NCBI GenBank assembly: GCA_018433585.1
Contig: JAHDQW010000001.1
Location: 372,001-436,000 of the forward strand
Direction of reading: 5' to 3'
Origin: Candidatus Praeruminimicrobium purgamenti
Lineage (GTDB): Bacteria; Elusimicrobiota; Endomicrobiia; Endomicrobiales; Endomicrobiaceae
DNA length: 64,000 bases
A program made the position numbers and the translations under genes. This document shows positions 1 to 64,000 of this stretch, in pieces. The notes under the pieces were generated by a model. That model was not told where the DNA came from, searched no databases, and worked only from the letters and a program-made list of their open reading frames with translations. Numbering within the stretch: the first letter of the stretch is position 1; every line of letters starts with the position of its first letter.

Positions 1-48
1 AAATTTATGCAGGCTATAATGAGACTGTTCTCGCCTATTTTTTAACCG

Positions 49-735
49 CTAATTTATTGAATTCGGGTTTTTCTTTTCAAAAAGAGTGAATTTGTTTTTA
101 TTAAAGGATAATATTCCTTCATCCCTGAGTTTGCATATTTCATTAGACATAGCGCTTCTGTCTACATAAAGATAATCGGCAAGTTCCTGTCTGTTAAACT
201 CTATTGTAAAAGAATTATTGTCCGCTTTTTTTGCCTGTTCGGAAAGGAAAGAAAGAATTTTTTCTCTGGTTGTTCTTTTTACGATATGTTCCATCTTTTG
301 TATCAGAAGAATATTGTTGTCGGCCAGTATCTTAAGCATATTGTCAATAATCTTAGAATGAAAGGCGCAAGAGTTCGGACATACCGTAATTATTTTTTTG
401 TAATTAATAAAGAGAATTTTTGCTTTTTCTGAAGCTACCACGCTCACAGGCAGTTTTGCAAGTTTGGAACAGGAAAACGCTTCTCCGAACATTTTACCGC
501 TTGAAAACTTGGATATTATCGCTCTGTTGCCCCAATAATCTTCTTTAATAACATTTACGCTGCCTGACAAAATGATTCCGGCTTCAGAAACTTTGTTTTC
601 CGCCGACCATATATATTCGTCTTTATTGTATGTTTTTTCCTTTGCGCACAGACATGATAAAATCGAAATAATGTCTTTTTCGTCTATATTGTGAAAAAGA
701 GGCATTTTTTTTAGTACGTCTATATACTCTTTCAT
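49..735 (-). CDS. Crp/Fnr-family transcriptional regulator, HcpR-like
   Basis: This 228-residue cytosolic DNA-binding regulator has a cyclic-nucleotide-binding-type beta-barrel at about residues 10-120, a long dimerisation helix, and a C-terminal winged helix (residues about 150-225). The recognition helix lies around the VDRSAMSNEICKLRDEG segment. No N-terminal cysteine cluster of the Fnr type is visible, so an oxygen-labile 4Fe-4S sensor is not supported. The gene is divergent from a ferredoxin and hcp. In anaerobes that neighbour usually marks HcpR, the nitrosative-stress regulator of the Crp family. A six-base inverted repeat sits between the two genes. The family is certain; the HcpR assignment is inference from context. 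Confidence 0.85.
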   Translation of the reverse strand: MKEYIDVLKKMPLFHNIDEKDIISILSCLCAKEKTYNKDEYIWSAENKVSEAGIILSGSVNVIKEDYWGNRAIISKFSSGKMFGEAFSCSKLAKLPVSVVASEKAKILFINYKKIITVCPNSCAFHSKIIDNMLKILADNNILLIQKMEHIVKRTTREKILSFLSEQAKKADNNSFTIEFNRQELADYLYVDRSAMSNEICKLRDEGILSFNKNKFTLFEKKNPNSIN

Positions 736-756
736 AGAAAAAACCTTTTTTAAGTT

Positions 757-772
757 TGTTGTAAAAACAACA
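757..772. promoter_or_regulatory. candidate Crp/Fnr-type operator
   Basis: A perfect inverted repeat, TGTTGT-AAAA-ACAACA, lies 22 bases upstream of the regulator start and 82 bases before the ferredoxin start. Crp-family dimers bind short palindromes with a small central spacer, so this is the obvious operator candidate for the divergent pair. Binding is inferred from position only. Confidence 0.45.
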
Positions 773-853
773 TATTTGTTTTGTATATTTTATTACAATA
801 ATTCCACAAAAGCAATAATGCCGGATAAATATTGCAGTATGCGGAGGGTAAAT

Positions 854-1519
854 ATGATAAGAAAAATAATAAATATTGACAGAAAAAAATGTAACGGCTG
901 CGGACTTTGCGTTCAGGCCTGCCATGAAGGCGCAATAGGCATGTACGAAGGAAAAGCAAAATTACTGCGCGACGATTACTGTGACGGATTGGGAGACTGT
1001 CTGCCTGTTTGTCCTACGGGAGCAATATCTTTTACCGAAAGAGAAACCGTCCCGTATAACGAGCAGGCTGTAATGCAGAATAAGTTCGTCAGTAAAAAAG
1101 AAGAAGCTCATTGTTCATGTCCCGGCAGCAAACCTGTTTTTAAAGAAAAAGAAGATTGCGGTTTTTATCAATGGCCTGTTCAAATTAAACTTGTCCCTGT
1201 AAGTGCTCCTTACTTTAAAAATACGGATTTAGTGATTGCCGCTGATTGTACTGCTTATGCATACAGCGATTTCTATAATAAATTTATAAAAAATAAAGCG
1301 GTCGTAATAGGATGTCCGAAATTGGATGATATTGATTATACTGAAAAACTTACGGCAATATTAAAAAATAATGAAGTTAAAAGTTTAACAATTATCCGTA
1401 TGGAAGTTCCCTGCTGCGGAGGTATTGAAAATGCCGCCGTAAATGCGCTGAAAAACAGCGGAAAATTTATTCCGTGGCAGGTTGTTACGGTATCAACAGA
1501 CGGAAAAATATCAGGTTAA
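854..1519 (+). CDS. Hcp-associated 4Fe-4S ferredoxin-like protein
   Basis: The protein has 221 residues. Its N-terminus binds Fe-S clusters: C13-X2-C16-X2-C19-X3-C23, then a second group C43-X5-C49-X3-C53 within a YCDGLGDCLPVCP segment. A CSCPG motif follows, and the C-terminal half (about residues 120-221) carries further cysteines including a PCCGG motif. Genes like this commonly sit beside hcp in anaerobes and probably deliver electrons to it. I chose the ATG at 854 because GGAGGG lies just upstream; an in-frame ATG at 776 would add 26 implausible residues. The next gene starts 15 bases downstream, so the two are one operon. The role as electron donor is inferred. Confidence 0.85.
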   Translation: MIRKIINIDRKKCNGCGLCVQACHEGAIGMYEGKAKLLRDDYCDGLGDCLPVCPTGAISFTERETVPYNEQAVMQNKFVSKKEEAHCSCPGSKPVFKEKEDCGFYQWPVQIKLVPVSAPYFKNTDLVIAADCTAYAYSDFYNKFIKNKAVVIGCPKLDDIDYTEKLTAILKNNEVKSLTIIRMEVPCCGGIENAAVNALKNSGKFIPWQVVTVSTDGKISG

Positions 1520-1534
1520 AGGAGGAATGTAAAA

Positions 1535-3121
1535 ATGAATCAAATGTTTTGTTTTCAATGCGAGCAAACCGCAGGTTCAACAGGATGCAAAGGACAGGCA
1601 GGGGTATGCGGAAAACCTGCAGATGTTGCAAATATACAGGATAAATTGACAGAATCATTGATTGAGCTGGCGATGGCTGCAGAAGGAAAAAAGGTCGGAG
1701 AAACAACTCATAAGGCCGTTATTTCAGGTTTATTTATGACAATAACAAACGTCAATTTTAATGAAAAAAGCATAAATAAACAAATTGATATCATAAGAAA
1801 AGAGAAAGAAAAATTGTCTTCATCATGCTGCTGCACATGCGGCTGCGGCGAAGTTGAACGCTTTGACATTAAAAAAATTTGGGAAGGCAATGAGGATATC
1901 CGTTCGTTAAAATCATTAATTCTATTCGGCTTGAAAGGCGTCGGCGCTTATGCTTATCATGCTATGGTTTTAGGGTATGAAGATAACGAAATAAACGAAT
2001 TTTTTTATAAAGCTTTGGCAGGAATCGGCAAATTATCAAGCGCAGACGAACTGTTGCCTTTAGTTTTTGAAGTCGGTAAAATTAATTTACAATGTATGGA
2101 ACTTTTAGATCGCGCAAATACAGAAGTTTACGGGATTCCAAAGCCTGTTACTGTTCCTCTGACTATAGAAAAAGGTCCGTTTATCGTAGTTACGGGACAT
2201 GATTTAAAAGATTTACATTTACTTCTTGAACAGACAAAAGATAAAGGCATTAACATTTATACGCACGGAGAAATGCTTCCGGCTCACGCATATCCTAAAT
2301 TAAAGGCTTATTCTCATTTAAAAGGAAATTTCGGGACTGCATGGCAAAATCAGAAAAAAGAATTTGACAACATACCTGCTCCGGTTTTATTTACTACAAA
2401 CTGCCTTATGCCTCCTAAAGAAACTTATTCGGACAGAGTTTTTACAACGGAAACAGTTTCATATCCGAATACCGTACATATAGGCGACGATAAAGATTTC
2501 ACGCCTGTGATACAAAAGGCTCTGGAACTAGGCGGATACAAAGAAGATAAAGTTATGACCGGAATTAACGGCGGAAAAGAAGTGACTACTGGTTTCGGGC
2601 ACGGAACAGTTCTTTCAGCTGCCGATAAAGTCGTAGAAGCCGTAAAAGCCGGAGCCATTAAACATTTTTTCCTTGTAGGCGGTTGTGACGGCGCAAAACC
2701 AGGAAGAAATTACTATACTGAATTTGTAAAAAAGACTCCTAAAGACACGATTATACTGACTCTTGCATGCGGTAAATACCGTTTTAACGATTTGGACTTG
2801 GGAACAATAGGCGGATTTCCGAGAATTATGGATATGGGACAGTGCAATGATGCTTACAGCGCAATTAAAGTGGCTGTAGCTTTGGCGGATGTTTTTAAAT
2901 GCGGCGTTAATGAACTGCCGTTGTCTCTTGTATTGTCATGGTATGAACAAAAGGCAGTATGCATCCTTTTAACCTTGCTGCATCTGGGAATAAAAAATAT
3001 TTATTTAGGACCTAGCCTACCGGCTTTTGTTTCGCCTAATATATTAAAAGTTTTAGTCGACAAATTCAATATTACGCCTATCAGCACTCCTGAAGAGGAT
3101 TTAAAGAAAATATTGGGATAG
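1535..3121 (+). CDS. hcp: hydroxylamine reductase (hybrid cluster protein)
   Basis: Hcp reduces nitric oxide or hydroxylamine in the cytosol of anaerobes, using a [4Fe-4S] cluster and a hybrid Fe-S-O cluster. The N-terminal cysteines are C6-X2-C9-X8-C18-X6-C25, the close spacing seen in strict-anaerobe Hcp rather than the wider enterobacterial form. Later blocks include GGCDGAKPGRNYY and LACGKYRFN, which carry hybrid-cluster ligands. The length, 528 residues, is normal. AAAGGAGG sits just before the ATG. The gene follows the ferredoxin and ends at a strong terminator. With the divergent Crp-type regulator this forms a compact nitrosative-stress unit. Confidence 0.97.
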   Translation: MNQMFCFQCEQTAGSTGCKGQAGVCGKPADVANIQDKLTESLIELAMAAEGKKVGETTHKAVISGLFMTITNVNFNEKSINKQIDIIRKEKEKLSSSCCCTCGCGEVERFDIKKIWEGNEDIRSLKSLILFGLKGVGAYAYHAMVLGYEDNEINEFFYKALAGIGKLSSADELLPLVFEVGKINLQCMELLDRANTEVYGIPKPVTVPLTIEKGPFIVVTGHDLKDLHLLLEQTKDKGINIYTHGEMLPAHAYPKLKAYSHLKGNFGTAWQNQKKEFDNIPAPVLFTTNCLMPPKETYSDRVFTTETVSYPNTVHIGDDKDFTPVIQKALELGGYKEDKVMTGINGGKEVTTGFGHGTVLSAADKVVEAVKAGAIKHFFLVGGCDGAKPGRNYYTEFVKKTPKDTIILTLACGKYRFNDLDLGTIGGFPRIMDMGQCNDAYSAIKVAVALADVFKCGVNELPLSLVLSWYEQKAVCILLTLLHLGIKNIYLGPSLPAFVSPNILKVLVDKFNITPISTPEEDLKKILG

Positions 3122-3144
3122 AATAAAAAATAGAATATGAAAAA

Positions 3145-3180
3145 CGGCTGCCGGCATTTATTTGCCGGCGGCGTTTTTTA
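3145..3180 (+). terminator. intrinsic terminator after hcp
   Basis: A GC-rich stem pairs GCCGGCA (3150-3156) with TGCCGGC (3163-3169) around a six-base loop. The stem is followed by TTTTTT at 3174-3179. It closes the ferredoxin-hcp unit and rules out a start for the next permease at 3137. Confidence 0.88.
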
Positions 3181-3244
3181 TTTGTTTAAAAAATATAAAA
3201 GCATACAAATACATAGAAAGTTATATTTTTTGTATAATAACAAA

Positions 3245-4213
3245 ATGTATTATTTAATTAAAAGAATCATATTATCAATACCTATTCTTTTCGGCATAAC
3301 AATAATAACTTTTTTTGTAATGCATTTGACGCCCGGGAAACCTACCGATTTAATGACTGATATGAATGTTAAAGTTACCGCCGAGGCGAAAGAAAGGCTA
3401 CAGCAATTATACGGTTTGGACAAACCTATACATATTCAATATTTTGACTGGATAAAAAGATTTGTTTGTTTTGACTTCGGAGATTCTTTTAAAGATTCCA
3501 GACCTGCAAGAAATAAAATATTTGAAAGACTGCCTGCAACTATTCTTCTCAATTCGTTATCACTGTTTTTTATTTGCCTGATAGCGATACCTCTCGGCAT
3601 TTATTCGGCCGTTAAAAAGGATTCTTTTATAGATAAGGGTATAACTATCATTCTTTTTATATCTTTCTCAGTCCCGTCATTTTGGCTTGCATTGATATTT
3701 ATGATACTTTTCGGCGTGCATTTGGGATACCTGCCTATATCTGGTCTGTATTCTTTTGATTTCGGCAATATGTCGGTTCTTATGAAATTTTTTGATTTGT
3801 CAAAACATTTGGTGCTTCCGGTTGCTGTTTCAGTAATTACTTCGCTTGCAATATTATCAAGATATACAAGGTCCGGTATGTTGGATGTACTGAAACAAGA
3901 TTACATAAAAACAGCGTACGCAAAGGGATTAAATGAAAAACAGGTAATTATAAGGCATGCTTTAAAAAATGCGCTTCTTCCACTGATTACGATAATAGGT
4001 TTGTCTATTCCGGGATTAATAGGCGGCAGTTTCATATTTGAAACAATTTTTTCATATCCGGGAATAGGAAGACTCGGATATGAAGCCGTAATGGCAAGAG
4101 ATTATCCTGTTGTCATGGGCATTGCGACATTGACTGCCGTTTTAACTCTGCTTGGAAATATCGTTGCGGATATATTATATACTTATGCCGATCCTAGGAT
4201 AAAATATAAATAA
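3245..4213 (+). CDS. ABC peptide/nickel-type permease, DppB family
   Basis: This 322-residue inner-membrane permease has one N-terminal membrane helix (about residues 4-26), a periplasmic stretch, then five more helices. It carries the binding-protein-dependent transport signature around the ARSGMLDVLKQDYI-like and AYAKGLNEKQVI segments, which contact the ATPase. The start at 3245 gives the classical MYYLIKRIILSIPILFG beginning of DppB proteins; the longer frame reads through the hcp terminator. It overlaps the next permease by one base (TAATG). With the three genes behind it, it forms an oligopeptide or dipeptide importer. The substrate cannot be told from sequence. Confidence 0.9.
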   Translation: MYYLIKRIILSIPILFGITIITFFVMHLTPGKPTDLMTDMNVKVTAEAKERLQQLYGLDKPIHIQYFDWIKRFVCFDFGDSFKDSRPARNKIFERLPATILLNSLSLFFICLIAIPLGIYSAVKKDSFIDKGITIILFISFSVPSFWLALIFMILFGVHLGYLPISGLYSFDFGNMSVLMKFFDLSKHLVLPVAVSVITSLAILSRYTRSGMLDVLKQDYIKTAYAKGLNEKQVIIRHALKNALLPLITIIGLSIPGLIGGSFIFETIFSYPGIGRLGYEAVMARDYPVVMGIATLTAVLTLLGNIVADILYTYADPRIKYK

Positions 4214-5055
4214 TGGAAAATAATATAAAGAAACTACTTCGAAATAAATTTGCCGTTGCCGGACTGCTTATAATATTTTTGCTTATAACCGCCGCCGTTT
4301 TTGCGCCTTTAATTTCGCCGTATGCGCCTTCGGAACAAAATCTGTCAGAAAGGCTGATGAAACCTTCAATGACTCATTTTTTCGGAACTGATGATTTGGG
4401 AAGAGATATTTTTTCAAGAATGATATACGGAGCCAGAATATCGCTGACAGTAGGCTTTATATCTGTCGTTATTATTCTGATTATAGGGACTTTTCTAGGT
4501 ATCGTATCGGGATTTTACGGAGGCAAAATCGATTATGCAATAATGAGGTTTACCGATATCGTATTATGTTTTCCGACATTTTTTTTAATATTGCTTATAA
4601 TAGCGTTTTTGGAACCTAATATATATAATGTGATGATTGTCATAGGCTTAACTTCATGGCCCGGTCTTGCAAGGCTTGTAAGAGCCGAAGTTCTCTCTCT
4701 TAAAGAAAGAGAATTTATTTTAGTCGCAAAAATGATGGCTTTAAGCAATATAAAAATATTCACAGTGCATATCTTGCCTAATATCATTTCTCCGATTATG
4801 GTATATTCTTCACTTGCCATAGGCGGCGCAATACTTACAGAATCGTCGTTGTCTTTTTTAGGTTTGGGCGTTCAGCCTCCAATGCCGTCATGGGGGCAGA
4901 TATTAACGTCGGGAAAGGATTATATATATATTGCATGGTGGCTGTCCGTTTTTCCGGGAATTGCAATATTATTGACGGTATTGTCTTTTAATTTATTGGG
5001 CGAGGCGGTTAGAGACGTTTTTGACCCTAAGGAAAATTATATTGAAAAACAATAG
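4213..5055 (+). CDS. ABC peptide/nickel-type permease, DppC family
   Basis: This is the second permease subunit, 280 residues. An N-terminal anchor (about residues 12-35) is followed by the DppC hallmark HFFGTDDLGRDIFSRMIYGAR and five further helices. The EAA-type ATPase-docking loop lies around residues 160-195, and the C-terminus reads LSFNLLGEAVRDVFDP, typical of the family. Its start overlaps the stop of the first permease, which suggests translational coupling. It should pair with the upstream permease to form the channel. Confidence 0.92.
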   Translation: MENNIKKLLRNKFAVAGLLIIFLLITAAVFAPLISPYAPSEQNLSERLMKPSMTHFFGTDDLGRDIFSRMIYGARISLTVGFISVVIILIIGTFLGIVSGFYGGKIDYAIMRFTDIVLCFPTFFLILLIIAFLEPNIYNVMIVIGLTSWPGLARLVRAEVLSLKEREFILVAKMMALSNIKIFTVHILPNIISPIMVYSSLAIGGAILTESSLSFLGLGVQPPMPSWGQILTSGKDYIYIAWWLSVFPGIAILLTVLSFNLLGEAVRDVFDPKENYIEKQ

Positions 5056-5845
5056 AAACATAATATTATCAGTTCAAGATTTGTCGGCAGGATATTATAT
5101 TGACGGAAGATATGTTAATGTTTTGCAAAATATAAGTTTGAATATCCGTGAAGGAGAAACTTTTGCCGTAGTAGGGCAGTCCGGTTCCGGGAAAAGCACT
5201 CTGGCGCTTGCAATAATGGGATTGTTGCCGATAGACAACGGCAAAATAATAAACGGACGGATTCAATTTTATAAAGAAGATTTAATTAAGACAATAAAAG
5301 ATATAAGAGGAAAAGAAATATCAATAGTCTTACAGGATCCTCATTCTTATCTGAATCCTGTAATTAAAGTAGGGCGCCAGGTAAGGGAAGCTTTGGAAAT
5401 TTATGGTGTTGGAATGACCTCATCAGAAATTGACGCTAAAATTAAAGATACTTTTAAAAAAGTCAAACTTGACGATATAGAAAGAATTTATAATTCATAT
5501 CCGCACCAGCTTTCAGGAGGACAGAAACAAAGAATTTTAATAGCAATGTCTATAATAAATAATCCTAAGGTTTTAATTGCCGACGAACCTACTTCAGGTT
5601 TGGATCTTCCGGTTCAAAAACAGATACTGGAGCTTTTTGCCGAATTAAAAGAGCAGATGAATTTAACTTTATTAATTATTACTCATAACATTTTGATAGC
5701 AAAAAAATTTTCCGACACGGCGGCTGTATTGTTAAACGGAGAAGTCGTTGAGACCGGAAATTCCGAGGAAATATTTTTAAAGCCGAAACATGAATATACA
5801 AAGTTATTATGCGGACATGCCGCAAGAATGTACAGAAAAGGTTAA
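5042..5845 (+). CDS. ABC peptide transporter ATPase, DppD type
   Basis: This cytosolic ATPase energises the importer. It shows Walker A (GQSGSGKST), a Q-loop (VLQDP), the signature LSGGQKQR, Walker B (VLIADEPTSGLD) and a switch histidine (IITHN). I place the start at the TTG at 5042, with AAGGA at 5029-5033, giving 267 residues; an upstream TTG at 5021 lacks a good ribosome site. The gene overlaps the permease by 14 bases. The family's usual C-terminal extension with cysteines is short here. The gene is co-transcribed with its neighbours. Confidence 0.9.
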   Translation: MKNNRNIILSVQDLSAGYYIDGRYVNVLQNISLNIREGETFAVVGQSGSGKSTLALAIMGLLPIDNGKIINGRIQFYKEDLIKTIKDIRGKEISIVLQDPHSYLNPVIKVGRQVREALEIYGVGMTSSEIDAKIKDTFKKVKLDDIERIYNSYPHQLSGGQKQRILIAMSIINNPKVLIADEPTSGLDLPVQKQILELFAELKEQMNLTLLIITHNILIAKKFSDTAAVLLNGEVVETGNSEEIFLKPKHEYTKLLCGHAARMYRKG

Positions 5846-5847
5846 AA

Positions 5848-6606
5848 ATGTTAATAAAAGCCGAACATATTTATAAAATATATAAAACTAATGCTTCTTT
5901 TTTTCACAGAGAAAAAGAATTTAATGTCTTAAATGATATAAGCTTTTCGTTGGACTGCGGCAATACATTGTCAATTATAGGGGAAAGCGGATCGGGGAAA
6001 ACGACATTGGCAAAAATACTTTCGGCGCTAATCCCTTTTGACAGCGGAATGCTTGAAATTAACGGTAAAAAGATTCAGTCTTTTACAAGAAGAGAATTGT
6101 CTCAGACAGTACAAATGATATTCCAAAATCCTTATGCGTCTTTTAACCCTAAGCTGACAATAGGGGTTTCTCTGTCACAGGCATTTGACGGTAATGAGGA
6201 TAATAAAGAAACGGTAATAAAAGACAAATTATTTCTGGTAGGATTGGAAAAAAATATTTTAGACAAATATCCTCATCAGTTTTCAGGCGGACAAAGACAG
6301 AGGATTGCCATTGCAAGAGCTCTGCTCAAAAATCCTGAAATTTTAATTGCCGATGAACCGTTTGCATCCTTGGATGCGGTCTCGCAAACAAAAATAATGG
6401 ATATATTTTTAAAAATAAAAAAAGAAGAAAAGACAAATATAATTTTTATCACTCATGATGTTGCCGCAGCTATGGAAATATCGGACAAAATATTAATATT
6501 AAAAGACGGGTGCGTCGCAAGATATGACAGCGTTTCAAATATAGATAAAGACAAAACGGATGCATATGTCAACGAATTGCTTGCGGCAACTTATATGACG
6601 GAGTAA
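5848..6606 (+). CDS. ABC peptide transporter ATPase, DppF type
   Basis: This is the second ATPase of the importer, 252 residues. It has Walker A GESGSGKTT, Q-loop IFQNP, signature FSGGQRQR, Walker B ILIADEPFASLD and switch FITHD. The ATG at 5848 is two bases past the upstream stop and has AAAAGG before it; an in-frame ATG at 5809 would overlap the previous gene with a poor N-terminus. The C-terminal oligopeptide-transporter extension is absent or very short. No periplasmic binding protein gene accompanies the four transporter genes here. Confidence 0.9.
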   Translation: MLIKAEHIYKIYKTNASFFHREKEFNVLNDISFSLDCGNTLSIIGESGSGKTTLAKILSALIPFDSGMLEINGKKIQSFTRRELSQTVQMIFQNPYASFNPKLTIGVSLSQAFDGNEDNKETVIKDKLFLVGLEKNILDKYPHQFSGGQRQRIAIARALLKNPEILIADEPFASLDAVSQTKIMDIFLKIKKEEKTNIIFITHDVAAAMEISDKILILKDGCVARYDSVSNIDKDKTDAYVNELLAATYMTE

Positions 6607-6610
6607 AAAA

Positions 6611-8056
6611 ATGAAGAATATAATAAAAGATTTGCAAATGATAGGTGAAAAAACAAATACCGGGGTTTTTGCCGTAGGCGGATATATAAGAGATAAATTA
6701 TTAAATAAAGATTCTCTTGACTTGGATTTGGTCGTTTCAAAAAAAGCCGATATCTTTGCAAAGAAAACAGCGGCTGCGTTAAACGGGAAATCTTTTATTC
6801 TTCATAATGAGACTCAGGTTTACAGAGTTGCAGTTTTTAACAACCGTGCTTTAAAATATATCGATATCTCTTTAATGCAGGGAAAAACAATTAAAGAAGA
6901 TTTACAGAAAAGAGATTTTACCGTTAATTCAATGGCTGTAGATATTAAGCATTTTAACGATATAAAAAATAATATTATTGATTATTGCGGCGGATATAAA
7001 GATTTAAAAAACAAAAGGTTAAACATTGTTTACGGTAAATCTTTTTTGGATGATCCTTTAAGAATGCTCAGAGCTTTCAGAATTGCAAGCGAATATAATT
7101 TTAAACTTTCTGCCGAACTTATTGAATCTGTGAAAAAATACTCTAAAAAAATTAATTCCGCAGCCCCTGAAAGAGTCAAAAATGAATTTTTCAGAATTTT
7201 AAACAATAAAAATTCATCGCAGTATATTTTGCAGATGGATGACGCAAAATTACTGGAAGCGGTTTTTCCTGTTATAACGTCAATGAAAAAATCGGCTAAA
7301 AATTTTTATTATCACCCGAAGGGATTATTCCAGCATTGTTTTCAAACTTTGGAGTCGCTGGAGAAAATATTAAGCAAACTTGATAAATATTTTCCGGAAT
7401 CAAAAGATAAACTTATCAAACATTTAAATGAAAATTTTTCTGATAATGTGAATAGAATAAATCTTTTAAAGTTTGCCGCGATTTTCCACGATTGCGCAAA
7501 ACCGGAATGTGCAAAAAAAATGGATAAAAAAATAAGGTTTTTAGGACATGAGGAACTCGGAGCTAAAAAGACGTCAGAAATAATGAAAAGTTTAAAAATG
7601 AGCAATAAGGAAATTGACTTTGCAAAAAGTATTATCGCTCAGCATATGAGACCTTCAAATCTTGCAAAATCGGATATTATAACAAACAAAGCCCGTTTTA
7701 AATTATTCAGGGATTTAAAAGAAAACGTTCCTGATATATTGATATTGGCTATGTCTGACTGGCATTCATATAAATCTTTAAAAGTTTATTCGAAAAAAAT
7801 CTTAAAACAGCAGGAAAAAGCAGTTGCGGAGATAATAAATAATTATTTTGAATTTCAAGGAAAAACCGGACGCAGAAAACTTATTGACGGAAATATACTG
7901 ATGAAAGAACTTTCTTTAAAGCCGGGAAAAATTATAGGCGAGCTTTTAAACCTTGTAAATGCTTCTCAAGATGAAGGAAAAATAAGCACAAAAAAAGAAG
8001 CGATACTGCTTGCTAAATCAAAATTGACAGTGCTTAGAAAAAAACATAAAATATAA
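6611..8056 (+). CDS. CCA-adding enzyme / poly(A) polymerase family nucleotidyltransferase with HD domain
   Basis: The protein has 481 residues. The N-terminal class II nucleotidyltransferase head contains GGYIRD (residues 23-28) and the catalytic pair D37 and D39 (LDLDLV). The RNA-binding segment DPLRMLRAFRIA follows. A C-terminal HD phosphohydrolase domain has H293-D294 (FHDCAKPE) and a later HM motif (AQHMRPSN). It most likely adds or repairs the 3' CCA of tRNAs; both tRNA genes in this window lack an encoded CCA. It starts four bases after the transporter operon and is followed six bases later by tRNA-Gly. A poly(A) polymerase or a split A- or CC-adding role cannot be excluded. Confidence 0.85.
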   Translation: MKNIIKDLQMIGEKTNTGVFAVGGYIRDKLLNKDSLDLDLVVSKKADIFAKKTAAALNGKSFILHNETQVYRVAVFNNRALKYIDISLMQGKTIKEDLQKRDFTVNSMAVDIKHFNDIKNNIIDYCGGYKDLKNKRLNIVYGKSFLDDPLRMLRAFRIASEYNFKLSAELIESVKKYSKKINSAAPERVKNEFFRILNNKNSSQYILQMDDAKLLEAVFPVITSMKKSAKNFYYHPKGLFQHCFQTLESLEKILSKLDKYFPESKDKLIKHLNENFSDNVNRINLLKFAAIFHDCAKPECAKKMDKKIRFLGHEELGAKKTSEIMKSLKMSNKEIDFAKSIIAQHMRPSNLAKSDIITNKARFKLFRDLKENVPDILILAMSDWHSYKSLKVYSKKILKQQEKAVAEIINNYFEFQGKTGRRKLIDGNILMKELSLKPGKIIGELLNLVNASQDEGKISTKKEAILLAKSKLTVLRKKHKI

Positions 8057-8062
8057 CAACTT

Positions 8063-8133
8063 GCGGGCATAGTCTAGTGGTAAAACCCCAGCTTCCCAAG
8101 CTGGAGATGTGGGTTCGATTCCCATTGCCCGCT
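8063..8133 (+). tRNA. tRNA-Gly(CCC)
   Basis: A complete 71-base cloverleaf. The acceptor GCGGGCA pairs with TGCCCGC, the anticodon stem CCAGC pairs with GCTGG around the loop TTCCCAA (anticodon CCC), and the T-arm contains GGGTTCGATTCCC. The discriminator is T and no CCA is encoded. It directly follows the CCA-adding enzyme gene. Confidence 0.95.
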
Positions 8134-8181
8134 TATGTTTTTTTATAAAAAACCGCAGACAGCAAAAATACTAAAAAACTT

Positions 8182-8553
8182 TTATTTTTTCAATTTTGAT
8201 TTCAAGTTCAGATTTTCTTTTTTAAGGAGAGCATTTTCTTTTTTTAGGAGATCGGCTTCTTTCCTTAACAGATCTATTTCTTTTGACAGCAAATTAGCTT
8301 CGCTAACTTGGTAAGAGTCCTGGTTTTTATATTCGTAAGGGGTATCTTCGGCATTAATAAAAAATGAAACAGGCAAATTTAAAATTTTTGCAATCTTTTC
8401 AAGATTTTCCAATTTAACTTTATATTTTCCCGAGAGCATTCTGCTCAAAGAAGACGGTTTTATTTTAATTTGTTCGGCAAGGCTTTTTTGCGAAATATGT
8501 CTCTTTCTTAATACTTCCAAAATTTTTAAATAAGTTTTTATATTGTCGTTCAT
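8182..8553 (-). CDS. XRE-family transcriptional regulator with leucine-zipper tail
   Basis: This 123-residue protein has a Cro/C1-type helix-turn-helix at about residues 8-62 (SQKSLAEQIKIKPSSLSRML core). It is followed by a linker (residues 63-85) and a striking C-terminal heptad coiled coil of leucine, lysine and glutamate (residues 86-123), which should dimerise it. No peptidase or ligand domain is attached. AGGA precedes the ATG. It is divergent from two tiny ORFs, and a long palindrome covers the -10 box of their promoter, so it probably represses that promoter. Its biological role is unknown. Confidence 0.85.
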   Translation of the reverse strand: MNDNIKTYLKILEVLRKRHISQKSLAEQIKIKPSSLSRMLSGKYKVKLENLEKIAKILNLPVSFFINAEDTPYEYKNQDSYQVSEANLLSKEIDLLRKEADLLKKENALLKKENLNLKSKLKK

Positions 8554-8578
8554 AAAAATCCTGTAAAATAAAAAACAC

Positions 8579-8607
8579 TTGACAAAACAGCAACTCTATG
8601 TTATTTT
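8579..8607 (+). promoter_or_regulatory. sigma-70-like promoter of the micro-ORF locus
   Basis: TTGACA at 8579-8584, a 17-base spacer and TATTTT at 8602-8607. It faces away from the XRE gene toward the GTG-initiated micro-ORF at 8676. The -10 hexamer lies inside the palindrome at 8596-8630. Confidence 0.6.
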
Positions 8608-8630
8608 ATTATCATAAAATCAACATATAG
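8596..8630. promoter_or_regulatory. long palindromic operator candidate over the -10 box
   Basis: ATTTTAT (8603-8609) and ATAAAAT (8614-8620) form a perfect inverted repeat around TATC. It is extended by CTATGTT on the left and AACATATAG on the right with small bulges. The position over the -10 hexamer is that of a repressor site; the adjacent XRE protein is the obvious ligand by inference. Confidence 0.5.
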
Positions 8631-8675
8631 GGCAAAAAGTTAATAAACAATGTTTTAATGAACAAGGAGATAAGA

Positions 8676-8822
8676 GTGTCAAACTCAAATAATTTTAATA
8701 TCTCAGACAATCACAAAATATATGCAAAAAAGCTAGGCGGTTTGTTTTTTATAAACAAACTGAAAAAAGCATTAAAACATTTTGCGGTGTCTTTAATGTC
8801 CTGGCTTTATTTTATCAATTAG
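8676..8822 (+). CDS. 48-residue micro-ORF, function unknown
   Basis: A GTG start at 8676 has AAGGAG (8664-8669) at ideal spacing, and the frame runs 49 codons to TAG. The N-terminal third is polar and asparagine-rich. The rest (from about residue 18) is a basic, hydrophobic amphipathic segment ending SLMSWLYFIN. An in-frame ATG at 8658 would give six more residues but has no ribosome site. It sits about 60 bases downstream of the strong promoter and operator. The composition would suit a membrane-active peptide or a small regulator, but I recognise no family. Confidence 0.45.
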   Translation: MSNSNNFNISDNHKIYAKKLGGLFFINKLKKALKHFAVSLMSWLYFIN

Positions 8823-8863
8823 TTGTATAAAATATCAATAGCAAACAGAACGGAAGACACGAA

Positions 8864-9052
8864 ATGCAGAGTAAACGGCATAATGAGTTTTTGAAACTGA
8901 TAAAAAGACTTGAAATTAAAAATCAAATAAAAGAAGTAAGATATTATAAAATAATGGTTCTCAAATATTCATATATTTTTAAAGAAAATTTAATATCGGC
9001 ATATAAAGAACTGCATAAACTTCTTGCAAACAGACATAAAAATAACCAATAA
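8864..9052 (+). CDS. 62-residue basic small protein, function unknown
   Basis: An ATG-started frame of 62 codons lies 41 bases after the previous micro-ORF on the same strand. The product is rich in lysine, arginine and asparagine, without cysteine or a signal peptide, and is predicted mostly helical. GGAAGA upstream of the ATG is a weak ribosome site. It could be the second gene of the operon controlled by the XRE regulator. It may also be a chance ORF, since only its context and basic composition support it. Confidence 0.35.
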   Translation: MQSKRHNEFLKLIKRLEIKNQIKEVRYYKIMVLKYSYIFKENLISAYKELHKLLANRHKNNQ

Positions 9053-9076
9053 TTTTATCTAACCTTTTATTATATT

Positions 9077-9105
9077 TTGCAATAAATCGGCAAAAATAAT
9101 ACAAT
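9077..9105 (+). promoter_or_regulatory. promoter immediately before the TPR gene
   Basis: TTGCAA at 9077-9082, a 17-base spacer and TACAAT at 9100-9105. Transcription would begin about 9112, only a few bases before the ATG at 9115. That leaves no room for a Shine-Dalgarno sequence. Confidence 0.5.
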
Positions 9106-9114
9106 TATCCGATA

Positions 9115-10092
9115 ATGAACATAAAAAATTTAAATTATAAAATAAGCTTGGCAGTTACAATTTTATTTTTTTTGTCTTCGGGTATTGTTTATTTTGTAAA
9201 AAATAAACATTATTCCGTTGATAATTTTTTAAATAAGGCAAATTCTTATTTTATAAATGAAAATTTTCTGCAGTCTGCAAGGTATTACAGAAAGTTAATT
9301 TCTATGGGGTTCGTCGATGAAAATGTTTATATAAACATTTCCAATTCATTGATAAAGCTTGGCGATTATAAAAAAGCAAAAGACTATCTTAAAGAAGCGT
9401 TGAATAATCATCCGTCTTCCGAGCTGTACTATCTTTTAGGATATACATACTATGCCAAGCTGCAAATTTCATTTTTGCATGAAGACGCCGAAGAATCAAT
9501 CAAATATCTCCAAAAAAGCATAGAAATGGATAAAAAAAATAAGTTGTCATACCGCTTAATAGGGCAAATTTACGAGCAGTCAAAAAATTTTGAATATGCA
9601 AGAATCTGGTACAAAAAGGCATTGATCGAACATATTGAAAACATAAGCGAGTTTTACGGATTTATTGCGTACACGTATTTTGAAGAGTCAAGATGGGATG
9701 AAGCCATACAGTATTATAAGAAAGCTATAGACGACAATAAAAATTATATTTCAGCATATTGCAGTATGGGCGAAATATACAGAATAAAAAAAGATTTTGT
9801 TAATGCGGAGCAGTATTATAAGCAGGTAATATCGATAAATCCGGATTATGTGCTTCCATATTACAAAATAGGTAATATATATTACGAACAAGAAAATTAT
9901 CAGGAAGCTGTAAAGTGGTACCAAAAAGGATTGGAAAAAGAAGCCAATAATAATATGATAAATTACTATATAGGCATGAGTTATAAAAAATTAAATATGG
10001 TGCCTGAAGCGGTAAGATATTTAAAAACAGCCGCTTATTGCGGTAATGACGATGCTGTCGAAGAGCTAAGGAGTATGATAAAAACTTTTTAA
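9115..10092 (+). CDS. membrane-anchored TPR-repeat protein
   Basis: This 325-residue protein has one N-terminal membrane helix (about residues 9-28). About seven tetratricopeptide repeats fill the rest, seen as recurring units such as AIQYYKKAIDDNKNYISAY, AEQYYKQVISINPDYVLPY and AVKWYQKGLEKE. TPR arrays are protein-binding scaffolds; the anchor puts this one at the membrane, facing either side. It lies two bases before a small membrane protein gene. It has its own promoter and apparently almost no 5' leader. The partner is unknown. Confidence 0.85.
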   Translation: MNIKNLNYKISLAVTILFFLSSGIVYFVKNKHYSVDNFLNKANSYFINENFLQSARYYRKLISMGFVDENVYINISNSLIKLGDYKKAKDYLKEALNNHPSSELYYLLGYTYYAKLQISFLHEDAEESIKYLQKSIEMDKKNKLSYRLIGQIYEQSKNFEYARIWYKKALIEHIENISEFYGFIAYTYFEESRWDEAIQYYKKAIDDNKNYISAYCSMGEIYRIKKDFVNAEQYYKQVISINPDYVLPYYKIGNIYYEQENYQEAVKWYQKGLEKEANNNMINYYIGMSYKKLNMVPEAVRYLKTAAYCGNDDAVEELRSMIKTF

Positions 10093-10094
10093 TT

Positions 10095-10421
10095 ATGTTT
10101 TATAAAAATAAAATTTCATTTTTTATTGTTTTGGGAATAATATCGTTTATATTGTATTATTTTATTGACCAGCAGATTGTTCTGATCGGTTTGTTGAACA
10201 ACTTTATAATATCAATAGGAATATTGTTTTTTTTGATAATTTTCATATCTTTTTTTTCTTCACTGATAATGTTGTCGGTTATGTCGGCAGCGTCAAAGAT
10301 TTATACGAAAATAACAGGTAAACAAGCCAGATACAGCAAAAAATTTGCATTATGGCTGAATTTTACAGTTATGTGTTATATAGTTTCTTTTATCATTTTT
10401 CTTCAATCGATAACATATTAA
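10095..10421 (+). CDS. small three-helix membrane protein, unknown
   Basis: This 108-residue protein is almost wholly hydrophobic. It has about three membrane helices (residues 7-26, 35-66 as one long or two short helices, and 85-106), separated by a short basic loop (KIYTKITGKQARYSKK). It starts two bases after the TPR gene, so the two are probably co-transcribed. Its last codons overlap the end of a convergent gene by 29 bases. I do not recognise the family. Confidence 0.6.
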   Translation: MFYKNKISFFIVLGIISFILYYFIDQQIVLIGLLNNFIISIGILFFLIIFISFFSSLIMLSVMSAASKIYTKITGKQARYSKKFALWLNFTVMCYIVSFIIFLQSITY

Positions 10422-10917
10422 AACGCTTGTTCAAATGCAAGATTGCCGTTAAAACAATTATTTGAAAGAAAACGTCAAACAGGCTTACGGCTAAAATTTT
10501 AGAAGTTAAACTGTTGTTTCCTGTCAGCAGAAGAGACAAAATCAGCATAAATTCAAAAATTGACGAAATATAATTAGTTTTAATAACAAATTTCTTTTTA
10601 TGCAATTTCAGATTAATAAACCACAATAAAATATATGAGGATAAAATAATTAAAGAAGCATAGATAATACAGGCGGCGTAATCCATCAGTAAGAATTTTT
10701 CTCCGTTTAAAATCAGAAAAGAAATAAAAATCATCAATAAGTGTCTTATATGCGCTGTTTTAGAAAATTTAAAATTTAAAATTAATAAGACGGCATAAAC
10801 GTATTGTAAAAAGATTAGTAAATGGCCTAAGTATACAGAATGTCCTTTGAATAGCAGACTTATGAGAAAGCCTGCCAGAATCCAGAGACTTAAAGAATTT
10901 TTAAATAAAAAAAACAA
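10393..10917 (-). CDS. polytopic membrane protein, unknown
   Basis: This 174-residue protein has five or six predicted membrane helices and short charged loops (FKFSKTAHIRH, LKLHKKKF). It has no conserved catalytic motif that I can name. It is convergent with the TPR operon, sharing 29 bases at the 3' ends. The ATG at 10917 has no evident strong ribosome site. It could be a remnant or a lineage-specific envelope protein. Codon use resembles its neighbours. Confidence 0.55.
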   Translation of the reverse strand: MFFLFKNSLSLWILAGFLISLLFKGHSVYLGHLLIFLQYVYAVLLILNFKFSKTAHIRHLLMIFISFLILNGEKFLLMDYAACIIYASLIILSSYILLWFINLKLHKKKFVIKTNYISSIFEFMLILSLLLTGNNSLTSKILAVSLFDVFFQIIVLTAILHLNKRFNMLSIEEK

Positions 10918-11181
10918 ATTATGAATTTTATTTTATCCCGTTAATAATTATTGCCATCCTGCTTAATTTTTATTGTTATTCGGCGCAAATAAGCAAAGAA
11001 AAAACTACAGTAATTATATTAAATTATTAAAATTAATACGGCGTAAAATTTGCAGTAACAAAAAAACATAAAAAGTTTGCAGATAAAATTTTATTTATAA
11101 GTTGAAATAATATGTTGTAATTGATACAATAAGCAAAATAATTTTAAATTTTTTTGAGACGGGAATTTATTGAGAATAAAT

Positions 11182-11255
11182 GCCATCATCGTCTAGCGGT
11201 TTAGGACATCGCCCTCTCAAGGCGGAGATCATGGGTTCAAATCCCATTGGTGGCA
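11182..11255 (+). tRNA. tRNA-Glu(CTC)
   Basis: A complete 74-base cloverleaf. The acceptor GCCATCA pairs with TGGTGGC with one G-T pair. The anticodon loop CTCTCAA gives CTC, and the T-arm is ATGGG-TTCAAAT-CCCAT. The discriminator is A and no CCA is encoded. It lies 27 bases before serS and may share its transcript. Confidence 0.94.
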
Positions 11256-11282
11256 TTCGTTTATTTATAAGGAGTTTGAAAA

Positions 11283-12560
11283 ATGCTTGATATTAAGCTT
11301 TTTAGAGAGAATATTGATTTTGTAAAACAGGGATTGCTGCGCAGAGGTGAAAATATTAACTTAAACCAGCTTATTGACTGGGATAATGAAAGAAGGTCTA
11401 TAATTGCCGAAATAGAGCAGGACAGACTCAGAAGAAATACGGATTCGGAAAAAATAGGCAAGTTAAAAAGGGAAGGCAAAGAACCTGAAAAAGGTTTAAT
11501 GGAAGAATTGGACCAGCTCCGCGACAGAATACAGGAAAAAGAAAGATATCTTTTAAATGTAGAAAACCAGATTGAAGATTTTCTGATGAGACTTCCTAAT
11601 ATTCCTGATGAAACTACGCCTACGGGAAAAGATGAAAAAGATAATGTTGTCGTAAGAACTTTCGGGACTGCGCCTGAATTTTCTTTTAAACCTAAACATC
11701 ATTGGGAAATAGGCGAAAATTTGGGTATTTTGGATTTTGAAACTGCTTCTAAAATTTCAGGTTCAAGATTCGCTTTGTTAAAAAATGAAGGATGCGCTTT
11801 GGAAAGAGCAATAATTTCATTTTTTCTTGAAACGCACAAACAGAAAGGATATCAGGAAATAATGGCTCCGTACCTTGTAAATAAAGCTTCTATGAAAGGA
11901 ACCGGACAGCTTCCTAAATTTGAGGAAGATTTATTCAGATGTCCTGATGATGAAATGTATCTTATACCTACGGCGGAAGTTTCAGTTACAAATATTCACA
12001 GAGGGGACGTTTTGGATGATTCTCAGCTTCCTATTAAGTATGTTTCTTATTCCGCATGCTTTAGAAGAGAATCAGGCACTTACGGAAAAGACACAAGAGG
12101 TTTGATAAGAAATCATCAATTTAATAAAGTTGAACTGGTTAAATTTGTTAAACCGGAAGAATCTGCGAAAGAGCTGGAATTGTTAACTGCAGATGCTGAA
12201 AACGTTTTGCAGCTGCTGGGAATTCCGTACAGGGTCGTTTGTCTGTGTTCCGGAGATATAGGATTCGGTTCGTCAAAAACTTATGACATAGAAGCATGGA
12301 TGAGCGCTGAAAAGATGTACAGGGAAATTTCTTCATGCACAAATTTTAAAGATTTCCAGGCAAGAAGAATGAACGTAAAATCAAAAAATAACTCTACTAA
12401 AAAGAGGGAATTTGTCCATACATTAAACGGTTCAGGGGTTGCAGTAGGCAGAACTTTTGCTACAATACTTGAAAATTATCAGCAGGAAGACGGCTCTGTC
12501 ATTATTCCTGAAGTTTTGAGAAAATATACCGGGTTTGACGTAATCAAACCTAAAAAATAA
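11283..12560 (+). CDS. serS: seryl-tRNA synthetase
   Basis: This class II synthetase charges tRNA-Ser and tRNA-Sec in the cytosol. Its 425 residues comprise the N-terminal long antiparallel coiled coil that grips the tRNA variable arm (about residues 30-105). The catalytic core follows, with motif 2 ([19 protein letters not shown]) and motif 3 ([18 protein letters not shown]). AAGGAG precedes the ATG. The length and motifs are normal for the family. It is downstream of tRNA-Glu, and a histidine-kinase gene with its own likely promoter follows. Confidence 0.97.
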
Positions 12561-12620
12561 AAGCGCAACTATAGATTTTGATGTAAAAAAATTGTAATTT
12601 TATTACATTTAAAGGAAAGC

Positions 12621-14768
12621 ATGTACAGCTTATATCAAAATTTTCTTTATATATCTTCTATTGTAGCTATTATATTATCCGTTTATGTTTTTATAAAAAA
12701 TAAAAAATCGCAGATTTCATTTAATTTTTTTGCATTGGCGTTCACTATATTTATTTTGCTTTTTTCATACGCCCAAATGTCAGGAACTTATAATTTAGGC
12801 ACGGCTTTGGTTTGGGCAAAAATAGGTTTCGTCGGAATAGCATTCTTCCCTTTGGCTGTTTTTCTTTTAATCTTCACGTTCATTAAAATTAAATTGGAAA
12901 AAATTCAGTATTTGCTGCTTTTGCTGCCGCCTTTCTTTTTTATAAGTTTAACAGTGTTTTCAGATTTAATGATTAAAGAAGTGACCGGAAACTCGTGGGG
13001 AATTTATCCGGAGGCCGGTAAATTATACATATTGTTTATCGCCTACAGTATTGTAATGTTTTTGTGGCCTGTATACAATTCATACAAATATATACAGAAA
13101 GATGAAGTGACTTCTATTAAAAAACAAAAAGTAATATATATGATGCTTGTTTTTCTGTTATCGTTGATTTTATTTTTGTTCGACAATTTGTTTTTTTATG
13201 ATATTTTCGTTTTTGAGCCTATATTGTATTTGACGACTTTATTTTGCCTTATTTCATCTACAATAATAATTTCAAGTTTTAATTTAACAAACGTTAAAGT
13301 TACTTTAATAAAATTTTTGATTTTTATTTTTATGCTGTTTTTGGTTTTAATTCTTTCAAATTATATTTTAGTTTCTTCTACAAATATCTATATATCTAAT
13401 TTTTTATCGTTTATGCTGACCATAGGCTGTTTTATCGTATACAAAAGAGTTATCGTTAAAGCGGAAGAAGTTTTGCTTGCGCAAAATAAACATTATCAAA
13501 ATTTGCTTATACATGCAGCCAGCGGCATGGCAAAAGAGCATAATTTAGACAGACTGCTGAAGCTTATAGCAATTATCGTATTAAAGACGATAAAAGTCAG
13601 TTTTGTAGCCATTTTTCTCGAAAATAAGCATGAGCAGAGCTTTGAAATAAAAATTTTAAGATCTTTTTCTAACAAAACAAACGAGTTGATGTTTTCTTAT
13701 GATTACGATCATCCTTTTGTGAATTTTGTACGCCATAAAGAAGAGCCTTTTTTATTTGACGAAATGCCGCAGTATATAGCTCATTCAGTTGTTCTTCCTT
13801 TCAGAGCGGCTTTGGTAGTGCCGTCTTTTTTTGAAGGGGTCAAAGGCTTTATGGTTATCGGTGAAAAAAACAACAGGGATATTTTTACCAGAGATGATAT
13901 AAGTATTTTTAAAATGCTGGCAAGACAAACATCTCTTGCCATGGAAAACTGCCTGTTTTTTGATGAATACAAACATGCGCAGGAAAAAATTTTTACAGCC
14001 GAAAAACTCGCTTCCATAGGAGGACTCGCAGAAGGAATTGCGCATCAAATAAGGAACAGATTAAACCAATTTTCAATGATATCGGGCGAATTAAAGTATG
14101 AAATTAAAGACTGCAAAACATCAAATGACAATATAATAGAAAACAACAAAAAACTCAAAGATTCGTTTACATATCTTGAGGAATTGTCAGAATCTTTAAA
14201 AAACAACGTTGAAAAAACCGATGACGTTATAAAAGGAATACTTGATTATGCAAAGATAGAGTCCAGATACAGAATGTTTGAGGTTTTTCAGTTAAAAGAA
14301 ATCGTTGATTTGGCGTATGATCTTTTAAAAGTTAAACACCGCTTGTCTAAAAAATTGAAAATTATAAATAATTTTGAAGATCATGACGTAATTTTTGCGA
14401 TGAAATCACAAATGATGGAAGTTATATATAATTTGATAGATAACGCATATGAAGCTATAGATGAAAAATTTTCTATGCTGAAGAAAGACGAGCAGCTTAG
14501 TTTTGTGCCTAAAATTGAAATCTCTTTGACAAAAAAAGAAAAAACGGATGTTTTTAAAATTTCGGATAACGGAATAGGAATAAAAGAAGAAAACATGGCA
14601 AAGATATTTATTCCTTTTTTTACTACAAAATCATCATCTAAGTCAGGAACAGGAATAGGCATGTATATAGTAAAAAGGATGGTTGAGGAAAATCATAACG
14701 GCAAAGTATGGTTTGAATCTACTTATATGCATGGAACAGATATAATTATTGAGTTGCCAAATATATAA
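12621..14768 (+). CDS. 7TM-type membrane sensor histidine kinase with GAF domain
   Basis: The protein has 715 residues. An N-terminal histidine-kinase 7TM sensor region (about residues 1-285, eight or nine helices) contains GNSWGIYPEAGKLY. A GAF domain follows (about 290-460), then a dimerisation helix with the phospho-accepting H475 in GIAHQIRNRL. The C-terminal ATPase domain has N-box NLIDNAYEAI, G1 ISDNGIGI, and GTGIGMYIV. The usual HE-[IL]-RNP H-box reads HQIRNRL here, an atypical variant that may alter phosphatase or kinase balance. The partner receiver gene is 42 bases downstream. AAAGGAAAG precedes the ATG. The sensed signal is unknown. Confidence 0.93.
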   Translation: MYSLYQNFLYISSIVAIILSVYVFIKNKKSQISFNFFALAFTIFILLFSYAQMSGTYNLGTALVWAKIGFVGIAFFPLAVFLLIFTFIKIKLEKIQYLLLLLPPFFFISLTVFSDLMIKEVTGNSWGIYPEAGKLYILFIAYSIVMFLWPVYNSYKYIQKDEVTSIKKQKVIYMMLVFLLSLILFLFDNLFFYDIFVFEPILYLTTLFCLISSTIIISSFNLTNVKVTLIKFLIFIFMLFLVLILSNYILVSSTNIYISNFLSFMLTIGCFIVYKRVIVKAEEVLLAQNKHYQNLLIHAASGMAKEHNLDRLLKLIAIIVLKTIKVSFVAIFLENKHEQSFEIKILRSFSNKTNELMFSYDYDHPFVNFVRHKEEPFLFDEMPQYIAHSVVLPFRAALVVPSFFEGVKGFMVIGEKNNRDIFTRDDISIFKMLARQTSLAMENCLFFDEYKHAQEKIFTAEKLASIGGLAEGIAHQIRNRLNQFSMISGELKYEIKDCKTSNDNIIENNKKLKDSFTYLEELSESLKNNVEKTDDVIKGILDYAKIESRYRMFEVFQLKEIVDLAYDLLKVKHRLSKKLKIINNFEDHDVIFAMKSQMMEVIYNLIDNAYEAIDEKFSMLKKDEQLSFVPKIEISLTKKEKTDVFKISDNGIGIKEENMAKIFIPFFTTKSSSKSGTGIGMYIVKRMVEENHNGKVWFESTYMHGTDIIIELPNI

Positions 14769-14782
14769 TCTTATGTTATACT
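14754..14782 (+). promoter_or_regulatory. candidate internal promoter for the receiver gene
   Basis: TTGCCA at 14754-14759, a 17-base spacer and TATACT at 14777-14782. It overlaps the last codons of the kinase gene and could give the receiver and HD-GYP genes their own transcript. Confidence 0.4.
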
Positions 14783-14810
14783 AAAAACATATAGTTTTGA
14801 GGGAAAGTCT

Positions 14811-15167
14811 GTGAATAAAAAAGTTTTAATAGTTGATGACGAAGAAGAAATAGTAGCTTTTATGGCCAGGTTTTTAAAAAGACTGAATATAGACAGCGTT
14901 ACCGCTATTTCAGGAGAAGAAGCGTTGAATTATTATCAAACCGATAAGTTTGACTGCGTTTTCCTTGATATTCATTTAGGCGGAATTAACGGACTTGAAG
15001 TTTTAAAAAAAATAAGGAAAATGAATCCGAATGCCAAAGTTATTGTGATTACGGGAAGCATAAGCGCCGATAACAGAGACAACGTGATTTCTTTGGGAGC
15101 GACTGACTATTTGCAAAAGCCTATAGATTTAGCCGATTTGAAAGAAAAGATTTTAAATTATATTTAA
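14811..15167 (+). CDS. single-domain response regulator receiver
   Basis: This is a CheY-like receiver of 118 residues with no output domain. Acid-pocket residues are D9 and D10, the phospho-acceptor is D53 (FLDIH), and the conserved threonine and lysine are T81 and K103 (QKP). The GTG start at 14811 has GAGGGAAAG at suitable distance. It lies between the kinase and the HD-GYP protein, so it probably relays phosphoryl groups from the kinase. Whether it acts on the HD-GYP protein by contact or on something else cannot be read from sequence. Confidence 0.93.
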   Translation: MNKKVLIVDDEEEIVAFMARFLKRLNIDSVTAISGEEALNYYQTDKFDCVFLDIHLGGINGLEVLKKIRKMNPNAKVIVITGSISADNRDNVISLGATDYLQKPIDLADLKEKILNYI

Positions 15168-15173
15168 CATATC

Positions 15174-16340
15174 ATGGAACAGAAAAAGGATTTTAGGAAT
15201 TATTTGTCGAAAGTGGCAAAGCAGATGATTTTGATTCATGACGCTAATCTTTTGTCAAAGCTTGTCATCAGGACGGTTACGAGAAGTTTAGACGTTAAAC
15301 ATGCGGGATTATTTCTTTATAACAAAACTAACCACGAATATATAATTGAAGTGTCAAGAGGGAAAAAAGGTCTTAAAATACCTGTCGGCTTTACAAAAAT
15401 AAGGAACACAAATCCTATAATAAATTTTTTTTCCAATCCAAATTTGTCTGCTAATTACAGAGAATATCTTTTGCTTTCTCATATTCAAAAATTAAAAGAA
15501 GAAAATAAAGATAACAAAGAGCTGGCTGATTTTTTCACGGATTTGGAAAATGAATTGTCTTTATACAGAGCCGAGCTTATAGTTCCGGGTTTTTTCAGAA
15601 AAGATTTGACGGTTGTTTTTTTTATAGGCGGCAAAACTGATGACCAGGATTTTACTGATGACGATATAGAATTTGTTACAGTTCTTGCTTCAGATGTGGT
15701 TATGGCTATACAAAATGCAAAGCTTTTTGAAGACATCAAGCAGCAGCTTGACGTAAACAAACAGCTTCTTTTAAATACTGTGGAAACTTTGGCTACGGCG
15801 ATAGATATAAAAAATACTTATACCCACGGACATGCCGAAAGAGTTATGAAATATTCAATGGCTTTGGTAAAATATTTACCGAGAGAATTAATATCTGATT
15901 TTCAGTCTTTTGAAGATTCTCTGAGAATTTCGGCTTTGTTGCATGATATAGGAAAAATCGGAATACCAGAAAGCATATTAAACAAGCCTACAAGATTATC
16001 CGATGATGAAATAGATTTAATCAGAAAACATCCCGCTATGGGAGCTGAAATACTTGAACCGATAAGCGAGCTGCAGATTGCAAATTTAGGCGTGAAATTT
16101 CATCATGAAAAGTATGACGGTTCCGGTTATCCTTACGGACTGTCGGGCAGCAATATCCCTCTGATAGCGACGATAATATCTGTTGCCGACGCTTATGACG
16201 CTATGCTTGGCGACAGACCTTACAGAAAAGGTTTGGAAAAAGAAAAAGTAATTAAAGAAATAGAATCAAATAAAAACAAGCAATTTCATCCGGCGGTTGT
16301 CGATGCTTTTCTCGAAGCAGTTTCAAAGAATGAAATATAA
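15174..16340 (+). CDS. GAF and HD-GYP domain cyclic-di-GMP phosphodiesterase candidate
   Basis: This cytosolic protein of 388 residues has a GAF domain at about 15-195 and an HD-GYP domain at about 200-385. The metal-binding pair is H257-D258 in LLHDIGKIGIPESIL, followed by the HHEKYDGSGYPYGL motif that defines the GYP subclass and its metal-coordinating histidines. The expected reaction is hydrolysis of cyclic di-GMP or a related dinucleotide. Its GAF domain resembles that of the kinase two genes upstream. It starts six bases after the receiver. No GGDEF protein is in this window. Confidence 0.92.
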   Translation: MEQKKDFRNYLSKVAKQMILIHDANLLSKLVIRTVTRSLDVKHAGLFLYNKTNHEYIIEVSRGKKGLKIPVGFTKIRNTNPIINFFSNPNLSANYREYLLLSHIQKLKEENKDNKELADFFTDLENELSLYRAELIVPGFFRKDLTVVFFIGGKTDDQDFTDDDIEFVTVLASDVVMAIQNAKLFEDIKQQLDVNKQLLLNTVETLATAIDIKNTYTHGHAERVMKYSMALVKYLPRELISDFQSFEDSLRISALLHDIGKIGIPESILNKPTRLSDDEIDLIRKHPAMGAEILEPISELQIANLGVKFHHEKYDGSGYPYGLSGSNIPLIATIISVADAYDAMLGDRPYRKGLEKEKVIKEIESNKNKQFHPAVVDAFLEAVSKNEI

Positions 16341-16371
16341 AATAAAAACTTGTTAATACGGACAGCATATT

Positions 16372-17046
16372 ATGAATTTAAGATGTATAGTTGATATATC
16401 AAGAAATTGTCAGATGAATATGGCAATAGACGAGATGTTTTTTATAAAAGACGATTTTACACCGGTATTAAGATTTTATACCTGGTCGGAACCGGGATAT
16501 ACGATAGGATATTTTCAGAAAAAATCGGATATAAAAAATGAAAACAATTATCCTGTTGTAAGAAGAATGACGGCGGGACTGGCTGTATTACACGATTCTG
16601 ATTTATCGTATTCTCTGGTAATATCTGACGAACTGTGGTCTTATATTTATAACCAGGAAGAAACATATAAAATTATTCATAATGAAATTAAAAAAGCTCT
16701 TCAAAAAATAGGTATAATATGCGATGAACAAAAAAAAATAGATACGACGCATAAAGACATATCATGCGTTAAAACATTTTATAAAGACGACGTTTTTTTC
16801 AAAGGGAGAAAAGTCGTAGGGTCATGTCAGAGAAGAAGAGGAAAAAGAATTTTGGTTGAGGGTTCAATACATATAAAATTAAGCGGAGAACAGATTAATG
16901 CTTTTGCCTGCGAGTTTTTTGAAAATATTTCAAAAACATTAAAATGCGCCGTTGAAGTAAGTAAATTGGATGATCTTGAAATTGCGGATGCAGACATAAT
17001 AGCGTCTTCAAAATATAATACTGATAAATGGAACGGGTTATTCTAA
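16372..17046 (+). CDS. LipM/LplA-family octanoyl- or lipoyl-transferase, atypical
   Basis: This 224-residue member of the biotin/lipoate ligase fold has VVRRMTAGLAVLHDSDLSYS at 62-81, where the family usually has RR-x-TGGGAV-x-H. Further conserved blocks are KGRKVVGSCQRRRG with K147, and C132 in a SCVKTFY segment that aligns with the catalytic cysteine of LipM octanoyltransferases. It probably moves octanoate or lipoate onto E2 or GcvH proteins, and could feed the lipoyl synthase at 37955. The glycine loop reads AGL instead of GGG. It is one base upstream of a glycan gene. Activity is plausible but unproven. Confidence 0.75.
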   Translation: MNLRCIVDISRNCQMNMAIDEMFFIKDDFTPVLRFYTWSEPGYTIGYFQKKSDIKNENNYPVVRRMTAGLAVLHDSDLSYSLVISDELWSYIYNQEETYKIIHNEIKKALQKIGIICDEQKKIDTTHKDISCVKTFYKDDVFFKGRKVVGSCQRRRGKRILVEGSIHIKLSGEQINAFACEFFENISKTLKCAVEVSKLDDLEIADADIIASSKYNTDKWNGLF

Positions 17047-17047
17047 A

Positions 17048-18079
17048 ATGACAAATGAATTTTTATTCTTAATCACTTTTTTGTCAGCTTGTTTAAGCGC
17101 TGTTGTGCTGACGCCTCTGTTTAGATATGCAGCCGTAAAATTCGATATATATGACAGACCTATTACGGAGGTCAAAACCCATAAAATAAGCACGCCGTAT
17201 CTTGGCGGACTTGCCATATGGAGCGGATGGCTGATAAGTTTGCTTATTATAAGGTTTATTACGCATTTCCCTACGGGAACGTTAAACAGCATAAGATCTT
17301 TGTTTATAGGCTCTTTTTTAATGCTGCTGCTCGGTTTGTTTGACGATATCAAAAAAGGCGGATTAGGTTTTAAATTTAAATTTTTTATACAGATTGCCGC
17401 CTGTGTGGTTGTAATTGTTTTTTTCGACATCAGGATTAATTTTATAGAGAATTATTTTCTTTCCGTAATTTTGAGCATGCTGTGGATTATAGGTTTGTCA
17501 AACGCGTTTAATATTATTGACATTATGGACGGTTTATCCTGCGGTATTGCTGCGATAGCCGCTTTATTCTTTTTTGTTATAGCGCTGCCGAGTGAGATGA
17601 TTTATGTCAATTTTTGTTCTATTGCTTTGGCCGGCGGATGTCTCGGGTTTCTTCCTTATAATTTGTCAAAAAACAAAAAAATATTTATGGGTGATACAGG
17701 CAGTTTATCAATAGGCTTTATTCTTGCGACGATAGCAATGGGGACGTCTTACACAAAAATAAATCCTATAGGTATTTTTGCTCCTCTGCTGATTTTGGCT
17801 GTTCCTGTGTATGAAACTGTTTTTGTCAGCATTATGAGAATGAGAAAAGGCAAAAACCCTTTTCTTGGAAGTAAAGACCATTTCCCTTTAAGACTTGAAA
17901 AAATAGGATATACGAGGAAACAAATACTGCTCTTCGTTTATGCGGCTTGTTTTGTGCTCGGGATAACGGCGTACTTAACTGTTAACCTGTCTCAGTCTTT
18001 GGCTCTAATGCTTTTCAGTTTTATTGTAATAGTTTTAATTTTTATTGCGGTTAAATTATCAAAAATAAAAGTAGATTAA
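17048..18079 (+). CDS. polyprenyl-phosphate GlcNAc/MurNAc-type phosphotransferase (WecA/MraY family)
   Basis: This polytopic inner-membrane enzyme of 343 residues has about ten or eleven helices. It contains LFDDIKKGG, NAFNIIDIMDGLSCG and MGDTGSLSIGF, the three aspartate-bearing loops of this family, which transfers a sugar-1-phosphate from a UDP-sugar to undecaprenyl phosphate. WecA or TagO-like is more likely than MraY, because the neighbours are glycosyltransferase and sugar-modifying genes rather than mur genes. It initiates the glycan built by the next genes. It starts one base after the preceding stop. Confidence 0.88.
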   Translation: MTNEFLFLITFLSACLSAVVLTPLFRYAAVKFDIYDRPITEVKTHKISTPYLGGLAIWSGWLISLLIIRFITHFPTGTLNSIRSLFIGSFLMLLLGLFDDIKKGGLGFKFKFFIQIAACVVVIVFFDIRINFIENYFLSVILSMLWIIGLSNAFNIIDIMDGLSCGIAAIAALFFFVIALPSEMIYVNFCSIALAGGCLGFLPYNLSKNKKIFMGDTGSLSIGFILATIAMGTSYTKINPIGIFAPLLILAVPVYETVFVSIMRMRKGKNPFLGSKDHFPLRLEKIGYTRKQILLFVYAACFVLGITAYLTVNLSQSLALMLFSFIVIVLIFIAVKLSKIKVD

Positions 18080-18081
18080 AT

Positions 18082-19374
18082 ATGCCAAATAATATAGTCA
18101 TAGGCGCAGGAATAAGCGGATTGTCTTTCGGATATTTTTCAAAAGACGCATGCATTATATTTGAAAAAGAATCTGTCGCCGGAGGTCTTTGCAAATCTTT
18201 TAAAGACGGAGAATTTACGTTTGATTATTCAGGACATTTTATACATATAAAAGATAAAAAAATAAAAGATTTTCTTGAAAAAATACTCGGCAAAAAGCTT
18301 TTAACTGTAAAAAGAAATGCCGTAATATATTTTCGCGGGCGAGAAATCCCTTTTCCTTTTCAGGCTAATTTATATTATCTCGGCGAGAAAGAAAAACAGG
18401 AATGTATAAAAGGAATAAAGAACAGAAAAAATGTCAAAATTTATGACGATATGCCTTTTATTGACTGGTCTAAAGCCATGTTCGGTGACGGAATAACAAA
18501 ATATTTTATGCAGCCTTACAACCAAAAACTTTGGAGTTATGACTTAAAAAAATTGACTGCGGCATGGACGGCTCCTTTTGTGCCAAAACCTTCCGCCGAA
18601 AGCATTATAGAAGCAGCTTATAAAAAAAATGACGTAAAATACGGTTATAACAGCGAATTTTATTATCCTCCGGAAAAAGGCTGCGGCGCTGTTGTTGAAG
18701 CTTTGTTTAAAAAAATAAAGCACAGTGTTTTAACTGATGTAAAAACGGAGAAGATAGACTGGGAAAATAAAACAGTTTATGCCGGCGGCAGAAAATATTT
18801 TTATGATAATTTAATATCTACACAGCCTCTGCCTGAACTTATAAAACAGCTGCAGAATCCTCCGCAGAATATATTAAATTGTTTGAAGAATCTTTCATCT
18901 TCTTCAGTAAGGTGCGTAAATATCGGCATTAAGTATAAAAAAGAACTTCCGAAATTAATTCAGGGAAAACACTGGATATATTTCCCTGATAAAGAATATC
19001 CTTTTTACAGAGTAGGCATTTATTCAAACGCCTGCAGCAAACTGGCTCCTGAAAAATCTTATTCTTTATATGTCGAATTTTCAGATGCAGATAATAAATA
19101 CGACAGCAAATGCGAAGATACGGTTAAGTATTTAAAAAAAGCGGGGATAATGAATACTGACGACGAAATCAAGGCAGTCAGCGTTGTCGATATGCCTTGC
19201 GCTTATGTGATTTTTGATAAAAAAAGAAAGAGAACTCTTGAAGTTATAAACGATTTTTTAAACAAAAATAATATTTATACTACAGGAAGATACGGAGCTT
19301 GGGAATATTCTTTTATAGAAAAAAATATTACTGATGCAAAAAATCTTGCGCTTAAATTGAACAAAAGAAAATGA
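18082..19374 (+). CDS. FAD-dependent oxidoreductase, UDP-galactopyranose mutase/amine-oxidase-like
   Basis: This 430-residue protein has a Rossmann dinucleotide-binding start, VIGAGISGLSFG, followed by FEKESVAGGLC. FDYSGHFIHI and QPYNQKLWSYDL resemble flavin-mutase and protoporphyrinogen-oxidase-like enzymes found in surface-glycan clusters. Placement between a WecA-type initiator and a glycosyltransferase points to sugar-nucleotide or lipid-linked glycan chemistry. Haem synthesis is less likely, since no hem genes are near. The exact substrate is unknown. It starts two bases after the upstream stop and overlaps the next gene by four. Confidence 0.75.
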   Translation: MPNNIVIGAGISGLSFGYFSKDACIIFEKESVAGGLCKSFKDGEFTFDYSGHFIHIKDKKIKDFLEKILGKKLLTVKRNAVIYFRGREIPFPFQANLYYLGEKEKQECIKGIKNRKNVKIYDDMPFIDWSKAMFGDGITKYFMQPYNQKLWSYDLKKLTAAWTAPFVPKPSAESIIEAAYKKNDVKYGYNSEFYYPPEKGCGAVVEALFKKIKHSVLTDVKTEKIDWENKTVYAGGRKYFYDNLISTQPLPELIKQLQNPPQNILNCLKNLSSSSVRCVNIGIKYKKELPKLIQGKHWIYFPDKEYPFYRVGIYSNACSKLAPEKSYSLYVEFSDADNKYDSKCEDTVKYLKKAGIMNTDDEIKAVSVVDMPCAYVIFDKKRKRTLEVINDFLNKNNIYTTGRYGAWEYSFIEKNITDAKNLALKLNKRK

Positions 19375-20504
19375 AAAAAATTAAACTATGCATAATCGTT
19401 ACAAAGTTGGAACTCGGCGGAGCCCAGAAAGTTGCCCTCGCTCTTTGCGAAAAAATAGATTTAAACAGATTTGATCCTTTTCTTATCTGCGGCTGCGGAG
19501 GGATACTTGATAAAGAAATTTCCGGCAAAATAAGAGTTTATTTTATTGATGATTTAATAAGAGAAATCAATCCTCTGAAGGATATTAAAGCCGTTTTTAA
19601 AATATATAAAATATTGAAAAAAGAACGTCCGGACGTTGTGCATACTCATTCTTCAAAAGCAGGAATCGTCGGAAGGTTTGCGGCAAAATTGGCCGGTATT
19701 AACGGCATTGTTCATACAATACACGGGTTTAGCTTTAACGATACTCAAAAAAAAGCAAAGAAAAAAATGTTTGTCTTTCTTGAAAGAATCGGCGCTAAAA
19801 TATCAAAATATCTGATACCTGTCAGCGTCGAAAATATCAATAAAGGACTGGAAAATAAAATAGGGAAAAAAGAACAATACAGATATATAAGACTCGGGAT
19901 AGACATCGATAATTTTAAAAATTACAAATTAAAACCTTCTTTAAGGGAAGAACTGAAATTTTCCGGGGAAGATTTTGTAGTTACTACGATAGGACCTTTT
20001 AAACCCCAGAAAAATTTGCCTGATTTTGTCAGAATTGCCGGTAAAATGGTAAAAGATAATAAAAATTTTAAATTTGTCATAGTCGGAGACGGCGAAGGAA
20101 GAAAAGAGCTTGAAACTTTAATAAAAAATTACGGAATATCGGACAGCATTTGCCTTATAGGATGGAGGAAAGATATTTCGAATATCTTAAATTCAAGCGA
20201 TGTTTTTGTTATGACGTCTCTATGGGAGGGGCTGCCTATTTCCACTATAGAGGCAATGAGCTGCGGGCTTGTTCCAGTAGTCAATGCCGTTGACGGACAG
20301 ATTGAAATAATAAAAGACAACTGCACGGGTTTTTTGATTCGTCCTTATGATATAGAAACAAGCATTGAAAAAATATTGTTTCTGGCAAAAAATCCTGATA
20401 TAAGAAAGCAGATGGGAGAAACTGCAAGAAATTCTATAGACAACAGCTTTTCAATAGAGTATATGATAAAGCAACATGAAAAACTTTACTCAGATATGCT
20501 ATAA
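19371..20504 (+). CDS. glycosyltransferase family 4 (GT-B)
   Basis: This 377-residue retaining glycosyltransferase has an N-terminal acceptor domain with TKLELGGAQKVALAL and the HTHSSKAGIVGRFAA segment. The C-terminal donor domain has GPFKPQKN and the EX7E-type motif in TSLWEGLPISTIEAMSCG. It probably adds a sugar to the lipid-linked glycan started by the WecA-type enzyme. Its ATG overlaps the upstream stop (ATGA), so the three genes are translationally coupled. Donor and acceptor are unknown. Confidence 0.9.
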   Translation: MKKIKLCIIVTKLELGGAQKVALALCEKIDLNRFDPFLICGCGGILDKEISGKIRVYFIDDLIREINPLKDIKAVFKIYKILKKERPDVVHTHSSKAGIVGRFAAKLAGINGIVHTIHGFSFNDTQKKAKKKMFVFLERIGAKISKYLIPVSVENINKGLENKIGKKEQYRYIRLGIDIDNFKNYKLKPSLREELKFSGEDFVVTTIGPFKPQKNLPDFVRIAGKMVKDNKNFKFVIVGDGEGRKELETLIKNYGISDSICLIGWRKDISNILNSSDVFVMTSLWEGLPISTIEAMSCGLVPVVNAVDGQIEIIKDNCTGFLIRPYDIETSIEKILFLAKNPDIRKQMGETARNSIDNSFSIEYMIKQHEKLYSDML

Positions 20505-20612
20505 TCTGCAATTCCGGAGCAGGATTTTACATATTTGTGTTCTCTTCTATAATGTGCAGCACGATTTGATTTAATATCCTTTTCTCTAAAAAATAATTTA
20601 TAAATTAAAAAA

Positions 20613-22013
20613 ATGATGATAAAAAAAATATTCTTAAAATTTATTAAACGTTACAAGTGCAAAGCGGGATACGGGGAATTCTTAAACATAGCTGTTCCTC
20701 TTATTATCTGTACAGGCATGATTTCAATCCAGCAGTTTATAAACAGAATGTTTTTGTCATGGCATTCGCAAATTGATTTGGCGGCGTCTCTGCCTGCCGG
20801 AGTTTTAAACTTTACCATTATGAGCTTATTTGTCGGGACAGTAAGCTATGTTGACGTATTTATTGCACAGTACTACGGCAGAGAAGATTATGAAAAAATA
20901 GGTCCTGCGGTATGGCAGGGCGTATACTTAGCTGTTGCCGGAGCCGCGGTATTGTTGTTAATTTCTTTCTTTTCAAAAGACATATTCGGGATAATAAACC
21001 ATAATCATGATGTTATGATAAAAGAGATATCATATTTTAAAATATTGTGTTACGGAGCTTTTCCCGCGCTTGCATGTTCCAGCTTTTCAGGTTTTTATGC
21101 AGGACAGGGCAAAACTAAAATTATCGTTCTTATAAATATTGTTACAATAACGATAAACTGTATCTTGGATTATATTTTAATTTTCGGCAAATTAGGATTT
21201 CCTAATTTGGGAATAAGAGGAGCCGGCATCGCTACAATTATATCTTCGTTCATAATGATGGTGATATACATTGTATTGATTACTTCAAAAAACAACGACG
21301 GTCTTTTCAGTACAAGAAATATTCGTATAGATTTTTCATTTCTAAAAAGATTGTGGAATTATGGTTTTGCAAACGGAATTCAATTCTTTTTTGATATGGC
21401 AGGCTTTACGTTTTTTGTATTCGTTATCGGCAAAATAGGCACGCTTGCGCTTACGGCAAGTACGATAGTATTGAATATTAATATGCTTATGTTTATGCCT
21501 GTTTTGGGTTTGGGAATGACTACTTCTATAATGGTCGCACAAAATTTGGGCAGAAATAATACATTTCTTGCTGTAAGAAGCGTTTATTCCGCTTTGCATA
21601 TAGCTTTTGTACATGTTTTGTTTGTAATAAGCTGTTATTTGTTTTTAGCTGATTTTTTCATAGCGCCGTTTTTAAAAGATTATCCTCCGGAGCTTTATAA
21701 TCAAATCTATCCTATTTGTATAACTTTGCTGCAATTTCTTGCGGTATATGCAGTAGGCGATCCTATCTGCATAATATTTTCTTTTGCAATAAAAGGAGCA
21801 GGAGATACCGCTTTTGTTATGAAAACGCTTATATTATCGGTTCTTTGCGTCATTATAATACCTTTAACGGTAATAATTCTTATTTTTAAACTCGGCGGAC
21901 TGTATACCAGCTGGACAATTTTGACAACAAATATTATTGTTCTGGCTGTTTCTTTCTTTTTGAGATACAGAACAGGAAAATGGAAAAGAATGAGAGTTAT
22001 TAACCAGAATTAA
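20613..22013 (+). CDS. MATE-family efflux transporter
   Basis: This inner-membrane protein of 466 residues has about twelve hydrophobic helices in two similar halves, as in MATE (NorM/DinF-type) cation-coupled exporters. Typical blocks include NFTIMSLFVGTVSYVDVFIAQ in the first half and GLGMTTSIMVAQNLGR in the second. The ATG at 20613 is followed by another at 20616, and no strong ribosome site is seen. It lies 108 bases after the glycan cluster and converges on mreD with a four-base overlap. The substrate is unknown. Confidence 0.9.
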   Translation: MMIKKIFLKFIKRYKCKAGYGEFLNIAVPLIICTGMISIQQFINRMFLSWHSQIDLAASLPAGVLNFTIMSLFVGTVSYVDVFIAQYYGREDYEKIGPAVWQGVYLAVAGAAVLLLISFFSKDIFGIINHNHDVMIKEISYFKILCYGAFPALACSSFSGFYAGQGKTKIIVLINIVTITINCILDYILIFGKLGFPNLGIRGAGIATIISSFIMMVIYIVLITSKNNDGLFSTRNIRIDFSFLKRLWNYGFANGIQFFFDMAGFTFFVFVIGKIGTLALTASTIVLNINMLMFMPVLGLGMTTSIMVAQNLGRNNTFLAVRSVYSALHIAFVHVLFVISCYLFLADFFIAPFLKDYPPELYNQIYPICITLLQFLAVYAVGDPICIIFSFAIKGAGDTAFVMKTLILSVLCVIIIPLTVIILIFKLGGLYTSWTILTTNIIVLAVSFFLRYRTGKWKRMRVINQN

Positions 22014-22501
22014 TAATTAAGCTTTTTATCAATTCCGGAGAAGACCTTAAATACTAAAGGCGTAAGCACTAAATTATAAAGAATCGACAGCCATACAAGG
22101 TGAGTGAGTTCAAAAGACGTGCCTGAGATTTCATTCGGCATTATTATATAAATTAAGCTTATGCCGAATTGTGATACTATAAGACAAATAGCCATTACTA
22201 TAACCTGCGTTAACGGCTGGTTTTTGTTAAGTTTCTTGTTAAATTTGCCGGCTAAATATCCTGATACCGTAAAAGTTAACGTTCTGATACCGAAAACGTC
22301 CGTCGATAAAATATCCCATGTTAAGCCGTATAAAAAGCCAAGAAGTTCTCCTTTAAGAGCTCCTTTGTTTAAAGCCTGGTAAACTATAAACATAAGGATG
22401 AAATTAGGATATATTCCTCCGAACGATATGTATTTTGACAATACAAATTGAAGTATGACAAGAATAAGATAATAAATAAAAGATATTATAAAAGAATACA
22501 T
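22010..22501 (-). CDS. mreD: rod shape-determining protein MreD
   Basis: This small inner-membrane protein of 163 residues has about five helices. GGIYPNFILMFIVYQAL and GFLYGLTWDILSTDVFGIRTL are typical of MreD. It works with MreC and MreB in the elongasome. It follows mreC with a three-base gap. No pbp2 or rodA gene follows; the operon ends here against the MATE gene. Assignment rests on gene order and these motifs. Confidence 0.9.
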   Translation of the reverse strand: MYSFIISFIYYLILVILQFVLSKYISFGGIYPNFILMFIVYQALNKGALKGELLGFLYGLTWDILSTDVFGIRTLTFTVSGYLAGKFNKKLNKNQPLTQVIVMAICLIVSQFGISLIYIIMPNEISGTSFELTHLVWLSILYNLVLTPLVFKVFSGIDKKLNY

Positions 22502-22504
22502 AAA

Positions 22505-23347
22505 TTAATTGACCTCGTTGGGAACTAATACTACAACTTCATAAACTCTTTCCATTTGAGAATACGGCATTACGCTCACATCGCTGTACTCTCCTGCATT
22601 TATTTTTGATATTTTTACGATTTTACCGATATCAAGTCCTTTATCAAAAGAAGAATTCAGCTGGCTTGTAATAATTTCATCGCCTATTTTTAAGTCTACA
22701 GACTGCGGTATATAATTTAATTTTAAATATTGTGAATTATATCCGTCTGCCAGACAGTCAATTTGAGAGTTTTTTATTTGTACCGGTATTGAAGAAAGCG
22801 AATTTGTAAGCAGGGCGACTTTAGAAGTCGATTTGAAAACTTCCACAATTCTTCCGAAAGCGCAATATTGTGAATTGTTTACGATTGCAATTACCGGTGA
22901 ATCTTTTTTTATGCCGTCTTTTGAACCTTTGTTGATAATCATCCATTGAAACCATTGGGAAGGTTCTCTGATAATTACGTTTGCAAATACCGTAGTGGAA
23001 TTATTTTTTTGCGGCAGTTCCAAAAGCTGGCGGAGCCTTGTATTATCGTCTATTAAAGACTGGTAGTCTTTGAGCTGGTCGGATAAATCGAGAATTTGCT
23101 TCTTTAATTTTATGTTTTCCTGGTTTACTTTGATTATATTCAATATGTTAAATATAAGATTGTTTGTGCCTGTAAAAGAATCGGAAGTGAATTTTATTGT
23201 AGGCGACAGTATAGAATATGCAAGGTATTTCATCGCCTGTATGGTCGGTGTCAGCCTTGCCGAAATCATAAATACAGAAATAAAAACCAATACCCAAAAA
23301 AGCTTATTAGCATTCCTGTCTGATTTATTATTGGAATTAAAGGTCAT
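22505..23347 (-). CDS. mreC: rod shape-determining protein MreC
   Basis: The product has 280 residues: one N-terminal membrane helix (about 17-37), a coiled coil (about 70-100, KLKKQILDLSDQLKDYQ), and the periplasmic double-barrel domain with IIREPSQWFQWMIINKGSKDGI and SQLNSSFDKGLDIGKI. MreC links cytoplasmic MreB to periplasmic wall synthases. It lies between mreB (23-base gap) and mreD (three bases), as in the standard mre operon. Confidence 0.95.
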   Translation of the reverse strand: MTFNSNNKSDRNANKLFWVLVFISVFMISARLTPTIQAMKYLAYSILSPTIKFTSDSFTGTNNLIFNILNIIKVNQENIKLKKQILDLSDQLKDYQSLIDDNTRLRQLLELPQKNNSTTVFANVIIREPSQWFQWMIINKGSKDGIKKDSPVIAIVNNSQYCAFGRIVEVFKSTSKVALLTNSLSSIPVQIKNSQIDCLADGYNSQYLKLNYIPQSVDLKIGDEIITSQLNSSFDKGLDIGKIVKISKINAGEYSDVSVMPYSQMERVYEVVVLVPNEVN

Positions 23348-23370
23348 AATTTATATAAGGAATATAATTG

Positions 23371-24402
23371 TTAGATAATATTTCTTTTTTGAGCAAACTT
23401 TATATTATCAAGTTCTTCCAGATATATTCCGGTTCCTCTGACAACACAAGTTAGAGGATCGTCGGCAATGTTGATAGGCAATTCCGTTTCTTGTGCTAAA
23501 AGTTCAGCAAGACCTCTTAATAACGCTCCGCCGCCCGCCAAAACAATTCCTCTGTCGACTAAATCTGCCGATAATTCCGCAGGAGTTTCTTCAAGAGTGT
23601 CTTTTATAACTTCAACTATTGATTTTACAGGTTCCGATAATGCAGAACGTATTTCTTCGGATGTTACGACTATTGTTTTTGGAAGACCTGTTACCTGGTC
23701 TCTTCCTTTTACTTCCATGCTCAATTCTTCCGTCATAGGAAATACCGAACCGATTTCTATTTTAACGATTTCTGCTGTATTGTCGCCGATCAGCAAATTA
23801 TATTTTCTTCTGAAATACTGGACGATAGCTTCGTCCATTTTATCTCCGGCAATGTCGACTGCTTTTGAGACTACCATTCCGCCGAGCGATATTACGGCTA
23901 CGTCGGTAGTTCCTCCGCCGATATCGACAATCATATTGCCTTCGGCTTCCTGTATAGGAATTCCTGCGCCGATAGCAGCTGCCATAGGTTCTTCTATTAT
24001 ATGGACTTCTCTGGCTCCTGCCTGTTCTGCAGATTCTCTTACGGCTCTTCTTTCAACTTCGGTAATTCCCGAAGGTACGCCTATTACTATTCTAGGATGA
24101 AGAAGTCTTTTTGATTTGTTAACTTTTTTAATAAAATATCTTATCATCTTTTCGGTTGCGGCAAAATCCGCTATGACACCGTCTCTTAAAGGCCTTACCG
24201 CCACAATGTTGGCAGGGGTTTTGCCCAACATTTTTTTAGCTTCCGTACCGATTGCCAAAACATTCTTTGTTTCTTTGTCCATCGCCACTACGGACGGTTC
24301 GGTTAAGACAATACCCTGTCCTTTTACGTAAACAAGCACGGCGGCCGTTCCCAAATCAATTCCCAAATCGTTTGAAAATAACTTAAAAAGATAATTAAAC
24401 AT
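23371..24402 (-). CDS. mreB: rod shape-determining actin-like protein MreB
   Basis: This actin-fold ATPase of 343 residues forms membrane filaments that guide lateral wall growth. Visible are phosphate-1 [11 protein letters not shown], phosphate-2 [16 protein letters not shown], the connect/adenosine motif GGGALLRGL, and [12 protein letters not shown]-like sequence in subdomain IA. GAAGGG lies before the ATG. It heads the mreBCD unit, and a promoter candidate sits at 24460-24487. Retention of mreBCD suggests a rod-like cell. Confidence 0.98.
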
Positions 24403-24459
24403 TTTAACCCTTCTATATAAATAAATTTTATAAAAATACGTAACTCTTCGAATTCTGTT

Positions 24460-24487
24460 ATTATACTAAAAATATAATAAAAAACAA
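24460..24487 (-). promoter_or_regulatory. promoter candidate for mreBCD
   Basis: On the minus strand TTGTTT, a 16-base spacer and TATAAT (24465-24460) lie about 60 bases before the mreB start. The -10 is perfect and the -35 is weaker. Confidence 0.45.
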
Positions 24488-24568
24488 TGCCTTTGCTTTT
24501 AAAATCTCAGCGTAGAAATATCCGAAGCTTTCTTTTTTTTATAAAATAATGTAGAATATCTCAAAAGT

Positions 24569-24694
24569 CTTCGGGGAAGGTGAAAATCCTTGCCGGTAGT
24601 GAGCTGTAAGTTAAGCGAGCCTACGAGTCTGCTTTAAAAGCGGATTGAATCTGTGAAAATCAGATGCCGACGGTAAAGTCCGGATGAAAGAAGA
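24569..24694 (+). ncRNA. FMN riboswitch (RFN element)
   Basis: The conserved RFN core is present: CTTCGGGGAAGGTGAAAATC at the 5' side, CCGGTAGTGAGC in the middle, then GTGAAAATCAGATGCCGACG and GGTAAAGTCCGGATGAAAGA at the 3' side. It binds flavin mononucleotide and represses riboflavin genes when FMN is plentiful. A terminator follows directly and the riboflavin operon begins at 24754. Confidence 0.96.
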
Positions 24695-24717
24695 TATTAT
24701 ATTTGTTTTATATTTCC

Positions 24718-24753
24718 CCGAAATTATTTTTTATTTCGGAGTTTTTTGTTTTT
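24718..24753 (+). terminator. riboswitch terminator overlapping the ribD ribosome site
   Basis: CCGAAAT (24718-24724) pairs with ATTTCGG (24733-24739) and a T-run at 24742-24753 follows, ending at the ATG. GGAG at 24738-24741, the only Shine-Dalgarno candidate for ribD, starts within the 3' arm. Formation of this hairpin could both stop transcription and hide the ribosome site. Confidence 0.8.
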
Positions 24754-25830
24754 ATGGAAGATTATAAAAAATTTATGCAGGCAGCGTTAAATTTAGCTTC
24801 AAAGGGACGCGGATATGTATATCCTAATCCTATGGTAGGCTGTGTTTTGGTAAAAAACGGAAAAGTAATTGCCGAAGGCTATCATAAATTTTTCGGCGCG
24901 GAACATGCCGAAGCCCAAGCTATCAGAATTGCCGGAGACAAATCAAAAGACTGTGTTTTATATGTGAATCTTGAACCGTGCAACAAGTGGGGGAAACGTC
25001 CTCCATGCGTGGATCTTATAATAAAATCAAAAATAAAAAAAGTCGTATGTTCAATGAGTGATCCAAATTCGCATGCGGACGGTAAAAGTTTTAAAAAATT
25101 AACGGAAAACGGAATAGAAGTAATTACCGGGATTCTCGAAAAAGAAGCTGTTAAATTAAATAAAGAATATATAAATCATATTAAAAAAGTAAAGCCTTAC
25201 ATAACGGTAAAATCGGCTGTTTCTCTTGACGGGAAAATAGCAACGTCAAAAGGCGATTCAAAATGGATAACAAACAATAAATCAAGAGATTTTGTGCATA
25301 AGACAAGAACTGAATACGATGCAATACTTGTCGGGACAAACACCGTTCTTAAAGATAACCCTTTGCTCTCGTCGCATAATAAGGGTAAAAATCCGGTGCG
25401 TATAATACTGGATGAAAAGCTGGCTACGCCGTCAGATTATAAAATAATCAATTCAAAGATTCCGACAATTATTTTTTATGACGAAAATATTAAAGATATA
25501 CCGGTCTATTTTTTAAAAGATTTTGTAAAATTGATGCCTGTTGATTTTAAGTCGGCAAAACAAGATTTTAACGTAATTATAGATAAACTTCACAATATGT
25601 CATTGAAACGAATTTTTGTGGAAGGCGGAGGGGAAATAAACGCTTCGGTTCTAAAGACAGGAAAAGTAAACGAAATAATGCTTTTTACGGCTCCTTTAAT
25701 AGTCGGCGGGAGAAATGCTAAGACTTTTGTCGAGGGAGACGGCTGCGATTATATAAAAGATTCATTAAAACTTAAAGACATAACTATAAAAAGGTTTGGA
25801 AACGATATTTTGTTAAGAGGAAAATTTTAA
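24754..25830 (+). CDS. ribD: bifunctional pyrimidine deaminase/reductase RibD
   Basis: This catalyses two consecutive steps of riboflavin synthesis: deamination, then reduction of the ribosylamino-pyrimidine. The N-terminal zinc deaminase has HAEAQAI and EPCNKWGKRPPC (about residues 50-85). The C-terminal reductase has SLDGKIAT, SKWITN and EGGGEINASVL. I use the ATG at 24754, giving 358 residues; a TTG at 24703 would begin inside the terminator. It is the first gene after the FMN riboswitch and overlaps ribE by one base. Confidence 0.96.
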   Translation: MEDYKKFMQAALNLASKGRGYVYPNPMVGCVLVKNGKVIAEGYHKFFGAEHAEAQAIRIAGDKSKDCVLYVNLEPCNKWGKRPPCVDLIIKSKIKKVVCSMSDPNSHADGKSFKKLTENGIEVITGILEKEAVKLNKEYINHIKKVKPYITVKSAVSLDGKIATSKGDSKWITNNKSRDFVHKTRTEYDAILVGTNTVLKDNPLLSSHNKGKNPVRIILDEKLATPSDYKIINSKIPTIIFYDENIKDIPVYFLKDFVKLMPVDFKSAKQDFNVIIDKLHNMSLKRIFVEGGGEINASVLKTGKVNEIMLFTAPLIVGGRNAKTFVEGDGCDYIKDSLKLKDITIKRFGNDILLRGKF

Positions 25831-26453
25831 TGTTTACCGGGATAATTGAAGATGTAGGTAAAATTATTGATTTTGCCGATTCGGCGATAAGAGTAGAAAC
25901 AAATCTTGACGGAATAAAAATCGGCGACAGCGTTGCCGTAAACGGCGTATGTTTGACGGCTACGAAAATTTCAAATAATTTGATTGATTTTGATTACAGT
26001 CCGACTACAAGCAAATTAACAAATATATCTTGTCTGCAAAAAAATTCATCAGTAAATTTAGAAAGGGCTCTTCAGCTTAATTCAAGGCTGGGAGGTCACA
26101 TCGTTTACGGTCATATAGATACTACAACGGCTGTTGCCGATATCAAAAAGGCCGGAAATTTTTATTTTATTAAATTTAAAATAAATGAAAAAATGAAAAA
26201 TTATATAGTTGATAAAGGTTTTATTGCCGTTGACGGAATAAGTTTAACCGTATCAGAATGCGGCAATACGGATTTTAGCGTTACAATGATACCTGAAACT
26301 TTTAATAAAACGATATTTAAAACAAGAAAAATAAATGATATCGTAAATATAGAATTGGATATTTTGGCAAAGTATGTCGAAAAAATGTTGAATAATAAGA
26401 ATAAAGAAACGGATATTTCTTTACAAATGCTTAAAGAAAACGGGTTTATTTAA
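25830..26453 (+). CDS. ribE: riboflavin synthase, alpha chain
   Basis: This enzyme dismutates two 6,7-dimethyl-8-ribityllumazine molecules to riboflavin. The 207 residues form two homologous lumazine-binding barrels: MFTGIIEDVG at the start, VNGVCLTA, and then GGHIVYGHIDTT and VDGISLTV in the second copy. The length is normal. The ATG overlaps the ribD stop (TAATG), and ribBA starts nine bases after its stop. Confidence 0.96.
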   Translation: MFTGIIEDVGKIIDFADSAIRVETNLDGIKIGDSVAVNGVCLTATKISNNLIDFDYSPTTSKLTNISCLQKNSSVNLERALQLNSRLGGHIVYGHIDTTTAVADIKKAGNFYFIKFKINEKMKNYIVDKGFIAVDGISLTVSECGNTDFSVTMIPETFNKTIFKTRKINDIVNIELDILAKYVEKMLNNKNKETDISLQMLKENGFI

Positions 26454-26462
26454 GAGGATAAA

Positions 26463-27689
26463 ATGGAAACAAAGTCAAAGTTTGCATCAATTGAGGAAGT
26501 TTTAAAGGATATAAAAAACGGCAAAATGGTTGTCGTCGTTGACGATCCGGGCAGAGAAAATGAAGGAGACTTGGTCTGCGCGGCAGAAAAAGTTACGCCT
26601 GAAATAATAAATTTCATGACAAAATACGGCAGAGGTTTAGTATGTGTCCCTGTCAACGGCAAAACTTTGGACAGACTTGAAATAGATGTTGTAGAAAGAA
26701 AACACGGTATAAAGACCAACGATAAAATAAGCTGCGCATTTACGGAATCTATAGATTACAAAAAAGGAACTACTACAGGAATATCTGCGTATGACAGAGC
26801 AAAAACAATTAAAGCTATTACAAGCAATAAAAGCGTGGCTGACGATTTTGTAAGACCGGGGCATATTTTCCCTTTAAGATACAGAGAGGGAGGCGTTTTG
26901 GTAAGGGCAGGACATACAGAAGCATCAGTTGATTTGGCAAGGCTGGCGGGGCTTGACAGTTCAGCCGTTATCTGCGAAATAATGAAAGATGACGGAACAA
27001 TGGCAAGACTAAACGATTTAATTCTTTTTGCAAAGAAACATAAACTTAAAATTGTTACGGTTGCCGATTTGATAAAGTACAGAAGACAAAATGAAAAATT
27101 GGTAAAAGAAATGGTTTCAGTTAATTTTCCTACTAAATTCGGAAATTTTAAGCTTTCTCTTTTTGAAGACACAATTAAGAAAGAGAGTCATTTGGCCATT
27201 ATAAAAGGAGACGTAAAAAATAAAAAGAATGTTTTGGTAAGAGTTCATTCTTCATGCGAAACAGGGGATATTTTTCATTCTTTAAAATGTGACTGCGGAG
27301 AACAGCTTGAAAACGCTTTAAGAATGATAGAAAAAGAAAAAACAGGCGTAGTTTTATATATGCATCAGGAAGGGAGGGGAATCGGTTTATTAAATAAGCT
27401 GAGAGCCTATAAACTGCAGGAAGAAGGATTGGATACCGTTGAAGCAAATGTCGCCCTTGGCTTTGAACCTGATTTGAGAGATTACGGCATAGGGGCTCAA
27501 ATTTTATGTGAACTAGGCATTTCGAGCATCAGGCTTATGACAAATAATCCGAGAAAAATAGTCGGGTTGCAGGGGTACGGTTTAAAAGTAAACAAAAGAG
27601 TTCAGATAGAGGTACCGCCAAATTCAATAAATAAAAGGTATTTAAAAACTAAAAAAGATAAAATGGGTCATAAATTGGAAAAAGTTTAA
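26463..27689 (+). CDS. ribBA: bifunctional DHBP synthase / GTP cyclohydrolase II
   Basis: The protein has 408 residues. The N-terminal half makes 3,4-dihydroxy-2-butanone-4-phosphate (motifs DDPGRENEGDLV, RPGHIFPLRYREGGVLVRAGHTEA). The C-terminal half opens GTP (motifs SSCETGDIFHSLKCDCGEQL with the zinc cysteines, MHQEGRGIGL, LMTNNPRK). It supplies both branches of riboflavin synthesis. It lies between ribE and ribH in the FMN-regulated operon, and GAGGAT precedes the ATG. Confidence 0.97.
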   Translation: METKSKFASIEEVLKDIKNGKMVVVVDDPGRENEGDLVCAAEKVTPEIINFMTKYGRGLVCVPVNGKTLDRLEIDVVERKHGIKTNDKISCAFTESIDYKKGTTTGISAYDRAKTIKAITSNKSVADDFVRPGHIFPLRYREGGVLVRAGHTEASVDLARLAGLDSSAVICEIMKDDGTMARLNDLILFAKKHKLKIVTVADLIKYRRQNEKLVKEMVSVNFPTKFGNFKLSLFEDTIKKESHLAIIKGDVKNKKNVLVRVHSSCETGDIFHSLKCDCGEQLENALRMIEKEKTGVVLYMHQEGRGIGLLNKLRAYKLQEEGLDTVEANVALGFEPDLRDYGIGAQILCELGISSIRLMTNNPRKIVGLQGYGLKVNKRVQIEVPPNSINKRYLKTKKDKMGHKLEKV

Positions 27690-27716
27690 AAAATGCTTAT
27701 ATAAAAGGAGTAAAAA

Positions 27717-28178
27717 ATGAAAATAATCAACGGGCAGTTAAATTCGTCGGGCAAAAAGTTCGCTATCGTAGTTTCAAGGTTTAACGAGTTTATAACGAAT
27801 AAACTTGTTGCAGGCGCAGTGGATATGTTGACAAGACACGGGGCAAAAGAAGATGACATTACAGTTGTTTGGGTTCCTGGAGCGTTTGAGATATCTTCGG
27901 TTGCAAAAAAATTGGCCGATTCATCAAAATATAACGCAATTATATGCGCAGGATGCGTTATAAGAGGCTCTACTCCTCATTTCGATTATGTTTCTTCTGA
28001 GGTTTCAAAAGGCGTTGCAATGGTCGGATTATCAAGCAAAGTTCCTGTTATATTCGGCGTTTTAACTACTGACAGCATAGAACAGGCAATAGAAAGAGCC
28101 GGAACAAAAGCGGGAAATAAAGGTTCCGATGCGGCGCTTACAGCTATAGAAATGGTAAGTTTGTACGAACAATTATAA
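27717..28178 (+). CDS. ribH: 6,7-dimethyl-8-ribityllumazine synthase
   Basis: This condenses the pyrimidine and the four-carbon unit to lumazine. The 153 residues show [42 protein letters not shown] and [21 protein letters not shown], all family signatures. A clear AAAGGAG precedes the ATG. It ends the riboflavin operon, and a terminator follows at 28210. Confidence 0.97.
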
Positions 28179-28209
28179 TAACAGTATTAAATTCATTTCA
28201 TATAAAAAT

Positions 28210-28248
28210 AATGGCAAATCGCAAAACGGGTTTGCCGTTATTTTTTTA
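28210..28248 (+). terminator. intrinsic terminator after ribH
   Basis: AATGGCAAA (28210-28218) pairs with TTTGCCGTT (28231-28239) with one G-T pair, and a T-run follows at 28241-28247. It closes the riboflavin operon. Confidence 0.88.
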
Positions 28249-29349
28249 TGTCCAATCTTTTCTTCTTATAAAATTAAGCAAAAAATACAATTGTATGTAT
28301 TGTAGGCTAAATATAGTATTTTTACTTATTTTTATCTCCTTTCATGGTTTTTTTCAATAAAATATTAATAATATTTATGCTTTCTTGTCTTTTCTGCTTA
28401 ATTTTTCTTAAATTTTTTAAAAATCACAAAATTCATTAATAAAGGGGTTTCCGGTGGTAAAATTACAATTTTTTGCCAAATCATTTTAAAGGTTTTGTTT
28501 CTTTTGCCTAAAAATAATATTTTTGCTTATTTCGGTATCTTTTTTATTGGTTATATTTTCGTTTTAATCATTTTTTAAGAAATTAATTGTTTGGAAAAAA
28601 TTTTAAAAATAAAAAATTTCAGGTAAAAATATTAAATGCTTATTTTTTTAATTTGAATTTTTTTCGGGAAAATTAGAAATAAAAAAAATAGAAAAAAATG
28701 TCAAAAATATGCCAAATTTTTTATTTTATTAAGTTCCGATAAGATATATTATGTTAAGTTGTATGTATGAAAAACAAATAAACTAACATTAAAGTTGGAT
28801 ATTAAGTATATAGTTATTTTCTATACTTATCAATATAAAAAAACGTGTAATTTGTATTTTATTTTAAAAGTTATACAATAGCACTCACATACGCTTTTTT
28901 ACTGTTTGTAAAAAATGGTTATTCTTTAATTTTTTTAAGATTTCTAAGGTTTTATTTCTGAAATTATCTAAACAAAGTCTGATTTAAGATTAAAAAGATA
29001 TGCGGATTATCGAAATGGCTGTATGGCAAGGTTACATATTTTTTTGAATAAAGGGCGGTTGATCTGCTTTCTCCCCATTCTTAAATATGTGATTGAATAT
29101 AACAGGATAAGGTAAGTTTCTTATCGTTATATAATAGGTATGATATATATTATTATATTTCCTAACAAGTATGTTTTTTATGGTAAATTTATACAAAAGC
29201 AAGTATATTTGTATATATGTAAAATTGTTAAAGGTGTGTTTGCAGGCATTTAATACTGAATACAAACAAGTACTTATGTATTATATTATTTGTGTTTTGT
29301 ATATATTTATTATTCTGTTGCTATATTATTTTTTTTGCATTTTGGCATG
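28249..29349. other. 1.1-kb AT-rich region without supported genes
   Basis: No frame here has both a ribosome site and a recognisable product. A minus-strand frame at 29032-29265 looks random. The left part is strongly T-biased on the plus strand. Three imperfect copies of an AT-rich motif, near 28305, 28506 and 28622, share the core TATTTTTRCTTAT or ATGCTTAT. The region may be decayed genes or a long untranslated stretch; I see no known RNA family in it. Confidence 0.6.
28305..28643. repeat. three imperfect AT-rich repeats
   Basis: The 25-base units at 28305-28329 and 28506-28530 match at 21 positions, and similarity fades out over about ten more bases. A weaker third copy lies at 28622-28643. 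In sequence this AT-rich, chance similarity is possible. Confidence 0.3.
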
Positions 29350-29386
29350 AAAAAAGCCGGCAGTCTTAAAAAAAGGCCGCCGGCTT
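29350..29386 (-). terminator. intrinsic terminator of the outer-membrane protein gene
   Basis: On the minus strand AAGCCGGC pairs with GCCGGCTT (29386-29379 with 29361-29354), and a run of T follows. It ends the frameshifted gene to its right. Confidence 0.85.
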
Positions 29387-29403
29387 AAATAATTTATTTG
29401 ATA

Positions 29404-30362
29404 TTAGAAGTCAAAACCATAATAGAAGAGAATGCTGAAAATGCCTATTTCCTGGTCTTTTATAGAATCAGGTTCACTTCCGTCAACAGTTGATTTTGTA
29501 TATCTTAATTCACATCCGCTTATATTTCCGGAATCATTTCTCCAGTTTCCGCCTAAACCTATAACATAACAAGTTCCGCTTCCGGAAGCACTGTCGCTGC
29601 TGTTATAGCCGAGATAATTGGCGCTTACTGTATAACTTGCAGATCCAAATCCTATACCTATAGGTATGTAAAATCTTGACTCTTCCTGTATGTTATTTAA
29701 GTATATATGCGCTAAAAGTAAAAAGTTTGCAAAAACAGTGGATTGGGTTACTTCAATATTGGTGCTTTTATCTGTTTTTCCTAAGAAAGCGTCAAGTCCG
29801 AATTCCGCTCCTAATGCGAAATAATTTGTAATATAATGCAGATATGTTGCACCCAATTCAATACCTACTACACCCCAACTGCAATCTAAAGGTTCATAAC
29901 CCGGTATACGAATTTTGCCGTCAGGCTTATTTGTAGGTACTGAAAGACCAAGTCTGCCGTATAATATGTTACTTCCGGGTTTTAGTCCTTTTTTCATAAC
30001 AGGGGCTGCAGGTTGAACTGGCTGCTGCTGAACTACAGTTCTTTCTTGCTGGACAGGAGGTAATTGGACATTGTCCGCAGGCGTTGCCGGCGCGGAGGCA
30101 GAGTAGATGTTACGATATTGTTGTTTGCTGCAGGTACTGTCATTTGATTACCTTGAATCTGTGTCTGAGGATTTACTTCTTCCTGATGATTGATAATGGT
30201 TGTTGTTTCATTTCCGTACTGGTCAGTTTCCGTGATTGTCGTTTTAATCGCATTTCCCTGTGAATCTTTTTCAATTACTTTTTTTGTTGCCGCTTCTGCA
30301 GTGACAAAAGAACAAAATGCTATCAGCAATGACATACAGAATATAAAAAATGATTTTTTCAT
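29404..30362 (-). pseudogene. frameshifted outer-membrane beta-barrel protein gene
   Basis: Two frames together make one protein. The 5' part (30362 to 30033) encodes a signal peptide, MKKSFFIFCMSLLIAFCSF, ending AEA, and a polar segment. In the -1 frame, open from about 30155, a proline/alanine/glutamine linker (SAPATPADNVQLPPVQQER) runs into the 3' part. That part is a barrel-like domain of alternating residues ending in phenylalanine (YYGFDF). A single lost base between about 30155 and 30020 would explain it. The gene keeps a perfect promoter, AAGGAG and a terminator, so the break is recent, a read error, or phase-variable. No slippery heptamer for programmed shifting is visible. Confidence 0.8.
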
Positions 30363-30400
30363 TTTCTGCTTTCTCTCCTTTATAAAGATTTGGTAAGCGC

Positions 30401-30429
30401 ATTATATATTACATTTTTGTTTTTTTCAA
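30401..30429 (-). promoter_or_regulatory. promoter of the frameshifted outer-membrane gene
   Basis: On the minus strand TTGAAA (30429-30424), a 17-base spacer and TATAAT (30406-30401). AAGGAG follows about 20 bases later, before the ATG at 30362. Confidence 0.75.
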
Positions 30430-30458
30430 CATGTTTAAATTTGCCGCTAAGATTTTTC

Positions 30459-30487
30459 TTGAAAAAAAAACGTAAAAAATATATAAT
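30459..30487 (+). promoter_or_regulatory. promoter of nusB-ligA
   Basis: TTGAAA (30459-30464), a 17-base spacer and a perfect TATAAT (30482-30487), 33 bases before the nusB ATG. It is back-to-back with the promoter at 30401-30429. Confidence 0.75.
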
Positions 30488-30520
30488 CATCAGACTATAG
30501 ATAAAAGGATCTTTTTTTTT

Positions 30521-30931
30521 ATGGGAACTCGAAGACAAGCAAGAGAATGTTCTTTACAGATGTTATATGCATATGACAATTGTTGTATGCTTGAACCGGA
30601 TATTTTAAAATGTTTTGATGAAATTTTACCTGTAGAAATACCCTACAGGGAATTTGCAATTGCAATTTTCAGAGGTGTTTGCGGCAACCAAAAGCAAATA
30701 GACAGCCTTATTGAGCAGGCAGCTGATAATTGGGAAATAAAAAGAATGTCCGTGATAGACAGAAATATTATGAGACTTGCCACATATGAAATACTTTATA
30801 TGAAAGATACTCCGATCAGCGTTATAATTGATGAAGCCGTAGAAATATCAAAAACATATTCAAACAGAGATTCAAGTAAGTTTGTTAACGGTATATTAGA
30901 TAAATTGAAAGATGAAAGAAAAAAACAGTAA
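30521..30931 (+). CDS. nusB: transcription antitermination factor NusB
   Basis: This all-helical RNA-binding protein of 136 residues binds boxA with NusE (S10) and promotes rRNA transcription. Typical are TRRQARECSLQMLYAYD at the start, VIDRNIMRLATYEIL, and TPISVIIDEAVEISKTYSNRDSSKFVNG near the end. It heads an operon with ligA, nine bases downstream, and has AAGGAT before the ATG. The length is normal. Confidence 0.96.
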   Translation: MGTRRQARECSLQMLYAYDNCCMLEPDILKCFDEILPVEIPYREFAIAIFRGVCGNQKQIDSLIEQAADNWEIKRMSVIDRNIMRLATYEILYMKDTPISVIIDEAVEISKTYSNRDSSKFVNGILDKLKDERKKQ

Positions 30932-33707
<2,776 letters not shown>

Positions 33708-33712
33708 TTGAT

Positions 33713-34765
33713 ATGGCCGGAAAAGTTTATTTTCTGCCTTGGAACAGAAAAAACGAATTATATGAGTTTTTAAAAGCGGCAAGGGCTTTTGACCATGTCA
33801 AAGCAAGACACTTTCTTGCAATAAAAATGCATTTCGGCGAAGACGGTAATGAAGGATATATAAAACCTGAATATACAAAAGTTTTGACTGACATTGCAAA
33901 AGAAAAGACGGCGTTTCCTTTTTTAACAGACGCAAGCACTATATATGTAGGAAAACGCTCTGATGCATATCATCATTTGCTTCTTGCCAATAAACACGGA
34001 TTTACGATAGACAACTGCGGATGTCCTGTTATCATAGCCGACGGTTTAAGAGGCAACACTTCCGTGGACATTGAAATAAATAAGAAACACTGTAAAACAG
34101 TTTCTATTTCCAGGGATATTTATTATTCCGATTCTTTTATATTTTTAAATCATTTTAAAGGGCATGAGATAACAGGTTTCGGCGGAGCGCTGAAAAATAT
34201 AGGAATGGGGTGCGGAAGCAAATCAGGTAAATACGCAATGCATCATAATGCAAATCCAGATATTGATTTGAACAAATGTATAGGGTGCGGAGTTTGCGTT
34301 AAATGGTGTCCGGCAGAAGCTTTAAAGCTTGAAAATAAGAAAATCAAATTTAATAAGAACAAATGTATAGGATGCGGAGAATGTGTTTTAAGTTGTCCAA
34401 AAAATGTTTTTCAGCTTGGCTGGAACGAAAATACAAAGAATATACAGGAAAAAATAGTTGAATATTGTTACGGCGTTTTACAGAATAAAAAAAGTTTCAG
34501 CATTAATTTTTTAAATCATATAACAAAATTTTGTGATTGTTACACAACTAAAGGCAAAGTTCTTATGGATGACATAGGAATAGTTGCCGGAGCGGATCCT
34601 GTGGCAGTTGATAAAGCAAGCGTTGATATAGTGAACGACCGTTTTGGAAAAGACTTTTGTAAGCATATTTTCCCTGAAATTGATTATAATATACAATTTA
34701 AATATGCTTTTGAGCTTGGTATAGGTTCAGCTGATTATGAATTGGTAAATTATCCGGCAAAATAA
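33713..34765 (+). CDS. DUF362-type protein with two 4Fe-4S clusters
   Basis: This 350-residue protein has an N-terminal DUF362 domain (about 1-180, with KMHFGEDGNEGYIKPEY and HFKGHEITGFGGALKNIGMG). A bacterial two-cluster ferredoxin insert follows (CIGCGVCVKWCP and CIGCGECVLSCP, about 190-240), then a C-terminal DUF362 part (DPVAVDKASVDIV). Such proteins are found widely in anaerobes and their function is not settled. I use the ATG at 33713 with AGAGGG upstream; the GTG at 33704 adds three residues. It is the last gene of the nusB unit. Confidence 0.85.
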   Translation: MAGKVYFLPWNRKNELYEFLKAARAFDHVKARHFLAIKMHFGEDGNEGYIKPEYTKVLTDIAKEKTAFPFLTDASTIYVGKRSDAYHHLLLANKHGFTIDNCGCPVIIADGLRGNTSVDIEINKKHCKTVSISRDIYYSDSFIFLNHFKGHEITGFGGALKNIGMGCGSKSGKYAMHHNANPDIDLNKCIGCGVCVKWCPAEALKLENKKIKFNKNKCIGCGECVLSCPKNVFQLGWNENTKNIQEKIVEYCYGVLQNKKSFSINFLNHITKFCDCYTTKGKVLMDDIGIVAGADPVAVDKASVDIVNDRFGKDFCKHIFPEIDYNIQFKYAFELGIGSADYELVNYPAK

Positions 34766-34861
34766 TAAAAAATATTGAAAAATAAATATAAAATTTATAT
34801 TTATTTTCAATAATTACAGATAATTTATATATAATTTGTGAAATATTTGTAAAAAAAGTCC

Positions 34862-34889
34862 TTGATTTTATACTTATATGAGCTAAAAT
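34862..34889 (+). promoter_or_regulatory. promoter candidate for the mini-pilin gene
   Basis: TTGATT (34862-34867), a 16-base spacer and TAAAAT (34884-34889), about 45 bases before the ATG at 34936. Confidence 0.4.
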
Positions 34890-34935
34890 ATAAATAGGAG
34901 AGAAAGGAGATAAATAAAGCAAAAAGGAGAAAACG

Positions 34936-35049
34936 ATGAAAGCTTACACTCTTTTTGAAGTAATAATAACAATCATCATCGTTGGGGCGCTGGCAATGAT
35001 TTTTATGTCCTTTTATGCAAATTATATAAAACAGCTTATGAATTTATAA
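34936..35049 (+). CDS. 37-residue headless type IV pilin-like peptide
   Basis: A short frame starts at an ATG with AAAAAGGAG eight bases upstream. The product begins MKAYTLFEVIITIIIVGAL. This resembles a prepilin N-terminus: a three-residue leader, a possible cleavage A-Y, and glutamate at mature position 5, followed by about 22 hydrophobic residues. It stops after only 34 mature residues, with no C-terminal head domain. It may be a genuine mini-pilin, a truncated remnant, or a peptide that only looks like a pilin. It lies 131 bases before a second pilin-like gene. Confidence 0.6.
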   Translation: MKAYTLFEVIITIIIVGALAMIFMSFYANYIKQLMNL

Positions 35050-35126
35050 TTTATAGCCTGCTTTTTCCCGCCCCTCTTATAATAATCATCAAAAAATCAA
35101 AGAATTTAATTTCACAAAGTTTTTAG

Positions 35127-35154
35127 TTGACATCCTTTAAAAATATCATATAAT
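35127..35154 (+). promoter_or_regulatory. strong promoter of the second pilin-like gene
   Basis: Perfect TTGACA (35127-35132), a 16-base spacer and perfect TATAAT (35149-35154), 26 bases before the ATG at 35181. Confidence 0.75.
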
Positions 35155-35180
35155 AATGCTACTAAGCGTAAAGGTTTTTT

Positions 35181-35594
35181 ATGGAAAGAAATAAAGTTAT
35201 AGTTTCATTGGAATTTTTAATCGTATTATTTATAATTTTTTCATTGACGGTGATTATGTTTTTCAGCTATTTAAAACATATTCGTTACGCAATGATTACC
35301 GAAGGAAAATCTTTAATTTATTCTATTGCAAAACTTGAAAAAGCTTATTATGTCGAATACAGCTCTTTTTTGCCTATAGAAAACTCAACGCATGATCAAA
35401 TTTTAGACATAGATATAAGAACAAATTCTTATTTCAATACTTTTTCGGTTATTGTTCCCGGTACTGAACAGGATGCTGATTTTTCAGTTTTTACAAATTC
35501 GACCGGCAAAGGGCTGCTGAAAAATATCACTCTTATATTGCACGGATATAAAAATAAACCGTCAATATTTATCATGAACGAGCACAGTAAATAA
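35181..35594 (+). CDS. pilin-like membrane-anchored protein, degenerate leader
   Basis: This 137-residue protein has one long N-terminal hydrophobic helix (about residues 8-29, VSLEFLIVLFIIFSLTVIMF). The following amphipathic part, EGKSLIYSIAKLEKAYYVEY, resembles the alpha-1 C region of pseudopilins, and a beta-rich C-terminus follows. A glutamate lies five residues before the hydrophobic core end, but there is no G-F type prepilin cleavage site. The promoter is consensus quality. It may be a pseudopilin that stays in the membrane. No pil or gsp gene is near. Confidence 0.6.
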   Translation: MERNKVIVSLEFLIVLFIIFSLTVIMFFSYLKHIRYAMITEGKSLIYSIAKLEKAYYVEYSSFLPIENSTHDQILDIDIRTNSYFNTFSVIVPGTEQDADFSVFTNSTGKGLLKNITLILHGYKNKPSIFIMNEHSK

Positions 35595-35673
35595 TCAAAC
35601 AAAAATTGTTTTCTGCAAGTTGTTCTTATGTTATTAAAATGCTAAAATATTTTTTCAAAACAGAGAAGTAAAA

Positions 35674-36306
35674 ATGCCTAAAATTTTAGAAATAAAGAAA
35701 TATCCGAAATTTAAAGACAGCTTTAAAGTAGTTTTGGATAATGATTTTTCTGTTGTTATTGATGCCGAAACTATTGTAAAATTCGCTTTAAAAAAAGATT
35801 TGTTTATAAGTGATTTAGAGTTGGATTCAGTTGTAAAACACAGCGGTTCAAACAGAATAATGAGTTATGCGCTGTATTTGATTTCTCATAAAGCTTACAG
35901 TAAAAAGTCTTTGACTGATAAGCTGCTTGAGAAAGGTTTTGTTTCTGAAGATATAGAAAGAGTTATCAAAAGATTTATTGAATTAAATTACGTAAATGAC
36001 GAAAATTTTGCCAAAAATTTAGCTGAATACTTAAAAAACAAATCAAAAGGTACTTTTTATATTAAGAACGAATTAAAGAGTCATAATATTGAAGACAGTA
36101 CGATTGCAGTCATATTAGCGGATGTTTTTAAAGATATTCAGCCGTATTCGCAGATAATAGAATTAATTAAAAAGAAATATCCTGAATTTGACGGAAAAGA
36201 CGCATCGGAAACAAAAAAAATAGCAAACTTCTTCTTGCGAAGAGGTTTTGCCGCTGAAGATATATCAAAAGCTTTCAGAGAATATAAAAATATTACAATA
36301 TTATAG
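35674..36306 (+). CDS. recX: RecA regulator RecX
   Basis: This 210-residue protein is almost all helical. It consists of three tandem three-helix repeats with family motifs such as ALYLISHKAYSKKSLTDKL, LNYVNDENFAKNLAEYL and KGTFYIKNELKSHNI. RecX binds RecA filaments and limits recombination. An N-terminal beta-like extension (about 1-60) precedes the repeats, as in some longer RecX proteins. It lies 18 bases before purH. recA itself is not in this window. Confidence 0.88.
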   Translation: MPKILEIKKYPKFKDSFKVVLDNDFSVVIDAETIVKFALKKDLFISDLELDSVVKHSGSNRIMSYALYLISHKAYSKKSLTDKLLEKGFVSEDIERVIKRFIELNYVNDENFAKNLAEYLKNKSKGTFYIKNELKSHNIEDSTIAVILADVFKDIQPYSQIIELIKKKYPEFDGKDASETKKIANFFLRRGFAAEDISKAFREYKNITIL

Positions 36307-36324
36307 AAAATACGGGAGAAGAAA

Positions 36325-37881
36325 ATGGCAACAGCATTATTAAGCGTATGTGATAAAACGGGAGTAGTTGAATTTGCCAGAGAACTCAAAAGTCTCGGGT
36401 ACAATATTATTTCCAGCGGAGGAACGGCCAAAACGTTAAAGGAGAATTCTGTAGAATGTACGGAAATATCAGACGTAACAGGTTTTCCGGAAATGCTTGA
36501 CGGAAGAGTAAAAACATTAAATCCTAAGATTCACGGCGGGATTCTTGCAAGGAGAGACATTCCTCAACACATAGAAGAATTGAAAAAATATAACATAGAA
36601 CAAATAGATATAGTTGCCGTTAATTTATATCCTTTTGAAGAGACTGCAAAAAAGATACAGAAACCTGAAAACAAAAAAATTTCACAGGACATAATAGAGA
36701 ATATTGATATAGGCGGAGTAACCTTAATAAGAGCCGGAGCAAAAAATTATAAAGATGTTTTGATAGTTTGTTCCCCTTGCGATTATTCTATGATTATCGA
36801 AAATTTAAAAAATAAAACAATAAATGATGATTTAAGATTGAATTTGGCTGGAAAAGCTTTCAGGCATACGGCTTATTATGATGCTATGATATCAGGTTAT
36901 TTGTCTTATGAAGATTTTCCTTCTCAGGGAGCGATACCTTTAAAAAAACTTGCTTCTTTAAGATACGGAGAAAATCCTCATCAGAAAGCTTCTTTATACA
37001 GTTTCGGCAATGAAGAAAACACATGTTCAGCTATATCCGCAAAACAAATTCACGGCAAAGAATTATCTTACAACAATTATTTGGATTTGGAATCTGCATG
37101 GCGTCTTGTTCATGAATTTGACAATACTGCGTGCGCAATAATAAAACACAATAATCCGTGCGGCTGTGCTGAAGGCAGCAATGTAAAAGACGCGTATTTA
37201 AAAGCTTTGTCATGTGATCCTGTAAGTGCTTACGGAGGAATAGTCGCTTTTAATGTTATTGTTGAAAAATCTGTTGCGGAAGAACTTGCAAAATTGTTTG
37301 TTGAATGTATAATAGCTCCTGATTTCACGTCTGAAGCGACTGAAATTTTGTTTACTAAGAAAAACATCAGATTGTTAAAGCAGCCTAATAAATATGTAAA
37401 ACCGGCATCATCAATAGAATACAGAATGTTGACTAACGGAATGCTTGTACAGGAAAGAGACGAACAACTGTTGTCAGAAATTAAAACAATAACAAAAAGA
37501 GAACCTACGCAGGAAGAAAAAGATGCTTTGGAGTTTGCATGGAAAGTGTGCAAGCATGTAAAGTCAAACGCAATAATTCTTGTGAGAGGCAGACAGACGG
37601 TAGGAATAGGCGCAGGTCAGATGAGCAGAATTGATTCTTTAAATATAGCAGTCAAAAAAATGAAAACTATTAATCACGGTTTGGATGAAAGTAAATATCC
37701 TTTAGTTTTGGCTTCGGATGCTTTTTTCCCTTTCCCTGACGTTGTTGAAGGTTCTTCGGCAGAAGGAGTTACGGCGATTATACAACCGGGCGGTTCTATA
37801 AGAGACGATTTATCCATAAATGCATGCAACGAAAGAAACCTTACTATGCAGTTTACGTCAATGAGACATTTTAAACATTAA
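36325..37881 (+). CDS. purH: bifunctional AICAR formyltransferase / IMP cyclohydrolase
   Basis: This catalyses the last two steps of de novo IMP synthesis. The 518 residues have an N-terminal cyclohydrolase domain (ALLSVCDKTGVVEFAREL, DVTGFPEMLDGRVKTLNPKIHGG) and a C-terminal transformylase (IIKHNNPCGCAEG, SDAFFPFPDVVE, QPGGSIRD). The length and motifs are complete. The ribosome site GGGAGAAG lies before the ATG. It may be co-transcribed with recX. Confidence 0.98.
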   Translation: MATALLSVCDKTGVVEFARELKSLGYNIISSGGTAKTLKENSVECTEISDVTGFPEMLDGRVKTLNPKIHGGILARRDIPQHIEELKKYNIEQIDIVAVNLYPFEETAKKIQKPENKKISQDIIENIDIGGVTLIRAGAKNYKDVLIVCSPCDYSMIIENLKNKTINDDLRLNLAGKAFRHTAYYDAMISGYLSYEDFPSQGAIPLKKLASLRYGENPHQKASLYSFGNEENTCSAISAKQIHGKELSYNNYLDLESAWRLVHEFDNTACAIIKHNNPCGCAEGSNVKDAYLKALSCDPVSAYGGIVAFNVIVEKSVAEELAKLFVECIIAPDFTSEATEILFTKKNIRLLKQPNKYVKPASSIEYRMLTNGMLVQERDEQLLSEIKTITKREPTQEEKDALEFAWKVCKHVKSNAIILVRGRQTVGIGAGQMSRIDSLNIAVKKMKTINHGLDESKYPLVLASDAFFPFPDVVEGSSAEGVTAIIQPGGSIRDDLSINACNERNLTMQFTSMRHFKH

Positions 37882-37954
37882 TTTTTATATATCTGCATAA
37901 GAAGAATTTTTTATATTGATTCTTTTATGTACGATTATTGGCTGCGGTTAATAA

Positions 37955-38785
37955 ATGGAAAAGAAAAAAATAACGCTGGCAGATTTAGATACTTTGAAAA
38001 GAAGTTTTCAAAGCAAAGGGCTCCATACTGTCTGCCAGACTGCAAAGTGCCCCAATATCGGCGAATGTTTTAAGAATAAAACGGCAACATTTATGATATC
38101 CGGCGATATTTGTACAAGGAACTGCTCTTTCTGCGCGACCGGACACGGGAAACCGCTTCCTTTGGATTTAGACGAGCCTGAAAAAATAGCTTTGACTGTG
38201 AAAAATTTAGGTTTAAAATATGTTGTTATAACATCCGTTACAAGAGATGATCTTTCTGACGGCGGAGCTGAACATTTCAAAAAAGTTTCTGAAGCAATAA
38301 AAAACACAATACACAATATTAAGCTTGAAGTATTGGTTCCTGATTTTAAAGGATCAAAAGAATCTTTGGATATTGTTCTTTCGTCTGGAATAGACGTTTT
38401 TTCCCATAATATAGAAACGGTTCCTTCTTTATATAAATTCAGAAGCAGCGCTGAATATCAGAGATCTTTGGCTGTTTTATCATATGCAAAATCAAAAAAA
38501 ATTATTATAAAAACCGGTATTATGCTGGGGCTCGGAGAAACAGAAGATGAACTTATGCGCGTTTTTTTTGATTTAAAGAATATTGATTGTGATATTTTGA
38601 CGATAGGACAGTATCTTCAGCCTTCAAAAAATAATGTTCTGCAGGTTAAAGAATATACAGAAGACGAATTTAAACATATAAGGCAAAAAGCTCTTGATGC
38701 AGGAATAAAAAATTGCGTATCGGGGCGGTATGTAAGAAGTTCTTATTTCGCCGAATCATCATATAATTCTTTATTTTCAGCATAA
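37955..38785 (+). CDS. lipA: lipoyl synthase
   Basis: This radical-SAM enzyme inserts two sulfurs into protein-bound octanoate. It has the auxiliary cluster motif CQTAKCPNIGEC (CX4CX5C), the radical-SAM cluster CTRNCSFC (CX3CX2C), and the C-terminal RSSYFAES that binds the auxiliary cluster. The length is 276 residues. The acyl donor step could be served by the LipM-like gene at 16372. No E2 or GcvH gene is visible in this window. The next gene starts one base downstream. Confidence 0.97.
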   Translation: MEKKKITLADLDTLKRSFQSKGLHTVCQTAKCPNIGECFKNKTATFMISGDICTRNCSFCATGHGKPLPLDLDEPEKIALTVKNLGLKYVVITSVTRDDLSDGGAEHFKKVSEAIKNTIHNIKLEVLVPDFKGSKESLDIVLSSGIDVFSHNIETVPSLYKFRSSAEYQRSLAVLSYAKSKKIIIKTGIMLGLGETEDELMRVFFDLKNIDCDILTIGQYLQPSKNNVLQVKEYTEDEFKHIRQKALDAGIKNCVSGRYVRSSYFAESSYNSLFSA

Positions 38786-38786
38786 A

Positions 38787-39131
38787 ATGGAAAAAAAATA
38801 TACGGCGTTGATAAATAACAGTATTGTTTGCGATAATATTTATCCGGCAGAAACTTTTTATGAAAAATTTAAAGGGTTAATGTTTTCTTCTTCAAACAGT
38901 AAAAAAATTCTTTTAATTAAAAATTGTAATTCCGTCCATACCTGTTTTATGAACTACAATCTTAATGTTGTTTGTTTAGATAAAAATTTTATAATAAACA
39001 AAATATTTTATGATGTGAAACCTTTCAGATTTATTTTACCTCAAAAAAATGTTTCTCATATTCTTGAAATTCCTTCCGGATGTGTTTTCGATATATCTGT
39101 CGGCGATACAATAAAATTTATACAAAAATAA
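38787..39131 (+). CDS. DUF192 family protein
   Basis: This 114-residue protein is built on the DUF192 fold: YEKFKGLMFSSS, KNCNSVHTCFMNYNLNVVCLDKNFIINKIF and ILEIPSGCVFDISVGD. These contain the family's HTCFM and E-x-P-x-G-x-V motifs. There is no signal peptide, unlike some relatives. The function of DUF192 proteins is not established. It lies one base after lipA and ends at a bidirectional terminator. Confidence 0.85.
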   Translation: MEKKYTALINNSIVCDNIYPAETFYEKFKGLMFSSSNSKKILLIKNCNSVHTCFMNYNLNVVCLDKNFIINKIFYDVKPFRFILPQKNVSHILEIPSGCVFDISVGDTIKFIQK

Positions 39132-39173
39132 AAGAAACAGCCGTAAATTTTAATTGACGGCTGTTTCTTTTTA
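39125..39173. terminator. bidirectional terminator
   Basis: A perfect 14-base stem, AAAGAAACAGCCGT (39131-39144) with ACGGCTGTTTCTTT (39157-39170), has T-runs on both strands. It serves the lipA-DUF192 unit from the left and the citrate-synthase gene from the right. Confidence 0.92.
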
Positions 39174-39185
39174 AGTTAATGCAAG

Positions 39186-40562
39186 TTATTTACATTTGTT
39201 CAATATATGTTTGTTTGTCAATTCTAAAAGTTCTTTATGCGTTAAAGGATTTACGCGGTCGCCCTGAAACTGTTTGTCTATTGCCGCCTGTATTTCCAAA
39301 AGTCCGGGATGCGTTTTTTCAAGTTTACGTTTTTTGTCTTTAAATTCAGGATGCTGCGTATTTATCCAGTAAGCTATTCCCGCAAGACCTGCTCTGTCTG
39401 TTATGGCAACTTCAGGAGGTCTGTTTAGAAGAGCATTAGTATCGAACACATTATAAATCTCCTGCTCTTTTAAAAGTCCGTCAGCATGAATGCCTGCTCT
39501 TGTGCTGTTAAAATGCGGGCCTACAAAAGGCTGCATATTAGGTATGTCATATTTCAATTCATATTTGAAATATTTTGCTATTTCGGTAATAACAGGAAGC
39601 TTCATTCCGTTGTGGCTTCCTCTTAATGCTATATATTCTATTGCCAAAGCTTCAAGAGGCGTATTCCCCGTTCTTTCTCCTATTCCCAAAAGAGTGCCGT
39701 TTATTCCGGAACATCCGTATAACCATGCAAATGTTGAATTTGTAAGAGCTCTGTAAAAATCATTATGTCCGTGCCATTCAAGCCATTCCGAAGGAACTCC
39801 GGCATGATGTGTCAAACCGTACATTATTCCGTTCACGTTTCTAGGCAGCGCAGCACCTGGATATGCAACTCCGAATCCGAGAGTGTCGCATGCTCTTATT
39901 TTAACCGGCATTTTCGCTTTCTTTGAAAGTTTCATAAGTTCCCTTGCGAAAGGAACGACAAAACCGTAAAAATCCGCTCTTGTTATGTCTTCGAAATGAC
40001 ATCTAGGAATAATACCTTCGTCAAGAGAGGCTTTTACTATGTCAAGATACATATCCAAAGCTTGTCTTCTTGTTTTTTTAAGTTTCAAAAAAATATGATA
40101 ATCCGAACATGACGTTAATATTCCTGTTTCTTTTATCCCCATTTCCTTTACTAATTTAAAATCATTTTTTGTCGCTCTGATCCATGATGTTATGATAGGG
40201 AATTTATATCCTTTTTCCTGACATTTTCTTACGGCTTTTCTATCTTTTTCGGAGTAGAGGAAAAATTCAGTTTGTCTGATCATTCCTTTAGGCCCGCCGA
40301 GTTTATGCATCAATTCAAATAAATGAACTATTTGTTCCACTGTAAACGGAGGAAATGCTTGTTGTCCGTCTCTAAAAGTTGTGTCCGTCATCCAAATGTT
40401 TTTAGGCGGATTCATAGGAACAACAGTATTGTTAAATCCTATTTTAGGAACATCTTTATATGAAAAAGTTTCTCTTAAAAGATTAGGTTCCTCGACATCT
40501 TGAAGTTCATAATTATATTCTTCTGATTCAAGAGTTCTTTTTGTCTTATTAAAAACTAACAT
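39186..40562 (-). CDS. Re-citrate synthase candidate (isopropylmalate/homocitrate synthase family)
   Basis: This 458-residue HMGL-type acyltransferase has the TIM-barrel start WMTDTTFRDGQQAFPPFT with the metal-binding aspartate, FEDITRADFYGF, WHGHNDFYRALTNS with the HxH metal ligands, and GIGERTGNTPLEAL. The long N-terminal arm (about 50 residues) and the absence of an obvious LeuA regulatory domain match clostridial Re-citrate synthase better than LeuA, CimA or NifV. It would condense acetyl-CoA with oxaloacetate for glutamate synthesis in an anaerobe. No leu, lys or nif genes are near. Homocitrate synthase remains possible. AAGGAGGG precedes the ATG. Confidence 0.72.
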   Translation of the reverse strand: MLVFNKTKRTLESEEYNYELQDVEEPNLLRETFSYKDVPKIGFNNTVVPMNPPKNIWMTDTTFRDGQQAFPPFTVEQIVHLFELMHKLGGPKGMIRQTEFFLYSEKDRKAVRKCQEKGYKFPIITSWIRATKNDFKLVKEMGIKETGILTSCSDYHIFLKLKKTRRQALDMYLDIVKASLDEGIIPRCHFEDITRADFYGFVVPFARELMKLSKKAKMPVKIRACDTLGFGVAYPGAALPRNVNGIMYGLTHHAGVPSEWLEWHGHNDFYRALTNSTFAWLYGCSGINGTLLGIGERTGNTPLEALAIEYIALRGSHNGMKLPVITEIAKYFKYELKYDIPNMQPFVGPHFNSTRAGIHADGLLKEQEIYNVFDTNALLNRPPEVAITDRAGLAGIAYWINTQHPEFKDKKRKLEKTHPGLLEIQAAIDKQFQGDRVNPLTHKELLELTNKHILNKCK

Positions 40563-40656
40563 TTTACCCTCCTTTATAATATGTATATATCCTGATAATT
40601 ATAATAATTTTTTGCTATTTATACAAATGTTTTTTTATTAAACAATAAAAAAAGAA

Positions 40657-40929
40657 TTAATTACTTTGTTTATCATATTTTATTTTTAATATTATCTGAG
40701 TTAAAGCCAGACAAAAAATCACTATATTTGCAATAAAAACAGGCTTGCTTCCTGTCAGAAATCCGTAGATTATCCATAAAAAAACGCCTGTGCTGAAAAG
40801 GGCAAACATTCCCATAGACACGTCTTTTGCCGATTTTGTTTTAAGCGTTTTTAAAATTTGAGGAATAAAAGCGATTGTTGTAAGAGTTGCCGAGACATAT
40901 CCTAATATTTCTATAAAAATCATTTCCAT
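40657..40929 (-). CDS. SemiSWEET sugar transporter
   Basis: This 90-residue protein has three membrane helices, forming one MtN3/PQ-loop unit that works as a dimer. The diagnostic segment is AFIPQILKTLKTKSAKDVSM, followed by LWIIYGF. SemiSWEETs move sugars down their gradient. The first ATG (40929) has GGAG seven bases upstream; a second ATG lies two codons later. It overlaps the end of the flavodoxin-ferredoxin gene by ten bases. Confidence 0.9.
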   Translation of the reverse strand: MEMIFIEILGYVSATLTTIAFIPQILKTLKTKSAKDVSMGMFALFSTGVFLWIIYGFLTGSKPVFIANIVIFCLALTQIILKIKYDKQSN

Positions 40930-41708
40930 TTTATATCTCCGAGAGGCAGGCCGGTATGTGTTTTGTTTTTATATAGAAAGCGGCTTATAATTGCTTTTTG
41001 AGGGCAAAAAGAAACACATCTCAGGCAAAACTGGCATTTCGTAGAAAAAGCAGGATATCCTCCGTTCATCGTTATATTTTCAACGGGACAAATTTCCGAG
41101 CAAATTGCACATTTCGTGCATTTGTTTTTATCCAGTTGAAATTTTGCGATTTTTTGCGAAAACTTAGTTTTCCAAAGAGAAATAACAAATGTTGTTAATA
41201 TAAAAAACAAAGATGATATTATTGTCGGTTTTACTTTAGAAGAGTTGTTTTCTGCTATTGATTTTGCAAAATTTTCGACTTTCGGAAGAGTCTTGCTTAA
41301 TTTCAACGCTTTTTTATTGTCATTTTCCACAAGCAGGAAATTGTTGGGCATAATAAATTCTGCAGATGCTATAACGGCGTAATCTTTTTTTTGCAGAATT
41401 TTACCTATATGCGCAATCATCTTCAAAGAACTGTCTCCCATACTGTTAAACAAAAAAACTTCTGCGCCTTTACCGTCAGGCAGGCTGTCAATCCATTTCC
41501 TTACAAAAGGATATGTATTCCAGCAGGCAACCGTAAAACCTATGCCTATCGTCGAATTCAGATTTATTTCCGCCGGATTTACTCCTTCCATTCTGTGTAC
41601 TTTCGAAAAACAAGAATTTTCATTCAGAACATCAGATATTTTTTTAGCTATCAGAAGGGTGTTTCCTGTGCCTGAAAAAACATAAATGTCAACGTTTTTA
41701 TTTTGCAT
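40920..41708 (-). CDS. EFR1-type flavodoxin-ferredoxin protein
   Basis: This 262-residue protein starts with a flavodoxin-like FMN site (YVFSGTGNTLLIAKK). It continues through a helical middle with one possible membrane-like stretch (about residues 170-190). It ends with two 4Fe-4S motifs, CTKCAICSEICP and CQFCLRCVSFCP. EFR1 proteins are common in anaerobes and probably shuttle electrons; partners are unknown. The ATG at 41708 has AAGGAG at good spacing, whereas the frame could extend ten codons further. It overlaps the end of mnmG by 11 bases. Confidence 0.85.
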   Translation of the reverse strand: MQNKNVDIYVFSGTGNTLLIAKKISDVLNENSCFSKVHRMEGVNPAEINLNSTIGIGFTVACWNTYPFVRKWIDSLPDGKGAEVFLFNSMGDSSLKMIAHIGKILQKKDYAVIASAEFIMPNNFLLVENDNKKALKLSKTLPKVENFAKSIAENNSSKVKPTIISSLFFILTTFVISLWKTKFSQKIAKFQLDKNKCTKCAICSEICPVENITMNGGYPAFSTKCQFCLRCVSFCPQKAIISRFLYKNKTHTGLPLGDIKWK

Positions 41709-43476
41709 TTTGGCTCCTTGAGAGTTTTTCAATAGCAATATTTAAGAAAACTATATCAGTAGGAGTAATACCAGGTATTCTATGGGCTTGTCCTAAAGTT
41801 TCAGGATTTATTTTTTCCAATTTTTCTTTTGTTTCTCTCGATAAAGAAGATATCGCTTTAAAATCTAGATTTTTAGGAATTCTTTTGTTTTCATATTTTG
41901 CAATTTTATTTGCATTAATTTCCTGTCTGTTGATATAACCTTTATATTTTGAAGAAATTTCAAATTCTTCCTGTACTTTCTGCATATTCCAAGGGAACAA
42001 TGCTTCATCTTCTGGCAAATTGTCAGTTTCTTTATCGTATATTTTTGCAAGCGTTTCTCTGTACAATTCAAATCTTTTATACATAGCATCTGAAATCAAA
42101 CCTATTCTGTGCCCGATGTCCATTAGCCTTAAATCAGCATTATCGCTTCTTATGCTTAATCTGTATTCTGCTCTTGAAGTAAACATTCTGTAAGGTTCGT
42201 CAACGCCTTTAGTAACCAGGTCATCTATAAGTATTCCTATATAAGCTTCATCTCTGTTCAATACCACCTGTTCTTTATCCAATACTTTCAAAGCGGCGTT
42301 TATACCTGCTATTATTCCCTGGCTGGCTGCTTCTTCATATCCTGTTGTGCCGTTAATTTGTCCGGCAAGAAACAAGTTTGAAATTTTCTTTGTTTCAAGC
42401 GTATGTTTAAGCTGAGTAGGCGGCACATAATCATATTCTATTGCATATCCGTATCTTATAAATCTTGCATTTTCCAGACCTTTTATTGAATGAAGAAGAT
42501 CTTTCTGTACTTTTTCCCCTAAACCCGTAAAAAGACCGTTGATGTAGACTTCCTTAGTGCTTAAACTTTCCGGTTCAAGAAATAACTGATGTCTGTTTTT
42601 ATCCGTATATCTTACAATTTTGTCTTCTATTGAAGGACAGTATCTTGGTCCATGCGCATCGGCTAGTCCGTTATACAATGAAGAATCGTCAATATTGTTC
42701 TGAATTATTTTATGTGTAGTTTCATTTGTGTAAACAAGCCAGCATGAAATTTGTTTCTTTGATTCCTGCCATTTCTTTATGTCTGTAAAATGAGAAAAAG
42801 GCATAGGAGGATTATCTCCTGGCTGTTCCGTCATAACTGAATAATCTACGGAATCTCCGTTGATTCTAGGAGGCGTGCATGTCGTAAATCTTTGTATTTC
42901 AAGTCCGCAGTCGTCTTTGAGAGAAGTTGAAAGACTGATGGAGGACATTTCGCTGAATCTTCCGCCGTCAAATTCGTTTTTCCCCACAAAAATTTTACCG
43001 TTTAAAAAAGTGCCTGTAGTAATAATCACAGATTCTGCCGATATTTCTTCGCCTATTTTTGTTATTACCCCTGTGACTTTATTGTTTTTTACGAGCAGTT
43101 TCGTTGCGGCTACCTGCAGAATATCAAGATTTTTTTGAGAAATAAGAGAATTTTGCATAAATATTGAATATAATTTTTTGTCGCATTGGGCTCTCGGAGA
43201 CCAAACGGCAGGACCTCTCGATTTATTTAATACTTTAAACATTATACCGGCTTTGTCGGTTATAAAACCCATTTCACCGCCTAAAGCGTCAATTTCCCTT
43301 ACCATTTGTCCTTTTGCTATTCCGCCGATTGCAGGATTGCAGGGCATATTTGCTATGGAATCAACATTTTGTGTAAGCAGTAAAGTTCTTAGCCCCATTC
43401 TTGCCGATGCCAGAGAAGCTTCACATCCCGCATTGCCTCCGCCGATTACGATTACGTCATATTTATTGTTTTGCAT
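41698..43476 (-). CDS. mnmG: tRNA uridine-5-carboxymethylaminomethyl modification enzyme MnmG
   Basis: With MnmE this FAD protein makes cmnm5U34 in tRNAs reading split codon boxes. The 592 residues show VIVIGGGNAGCEASLASARMG, NMPCNPAIGGIAKGQMVREIDALGG, GTFLNGKI, GQINGTTGYEEAASQG and FTSRAEYRLSIRSDNADLRL. All are hallmark blocks. The length is somewhat shorter than the usual 620-630 residues, at the C-terminus. mnmE is not in the window. The gene overlaps the flavodoxin-ferredoxin gene downstream. Confidence 0.97.
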   Translation of the reverse strand: MQNNKYDVIVIGGGNAGCEASLASARMGLRTLLLTQNVDSIANMPCNPAIGGIAKGQMVREIDALGGEMGFITDKAGIMFKVLNKSRGPAVWSPRAQCDKKLYSIFMQNSLISQKNLDILQVAATKLLVKNNKVTGVITKIGEEISAESVIITTGTFLNGKIFVGKNEFDGGRFSEMSSISLSTSLKDDCGLEIQRFTTCTPPRINGDSVDYSVMTEQPGDNPPMPFSHFTDIKKWQESKKQISCWLVYTNETTHKIIQNNIDDSSLYNGLADAHGPRYCPSIEDKIVRYTDKNRHQLFLEPESLSTKEVYINGLFTGLGEKVQKDLLHSIKGLENARFIRYGYAIEYDYVPPTQLKHTLETKKISNLFLAGQINGTTGYEEAASQGIIAGINAALKVLDKEQVVLNRDEAYIGILIDDLVTKGVDEPYRMFTSRAEYRLSIRSDNADLRLMDIGHRIGLISDAMYKRFELYRETLAKIYDKETDNLPEDEALFPWNMQKVQEEFEISSKYKGYINRQEINANKIAKYENKRIPKNLDFKAISSLSRETKEKLEKINPETLGQAHRIPGITPTDIVFLNIAIEKLSRSQNAK

Positions 43477-43774
43477 TTTTTAAATTACTCCCGTATTATA
43501 TATGTATATAAAATGTTTATAATACATTTACATCAGTTTTTTATTAGAAATATTAGAATTTATGTAAGATTTGTGTTTACATCTTTGTAAACTTTAATCG
43601 TTGTAATATTTGCCTGTTTTTAAGTATTCAAATAATTTTACAAGAATACTAATTTTTTAGCAAATAAGGATTGAAAAAAATTATATGATTAATTAGTCTA
43701 CAAGATAAGAAAAAATTTGTCAAATTGCCGCAATATCACAGCTGTTAAAATTTTAAAAAATATAGTTTAAGTCT
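43477..43774. other. AT-rich intergenic region between mnmG and accD
   Basis: About 300 bases with no supported frame, holding the divergent upstream regions of mnmG and accD. It contains runs of A and T and several TATAAT-like words. I see no structured RNA in it. Confidence 0.6.
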
Positions 43775-43803
43775 TTGAAATGTTTTGTATAATCTTGTAT
43801 AAT
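43775..43803 (+). promoter_or_regulatory. promoter of accD-folC-ROK-lptD
   Basis: TTGAAA (43775-43780), a 17-base spacer and perfect TATAAT (43798-43803), the latter preceded by TG as an extended -10. The accD ATG lies 58 bases downstream with GGAGGA before it. Confidence 0.75.
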
Positions 43804-43861
43804 CAGGCAGTTAGTTAGAAATTAATAATCTTTAATAAGAGCGGTTTGGAGGAATGTCATT

Positions 43862-44668
43862 ATGATGGTTGATCCGTCAACTTCAAGTAAGAAAAAAGGT
43901 TTACCGGAAGGACTTTGGACTAAATGCAAAAAATGTGAACAAATAATATTCCAGAAAGATTTTATAGAAAATTTTATGGTATGTCCTAAATGCGGATATT
44001 ATGTAAGATTAAATTCAACCGACAGAATTGATCTTCTTACAGATAAAAAATCATTTAAAGAGATAAATGCGGATCTTAAACCTGTAGATATTCTAGGATT
44101 TCCCGGTTATAAAGAGAAAAAAGATTCTTATAAAACAAACGATGCTATTTGTACCGGCGAAGCAAAAATAGGCGGATATCCGGTAATGATAGGCGTTATG
44201 GATTTTGAATATATGGGCGGCAGTATGGGCTCTGTAGTCGGAGAAAAAATAGTAAGATTAATTGAAAAAGCCATGGAAAAGAAACTTCCGGTTATAATAG
44301 TTTCTTCTTCGGGCGGCGCCAGAATGCAGGAAGGAATATTGTCTCTTATGCAGATGGGCAAAACCTCGGCTGCTTTGGCAAAGCTTGCAAAAAAAGGGCT
44401 TCCGTATATTTCCGTACTGGCAGATCCTACGACCGGAGGAGTTGCCGCTTCTTTTGCTATGTTGGGCGACATCATCATAGCAGAGCCTAATGCTTTAATA
44501 GGTTTTGCGGGGCCTAGAGTTATAGAACAGACAATAAGGCAGCAGCTTCCTAAAGGATTTCAATTGTCTGAGTTCCTTTTAAAACACGGTATGGTTGACA
44601 TAGTTGTTGAAAGAAAATATTTGAAAGACACGATAATAAAAGCGTTAAAGTTCTTTGTAAAGAAATAA
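43862..44668 (+). CDS. accD: acetyl-CoA carboxylase carboxyltransferase subunit beta
   Basis: The beta subunit carries the carboxyl transfer from biotin to acetyl-CoA, the first step of fatty-acid synthesis. The 268 residues have a zinc ribbon (CKKCEQI and CPKCGYY) and the crotonase-like core with [22 protein letters not shown] and [28 protein letters not shown] codons at 43862 and 43865 are both possible after GGAGGA. accA is not in the window. folC starts one base after its stop. Confidence 0.97.
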
Positions 44669-44669
44669 A

Positions 44670-45950
44670 ATGATTTTTTCTGACGGTATAAACGAATATA
44701 AATCTATGGTTCCCGGATTAGGAAGAATAAAAAACTTTCTGTTTCAGTCAGGCATAGATTATAACAGTATTCCTTATGTACATATTGCAGGAACAAACGG
44801 AAAAGGTTCAACCGCAAAAATGCTTGCGGAAGTCTTGTCTTTTTCAGGCTATAAAACGGGATTGTATATTTCCCCTCATATAGTAAAAATAAATGAAAGA
44901 ATACAGATAAATGCTTTACCGGTTTCAGACGCGGCGCTAAAAAAAATATACGGAGAATATGCATCATTAATAGATAAAAATAAACTGACTTTTTTTGAAT
45001 CTATAACGGCATTGGCTCTAATATATTTTAAAAAAGAAAAAGTTGACATAGCCGTTTTGGAAACAGGTCTGGGCGGAAGATTTGATGCTACGAATGTAAT
45101 AACGCCGGCAGCCTGTATTATTACAAGTATAGATTTGGACCATAAAGAAATTTTAGGAAACACGCTGTCTAAAATTGCTTTTGAAAAAGCAGGTATTATA
45201 AAGAAAAATGTTCCTGTAATTTGCGGCAGAATAAAAAAGGAAGCATTAAAAGAAATTTTAAAAACAGCAAAATTAAAGAACTCTGAATCATATTTGTTCG
45301 GTAAAGATTTTAAAGCTCTGAATTTAAGTTATAATTGGAAAAAATATACGCAGAAAGTTGAGTATACCGGTTTAAAAACAAATTTAAAATTTGATTTGAA
45401 TTTGCTGGGAGCTTCTCAGGTTTACAACGCCGGTATGGTTTTGTGCGCATGTGAGCTTTTAAAAGGGCATGGTTTTAAAATAGATTTTCAAAAATTAAGC
45501 GATGTTTTTAAAAATATAGAGTGGAATGCGCGTTTTGAAGTAAGAAAGCTTAAATTAGGGAATAAAAGAATAACTTTAGTTATAGACGGGTGTCATAATT
45601 TACAGGCGGTAGATAATTTTTTGCAGTTATATAAAGAAAGTCCTTTTTCCGGAAAAAGAAACAAACTTATTTTTGCCGTAATGCAGGAAAAAGAATATAA
45701 AAAAATAATAAAAAGAATAAGTCCTTTTGTATCGACTGTAAATTTAGTTGATATTAATAATGGCAGAGCCGTAAAAACAGAGGAATTAAGAAAAGAATTT
45801 TTAAAGTACAAAGACGCGGAAAACGTTTCGGTATATGAAAGTATTGAAGACTGTTTAAAAAATGCCGTTAACAATGATGTGTTGTTTTGTTTGGGGTCGT
45901 TTTATTTGGCAGGTAAGATTATAAAATTTATAGAGGAAAAAAATGTCTAA
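44670..45950 (+). CDS. folC: folylpolyglutamate / dihydrofolate synthase
   Basis: This Mur-ligase-fold enzyme adds glutamate to folates. The 426 residues show the ATP loop AGTNGKGSTAKML, GLYISPHIVKINERIQIN, LETGLGGRFDATNV, FEKAGIIKKNVPVICG and a C-terminal DGCHNLQAV. The family's NP in DGAHNP-type motifs is altered to NL. accD-folC is a common pair in bacteria. Its stop overlaps the ROK gene start by eight bases. Confidence 0.95.
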   Translation: MIFSDGINEYKSMVPGLGRIKNFLFQSGIDYNSIPYVHIAGTNGKGSTAKMLAEVLSFSGYKTGLYISPHIVKINERIQINALPVSDAALKKIYGEYASLIDKNKLTFFESITALALIYFKKEKVDIAVLETGLGGRFDATNVITPAACIITSIDLDHKEILGNTLSKIAFEKAGIIKKNVPVICGRIKKEALKEILKTAKLKNSESYLFGKDFKALNLSYNWKKYTQKVEYTGLKTNLKFDLNLLGASQVYNAGMVLCACELLKGHGFKIDFQKLSDVFKNIEWNARFEVRKLKLGNKRITLVIDGCHNLQAVDNFLQLYKESPFSGKRNKLIFAVMQEKEYKKIIKRISPFVSTVNLVDINNGRAVKTEELRKEFLKYKDAENVSVYESIEDCLKNAVNNDVLFCLGSFYLAGKIIKFIEEKNV

Positions 45951-46884
45951 ATTCTATTTGGGTATAGATATGGGCGGTACCAGCATAAAAATTGCTGTTG
46001 TTGACGATAAAGCAAATATTCTTGAAGAATCTTCTTTAGATACTGACATAAAGGCTCAGCCGAAAAAAGTTATTAATGATATTGTTAATGCCTGTAAAAT
46101 TTTAAAATATTACGGTAAGGTTAAATCAATAGGCATAGGTATTGCCGGAGATATTGATTTCAAGAAAGGAATAGTGAGATTTTCCCCTAACTTGCCCAGA
46201 TGGAAGAATGTTCCGTTGAAAAAAGAAATTGAAAAGACAACAAAAAAAACTGTTTTAATCGATAATGACGCAAATACGGCGTGCATAGGCGCTTTTTGGC
46301 TTGATCTCAAATCAAAATCCGACAATATGATATGTGTGACTTTGGGCACGGGCGTAGGCGGCGGTATAATAGTAGATAAAAAACTATACCGAGGAAATAC
46401 GGGAACTGCAGGTGAAATAGGGCATATGACTCTGGAAGTCAACGGCAATAAGTGCAATTGCGGAAATTTAGGCTGTGCCGAAACTTATATCGGAGCTAAA
46501 TATCTTGTCAACCGCGCCGTAGAACTGATGAAAACAAAATCTTCAAAAAATATATTAAAGCTGAGCGGCAATAATAATTCAAATATAACTCCTAAAATAT
46601 TATCTGCTGCGGCAGCGGCAGGCGATTTGACGGCAAAGCAGATTTGGTCGGAAGCAGGAGAAAAATTGGGCGTTTTGCTGGCGAATATTATAAATTTTTT
46701 CAATCCGGACAGCATTGTTTTATGCGGAGGCATCAGTAAAGCAGGAGAAGAATTATTGAAGCACGCAAACAAACAAATAAAATCAAGAGCATTTAAAACT
46801 GCGGCTGATTCATGCAAAATCGTAATTTCAAAATATACAAACAAACTCGGCGTAGTCGGCGCAGCAATGCTTGTTAAAAATTAA
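45943..46884 (+). CDS. ROK-family sugar kinase, glucokinase-like
   Basis: This 313-residue ATP-dependent kinase has phosphate-1 LGIDMGGTSIKIAVVDD, the ROK signature region LGTGVGGGIIVDKKLYRGNTGTAGEIGH, and the zinc motif CNCGNLGCAE. The catalytic aspartate lies in DNDANTA. Glucose is the likeliest substrate, but ROK kinases also accept GlcNAc or mannose. It overlaps folC and precedes lptD by three bases. Confidence 0.9.
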   Translation: MSKFYLGIDMGGTSIKIAVVDDKANILEESSLDTDIKAQPKKVINDIVNACKILKYYGKVKSIGIGIAGDIDFKKGIVRFSPNLPRWKNVPLKKEIEKTTKKTVLIDNDANTACIGAFWLDLKSKSDNMICVTLGTGVGGGIIVDKKLYRGNTGTAGEIGHMTLEVNGNKCNCGNLGCAETYIGAKYLVNRAVELMKTKSSKNILKLSGNNNSNITPKILSAAAAAGDLTAKQIWSEAGEKLGVLLANIINFFNPDSIVLCGGISKAGEELLKHANKQIKSRAFKTAADSCKIVISKYTNKLGVVGAAMLVKN

Positions 46885-46887
46885 TAG

Positions 46888-48924
46888 ATGTTAATAAAAT
46901 TTAAAAAAAAATCTTATATCTTATCTCTCTGTACAGCTGCTGTTTTTCTATATGCTGCATCATTGTATGCATATGAAGTCAATATAAAAGCAGATTCTCT
47001 TACCTATAGGCAGGATACCGGCGTAATGACTTCTTCAGGAAATGTTAAGTTAGACTGGCTTGGCAAAATAATGCAGGCTGACAACATTGAAATGAAAATC
47101 CAGACAAAAGAACTCAAGGCCGACGGAAACGTGTCTATTAAAGAACCGGGCAATACTATTTTCGCAGAAAGTATTGATTATGACATGGAAAAGCAGGCAG
47201 GTACTATGAACAATACTTTAGGCTATTCTTCGGCTATTTTTTTCAGAGCTGAAAAAATGATAAAGGTTTCGTCGGATACTTACAGAATAGAAAACGTAAA
47301 AATTTCAAACTGCGATTTAGACTGTCCTCATCATTATGCTTTTGCCAAGGAAGGTCTTTTTATAGTTGATAAGAAAATAACAATATATAAAGCCACTTAT
47401 TATGCTGGAGGCATTCCTATATTTTATTTTCCGAAATACACAAAATATTTAGATTCCGGAGAGGGTTCAAAATTCAGTTATGAAGTTGAACCGGGATACA
47501 GCAATGACGGCGGAATAATTGCAAAAGCAAAGCTAAAATATAAATTTACAGATGAATTTGACACAAAATTATATTTGGATTATTTAGGCAGAGTAGGAGA
47601 AGGAATAGGGCTTGAAGCAAATTATTACGAGAAAGATAAAATAAAAACAACTTTGTACGGATACGGCGTTAAGGATGTCCTTGACGATTCTCAAAGATGG
47701 ATGGCTAAACCTTCATACTGGCAAAAAATTAACGATTTATGGACTGTTCAGGCTCATGCCGAATTTGTAAGCGACTCTTATTTCAACAACACATACCAGC
47801 AGGATGACTGGGACAGAGTTTTGAATAAAAGGAAATCTTATTTGTCTTTCACAAGACAAAGTTCAAAATCGACTTTAAGAATGCTTACGGAGTTATACCA
47901 GATATATAATCCTGACACGGATAAATTGCAGGAAGGTTCTTATACAAAACTGCCCCAGATAGCTTACTCTATATATCCGGCTTCTACTTACGGAGCAATA
48001 AGCAATTTTACGTTTAATTTTGAAAACCAGTATAATTACGAATATGAATATAACGGCGAAAATTATAATTATAATTATGTCACTTCAAATGCCGATTACA
48101 ATATTACAAAAGATTATAAGATATCCAAAAGGCTTACTTTAAAGCCGACTTTGGGGTTGAACGAAACTTTTCAGGACAGTATCAATCCTGAAGACAATTC
48201 CGATAATTTTGTTACAAGATACTACGGCTCTTTAAACGCCAGATACAGACTTGCTTGGTGGATGGACTGGAATTTATCTTATGAGTCAAAAATAAGGTCA
48301 GATGCCAATTCTTTAAGCATTGACGGTGATGCAGACGACAAAGGTTTTGAAAAAAATGCGTTAATATTTAATAATTATATGTATCTTTCGTCTAATTTTA
48401 TTGTAAGAAATTACACCGGATATGATTTCAGAGACGTTGAAAATATTGATTATATCGATTGGTATCCGTTAATTACAGAAATTACTTATGCTCCGAGTTC
48501 AAAATTTACCGCATACATAAAGCAGCAGCAGGATTTGAATCCGTTCAGATTTAACTCTTTACAGCTTGATACAAAAATAGGACAGTTGGAACGTGTTTAT
48601 TTGAATTTTTCGGCATTTTATTATGAATATCGTCCTGAAGAAGCTGACATTGTCGGCGGCATAGGATTTTGGCTTAATTCAAAATGGAGACTTGATTATT
48701 TAATAAGGACAACGTGTAAATTCAGAAATTTTTATCTTTCCGGACATGATCAGGAATTTAAATTATACAGAGATATGCACTGTTTCAATTTTGGAACTTC
48801 TTTCCGTTTGAGAGAAAGCTATTACGAATTATATTTCAAATTCGAAATGAAGGCAAATGTCCCTACTCTGTCTAAAAAAGACGGAACAAAAGAAATAGAA
48901 GAAGAATTTTATCCTTGGAGATAA
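46888..48924 (+). CDS. LptD-like outer-membrane LPS-assembly protein
   Basis: This 678-residue outer-membrane protein has a signal peptide (about residues 1-28, ending LYA) and an N-terminal OstA/LptA-like beta-jellyroll (about 30-150, with ADSLTYRQDTGVMTSSGNVKL). A long C-terminal beta-barrel follows with many tyrosines. It should insert lipopolysaccharide or related lipids into the outer leaflet with an LptE partner. The conserved plug-barrel disulfide cysteines are only partly represented (NCDLDCPHH). It implies a true outer membrane. It lies three bases after the ROK gene. Confidence 0.88.
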   Translation: MLIKFKKKSYILSLCTAAVFLYAASLYAYEVNIKADSLTYRQDTGVMTSSGNVKLDWLGKIMQADNIEMKIQTKELKADGNVSIKEPGNTIFAESIDYDMEKQAGTMNNTLGYSSAIFFRAEKMIKVSSDTYRIENVKISNCDLDCPHHYAFAKEGLFIVDKKITIYKATYYAGGIPIFYFPKYTKYLDSGEGSKFSYEVEPGYSNDGGIIAKAKLKYKFTDEFDTKLYLDYLGRVGEGIGLEANYYEKDKIKTTLYGYGVKDVLDDSQRWMAKPSYWQKINDLWTVQAHAEFVSDSYFNNTYQQDDWDRVLNKRKSYLSFTRQSSKSTLRMLTELYQIYNPDTDKLQEGSYTKLPQIAYSIYPASTYGAISNFTFNFENQYNYEYEYNGENYNYNYVTSNADYNITKDYKISKRLTLKPTLGLNETFQDSINPEDNSDNFVTRYYGSLNARYRLAWWMDWNLSYESKIRSDANSLSIDGDADDKGFEKNALIFNNYMYLSSNFIVRNYTGYDFRDVENIDYIDWYPLITEITYAPSSKFTAYIKQQQDLNPFRFNSLQLDTKIGQLERVYLNFSAFYYEYRPEEADIVGGIGFWLNSKWRLDYLIRTTCKFRNFYLSGHDQEFKLYRDMHCFNFGTSFRLRESYYELYFKFEMKANVPTLSKKDGTKEIEEEFYPWR

Positions 48925-48995
48925 AATTCATTCCCCCCGCGTAATTGACTTTTTGCGGTTTCTTTTACAAATTGTTTTTTAGTATAATCTAAAGT

Positions 48996-50000
48996 ATGAA
49001 AAGAAATACAATAATTTTAGCTGTGATAAGTTTTATATTTTCTTTTGGCTTTTTGTATTTTTTTACTGCATATATATATCATGAAAGGCTTTCGGCATCG
49101 TTGTCTTCTGCAAAAAATTCTTCAATATCTGTTGTAGACATAATTTCTCCTGAAATTAAAGCGGCATTTTTAAAGCCGGACGATATCTCTCTGCTGTATT
49201 CAATCGAAAGAATGTCAAAAATAAAGAATGTAACGGAAGCTTTTATCCTTGATAAAAATTCAAATGTCGTAATCCATAACGATTCGTCCAAATGGAATAA
49301 AAAATATAATGAGCCGGTGTTTTCTAATGCAGTCTCGGCAAAAGATAAAAAGTTACAGTCATTGTCGCCGTCGTCTTTTTTATATTCAGTTCCTATAAAT
49401 GAAAATGCTGTTTTATGCGCGGTTTTCTCATTGGATGACATATTAAGCAGTTTTAAAATATGGAAAATAAAATTATATGTTTTGTCTTTTCTTTTTTCTG
49501 TAATATTTACTTTTTTCGTATATTATTTGTTAAAATTTTTCTTTATCAGACCTTTTGAAAAAGCAAAAAAATATTTATCGCTTAATGAAAGAAATAAAAA
49601 AACAATTTATTCAGATTTGGTCAATATGGCATTTCAAAGTTCTGAAATTAATAATGAAAAACTGGATAATATTGAGTTTAAAAGCGACAAAATAAAAGAA
49701 TTGTTTAAATATGTTTTAGAGAGCCGGTTTGACACTTCAGCGTCTGTTTTTTCTGTTTTGGACGATTCTGCTAAAATTGTATATTGTTCTGATGTCAATA
49801 AAGTCATTTTTAATAAACAGACAATCAATACTCATATTGTAAACGCCACCGCAAATATAAATATCATTCAGGAAATATCAAAAATTATAGACAATGCCGA
49901 TTCTTCTTCAGAACTCAATATAGAAAATTTAAAGATAAACATTATTCCCGTAAGAAACGAGGCAGGCAGCTTCATAGGCATAGTTATAACAGGAAAATAA
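48996..50000 (+). CDS. membrane sensor-like protein, sCache/PAS type, no output domain
   Basis: This 334-residue protein has a membrane helix at about 5-27, an extracytoplasmic region with a cache-like segment (VTEAFILDKNSNVVIHND, about 79-96), and a second helix at about 157-183. The cytoplasmic part ends in a PAS-like domain (about 240-334, with SVFSVLDDSAKIVYCSD). No kinase, GGDEF or methyl-accepting region follows, so it resembles a sensor without its output half. It stands alone after lptD, converging on the LPP20-like gene. Its function is unknown. Confidence 0.6.
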   Translation: MKRNTIILAVISFIFSFGFLYFFTAYIYHERLSASLSSAKNSSISVVDIISPEIKAAFLKPDDISLLYSIERMSKIKNVTEAFILDKNSNVVIHNDSSKWNKKYNEPVFSNAVSAKDKKLQSLSPSSFLYSVPINENAVLCAVFSLDDILSSFKIWKIKLYVLSFLFSVIFTFFVYYLLKFFFIRPFEKAKKYLSLNERNKKTIYSDLVNMAFQSSEINNEKLDNIEFKSDKIKELFKYVLESRFDTSASVFSVLDDSAKIVYCSDVNKVIFNKQTINTHIVNATANINIIQEISKIIDNADSSSELNIENLKINIIPVRNEAGSFIGIVITGK

Positions 50001-50014
50001 ATTTATCGTAATTT

Positions 50015-51331
50015 TTAAAGATTATTTGTTATTGAAGAAGAAATTTTTTGCAGAAGATCAGAATAAGCTTTGCTTTCCGTTTTCCCGAATCCCCTCTCTT
50101 CAAAAGAAGTGCTGTTTATTTGTGTTTTATCATCGTATGATGAAAGTTCGGCTGTTACGGTTGCATTTGCTATATAAAGAGGAGCATATGAACCGGAAGA
50201 ATCCTTTATGGTGCTTTTTGTCGTTTCTATTATTGAAACATTCGCTCTTAAAATAAAATCATTGTCTTTTGCCGCAGTGACAAAACCGTTCTGAATGAGA
50301 TTTGATTTGACGAGATTCTCAAGTTCTTCGTTTGACTTGTTTGATGAAATATTAACAAGTATTCTTTTTTTGTTACCGAGAAAATTTAATTCTTTGCTTA
50401 CTTCTTTAAATGTGTATGCGTTTATAAAATTTTCATCAAGATTATAAGTCGTTTTTATATCTAAATCCAGTTTATAATTTGATTTTTTAAGAAAGGCAAC
50501 TTTTTTAAACTGATAATCAATTTCTCCGGCATCATTTGTTAAAACTTTATCGATTGAAAAATTGCTTAAAGTATTAACCGTAAATGAGAAATTTTTGCAC
50601 AACTCTTGAGTAGCAGAAAAAGAAATTTTAAATTTTGCCTGTACTCCGCTAAGCTTATCTGATGAGGAATATGAATCCTGAATATCAATATATGACAACA
50701 GCTGATTTATCGTGGACAATATTTCAGATTCGAGATTTCTGCTGACACCGTAATTGCATATGATTTTTAAAGATTCAAATAACTCAGGCAAAGCTTCACG
50801 GCAGTTATTTGTCTGAATAAGCTGTTTGGCTTTTGTATATCTGTTGGCTACATTCTGCTTGAATCCTTCATATTCTTTTGCAAGCCTGTCTTTTTCTTTC
50901 TGATAATCTTTTTTATCATATTGCATAAGAACATGAACGGTATATGTATGGCTGCCGTTATCTTCATATTCTTCAAAATATACGTCTTTTATTGTCGCAT
51001 TTAGTATTTTTACGTCTCTTGATTTTGAAGAAGACGAATCTTCAAGAGAAACGCTTGTTTCTGTTATAAGTCTTTTGGTATTTACCGACATAGTTAAATC
51101 AAGGCTTTCTGCGATTTGTGTTAAAGCGTCTGAAACGGCAAGCTTTTTTGCTTTCTCGAAAGTATCCTGAGTTGATGACCCTGAAAAATAGAATTTACTT
51201 TTATCTTCAGTGGTCATTCCTATCCATGAAGGCATTTTTTTCGAAGATTTACTGACAAGCTTAGCTTGCAATACGGTTGTATTGCAAGCTAAGGCTAATA
51301 CCAATAAAACAACGAAAAATTTTAAATTCAT
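50015..51331 (-). CDS. LPP20-like envelope protein
   Basis: This 438-residue protein has a signal peptide (about 1-23, VLLVLALACNTTVLQA; cleavage by signal peptidase I is likelier than a lipobox). An N-terminal LPP20-type domain (about 34-160) contains FYFSGSSTQDTFEKAKKLAVSDAL. A helical middle follows, then a C-terminal domain with EERGFGKTESKAYSDLLQKI. It overlaps the upstream lipoprotein gene by one base, and their LPP20-type domains are clearly related. It probably sits at the outer membrane. Its function is unknown. Confidence 0.75.
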   Translation of the reverse strand: MNLKFFVVLLVLALACNTTVLQAKLVSKSSKKMPSWIGMTTEDKSKFYFSGSSTQDTFEKAKKLAVSDALTQIAESLDLTMSVNTKRLITETSVSLEDSSSSKSRDVKILNATIKDVYFEEYEDNGSHTYTVHVLMQYDKKDYQKEKDRLAKEYEGFKQNVANRYTKAKQLIQTNNCREALPELFESLKIICNYGVSRNLESEILSTINQLLSYIDIQDSYSSSDKLSGVQAKFKISFSATQELCKNFSFTVNTLSNFSIDKVLTNDAGEIDYQFKKVAFLKKSNYKLDLDIKTTYNLDENFINAYTFKEVSKELNFLGNKKRILVNISSNKSNEELENLVKSNLIQNGFVTAAKDNDFILRANVSIIETTKSTIKDSSGSYAPLYIANATVTAELSSYDDKTQINSTSFEERGFGKTESKAYSDLLQKISSSITNNL

Positions 51332-52002
51332 TATTGTTGTTGAACTGCTGCAGGTGCCGTTACTGCCGGCGCTGCGACAGGTGCTGCTTCTTCTTTATTA
51401 TAGAATCTCTTTTCTGCTTCAACTAATAAGTCTTGCGCACTTTTATTTTGCGCAACTTGTGCAGAAGTGTCAGAAAATGCTCTTTTTACTAAATCTTTAT
51501 AAGTTGCTTCCGGTATTGAAACCAAAGAATATGTTCTGTAGTAGACTTTACTGTCGCTGCCTTTCTGTTCCTGAATTTTTTCAGAGTATGTAGATTCGAC
51601 AACAACACCTGAAATATTTATCTTGTTTACGTTTGACATAAACACGTCTTTCAAATAACCGCCTGTAGATTCTTCATACATCCCTGTTTCCAAAGATCTT
51701 CCGAATTCTACGCCGATTGTGTTTTTTACTTGTTCTGCAACTTTTGTTTGTGCGGATGCAAAAGATGCTCTTTTTGATGCTTCAAGATTTGTAAAACCTT
51801 CCGAAACCGCTACATAGAACATTTTTGAATTTTCCTGGTAAAAATCTTTTCCGCTTTTTACCCATGAAGGCTGGTCGCCTTTAGGAATGGTTTCCAGAAC
51901 AGTTATTTTTACCTGATCTGCAGAGTTGATTTTTCCTGTGCTTGCACAACCTGCCAGTCCTAAAAACATAAAACTGAATGCTACTACAAATAATTTCTTC
52001 AC
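51331..52002 (-). CDS. LPP20-like lipoprotein
   Basis: This 223-residue protein has a classical lipobox signal, LGLAGC with the lipid-modified cysteine at about residue 19. An LPP20-type domain follows (FYVAVSEGFTNLEASKRASFASAQ), then a low-complexity tail rich in alanine, proline and valine. The start is a GTG at 52002 with AAGGAG upstream. It precedes a longer paralogue by translational overlap. It probably is anchored in the outer membrane. Its function is unknown. Confidence 0.8.
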   Translation of the reverse strand: MKKLFVVAFSFMFLGLAGCASTGKINSADQVKITVLETIPKGDQPSWVKSGKDFYQENSKMFYVAVSEGFTNLEASKRASFASAQTKVAEQVKNTIGVEFGRSLETGMYEESTGGYLKDVFMSNVNKINISGVVVESTYSEKIQEQKGSDSKVYYRTYSLVSIPEATYKDLVKRAFSDTSAQVAQNKSAQDLLVEAEKRFYNKEEAAPVAAPAVTAPAAVQQQ

Positions 52003-52036
52003 TAGCTTTTCTCCTTTTAAATGAGATTATACACCG

Positions 52037-52585
52037 TTAAATCTTTGAAAAATAAAATCTTATACCAGCCTGAGGAAGCCAATCTGCATATGTTTTAAAC
52101 CGGCTGAAGCTGGGGTTGCTGTTAACTGTTTCAAAGGATAATCCAACTTCCGTAAGAATTGAAAGACATGGAAGAATGTAGTATTCTGCTCCGAATCCTC
52201 CGATAATTCTAAACGCAGTGTCAGATGAAGAATTTAAATTTGAGTTATTTACGGATACAGTGCCAAATTGTATTCCGCCTAAACAATAAATATCTAAGTT
52301 TTTTAAAGTATATATTTTCCCTAAAAATTTTCCGCCGAGCATACAAACATCATCTCCGTCTCCAGTTTGGAACCCTAGGGTAATATCAAGACCCATATCT
52401 TTGTTAAACCAATATCTTCCTGCCAGAGAAGAAACGTTATTTGTTCCGCTTGTATCGCTTGGAACTGGTATTTGAGAGTATCCTACAGCAAAATTTTCAA
52501 GAAATGTATTCTTTTGCTGTTCTGCCGAAAAAGACATCCCGGCAAAAATAAATAAACATAAACACGATAATGCTATTTTTTTCAT
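52037..52585 (-). CDS. outer-membrane beta-barrel protein
   Basis: This 182-residue protein has a signal peptide (MKKIALSCLCLFIFAGMSFS, cleavage after about residue 20). The rest is alternating beta strands typical of small eight-stranded barrels, with a C-terminal aromatic-rich strand (AGIRFYFSKI). The ATG at 52585 has GGAG six bases upstream; an upstream in-frame ATG adds four residues without that spacing. It precedes the LPP20-like pair on the same strand by 34 bases, so the three could be an envelope operon. Confidence 0.8.
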   Translation of the reverse strand: MKKIALSCLCLFIFAGMSFSAEQQKNTFLENFAVGYSQIPVPSDTSGTNNVSSLAGRYWFNKDMGLDITLGFQTGDGDDVCMLGGKFLGKIYTLKNLDIYCLGGIQFGTVSVNNSNLNSSSDTAFRIIGGFGAEYYILPCLSILTEVGLSFETVNSNPSFSRFKTYADWLPQAGIRFYFSKI

Positions 52586-52660
52586 TGGAATCTCCATAAA
52601 AAATCTTGTTATTATTATATAATTTATATTATAAAAAATCTACTTTGTATTTTGTTAAAA

Positions 52661-53431
52661 TTATAAAATTGCCTCTTTCATGGATTTTGTATAATCATAT
52701 ATATGTTTCCCGGCATCGCTCCCGTATTTTTCAATGATTTTTACAATTGCGCTTCCTACAATGATGCCGTCAGCCGTTTGTGATATCTCTTTTGCCTGTT
52801 CAACAGTATTTATTCCGAAACCCACTGCGGCCGGCAGAGAAGTCACTTCTTTTATTGAATGTAAAATTGAATTTAAGTCTGTTTTTATTTCACTGCGCAT
52901 TCCGGTTACGCCCATTGATGACACTACATATATGTATCCGGACGCGTCTGAAGCTATTTCTTTTATTCTTTTTTCGGATGTGGGAGCAATCATTGAAATG
53001 ATATCGATTCCGTTGCTTTTAGCTTCCGAAGAACACTCTGCTTTTTCTTCAAAAGGCATGTCAGGAATGATAATTCCGTCGACTCCTGTCTGTCGGCAGG
53101 AAGCAAAGAACTTTTCATAGCCGTATTTAAAAACAGGGTTTATGTATGTTAGAAAAACTATAGGTATTTCTGTCTTTTGTCTGACTGATTTTACCATGTC
53201 GAAAATTTTATCCGTAGTTGTTCCTGCCGATAAAGCTCTGATGTTTGCCGCCTGTATTACCGTCCCTTCGGCTATAGGATCTGAAAAGGGAATTCCTATT
53301 TCAATTAAATCTGTTCCTGCTTTTACCATTTCCAAAATAAATTCTTCTGTTTTTTCTACGGAAGGATCTCCTGCCGTTAAAAAACCGATAAAGGCTTTTC
53401 CTTTGTTAAATGCATTATGTATTTTACTCAT
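52661..53431 (-). CDS. trpA: tryptophan synthase alpha subunit
   Basis: This cleaves indole-3-glycerol phosphate. The 256 residues have GFLTAGDPS, the catalytic glutamate in [16 protein letters not shown], and the catalytic aspartate in [11 protein letters not shown]. It is the last gene of the trp operon, overlapping trpB by eight bases. No convincing terminator follows within the gap before the next gene. The length is normal. Confidence 0.97.
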
Positions 53432-54608
53432 TTATGTTTATCCCCCTGTATTGTGCAATTGCCGCTACGTCTTTATCTCCGCGCCCTGAAAGGCAGATTA
53501 TTATTATGTCGTCTTTTTTCATTGCCGAAGCCGTTTTTTGTACGTAAGCTACCGCATGCGCGCTTTCTATTGCGCATATGATGCCTTCTGTTTTTGCAAG
53601 GTATTCAAAAGCATTTACGGCTTCATTATCGGTTACAGGCACATATTGTGCTCTGTTTGTATCGTGAAGATTTGCATGTTCAGGCCCTATTCCCGGATAA
53701 TCAAGTCCTGCCGAAATGGAGTAAACTGGAGCAATTTGTCCGTATTTATCCTGGCAAAAATATGATTTCATTCCGTGGAATATTCCTAATGAACCTCTGG
53801 CTATTGCCGCCGCCTGCTTTTCGGTATCAATTCCGTGTCCGGCGGCTTCGCATCCGATAAGTTTTACGGTTTTATCATTAATAAAATTATAAAACATTCC
53901 CATGGCATTGCTTCCTCCGCCTACGCAGGCTACTACCGCGCTTGGAAGTCTTCCTTCAGCTTTTAATATTTGTTCTCTGGCTTCTTTGCTTATTACGCTT
54001 TGAAAATCTCTGACAATCATAGGAAACGGGTGCGGACCCATAACAGAACCCAGAACATAATGAGTATCGTTGACTCTTGCCGTCCACTCTCTGAAAGTTT
54101 CGTTTACGGCGTCTTTAAGAGTCATAGTTCCGCTTGTTACTGTATGAACTTTTGCGCCGAGTAATTCCATACGGTAAACATTTAGCGCCTGGCGTTTAAC
54201 GTCTTCTTTTCCCATAAAAATTTCGCATTCAACATTAAGCAAAGCTGCCGCCGTAGCCGTGGCAACTCCGTGCTGTCCCGCCCCTGTTTCGGCTATCACT
54301 CTTGTTTTTCCCATCTTTTTTGCCAACAAAACCTGTCCGAGCACATTATTGATTTTATGCGAGCCGGTATGGTTAAGGTCTTCTCTTTTCAAATATATTT
54401 TTGCTCCGCCTAGATCTTTTGTCATTTTTTCCGCAAAATAAAGAAGAGAAGGTCTTCCTGCGTAATTATTGAGAAGATCATTTAATTCTTTTTTGAATGA
54501 CAAATCATTTTTATAGAATTCATAACTTTTTTCAATATTTATCATCTCGTTCATTAACGTTTCCGGAATATACTGTCCGCCGTGAATTCCGTATCTGCCT
54601 TTAGACAT
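53424..54608 (-). CDS. trpB: tryptophan synthase beta subunit
   Basis: This PLP enzyme joins indole and serine. The 394 residues have the PLP lysine in [27 protein letters not shown], and the phosphate-binding [12 protein letters not shown]. It is the standard TrpB1 form that pairs with TrpA. It overlaps trpF by eight bases and trpA by eight bases, indicating tight translational coupling. Confidence 0.98.
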
Positions 54609-55200
54609 TTTTTACTCTCCTGGTTACATTTAATATTTTTTGTTTATCTTTTAAGCCGTTACTTTCTACGCCGGTGCTTAAATCTACGGCGTAAGGATTT
54701 ATTAATTTTATTGCATTTTCAATGTTATTTTCGTTAAGCCCGCCCGCAAGAAAAAAAGGTTTTTTTATTTTCGGGACAAAGTCCCAGTCAAACGTTTTGC
54801 CTGTTCCGCCGGACCCGTTGTCAAATAAAAGAAAATCAGCGCTGCTTTTTTCCAATTTTTCAATTTCTTCATATGCGTTTAAATTAAACGATTTAATTAT
54901 TGTTATGCCGCTTTTTCTTTTCAAATTTTTTATATATTCATCGTTTTCATTGCCGTGCAATTGAACAGCCGATATTATTTTATCGTTATATAAACTGAGT
55001 ATTTCTTCCTCTTTAGTATTTACAAATACTCCCACCGTCATTATTTCTGAATTTAATTTCTGCCTGAAAGAATAAGCCTGTTCTTTTGTTATTTGTCTTC
55101 TGCTTTTCGCAAAAACGAAACCTGCGTAATCCGGCATTGCTTCGTTTACAAAATCAACATCGCATTCCCTGAATAGTCCGCATATTTTTATTTTTGTCAT
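54601..55200 (-). CDS. trpF: phosphoribosylanthranilate isomerase
   Basis: This TIM-barrel enzyme of 199 residues isomerises PRA to Cd[13 protein letters not shown] holds the catalytic cysteine, and AGGLNENNI and VDLSTGVES are conserved blocks. In the family motif KICG-x-(T/R) the following residue is L here. It lies between trpC (one-base overlap) and trpB. Confidence 0.95.
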
Positions 55201-55982
55201 TAAAATGCACCTCTTAGCTCTTGCAATGCTTTCTTTTTATCTTTGCTGCACATAAGAGTTTCTCCTATAAGAACCGCATCAGCGTTGATTTCTCTCAGTT
55301 TTTTTATGTCACTGCAAGTTTTAATTCCGCTTTCTGAAACAAACAAAACATTTTCCGGCACAAATTCTCTTAAATTTATGCTGTTGTTGATATTTACTTC
55401 AAAAGTTTTAAGATTACGGTTGTTTATGCCTATGATTTTTGCTCCCGCTTTTACCGCGGATTCGACTTCTTCTTTGTTATGGGCTTCAACAAGCGCAGAG
55501 AGTCCGAGATTTTCTGCTGTTGATATATATTCGGAAATTGTTTTTGTATCAAGCAGAGAACAAATTAACAGAATTGCCGATGCGCCTATGCATTTTGCCT
55601 CATAAATTTGATAAGGATCTATTATAAAGTCTTTTCTTAATACGGGTATTTTGACTGATTTTGCTATGTCTGACAGATATTTATTATCTCCTAAGAAAAA
55701 ATCAGGTTCCGTAAGAACGGAAATTGCCGAAGCTCCTGCGGCTTCGTATTCCAGAGCGATGCTTAAATACGGAAAGTCGCGGGCGATTAATCCTTTTGAC
55801 GGCGAAGCTTTTTTAACTTCGCAGATAAAAGAGATATCTTTTGTTTTTAATGCGCATTCAAAAGGAAAATTAAGATTTAACGGCATTGCTTCAGCCTCAG
55901 TCTTAATTTCATCAAGACTTTTTTCATTTTTTAAATTTGAGATTCGTATTTTCGTTTTGGCGACAATTTTATCAAGAATCAT
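55200..55982 (-). CDS. trpC: indole-3-glycerol phosphate synthase
   Basis: This closes the indole ring from CdRP. The 260 residues show [45 protein letters not shown] and the phosphate-binding SESGI. It is a separate gene rather than the fused TrpCF of enterics. It overlaps trpD by four bases and trpF by one. Confidence 0.97.
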
Positions 55983-56995
55983 TTTATTACTCCGTTTGAT
56001 AACTTAATAAGTTTTTCAAGCTGTGAAAAAGCTTTTCCGCTGTCGATTATTTCTTCCGCTGTTTTTATTGCGTCTTTTATTGACATTTCAGGTTTTGCAA
56101 TATGTATAGCAGCGGCAGAATTAAGCAAAACGGCGTCTCTTTTAGGACTCTTTTTGCCTTTGAGTATATCTCTTGTAATTTGCGCATTCTCTGCAGGATT
56201 TCCTCCTGTAATATCTTCTTTTTTACATTTTTTAAAACCGAAGTCTTCGGGCTCTATCATATATGTCTTTTGAGTTCCGTTTTGTATTTCGCATATTTTT
56301 GTAGGAGCGCTCATTGAAATTTCATCCAATCCGTCCATGCCGAAAACAACCATTGCGCTTTTTACTCCGAGATTTGAAAGAACATGAGCCATCGGCTCGA
56401 CAAGACTTTCTTCATAGACTCCCAAAACTTCCATATTTGCTCCTGCAGGGTTTGCAAGAGGTCCGAGGATGTTAAATATTGTCCTGATGCCGAGTTCTCT
56501 TCTTACAGGAGCAACATATTTCATTGCTATATGATAATTTTGGGCAAACAAAAAACAAAAATTTATATCTTTCAATAATTGTTTGCTGTGTTCGGGAGAT
56601 ATTGATATATTTACTCCGAGGGCTTCCAAGACGTCAGCCGCTCCGCATTTGCTTGAAGCAGCGCGGTTTCCGTGTTTTGCAACGGGTATGCCGGCTGAAG
56701 AAATGACAATGGCGGATGTTGTTGAAATGTTAAAAGAATTTGATTTATCTCCTCCTGTTCCTACTATTTCAAGAACGTCCATATCATGAAGAAGGCGGAT
56801 GCAGTGTTTTCTCATTCCGTGCGCGGACGCGGTTATTTCGTCTATTGTTTCTCCTTTAAGAGACATTGCCGTTAAAAATGCCGACATCTGTATTTCCGAT
56901 GCATGTCCTGTCATTATTTCGTCCATTACGGCTTCAGCTTCCTGATAGGTTAGATTTTTTTTATTGACAGCTTTTAATATGGCTTCTTTAATCAT
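55979..56995 (-). CDS. trpD: anthranilate phosphoribosyltransferase
   Basis: This transfers phosphoribose from PRPP to anthranilate. The 338 residues have [20 protein letters not shown] (PRPP and magnesium binding), [21 protein letters not shown], and GPLANPAG. It is a single-function protein without a fused TrpG. It overlaps trpG upstream and trpC downstream by four bases each. Confidence 0.97.
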
Positions 56996-57573
56996 TTTTT
57001 ACCTTCCTTCATTGACAGAAAATTTTTAATAATTACTTTGCCCTGCGGCGTCAAAATTGACTCGGGATGAAACTGAACTCCGTAGGTGTTGAATTTTTTA
57101 TGTCTTACGGACATAATTTCTCCGTCTTCGGATTTTGCGGTGATTAGCAGCTCTTCAGGCAGCGTATTTTCAATCAGAGAAAGAGAATGATATCTTGCTG
57201 CTTTTATTTTTTCAGGCAAACCTGTAAACAACGGACATTTTTCGTCGATAGAAATCTCAGATTGTTTCCCGTGCATAAGTTTTTTTGCGTAAGATATTGT
57301 CCCTCCGTACGCTTCGCATATTGCCTGATGTCCGAGGCATACTCCGAGAATTGAAATTTTTCCTGAAAAATATTTTACGGTTTCTATGCATATTCCCGCA
57401 TCTGAAGGTTTTCCAGGTCCCGGAGACAAAACAATTTGTTCCGGATTAATCTTTTCAATCTCTTTAACGGTTAATTCATCGTTGCGTACAACTTTTATAT
57501 CCGGATTGAATGAGCCTATAAGCTGATATAAGTTATAAGAAAAACTGTCATAATTATCAATTAGCAAAATCAT
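56992..57573 (-). CDS. trpG: anthranilate synthase glutamine amidotransferase subunit
   Basis: This class I amidotransferase of 193 residues supplies ammonia to Trp[15 protein letters not shown] starts it, the nucleophilic cysteine lies in GVCLGHQAI, and the catalytic histidine and glutamate in VQFHPES. It overlaps trpE and trpD by four bases. It could also serve aminodeoxychorismate synthase, as some TrpG proteins do, but its place in the trp operon makes tryptophan its main role. Confidence 0.96.
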
Positions 57574-59027
57574 TTGTCTATTCCTCCCTGCGCTGTTTTT
57601 AAAGCATTTATTACTGCTTGAGCTTTATTTATGCATTCCTGATATTCGTTTTCGGGAATACTGTCTGCTACAATTCCTGCTCCGGAACGTATGAAAACTT
57701 TGCCGTTTTTCTTAAAAGCGATTCTTATTGCTATGCAGGTGTCCATATTCCCTGTAAAATCAATATACCCTATAGCGCCTCCGTAAATTCCTCTTTTGTT
57801 GTTTTCAAGTTCGTTTATTATTTCGCAGGCTCTTATTTTCGGAGCTCCCGATAACGTTCCGGCAGGCAGAACGGCTTCTATTGCATCAAGAGCTGATTTG
57901 TCGTCGCTGATTATTCCGTGGACTGTAGAGCCTATGTGCATTACATGCGAAAAACTTTCAATTGAAAGATAATTTTCAACTGATACTGACCCGAATTTGC
58001 TTATTTTACCGAGGTCATTTCTGCCCAAATCTACAAGCATATTGTGTTCGGCAAGTTCTTTAGGATCCGTTAAAAGTTCTTTTTTCAGCATTGCGTCTTC
58101 TTCTTTGTTTTTACCGCGCGGTCTTGTACCGGCCAAAGGAAAAGTGTATAAATTCCCGTTGTTTAATTTAACAAGTGTTTCAGGAGAAGCGCCTGCTATT
58201 TCAATATCATCGCTGCTGAAATAAAACATATAAGGTGAAGGATTTGTCGTTCTGAGAACTCTGTATGTGTCAAAAAGGCTTCCTTCTGCGTCGGCTTCTA
58301 TCCTGTTGGACAAAACTACCTGAAAAATATCCCCTTCGATTATATATTTTTTAGCTTTTTCAACCATACCGCAGTAATCTGTTTTATCGAATAAGTAACG
58401 GAAACCTGATTTTATTGTTAACGGTTTATTAACCGAAGTCTTTCCGTTTCTGATAAGATTAATTACTTCATCTATTTCTTTTGCGGCAGCAGCATAATTT
58501 TTTTCGAAATTTTCCGTTTTTACGTTTGCGATTATTATAATTTCCTGTTTCAAATTGTCAAAAGCAATAACTTTGTCAAAAAGCATTAAATCCACATCTT
58601 TGAAGTTTTCTTCGTCTTTGGCGTCTAATTTTAAAGAAGGTTCGCTGTATTTAATATAGTCATAAGAAAAATATCCTACAAGCCCGCCTGTAAAAGGAGG
58701 CAGATAATTAAATTTAGGACTTTTGTTTTCGTCAAGAATTTTTTTAATGTGTTTTTTGGGATCGCCTTTTATTTCAGAACCGTTTATTTTTACGGTGCCG
58801 TTAGTGCATGTGATTTCAAGTTTAGGGTCAAATCCCAAAAAAGTATATCTTCCCCATTTGCTTGAATCTTCCAAACTTTCAAGCATATAACAGTTTTTGC
58901 TGATTGACTTTAAGATTTTTAATACTTCGATAGGAGTACGTATATCGGAATAGATAGTACGGCTTACCGGAATTACTTTGTAATCCTGCAGTAAATGATT
59001 AACTTCGTTTAAGTCTGGTTTATACAT
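57570..59027 (-). CDS. trpE: anthranilate synthase component I
   Basis: This converts chorismate to anthranilate with TrpG. Starting at the ATG at 59027 (AGAGGTG upstream) it has 485 residues, a normal length; the open frame runs 52 codons further but that part is the T-box leader. It shows VVLSNRIEADAEGS, PSPYMFYFSSDDIEIAGASPE (tryptophan/chorismate region), AGTRPRGK, and GIVADSIPENEY. An SLE-type feedback motif appears as LESLEDSSKWGRY. It heads trpEGDCFBA. Confidence 0.97.
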   Translation of the reverse strand: MYKPDLNEVNHLLQDYKVIPVSRTIYSDIRTPIEVLKILKSISKNCYMLESLEDSSKWGRYTFLGFDPKLEITCTNGTVKINGSEIKGDPKKHIKKILDENKSPKFNYLPPFTGGLVGYFSYDYIKYSEPSLKLDAKDEENFKDVDLMLFDKVIAFDNLKQEIIIIANVKTENFEKNYAAAAKEIDEVINLIRNGKTSVNKPLTIKSGFRYLFDKTDYCGMVEKAKKYIIEGDIFQVVLSNRIEADAEGSLFDTYRVLRTTNPSPYMFYFSSDDIEIAGASPETLVKLNNGNLYTFPLAGTRPRGKNKEEDAMLKKELLTDPKELAEHNMLVDLGRNDLGKISKFGSVSVENYLSIESFSHVMHIGSTVHGIISDDKSALDAIEAVLPAGTLSGAPKIRACEIINELENNKRGIYGGAIGYIDFTGNMDTCIAIRIAFKKNGKVFIRSGAGIVADSIPENEYQECINKAQAVINALKTAQGGIDK

Positions 59028-59034
59028 TGCGGCA

Positions 59035-59328
59035 CCTCTTTTAAAAAAATAAAAACCGTCCATAGCAAATAAGCCAAGGACGGATCTTTTAAAAAATCCG
59101 CGGTGCCACCTTGTTTCGGGACATATAAAAACATCCCACTCTTGTCGGAATACAATCATATTCCTTGCAATTAACGCATGCATTACGTTGCAGAATACTC
59201 GGCTTGCGCCTTTGGCTGCACCCTCTGCGGTCCATTTAATAAGCTGCTTTCTGCCGGATTCTCAGCACCCCGACTCTCTGTAAGCGCATATCTTATTTTT
59301 ATCTCCGCATCAACGGTTTGTACTACTT
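59035..59328 (-). ncRNA. tryptophan T-box leader
   Basis: On the minus strand the leader carries a stem I with GAGAGTCGGGGTGCTGAG, the specifier TGG at 59234-59232 followed by ACC, and a later T-box AAGGTGGCACCGCGG (59112-59098). In the T-box, UGGC pairs with an uncharged tRNA end whose discriminator is G, as in bacterial tRNA-Trp. Binding of uncharged tRNA-Trp would stabilise the antiterminator and turn on trpEGDCFBA. About 290 bases is a usual size. Confidence 0.95.
59043..59083 (-). terminator. T-box terminator
   Basis: On the minus strand CCGTCC (59083-59078) pairs with GGACGG (59061-59056) and a T-rich run follows. It overlaps the competing antiterminator, which uses the T-box sequence at 59098-59113. 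Confidence 0.85.
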
Positions 59329-59334
59329 TCCCGC

Positions 59335-59363
59335 ATTATATAATTGAAATTTTTATTTGTCAA
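59335..59363 (-). promoter_or_regulatory. consensus promoter of the trp operon
   Basis: On the minus strand perfect TTGACA (59363-59358), a 17-base spacer and perfect TATAAT (59340-59335). Transcription would begin near 59328, at the start of the T-box leader. The -35 lies 19 bases beyond the end of priA. Confidence 0.85.
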
Positions 59364-59381
59364 GCCGGATGTCAAAAAAAT

Positions 59382-61370
59382 TTATAATAAATCGCTAGGG
59401 TCCAATTCAATATTTATGAAAGTTTCATACGGAGTTTTAACTGCGTTTAATTCTTCCAAAACGCTTTTAATTTCTTTTCTGGACCCTTTTAAAATTATTT
59501 GCCATCTATATGTTCCGTTTAATTTGAAAATATAAGACTGAGACGGTCCCAGCATGTCAATCTTATGTTTTTTTTCTGATATTTTTACTTCAAGGAAATC
59601 ATAAACTGTTTTTGAAAAATCAAAAGATTTTTTATCGTCTTTATTGCGTACTGTTATTTTTGCTATATTGCAAAAAGGCGGATATTTTAATTCTTTTCTG
59701 AACTGCATTTCCTGTTCATAAAATTTTTTATAGTTATATTCCTGAGCATATATTAGCGCATAATTGTCAGGGTATTTTGTCTGTACAAGCACTTTTCCCG
59801 CGATTTTTGATCTTCCGCATCTTCCTGCTACCTGCGTTAATAACTGAAATGTTCTTTCAGAAGAACGGAAATCAGGCAGATACAAAGATGTGTCCGCATC
59901 AATTACACATACAAGAGAAACTCTCGGAAAATCAAATCCTTTGGCTACCATTTGCGTACCGAGCAAAATAGAATAGTCTTCGTTTTTTACTCCTTCGTAC
60001 ACTTTTGTATATATTTCTTTTGATTTTGCGGTATCGCCGTCAAGACGGAATATCTTTGTATGAGGAAAAAGCTTTTTAAGATCTTCTTCTATTCTTTGAG
60101 TTCCTACGCCGAAAATATTAAATTCTTTTGAACCGCATTCAGGGCATTTTAAAGGGAATTTAAGTTCTTTTCCGCAGTAATGACATTTTAAATGCTCCGG
60201 ATTTTTATGATAGACCATCGCTATTGAACAGTGCGGGCAGTGTATTACTTTACTGCATTTTTGACACATTATTGAAGGAGAAAATCCCCTTCTGTTTAAG
60301 AATATTATTATTTGTTCTCTTCTTGCAAGGGCTTTTTTGATTGCATTGAGCATTTTTTTTGAGAAAACGGAAACTTTTGTCTTGACGTCTTTAAGCGAAA
60401 TCATTTCAATAACCGGCAGAGGTTTTGAATCCACCCTTTCAGGCAGTTCAATCAAATTAAGTGTTTTGTCAAGGCATTTTTTGTAGGTTTCCAAAGACGG
60501 TGTTGCCGAACCGAAAACAGTTACGGCGTTATTATATTTTCCTCGCCATAATGCGATTTCTTTTGCATCATAAGACGGTTTATTGTTTTGCTTATAGGAA
60601 TTTTCGTGTTCTTCGTCTATTATGATAAGACCGAGATTTGTAAAAGGCAGAAAAACGGCAGATCTTGCTCCAACAACTATTTTTATTTCGCCGTTTTGGA
60701 TAGCATTAAATATTTTGTATTTTTTAATTGTTGACACGCCGCTGTGCCATAATGCGACTATCCCTCCGAATCTCGAGTTTAGTATTTTTATAAATTGCGG
60801 AGTCAGAGAAATTTCCGGCAGAAGAAAAATTGCAGACTTGTTGTTGTCTATGGCGCATTGGATGCTTCTTAAATAAACCTCAGTTTTACCAGAACTTGTG
60901 ACTCCGTGGAGCATAAAATTTTCATTTTTATTGTTTTTTATGCATGAAGTTATTTCTTCAAAAGCTTTTTGCTGGTATTTTGTAATTTGGAAATCCGGAT
61001 TGCAAATTTTTGTTTTGCTGTTTTTTTGTTTAGTTGCCCTTTTAGGTATCTTTAAAGATACAGGCACTATCGTTGAAAAAGCTTCGCCTTCAGAACAGAG
61101 ATAAGTTTCCGACAGCCATTTGGCCATATTTGTTATTTCGTCCGTTAAAACGGCTGAAGAATCTATGATTTCAATAATGTTTTTCAGTTTGATGTTTTCT
61201 TCAATTTCCGAAACGTCTGTCATGGATAATACATAACCTGTCAATATTCTGTTGCCGAAAGGAACTTTTACCCTTCTGTAAATGATTTCACTTTTTTCAA
61301 ATTCTTCAGGTATTGAATAGTAAAAATATTTATTGACAGGAACTGGAAGTACGACTTTAGCGGCTTTCAT
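59382..61370 (-). CDS. priA: primosomal protein N' (replication restart helicase)
   Basis: This superfamily-2 DNA helicase reloads the replicative helicase at stalled forks. The 662 residues have an N-terminal DNA-binding domain, Walker A HGVTSSGKTEVY, DEEH box IIDEEHENSYKQ, GSATPSLE, the zinc-binding cysteines (CQKCSKVIHCPHC and CHYCGKELKFPLKCPECG), and QVAGRCGRS (motif VI). It starts one base after the uracil-DNA glycosylase stop. The trp promoter begins beyond its end. Confidence 0.97.
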   Translation of the reverse strand: MKAAKVVLPVPVNKYFYYSIPEEFEKSEIIYRRVKVPFGNRILTGYVLSMTDVSEIEENIKLKNIIEIIDSSAVLTDEITNMAKWLSETYLCSEGEAFSTIVPVSLKIPKRATKQKNSKTKICNPDFQITKYQQKAFEEITSCIKNNKNENFMLHGVTSSGKTEVYLRSIQCAIDNNKSAIFLLPEISLTPQFIKILNSRFGGIVALWHSGVSTIKKYKIFNAIQNGEIKIVVGARSAVFLPFTNLGLIIIDEEHENSYKQNNKPSYDAKEIALWRGKYNNAVTVFGSATPSLETYKKCLDKTLNLIELPERVDSKPLPVIEMISLKDVKTKVSVFSKKMLNAIKKALARREQIIIFLNRRGFSPSIMCQKCSKVIHCPHCSIAMVYHKNPEHLKCHYCGKELKFPLKCPECGSKEFNIFGVGTQRIEEDLKKLFPHTKIFRLDGDTAKSKEIYTKVYEGVKNEDYSILLGTQMVAKGFDFPRVSLVCVIDADTSLYLPDFRSSERTFQLLTQVAGRCGRSKIAGKVLVQTKYPDNYALIYAQEYNYKKFYEQEMQFRKELKYPPFCNIAKITVRNKDDKKSFDFSKTVYDFLEVKISEKKHKIDMLGPSQSYIFKLNGTYRWQIILKGSRKEIKSVLEELNAVKTPYETFINIELDPSDLL

Positions 61371-61371
61371 A

Positions 61372-62118
61372 TTAACCTTTTTTCAAAACGGAAAGGACTT
61401 TTTTCATATCCGACCAAACGTCTTTTTTTAGGTTAGGGTTCCTGAGAAGCGCAGCAGGATGATATGTAGGCATAAGTTTAATCCCCATATATTCCTTAAA
61501 GTTGCCCCTCAAAGAACTTATGACCTCTTCCGTTTGGATTAAAGCTCTTGACGATGATGCTCCCAGAGTAATTATTACTTTAGGAGAAATTATTTCTATT
61601 TGTTTATCAAGATAAGGTTTGCATACGGACATTTCCTCAGGAGAAGGAGGCCTGTCGTTGCTTCTTAATTCAGGATCAGTCGGATCTTTCATAGGATGGC
61701 ATTTTACGATATTTGCTATATATACGGACTGTCTTGAAAATCCCATGGCTTCTATTATTTTATCAAGAAGGTTTCCCGCTTTACCGATAAAAGGTTCTCC
61801 TTTATGGTCTTCCTGGAAGCCCGGACCTTCTCCTATAAACATTATGTCTGCATACTGATTTCCTACGCCGAAAACGGCGTTTAGTCTGTGTTTTCCCAAA
61901 GGGCATTTTTTGCAGTTGCAAACCTGTTTCTGCAAATCTTCCAGCAATTCGCCGGCATTTTTGTTTTTCTTTGGATAAATTGTATTCTTAGTCATTTTTT
62001 GTTCCGGGATAACTGAATTTTCTTTATCTGTGGAAATTTCTTCTTCATCCCAATTTTTGTATTCTTCAACAGCTCTTTTTGCAAGCGTTATTATTTTCGA
62101 ATATTCTGACTGCTTCAT
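61372..62118 (-). CDS. family 4 uracil-DNA glycosylase
   Basis: This 4Fe-4S-containing repair enzyme removes uracil from DNA. The protein has 248 residues: an N-terminal linker of about 70 charged residues, then the core with CNCKKCPLGKHR (two cluster cysteines), GEGPGFQEDHKGEPFIGKAG (motif A) and MPTYHPAALLRNP (motif C). A third cluster cysteine lies in VCKPYLDKQI. It overlaps the coaB end by 53 bases, in another frame. The long N-terminal linker is as in several thermophile and clostridial homologues. Confidence 0.93.
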   Translation of the reverse strand: MKQSEYSKIITLAKRAVEEYKNWDEEEISTDKENSVIPEQKMTKNTIYPKKNKNAGELLEDLQKQVCNCKKCPLGKHRLNAVFGVGNQYADIMFIGEGPGFQEDHKGEPFIGKAGNLLDKIIEAMGFSRQSVYIANIVKCHPMKDPTDPELRSNDRPPSPEEMSVCKPYLDKQIEIISPKVIITLGASSSRALIQTEEVISSLRGNFKEYMGIKLMPTYHPAALLRNPNLKKDVWSDMKKVLSVLKKG

Positions 62119-62728
62119 TTATAATCTCTTTTGATATATTTTCTTTTGACGATAAACTTATTTTTTTTGTTTTGCCGTTTTTAAATAACAGGCACGGCTT
62201 GGACTTGTCGGAACCTATTGTCGCAACTCCGTTTGCAACTATCATGTCTAAATTTTTTTCTGTCAGCTTTTTTTTTGCGTATGTAATCAGATTTCCTGAT
62301 TCTAAAGCAAATCCGACTACCACCTGATTCGTCTTATGTTCGGAAACATATTTTATTATATCAGGATTTTTTATAAGTTTTAAGTTCAAAACGTCTGAAT
62401 TTTTTTTAATTTTAGTTTTAGAAACTTGAGCGGGTCTGTAATCGGAAACTGCTGCCGCTCCTATAAAAATATCGGCGAATTCCAAATTTTTTTTCACCGC
62501 GGAAAGCATGTCTTTTGTGCTTATAACGTCTATTATTTTGCATCTTTTATTAATTTCAAGCGGCAAAGATGGACCTTTGATTATAATAACGTTAAAGCCT
62601 TTTTTCAAAGCATATTCAGCAATTGCTTTGCCCATTTTTCCGGAAGACGCGTTTGAAATAAATCTTACCGGATCTATATATTCCCTTGTAGGACCGGAAG
62701 TAATTAGTACGGTTATTTTTTTATTCAC
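62066..62728 (-). CDS. coaB: phosphopantothenate-cysteine ligase, stand-alone
   Basis: This makes phosphopantothenoylcysteine in CoA synthesis. The 220 residues match the CoaB half of the usual CoaBC fusion: TSGPTREYIDPVRFISNASSGKMG, IFIGAAAVSDYRP, and KKIKKNSDVLNLKLIKNPDI. It starts with GTG at 62728, overlapping the coaC stop (GTGA). In most bacteria CoaB and CoaC are one polypeptide, so this is a split form. The next gene overlaps its 3' end. Confidence 0.9.
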   Translation of the reverse strand: MNKKITVLITSGPTREYIDPVRFISNASSGKMGKAIAEYALKKGFNVIIIKGPSLPLEINKRCKIIDVISTKDMLSAVKKNLEFADIFIGAAAVSDYRPAQVSKTKIKKNSDVLNLKLIKNPDIIKYVSEHKTNQVVVGFALESGNLITYAKKKLTEKNLDMIVANGVATIGSDKSKPCLLFKNGKTKKISLSSKENISKEIINEAVRIFENNNACKKSC

Positions 62729-63273
62729 TTTAATTCCGCATCAATTTGTTCCAAAACCGTTTCGACAGGCGCAAGACATCCGTCGCCTGTAATTCCGCAT
62801 GCAAGTTTTCCTTTGTGCGGCATAACAAATTTATAATTGTAATCCAGTAAAATTTTAATGTTTTTTTCTGTAGCGGCATGATGAAACATATTGTGATTCA
62901 TTGCGGGACATATCAGCACTTTTGCTTTAGTAGCAAGTATTGTCGAGCATACAAGATTGTCGGCCGTGCCGTTTGCAAGCTTTGCAATTGTGTTTGCGGT
63001 AGCAGGAATTACGACGACAATATCAGCTTTTTGCGCTAAAGAAATGTGTCCTATCTCCCAATAAGAAGTGTCAAACATGTCCGAGTATACTTTGTTGCCT
63101 GACAATGTCTGGAAAGTAAGCGGCGTAACAAACTGCTTTGCGCTTTCTGTCATCACGCATGTAACATTTGCGTTTAAAGCGACAAGCTTTCTTGTCAAAT
63201 CGCATACTTTATAAACTGCGATTCCTCCGCATACGGCCAGAACAATATTTTTATTTTTTAAATTATTTGGCAT
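62725..63273 (-). CDS. coaC: phosphopantothenoylcysteine decarboxylase, stand-alone
   Basis: This FMN protein of 182 residues decarboxylates phosphopantothenoylcysteine. VCGGIAVYKVCDLTRKL, the PASANT-type VIPATANTIAKLANG, and PAMNHNMF are seen. The catalytic cysteine region reads GKLACGITGDGCLAP. It matches the N-terminal half of CoaBC. It overlaps rpoZ by 11 bases and coaB by four. Confidence 0.92.
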   Translation of the reverse strand: MPNNLKNKNIVLAVCGGIAVYKVCDLTRKLVALNANVTCVMTESAKQFVTPLTFQTLSGNKVYSDMFDTSYWEIGHISLAQKADIVVVIPATANTIAKLANGTADNLVCSTILATKAKVLICPAMNHNMFHHAATEKNIKILLDYNYKFVMPHKGKLACGITGDGCLAPVETVLEQIDAELK

Positions 63274-63514
63274 TAGTTTCCGTTTTTTCTTCTTTTACCG
63301 ATTTTTTGTTTTCAATATCGGCTATTTTTTCGTATGAAGCTTCCCCGCTTAAAACGTCTCTTATTGCTTTATCGAGAAGCTGCGGCTGTGATAATTTCCT
63401 GTAATCTTCGTCATTTTTTCTCACTTTTATCCATTCTATTGCAAGCTTAACAATGTCATATTTCCCGATTTTTGAGTCAAAAAACAACTGGTCTAAAGGT
63501 TTTTCGCTAACCAT
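63263..63514 (-). CDS. rpoZ: RNA polymerase omega subunit
   Basis: This 83-residue protein stabilises beta-prime in RNA polymerase. The family segment KYDIVKLAIEWIKVRKND is present, and the C-terminus is charged and lysine-glutamate-rich. Identification relies partly on the standard order gmk-rpoZ-coaBC-priA. GGGGGAAG precedes the ATG. Confidence 0.85.
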   Translation of the reverse strand: MVSEKPLDQLFFDSKIGKYDIVKLAIEWIKVRKNDEDYRKLSQPQLLDKAIRDVLSGEASYEKIADIENKKSVKEEKTETNAK

Positions 63515-63525
63515 TTTACTTCCCC

Positions 63526-64000
63526 CTAAAATTTAATATTATTTTTAATTTTTTTAACAGAAAGTCTTTCCGCGCAAATCACGGATTCTACGTTTTTAAT
63601 GCTTGTTTCCAGTTTGTCATTTAATACAAGATAATCATATTTATCCATATAAGACAGCTCTTTTTTTGCGTTAGCCATCCTTATTTTTATTGTTTCCATG
63701 GAGTCTTTATTTCTTTTTATAAGTCTTTCTTTAAGAATTTTTAAGCTGGGAGTCATAATAAATATCATTACGGCAGATTTGTATTGCTTTTTTATTTTTA
63801 AAGCGCCCTGAACGTCGATGTCAAGAAGAATATCTTTCCCTTTGTTTATAGTTCCTTCAAGACTTTTTTTAGACGTCCCGTAATAATGTCCGTGAACTTG
63901 CGCCCATTCGGCGAATTTTTTTTGCTTAATCATTGTTTTAAATGTTTTGTCGTCGACAAAAAAATATTCTCTGCCGTTGCGCTCGCCTTTTCTCGGAGCC
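63526..64000 (-). CDS. gmk: guanylate kinase, partial (runs off the window)
   Basis: This phosphorylates GMP to GDP. The frame is open to the window edge; I read the last upstream bases as APRKGERNGREYFFVDDKTF, then FAEWAQVHGHYYGTS and LDIDVQGALKIKKQY, all guanylate-kinase blocks. About 158 residues are present, and the P-loop end lies outside. The ATG at 63933 is internal, not the start. It leads the rpoZ-coaC-coaB group. Confidence 0.95.
   Translation of the reverse strand, partial: APRKGERNGREYFFVDDKTFKTMIKQKKFAEWAQVHGHYYGTSKKSLEGTINKGKDILLDIDVQGALKIKKQYKSAVMIFIMTPSLKILKERLIKRNKDSMETIKIRMANAKKELSYMDKYDYLVLNDKLETSIKNVESVICAERLSVKKIKNNIKF

Follow-up and report, generated by a model that had tools for sequence, protein, structure and literature searches.

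An undescribed three-way-junction leader RNA paired with XRE repressor genes in a probably phage-derived unit of rumen Endomicrobia

Among the closest described counterparts of the locus reported here is the put RNA of phage HK022, an architecture of two stem-loops, in which putL lies just downstream of the PL promoter and contains a -10-like pause sequence proposed to hold the polymerase while putL folds (PMC9378689). We analyzed a window, that is, the whole stretch of 64,000 nucleotides under study (G000:C8:372001-436000), from a 1.86-Mb genome assembly (G000) whose family relatives include rumen Endomicrobia, and compared it with G001, the only same-genus relative available for comparison. 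Judged by its sequence, the locus belongs to a familiar class of transcription units, gated by a repressor and provided with a structured leader RNA, and what is new is the RNA family. Taken as a whole, the evidence inclines us, by a modest degree, to read it as an XRE-gated transcription unit with a new structured leader RNA that acts in cis and with a head derived from a phage.

The module adjoins a tRNA-Gly (CCC) gene (8063-8133, plus strand), which was detected by ARAGORN and Rfam and is 100% identical in G001; tRNA genes are a common kind of phage attachment site. On the minus strand, at 8182-8553, lies the gene for a Cro/CI-type XRE repressor of 123 residues, which belongs to the Pfam family HTH_3 (E=3e-12, 46.8 bits against a curated cut-off of 23), matches PHROG transcriptional repressor families and ends in the Leu/Lys/Glu-rich heptads of a C-terminal coiled coil. 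Its orthologue in G001 shares 66% amino acid identity (dN 0.25, dS 1.95) and, by this comparison, the gene is under purifying selection. Divergent from it is a sigma-70-type promoter for the RNA/ORF2 transcript (8579-8607, plus strand), with the -35 TTGACA at 8579-8584, a spacer of 17 nt and the -10 TATTTT at 8602-8607, and in almost every related cassette a TTGAC(A/T)-N17-TATAAT-like promoter is found between the XRE gene and the RNA. The -10 is covered by an inverted repeat (8594-8607/8617-8630) whose 14-nt arms are 79% complementary and 9 nt apart. An earlier note on this DNA had proposed both the coiled-coil regulator gene and the divergent promoter with its -10 in a palindrome, and all of these elements can be read in the sequence, the palindrome being imperfect. 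In G001 a different but perfect 15+15 palindrome occupies the same position with the same promoter spacing. A simple scan over all cassettes gave a mean palindrome score of 9.3 versus 7.4 for shuffled sequences, with a clear palindrome in 22 of 75, so that the feature is not universal. The palindrome at 8594-8630 is probably the XRE operator and, because of this layout and the palindromes, XRE would be expected to control initiation. The whole order of tRNA-nucleotidyltransferase-like gene, tRNA-Gly, XRE gene, leader, ORF2 and TPR gene is kept in G001; an empty-site comparison from tRNA-Gly to the TPR gene in other genera found that the synteny is not preserved there.

Two short reading frames follow the promoter, as had been claimed: ORF1 (8676-8822, plus strand), which has 48 residues from the GTG at 8676 or 54 if read from the ATG at 8658, and ORF2 (8864-9052, plus strand), with 62 residues, basic and helical. 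Their conservation and selection, examined in G001, gave opposite answers. ORF2 retains 77% amino acid identity (dN 0.17, dS 1.19, dN/dS about 0.14), with substitutions distributed 12/8/21 over the codon positions and thus mostly at third positions, and on these figures is a genuine small protein gene under purifying selection. It has no significant match in Pfam and none in PHROGs, which upholds for this product the claim that it belongs to no known family, and no relatives were found in viral contigs; its predicted structure, one long helix with a pTM of 0.41, is uninformative. Relatives of this conserved protein occur in G017, next to an XRE gene, and in G007, within the early operon of a prophage. 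The G017 relative (L048:1471-2477) is divergent from another XRE gene, and the leader between them was rejected as a member of the RNA family described below, since it folds as a long hairpin and does not match the RNA model.

ORF1, in contrast, is not a conserved protein. It starts behind a Shine-Dalgarno-like AAGGAG (8663-8678 including the GTG, plus strand), stops at 8820-8822 and has no Pfam match, and its frame is disrupted in G001 by an indel and a stop, which led us to discard the peptide. The membrane-active product suggested for it earlier gives way to nucleotides that are kept, with compensatory changes, as RNA, and this RNA is found about 100 times in the absence of ORF1. At most, ORF1 would be a short ORF of the leader that extends into the RNA. 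A -1 shift at A_AAA_AAG (around 8725-8732), at the border of ORF1 and the RNA, would in the window fuse ORF1 with an open frame that is similar to part of an ORF of G007. A programmed frameshift at this site was rejected as well, as the two frames stand in another relation in G001 and none of the pilin copies read contains such an ORF. A toxin-antitoxin or signalling-peptide pair made of ORF1 and ORF2 would agree with the good ribosome site of ORF1 and with the Shine-Dalgarno sequence and start that also precede the RNA in G001 and G007, and are found in none of the pilin-cassette leaders read. We regard such a pair as most unlikely, given the broken frame, DNA that is conserved at all codon positions and in base pairing rather than codon by codon, and two ORFs without a family match that the pilin cassettes read do without. 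Furthermore, no recognizable toxin, as expected of a type II module, was found beside the XRE gene when ORF1 and ORF2 were compared with Pfam and with PHROGs. Among the module types previously considered, a self-contained, XRE-regulated small locus of probable phage-remnant type is the one that agrees with the data, and the toxin-antitoxin and peptide-signalling types are left without positive evidence.

Because the ORF1 frame breaks while the stretch 8731-8841 stays 89% identical to G001, the conserved object is a nucleic acid and not a peptide. This identity, which rises to 91% in the core, compares with 64% for the promoter and leader (8554-8722), 70% for the XRE gene, 78% for ORF2 and 76-77% for the flanking genes (77% for the TPR gene); about 2% of the 110-nt segments in a 7.5-kb region match it, the two best lying at the two tRNA genes. 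The block folds on the plus strand as a three-way junction (core, 8731-8806) made of P1 (8732-8737/8800-8805), P2 (8738-8744/8756-8762) and P3 (8769-8775/8793-8799, with an inner helix at 8777-8781/8786-8790). It is followed by a conserved, A/T-rich 3' tail (8807-8841), in which a local hairpin is possible. The tail consists of a -10-like hexamer immediately 3' of P1, TATTTT in the window and NANTNT elsewhere (TATTAT, GATTAT, CAGTAT), with A2 and T6 present in at least 72 of 78 copies, and then (A)NCAA, or A(N)CAAA across the copies.

The fold is supported by covariation. The copy in G007 (genus g7, L107) carries compensatory changes from A-U to C-G in P1 and from U-A to C-G in P3, and in G003 (genus g3), where an XRE gene also lies beside the RNA, the letters of P1 are largely exchanged (GTGCAG/CTGCAC). 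A covariance model, R1, led to copies in three genus-g10 genomes, and a second model, R2, was built from 20 sequences. In this R2 alignment, double-sided changes were found in 15 of 26 pairs, none of 500 shuffles attained this level of covariation score, and slid controls scored at most 0.077 versus 0.405; with 81 sequences the double-sided changes extended to 23 of 26 pairs, in model-fitted alignments that are biased towards their own structure and among copies that are not independent because most come from three genus-g10 MAGs. When the sequences were aligned with MAFFT, independently of the structure, the same helices still covaried at 12 of 19 pairs (0 of 500 shuffles), and RNAalifold on this alignment alone recovered P1 only. 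The element thus joins a covarying P1-P2-P3 junction to a NANTNT-type tail. Rfam release 15 gave no match over it in the window at the gathering score and none that was convincing at a relaxed threshold over ten related loci, apart from one chance miRNA match elsewhere, and searches of the open-access literature turned up no account of an RNA of this type from these bacteria. We are highly confident that the RNA is real and that it is linked to XRE. The same window contains an ordinary FMN riboswitch (RF00050, 99.9 bits) at 24563-24699.

The covariance model found about 100 copies in 7 of the 341 genomes of the phylum, and R2 matches at E<=0.01 placed these 7 genomes in 4 genera of one family, all rumen/gut Endomicrobia. 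A deeper scan counted 57 copies in G100, 20 in G031 and 20 in G096, with one clear copy each in G000, G001, G003 and G007. In addition, an exact-pattern scan of 84,980 species (one genome each) returned 17 stretches, all from rumen/ruminant Endomicrobia, the named holders being uncultured Endomicrobia (red deer, rumen) and Candidatus Ruminimicrobiellum caprinum. Exact-pattern matches in viral contigs, which lacked the module context, were set aside as chance, and weak matches at G000:C13:194246 (L324), L328 and L186 minus strand, with no XRE or pilin context, as false.

Upstream flanks of at least 450 nt were available for 76 RNAs, 68 of which have a divergent XRE gene, in most cases at a distance of about 100 nt. 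Of the 64 RNAs with sufficient downstream sequence, 55 are followed by a type IV pilin-like gene. Genomes of genus g10 hold 70, 68 and 95 pilin-like matches with the N-terminal methylation motif PF07963. In this genus (G031, G100, G096; for example L114, L042, L131) the pilin-like genes are dispersed, many with a private XRE gene and RNA, and in G096 some stand in tandem arrays. In pilin leaders without the three-way junction (L190, L192, L203, L227, L236), hairpins that resemble terminators and have T-runs lie about 65-107 nt upstream of the start codon; they hint at a second, attenuator-like leader class. The copy in G003 (L325, G003:C19) has its XRE gene and no clear gene downstream; beyond that XRE gene, a DUF5618-like ORF and a RelE/HigB-like toxin ORF were noted by eye. 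Comparison shows that the XRE gene and the RNA travel together, with the promoter as the third constant element, and that the gene that follows varies.

This distribution bears on what the RNA does. It could be a ligand-sensing riboswitch, or an attenuator or translational leader, in which the junction would bind a small molecule or a protein and switch the downstream gene. The strict 5' leader position would suit this, as would the end of P1 about 35-48 nt upstream of the pilin start in G031 and G096, the CATAGC motif, which 74 of the 81 copies carry and which lies in the P2 loop of aligned examples, and the hairpins in several RNA-less pilin leaders. We nevertheless hold it to be rather doubtful, as the distance to the start codon ranges from about 35 to >300 nt, being most variable in G100, no alternative pairing came to light, the loop motif does not occur in G000 (the window copy), G001, G007 and G003, and no Rfam riboswitch is similar. 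Less probable still is a trans-acting small RNA, or one that titrates XRE or another protein, with the downstream gene incidental. The constancy of the XRE-RNA pair while the following gene differs (ORF2, a phage operon, a pilin), and the G003 copy with no clear gene after it, would speak for this; a same-strand pilin next to 55 of 64 copies speaks against it, as do the many near-identical P1 elements per genome, which would cross-talk, and a search that identified no processing site or terminator directly after the RNA. Lastly, many dispersed hairpin-rich copies, with a tRNA gene adjacent here and a prophage in G007, could be seen as a DNA element, a cruciform site for recombination or mobilization of dispersed pilin/phage cassettes. 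This is highly improbable for an element that always has the same strand relative to promoter, XRE gene and downstream gene, keeps frequent G-U pairs in its helices and always has a promoter directly upstream.

The G007 copy sits in the leader of the first (early) operon of an intact-looking prophage, which comprises an integrase, the XRE repressor, the RNA, the ORF2 relative, a CII-like gene (Phage_CP76), a DnaQ-like exonuclease and YqaJ, together with terminase-like and portal-like ORFs assigned by reading. In this prophage (L107:14690-15200), GGACACCGCTATG-type Shine-Dalgarno/start sequences are repeated before early genes, and GACACCGC is complementary to GCGGTGTC of P3. At the window locus the genes beside tRNA-Gly are XRE and ORF2 only. 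Because the window copy lies beside tRNA-Gly and ORF2 is found elsewhere in a phage early operon, we read it as a domesticated phage control head; from its sequence it looks like the immunity/early-promoter head of a prophage that has been retained and kept by selection in two species. The conserved unit of repressor and leader RNA is probably phage-derived.

For a cis-acting leader RNA of this kind, we propose that XRE would bind the palindrome and block initiation and that, once XRE is released, the nascent RNA would fold and act on its own transcript. Its effect would most likely be on elongation or on the fate of the mRNA, antitermination or anti-pausing as in HK022 put being the model we favor. 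The -10-like tail could then provide a sigma-dependent pause, and the outcome would be full expression of the downstream gene, namely ORF2 in the window, the early phage operon in G007 and pilins in genus g10. An effect on elongation in cis is favored because the RNA comes just after a repressor-controlled early promoter, its distance to the gene is not fixed, and behind it stands a -10-like sequence of the type proposed to make the polymerase pause while putL folds. The put-like antitermination step itself is favored tentatively, on grounds of position and analogy. No terminator has been shown between the RNA and the gene, and the RNA mostly precedes lone, short pilin genes, for which little antitermination would be needed; both points count against it. 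An attenuator is equally thinkable because RNA-less pilin genes sometimes have terminator-like leader hairpins.

Prophage early control and pilin repertoires of 68-95 genes per genome have in common this strongly covarying RNA family, which is associated with a repressor gene almost one to one. A possible, if speculative, extension is that a phage-type head, consisting of XRE and a cis-acting RNA able to reprogram RNA polymerase, has multiplied about a hundred-fold, giving each pilin a private repressor/operator lock and all of them a common RNA gate. If true, one or few among scores of pilins would be expressed at a time in rumen Endomicrobia. The RNA family opens to experiment the question of how a bacterium could select from scores of pilins, as well as the possible domestication of phage-type elongation-control RNAs outside proteobacterial phages.

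With respect to known systems, the locus resembles HK022 put in having a folded RNA directly after a repressor-controlled early phage promoter, with a -10-like hexamer following P1. It departs from put (about 70 nt, two stem-loops) in architecture, being a three-way junction of about 80-140 nt, and in mostly preceding single pilin genes. Phage CI/Cro immunity regions share with it the XRE repressor, the palindromic putative operator over a divergent sigma-70 promoter and, in the prophage copy, the integrase and CII; unlike them, the window copy has just a single early gene besides the repressor and the RNA, the structured RNA comes as an additional conserved part, and the output in genus g10 is pilin genes. 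Like the structured 5' leaders and riboswitches of Rfam, it is a covarying conserved RNA in a 5' leader, whereas it matches no family there and nearly each copy has an XRE gene of its own. The pilin-like genes carry the methylation motif in tens of copies per genome, as multi-copy type IV pilin-like genes do, and, unlike ordinary ones, many of them have their own repressor and leader RNA.
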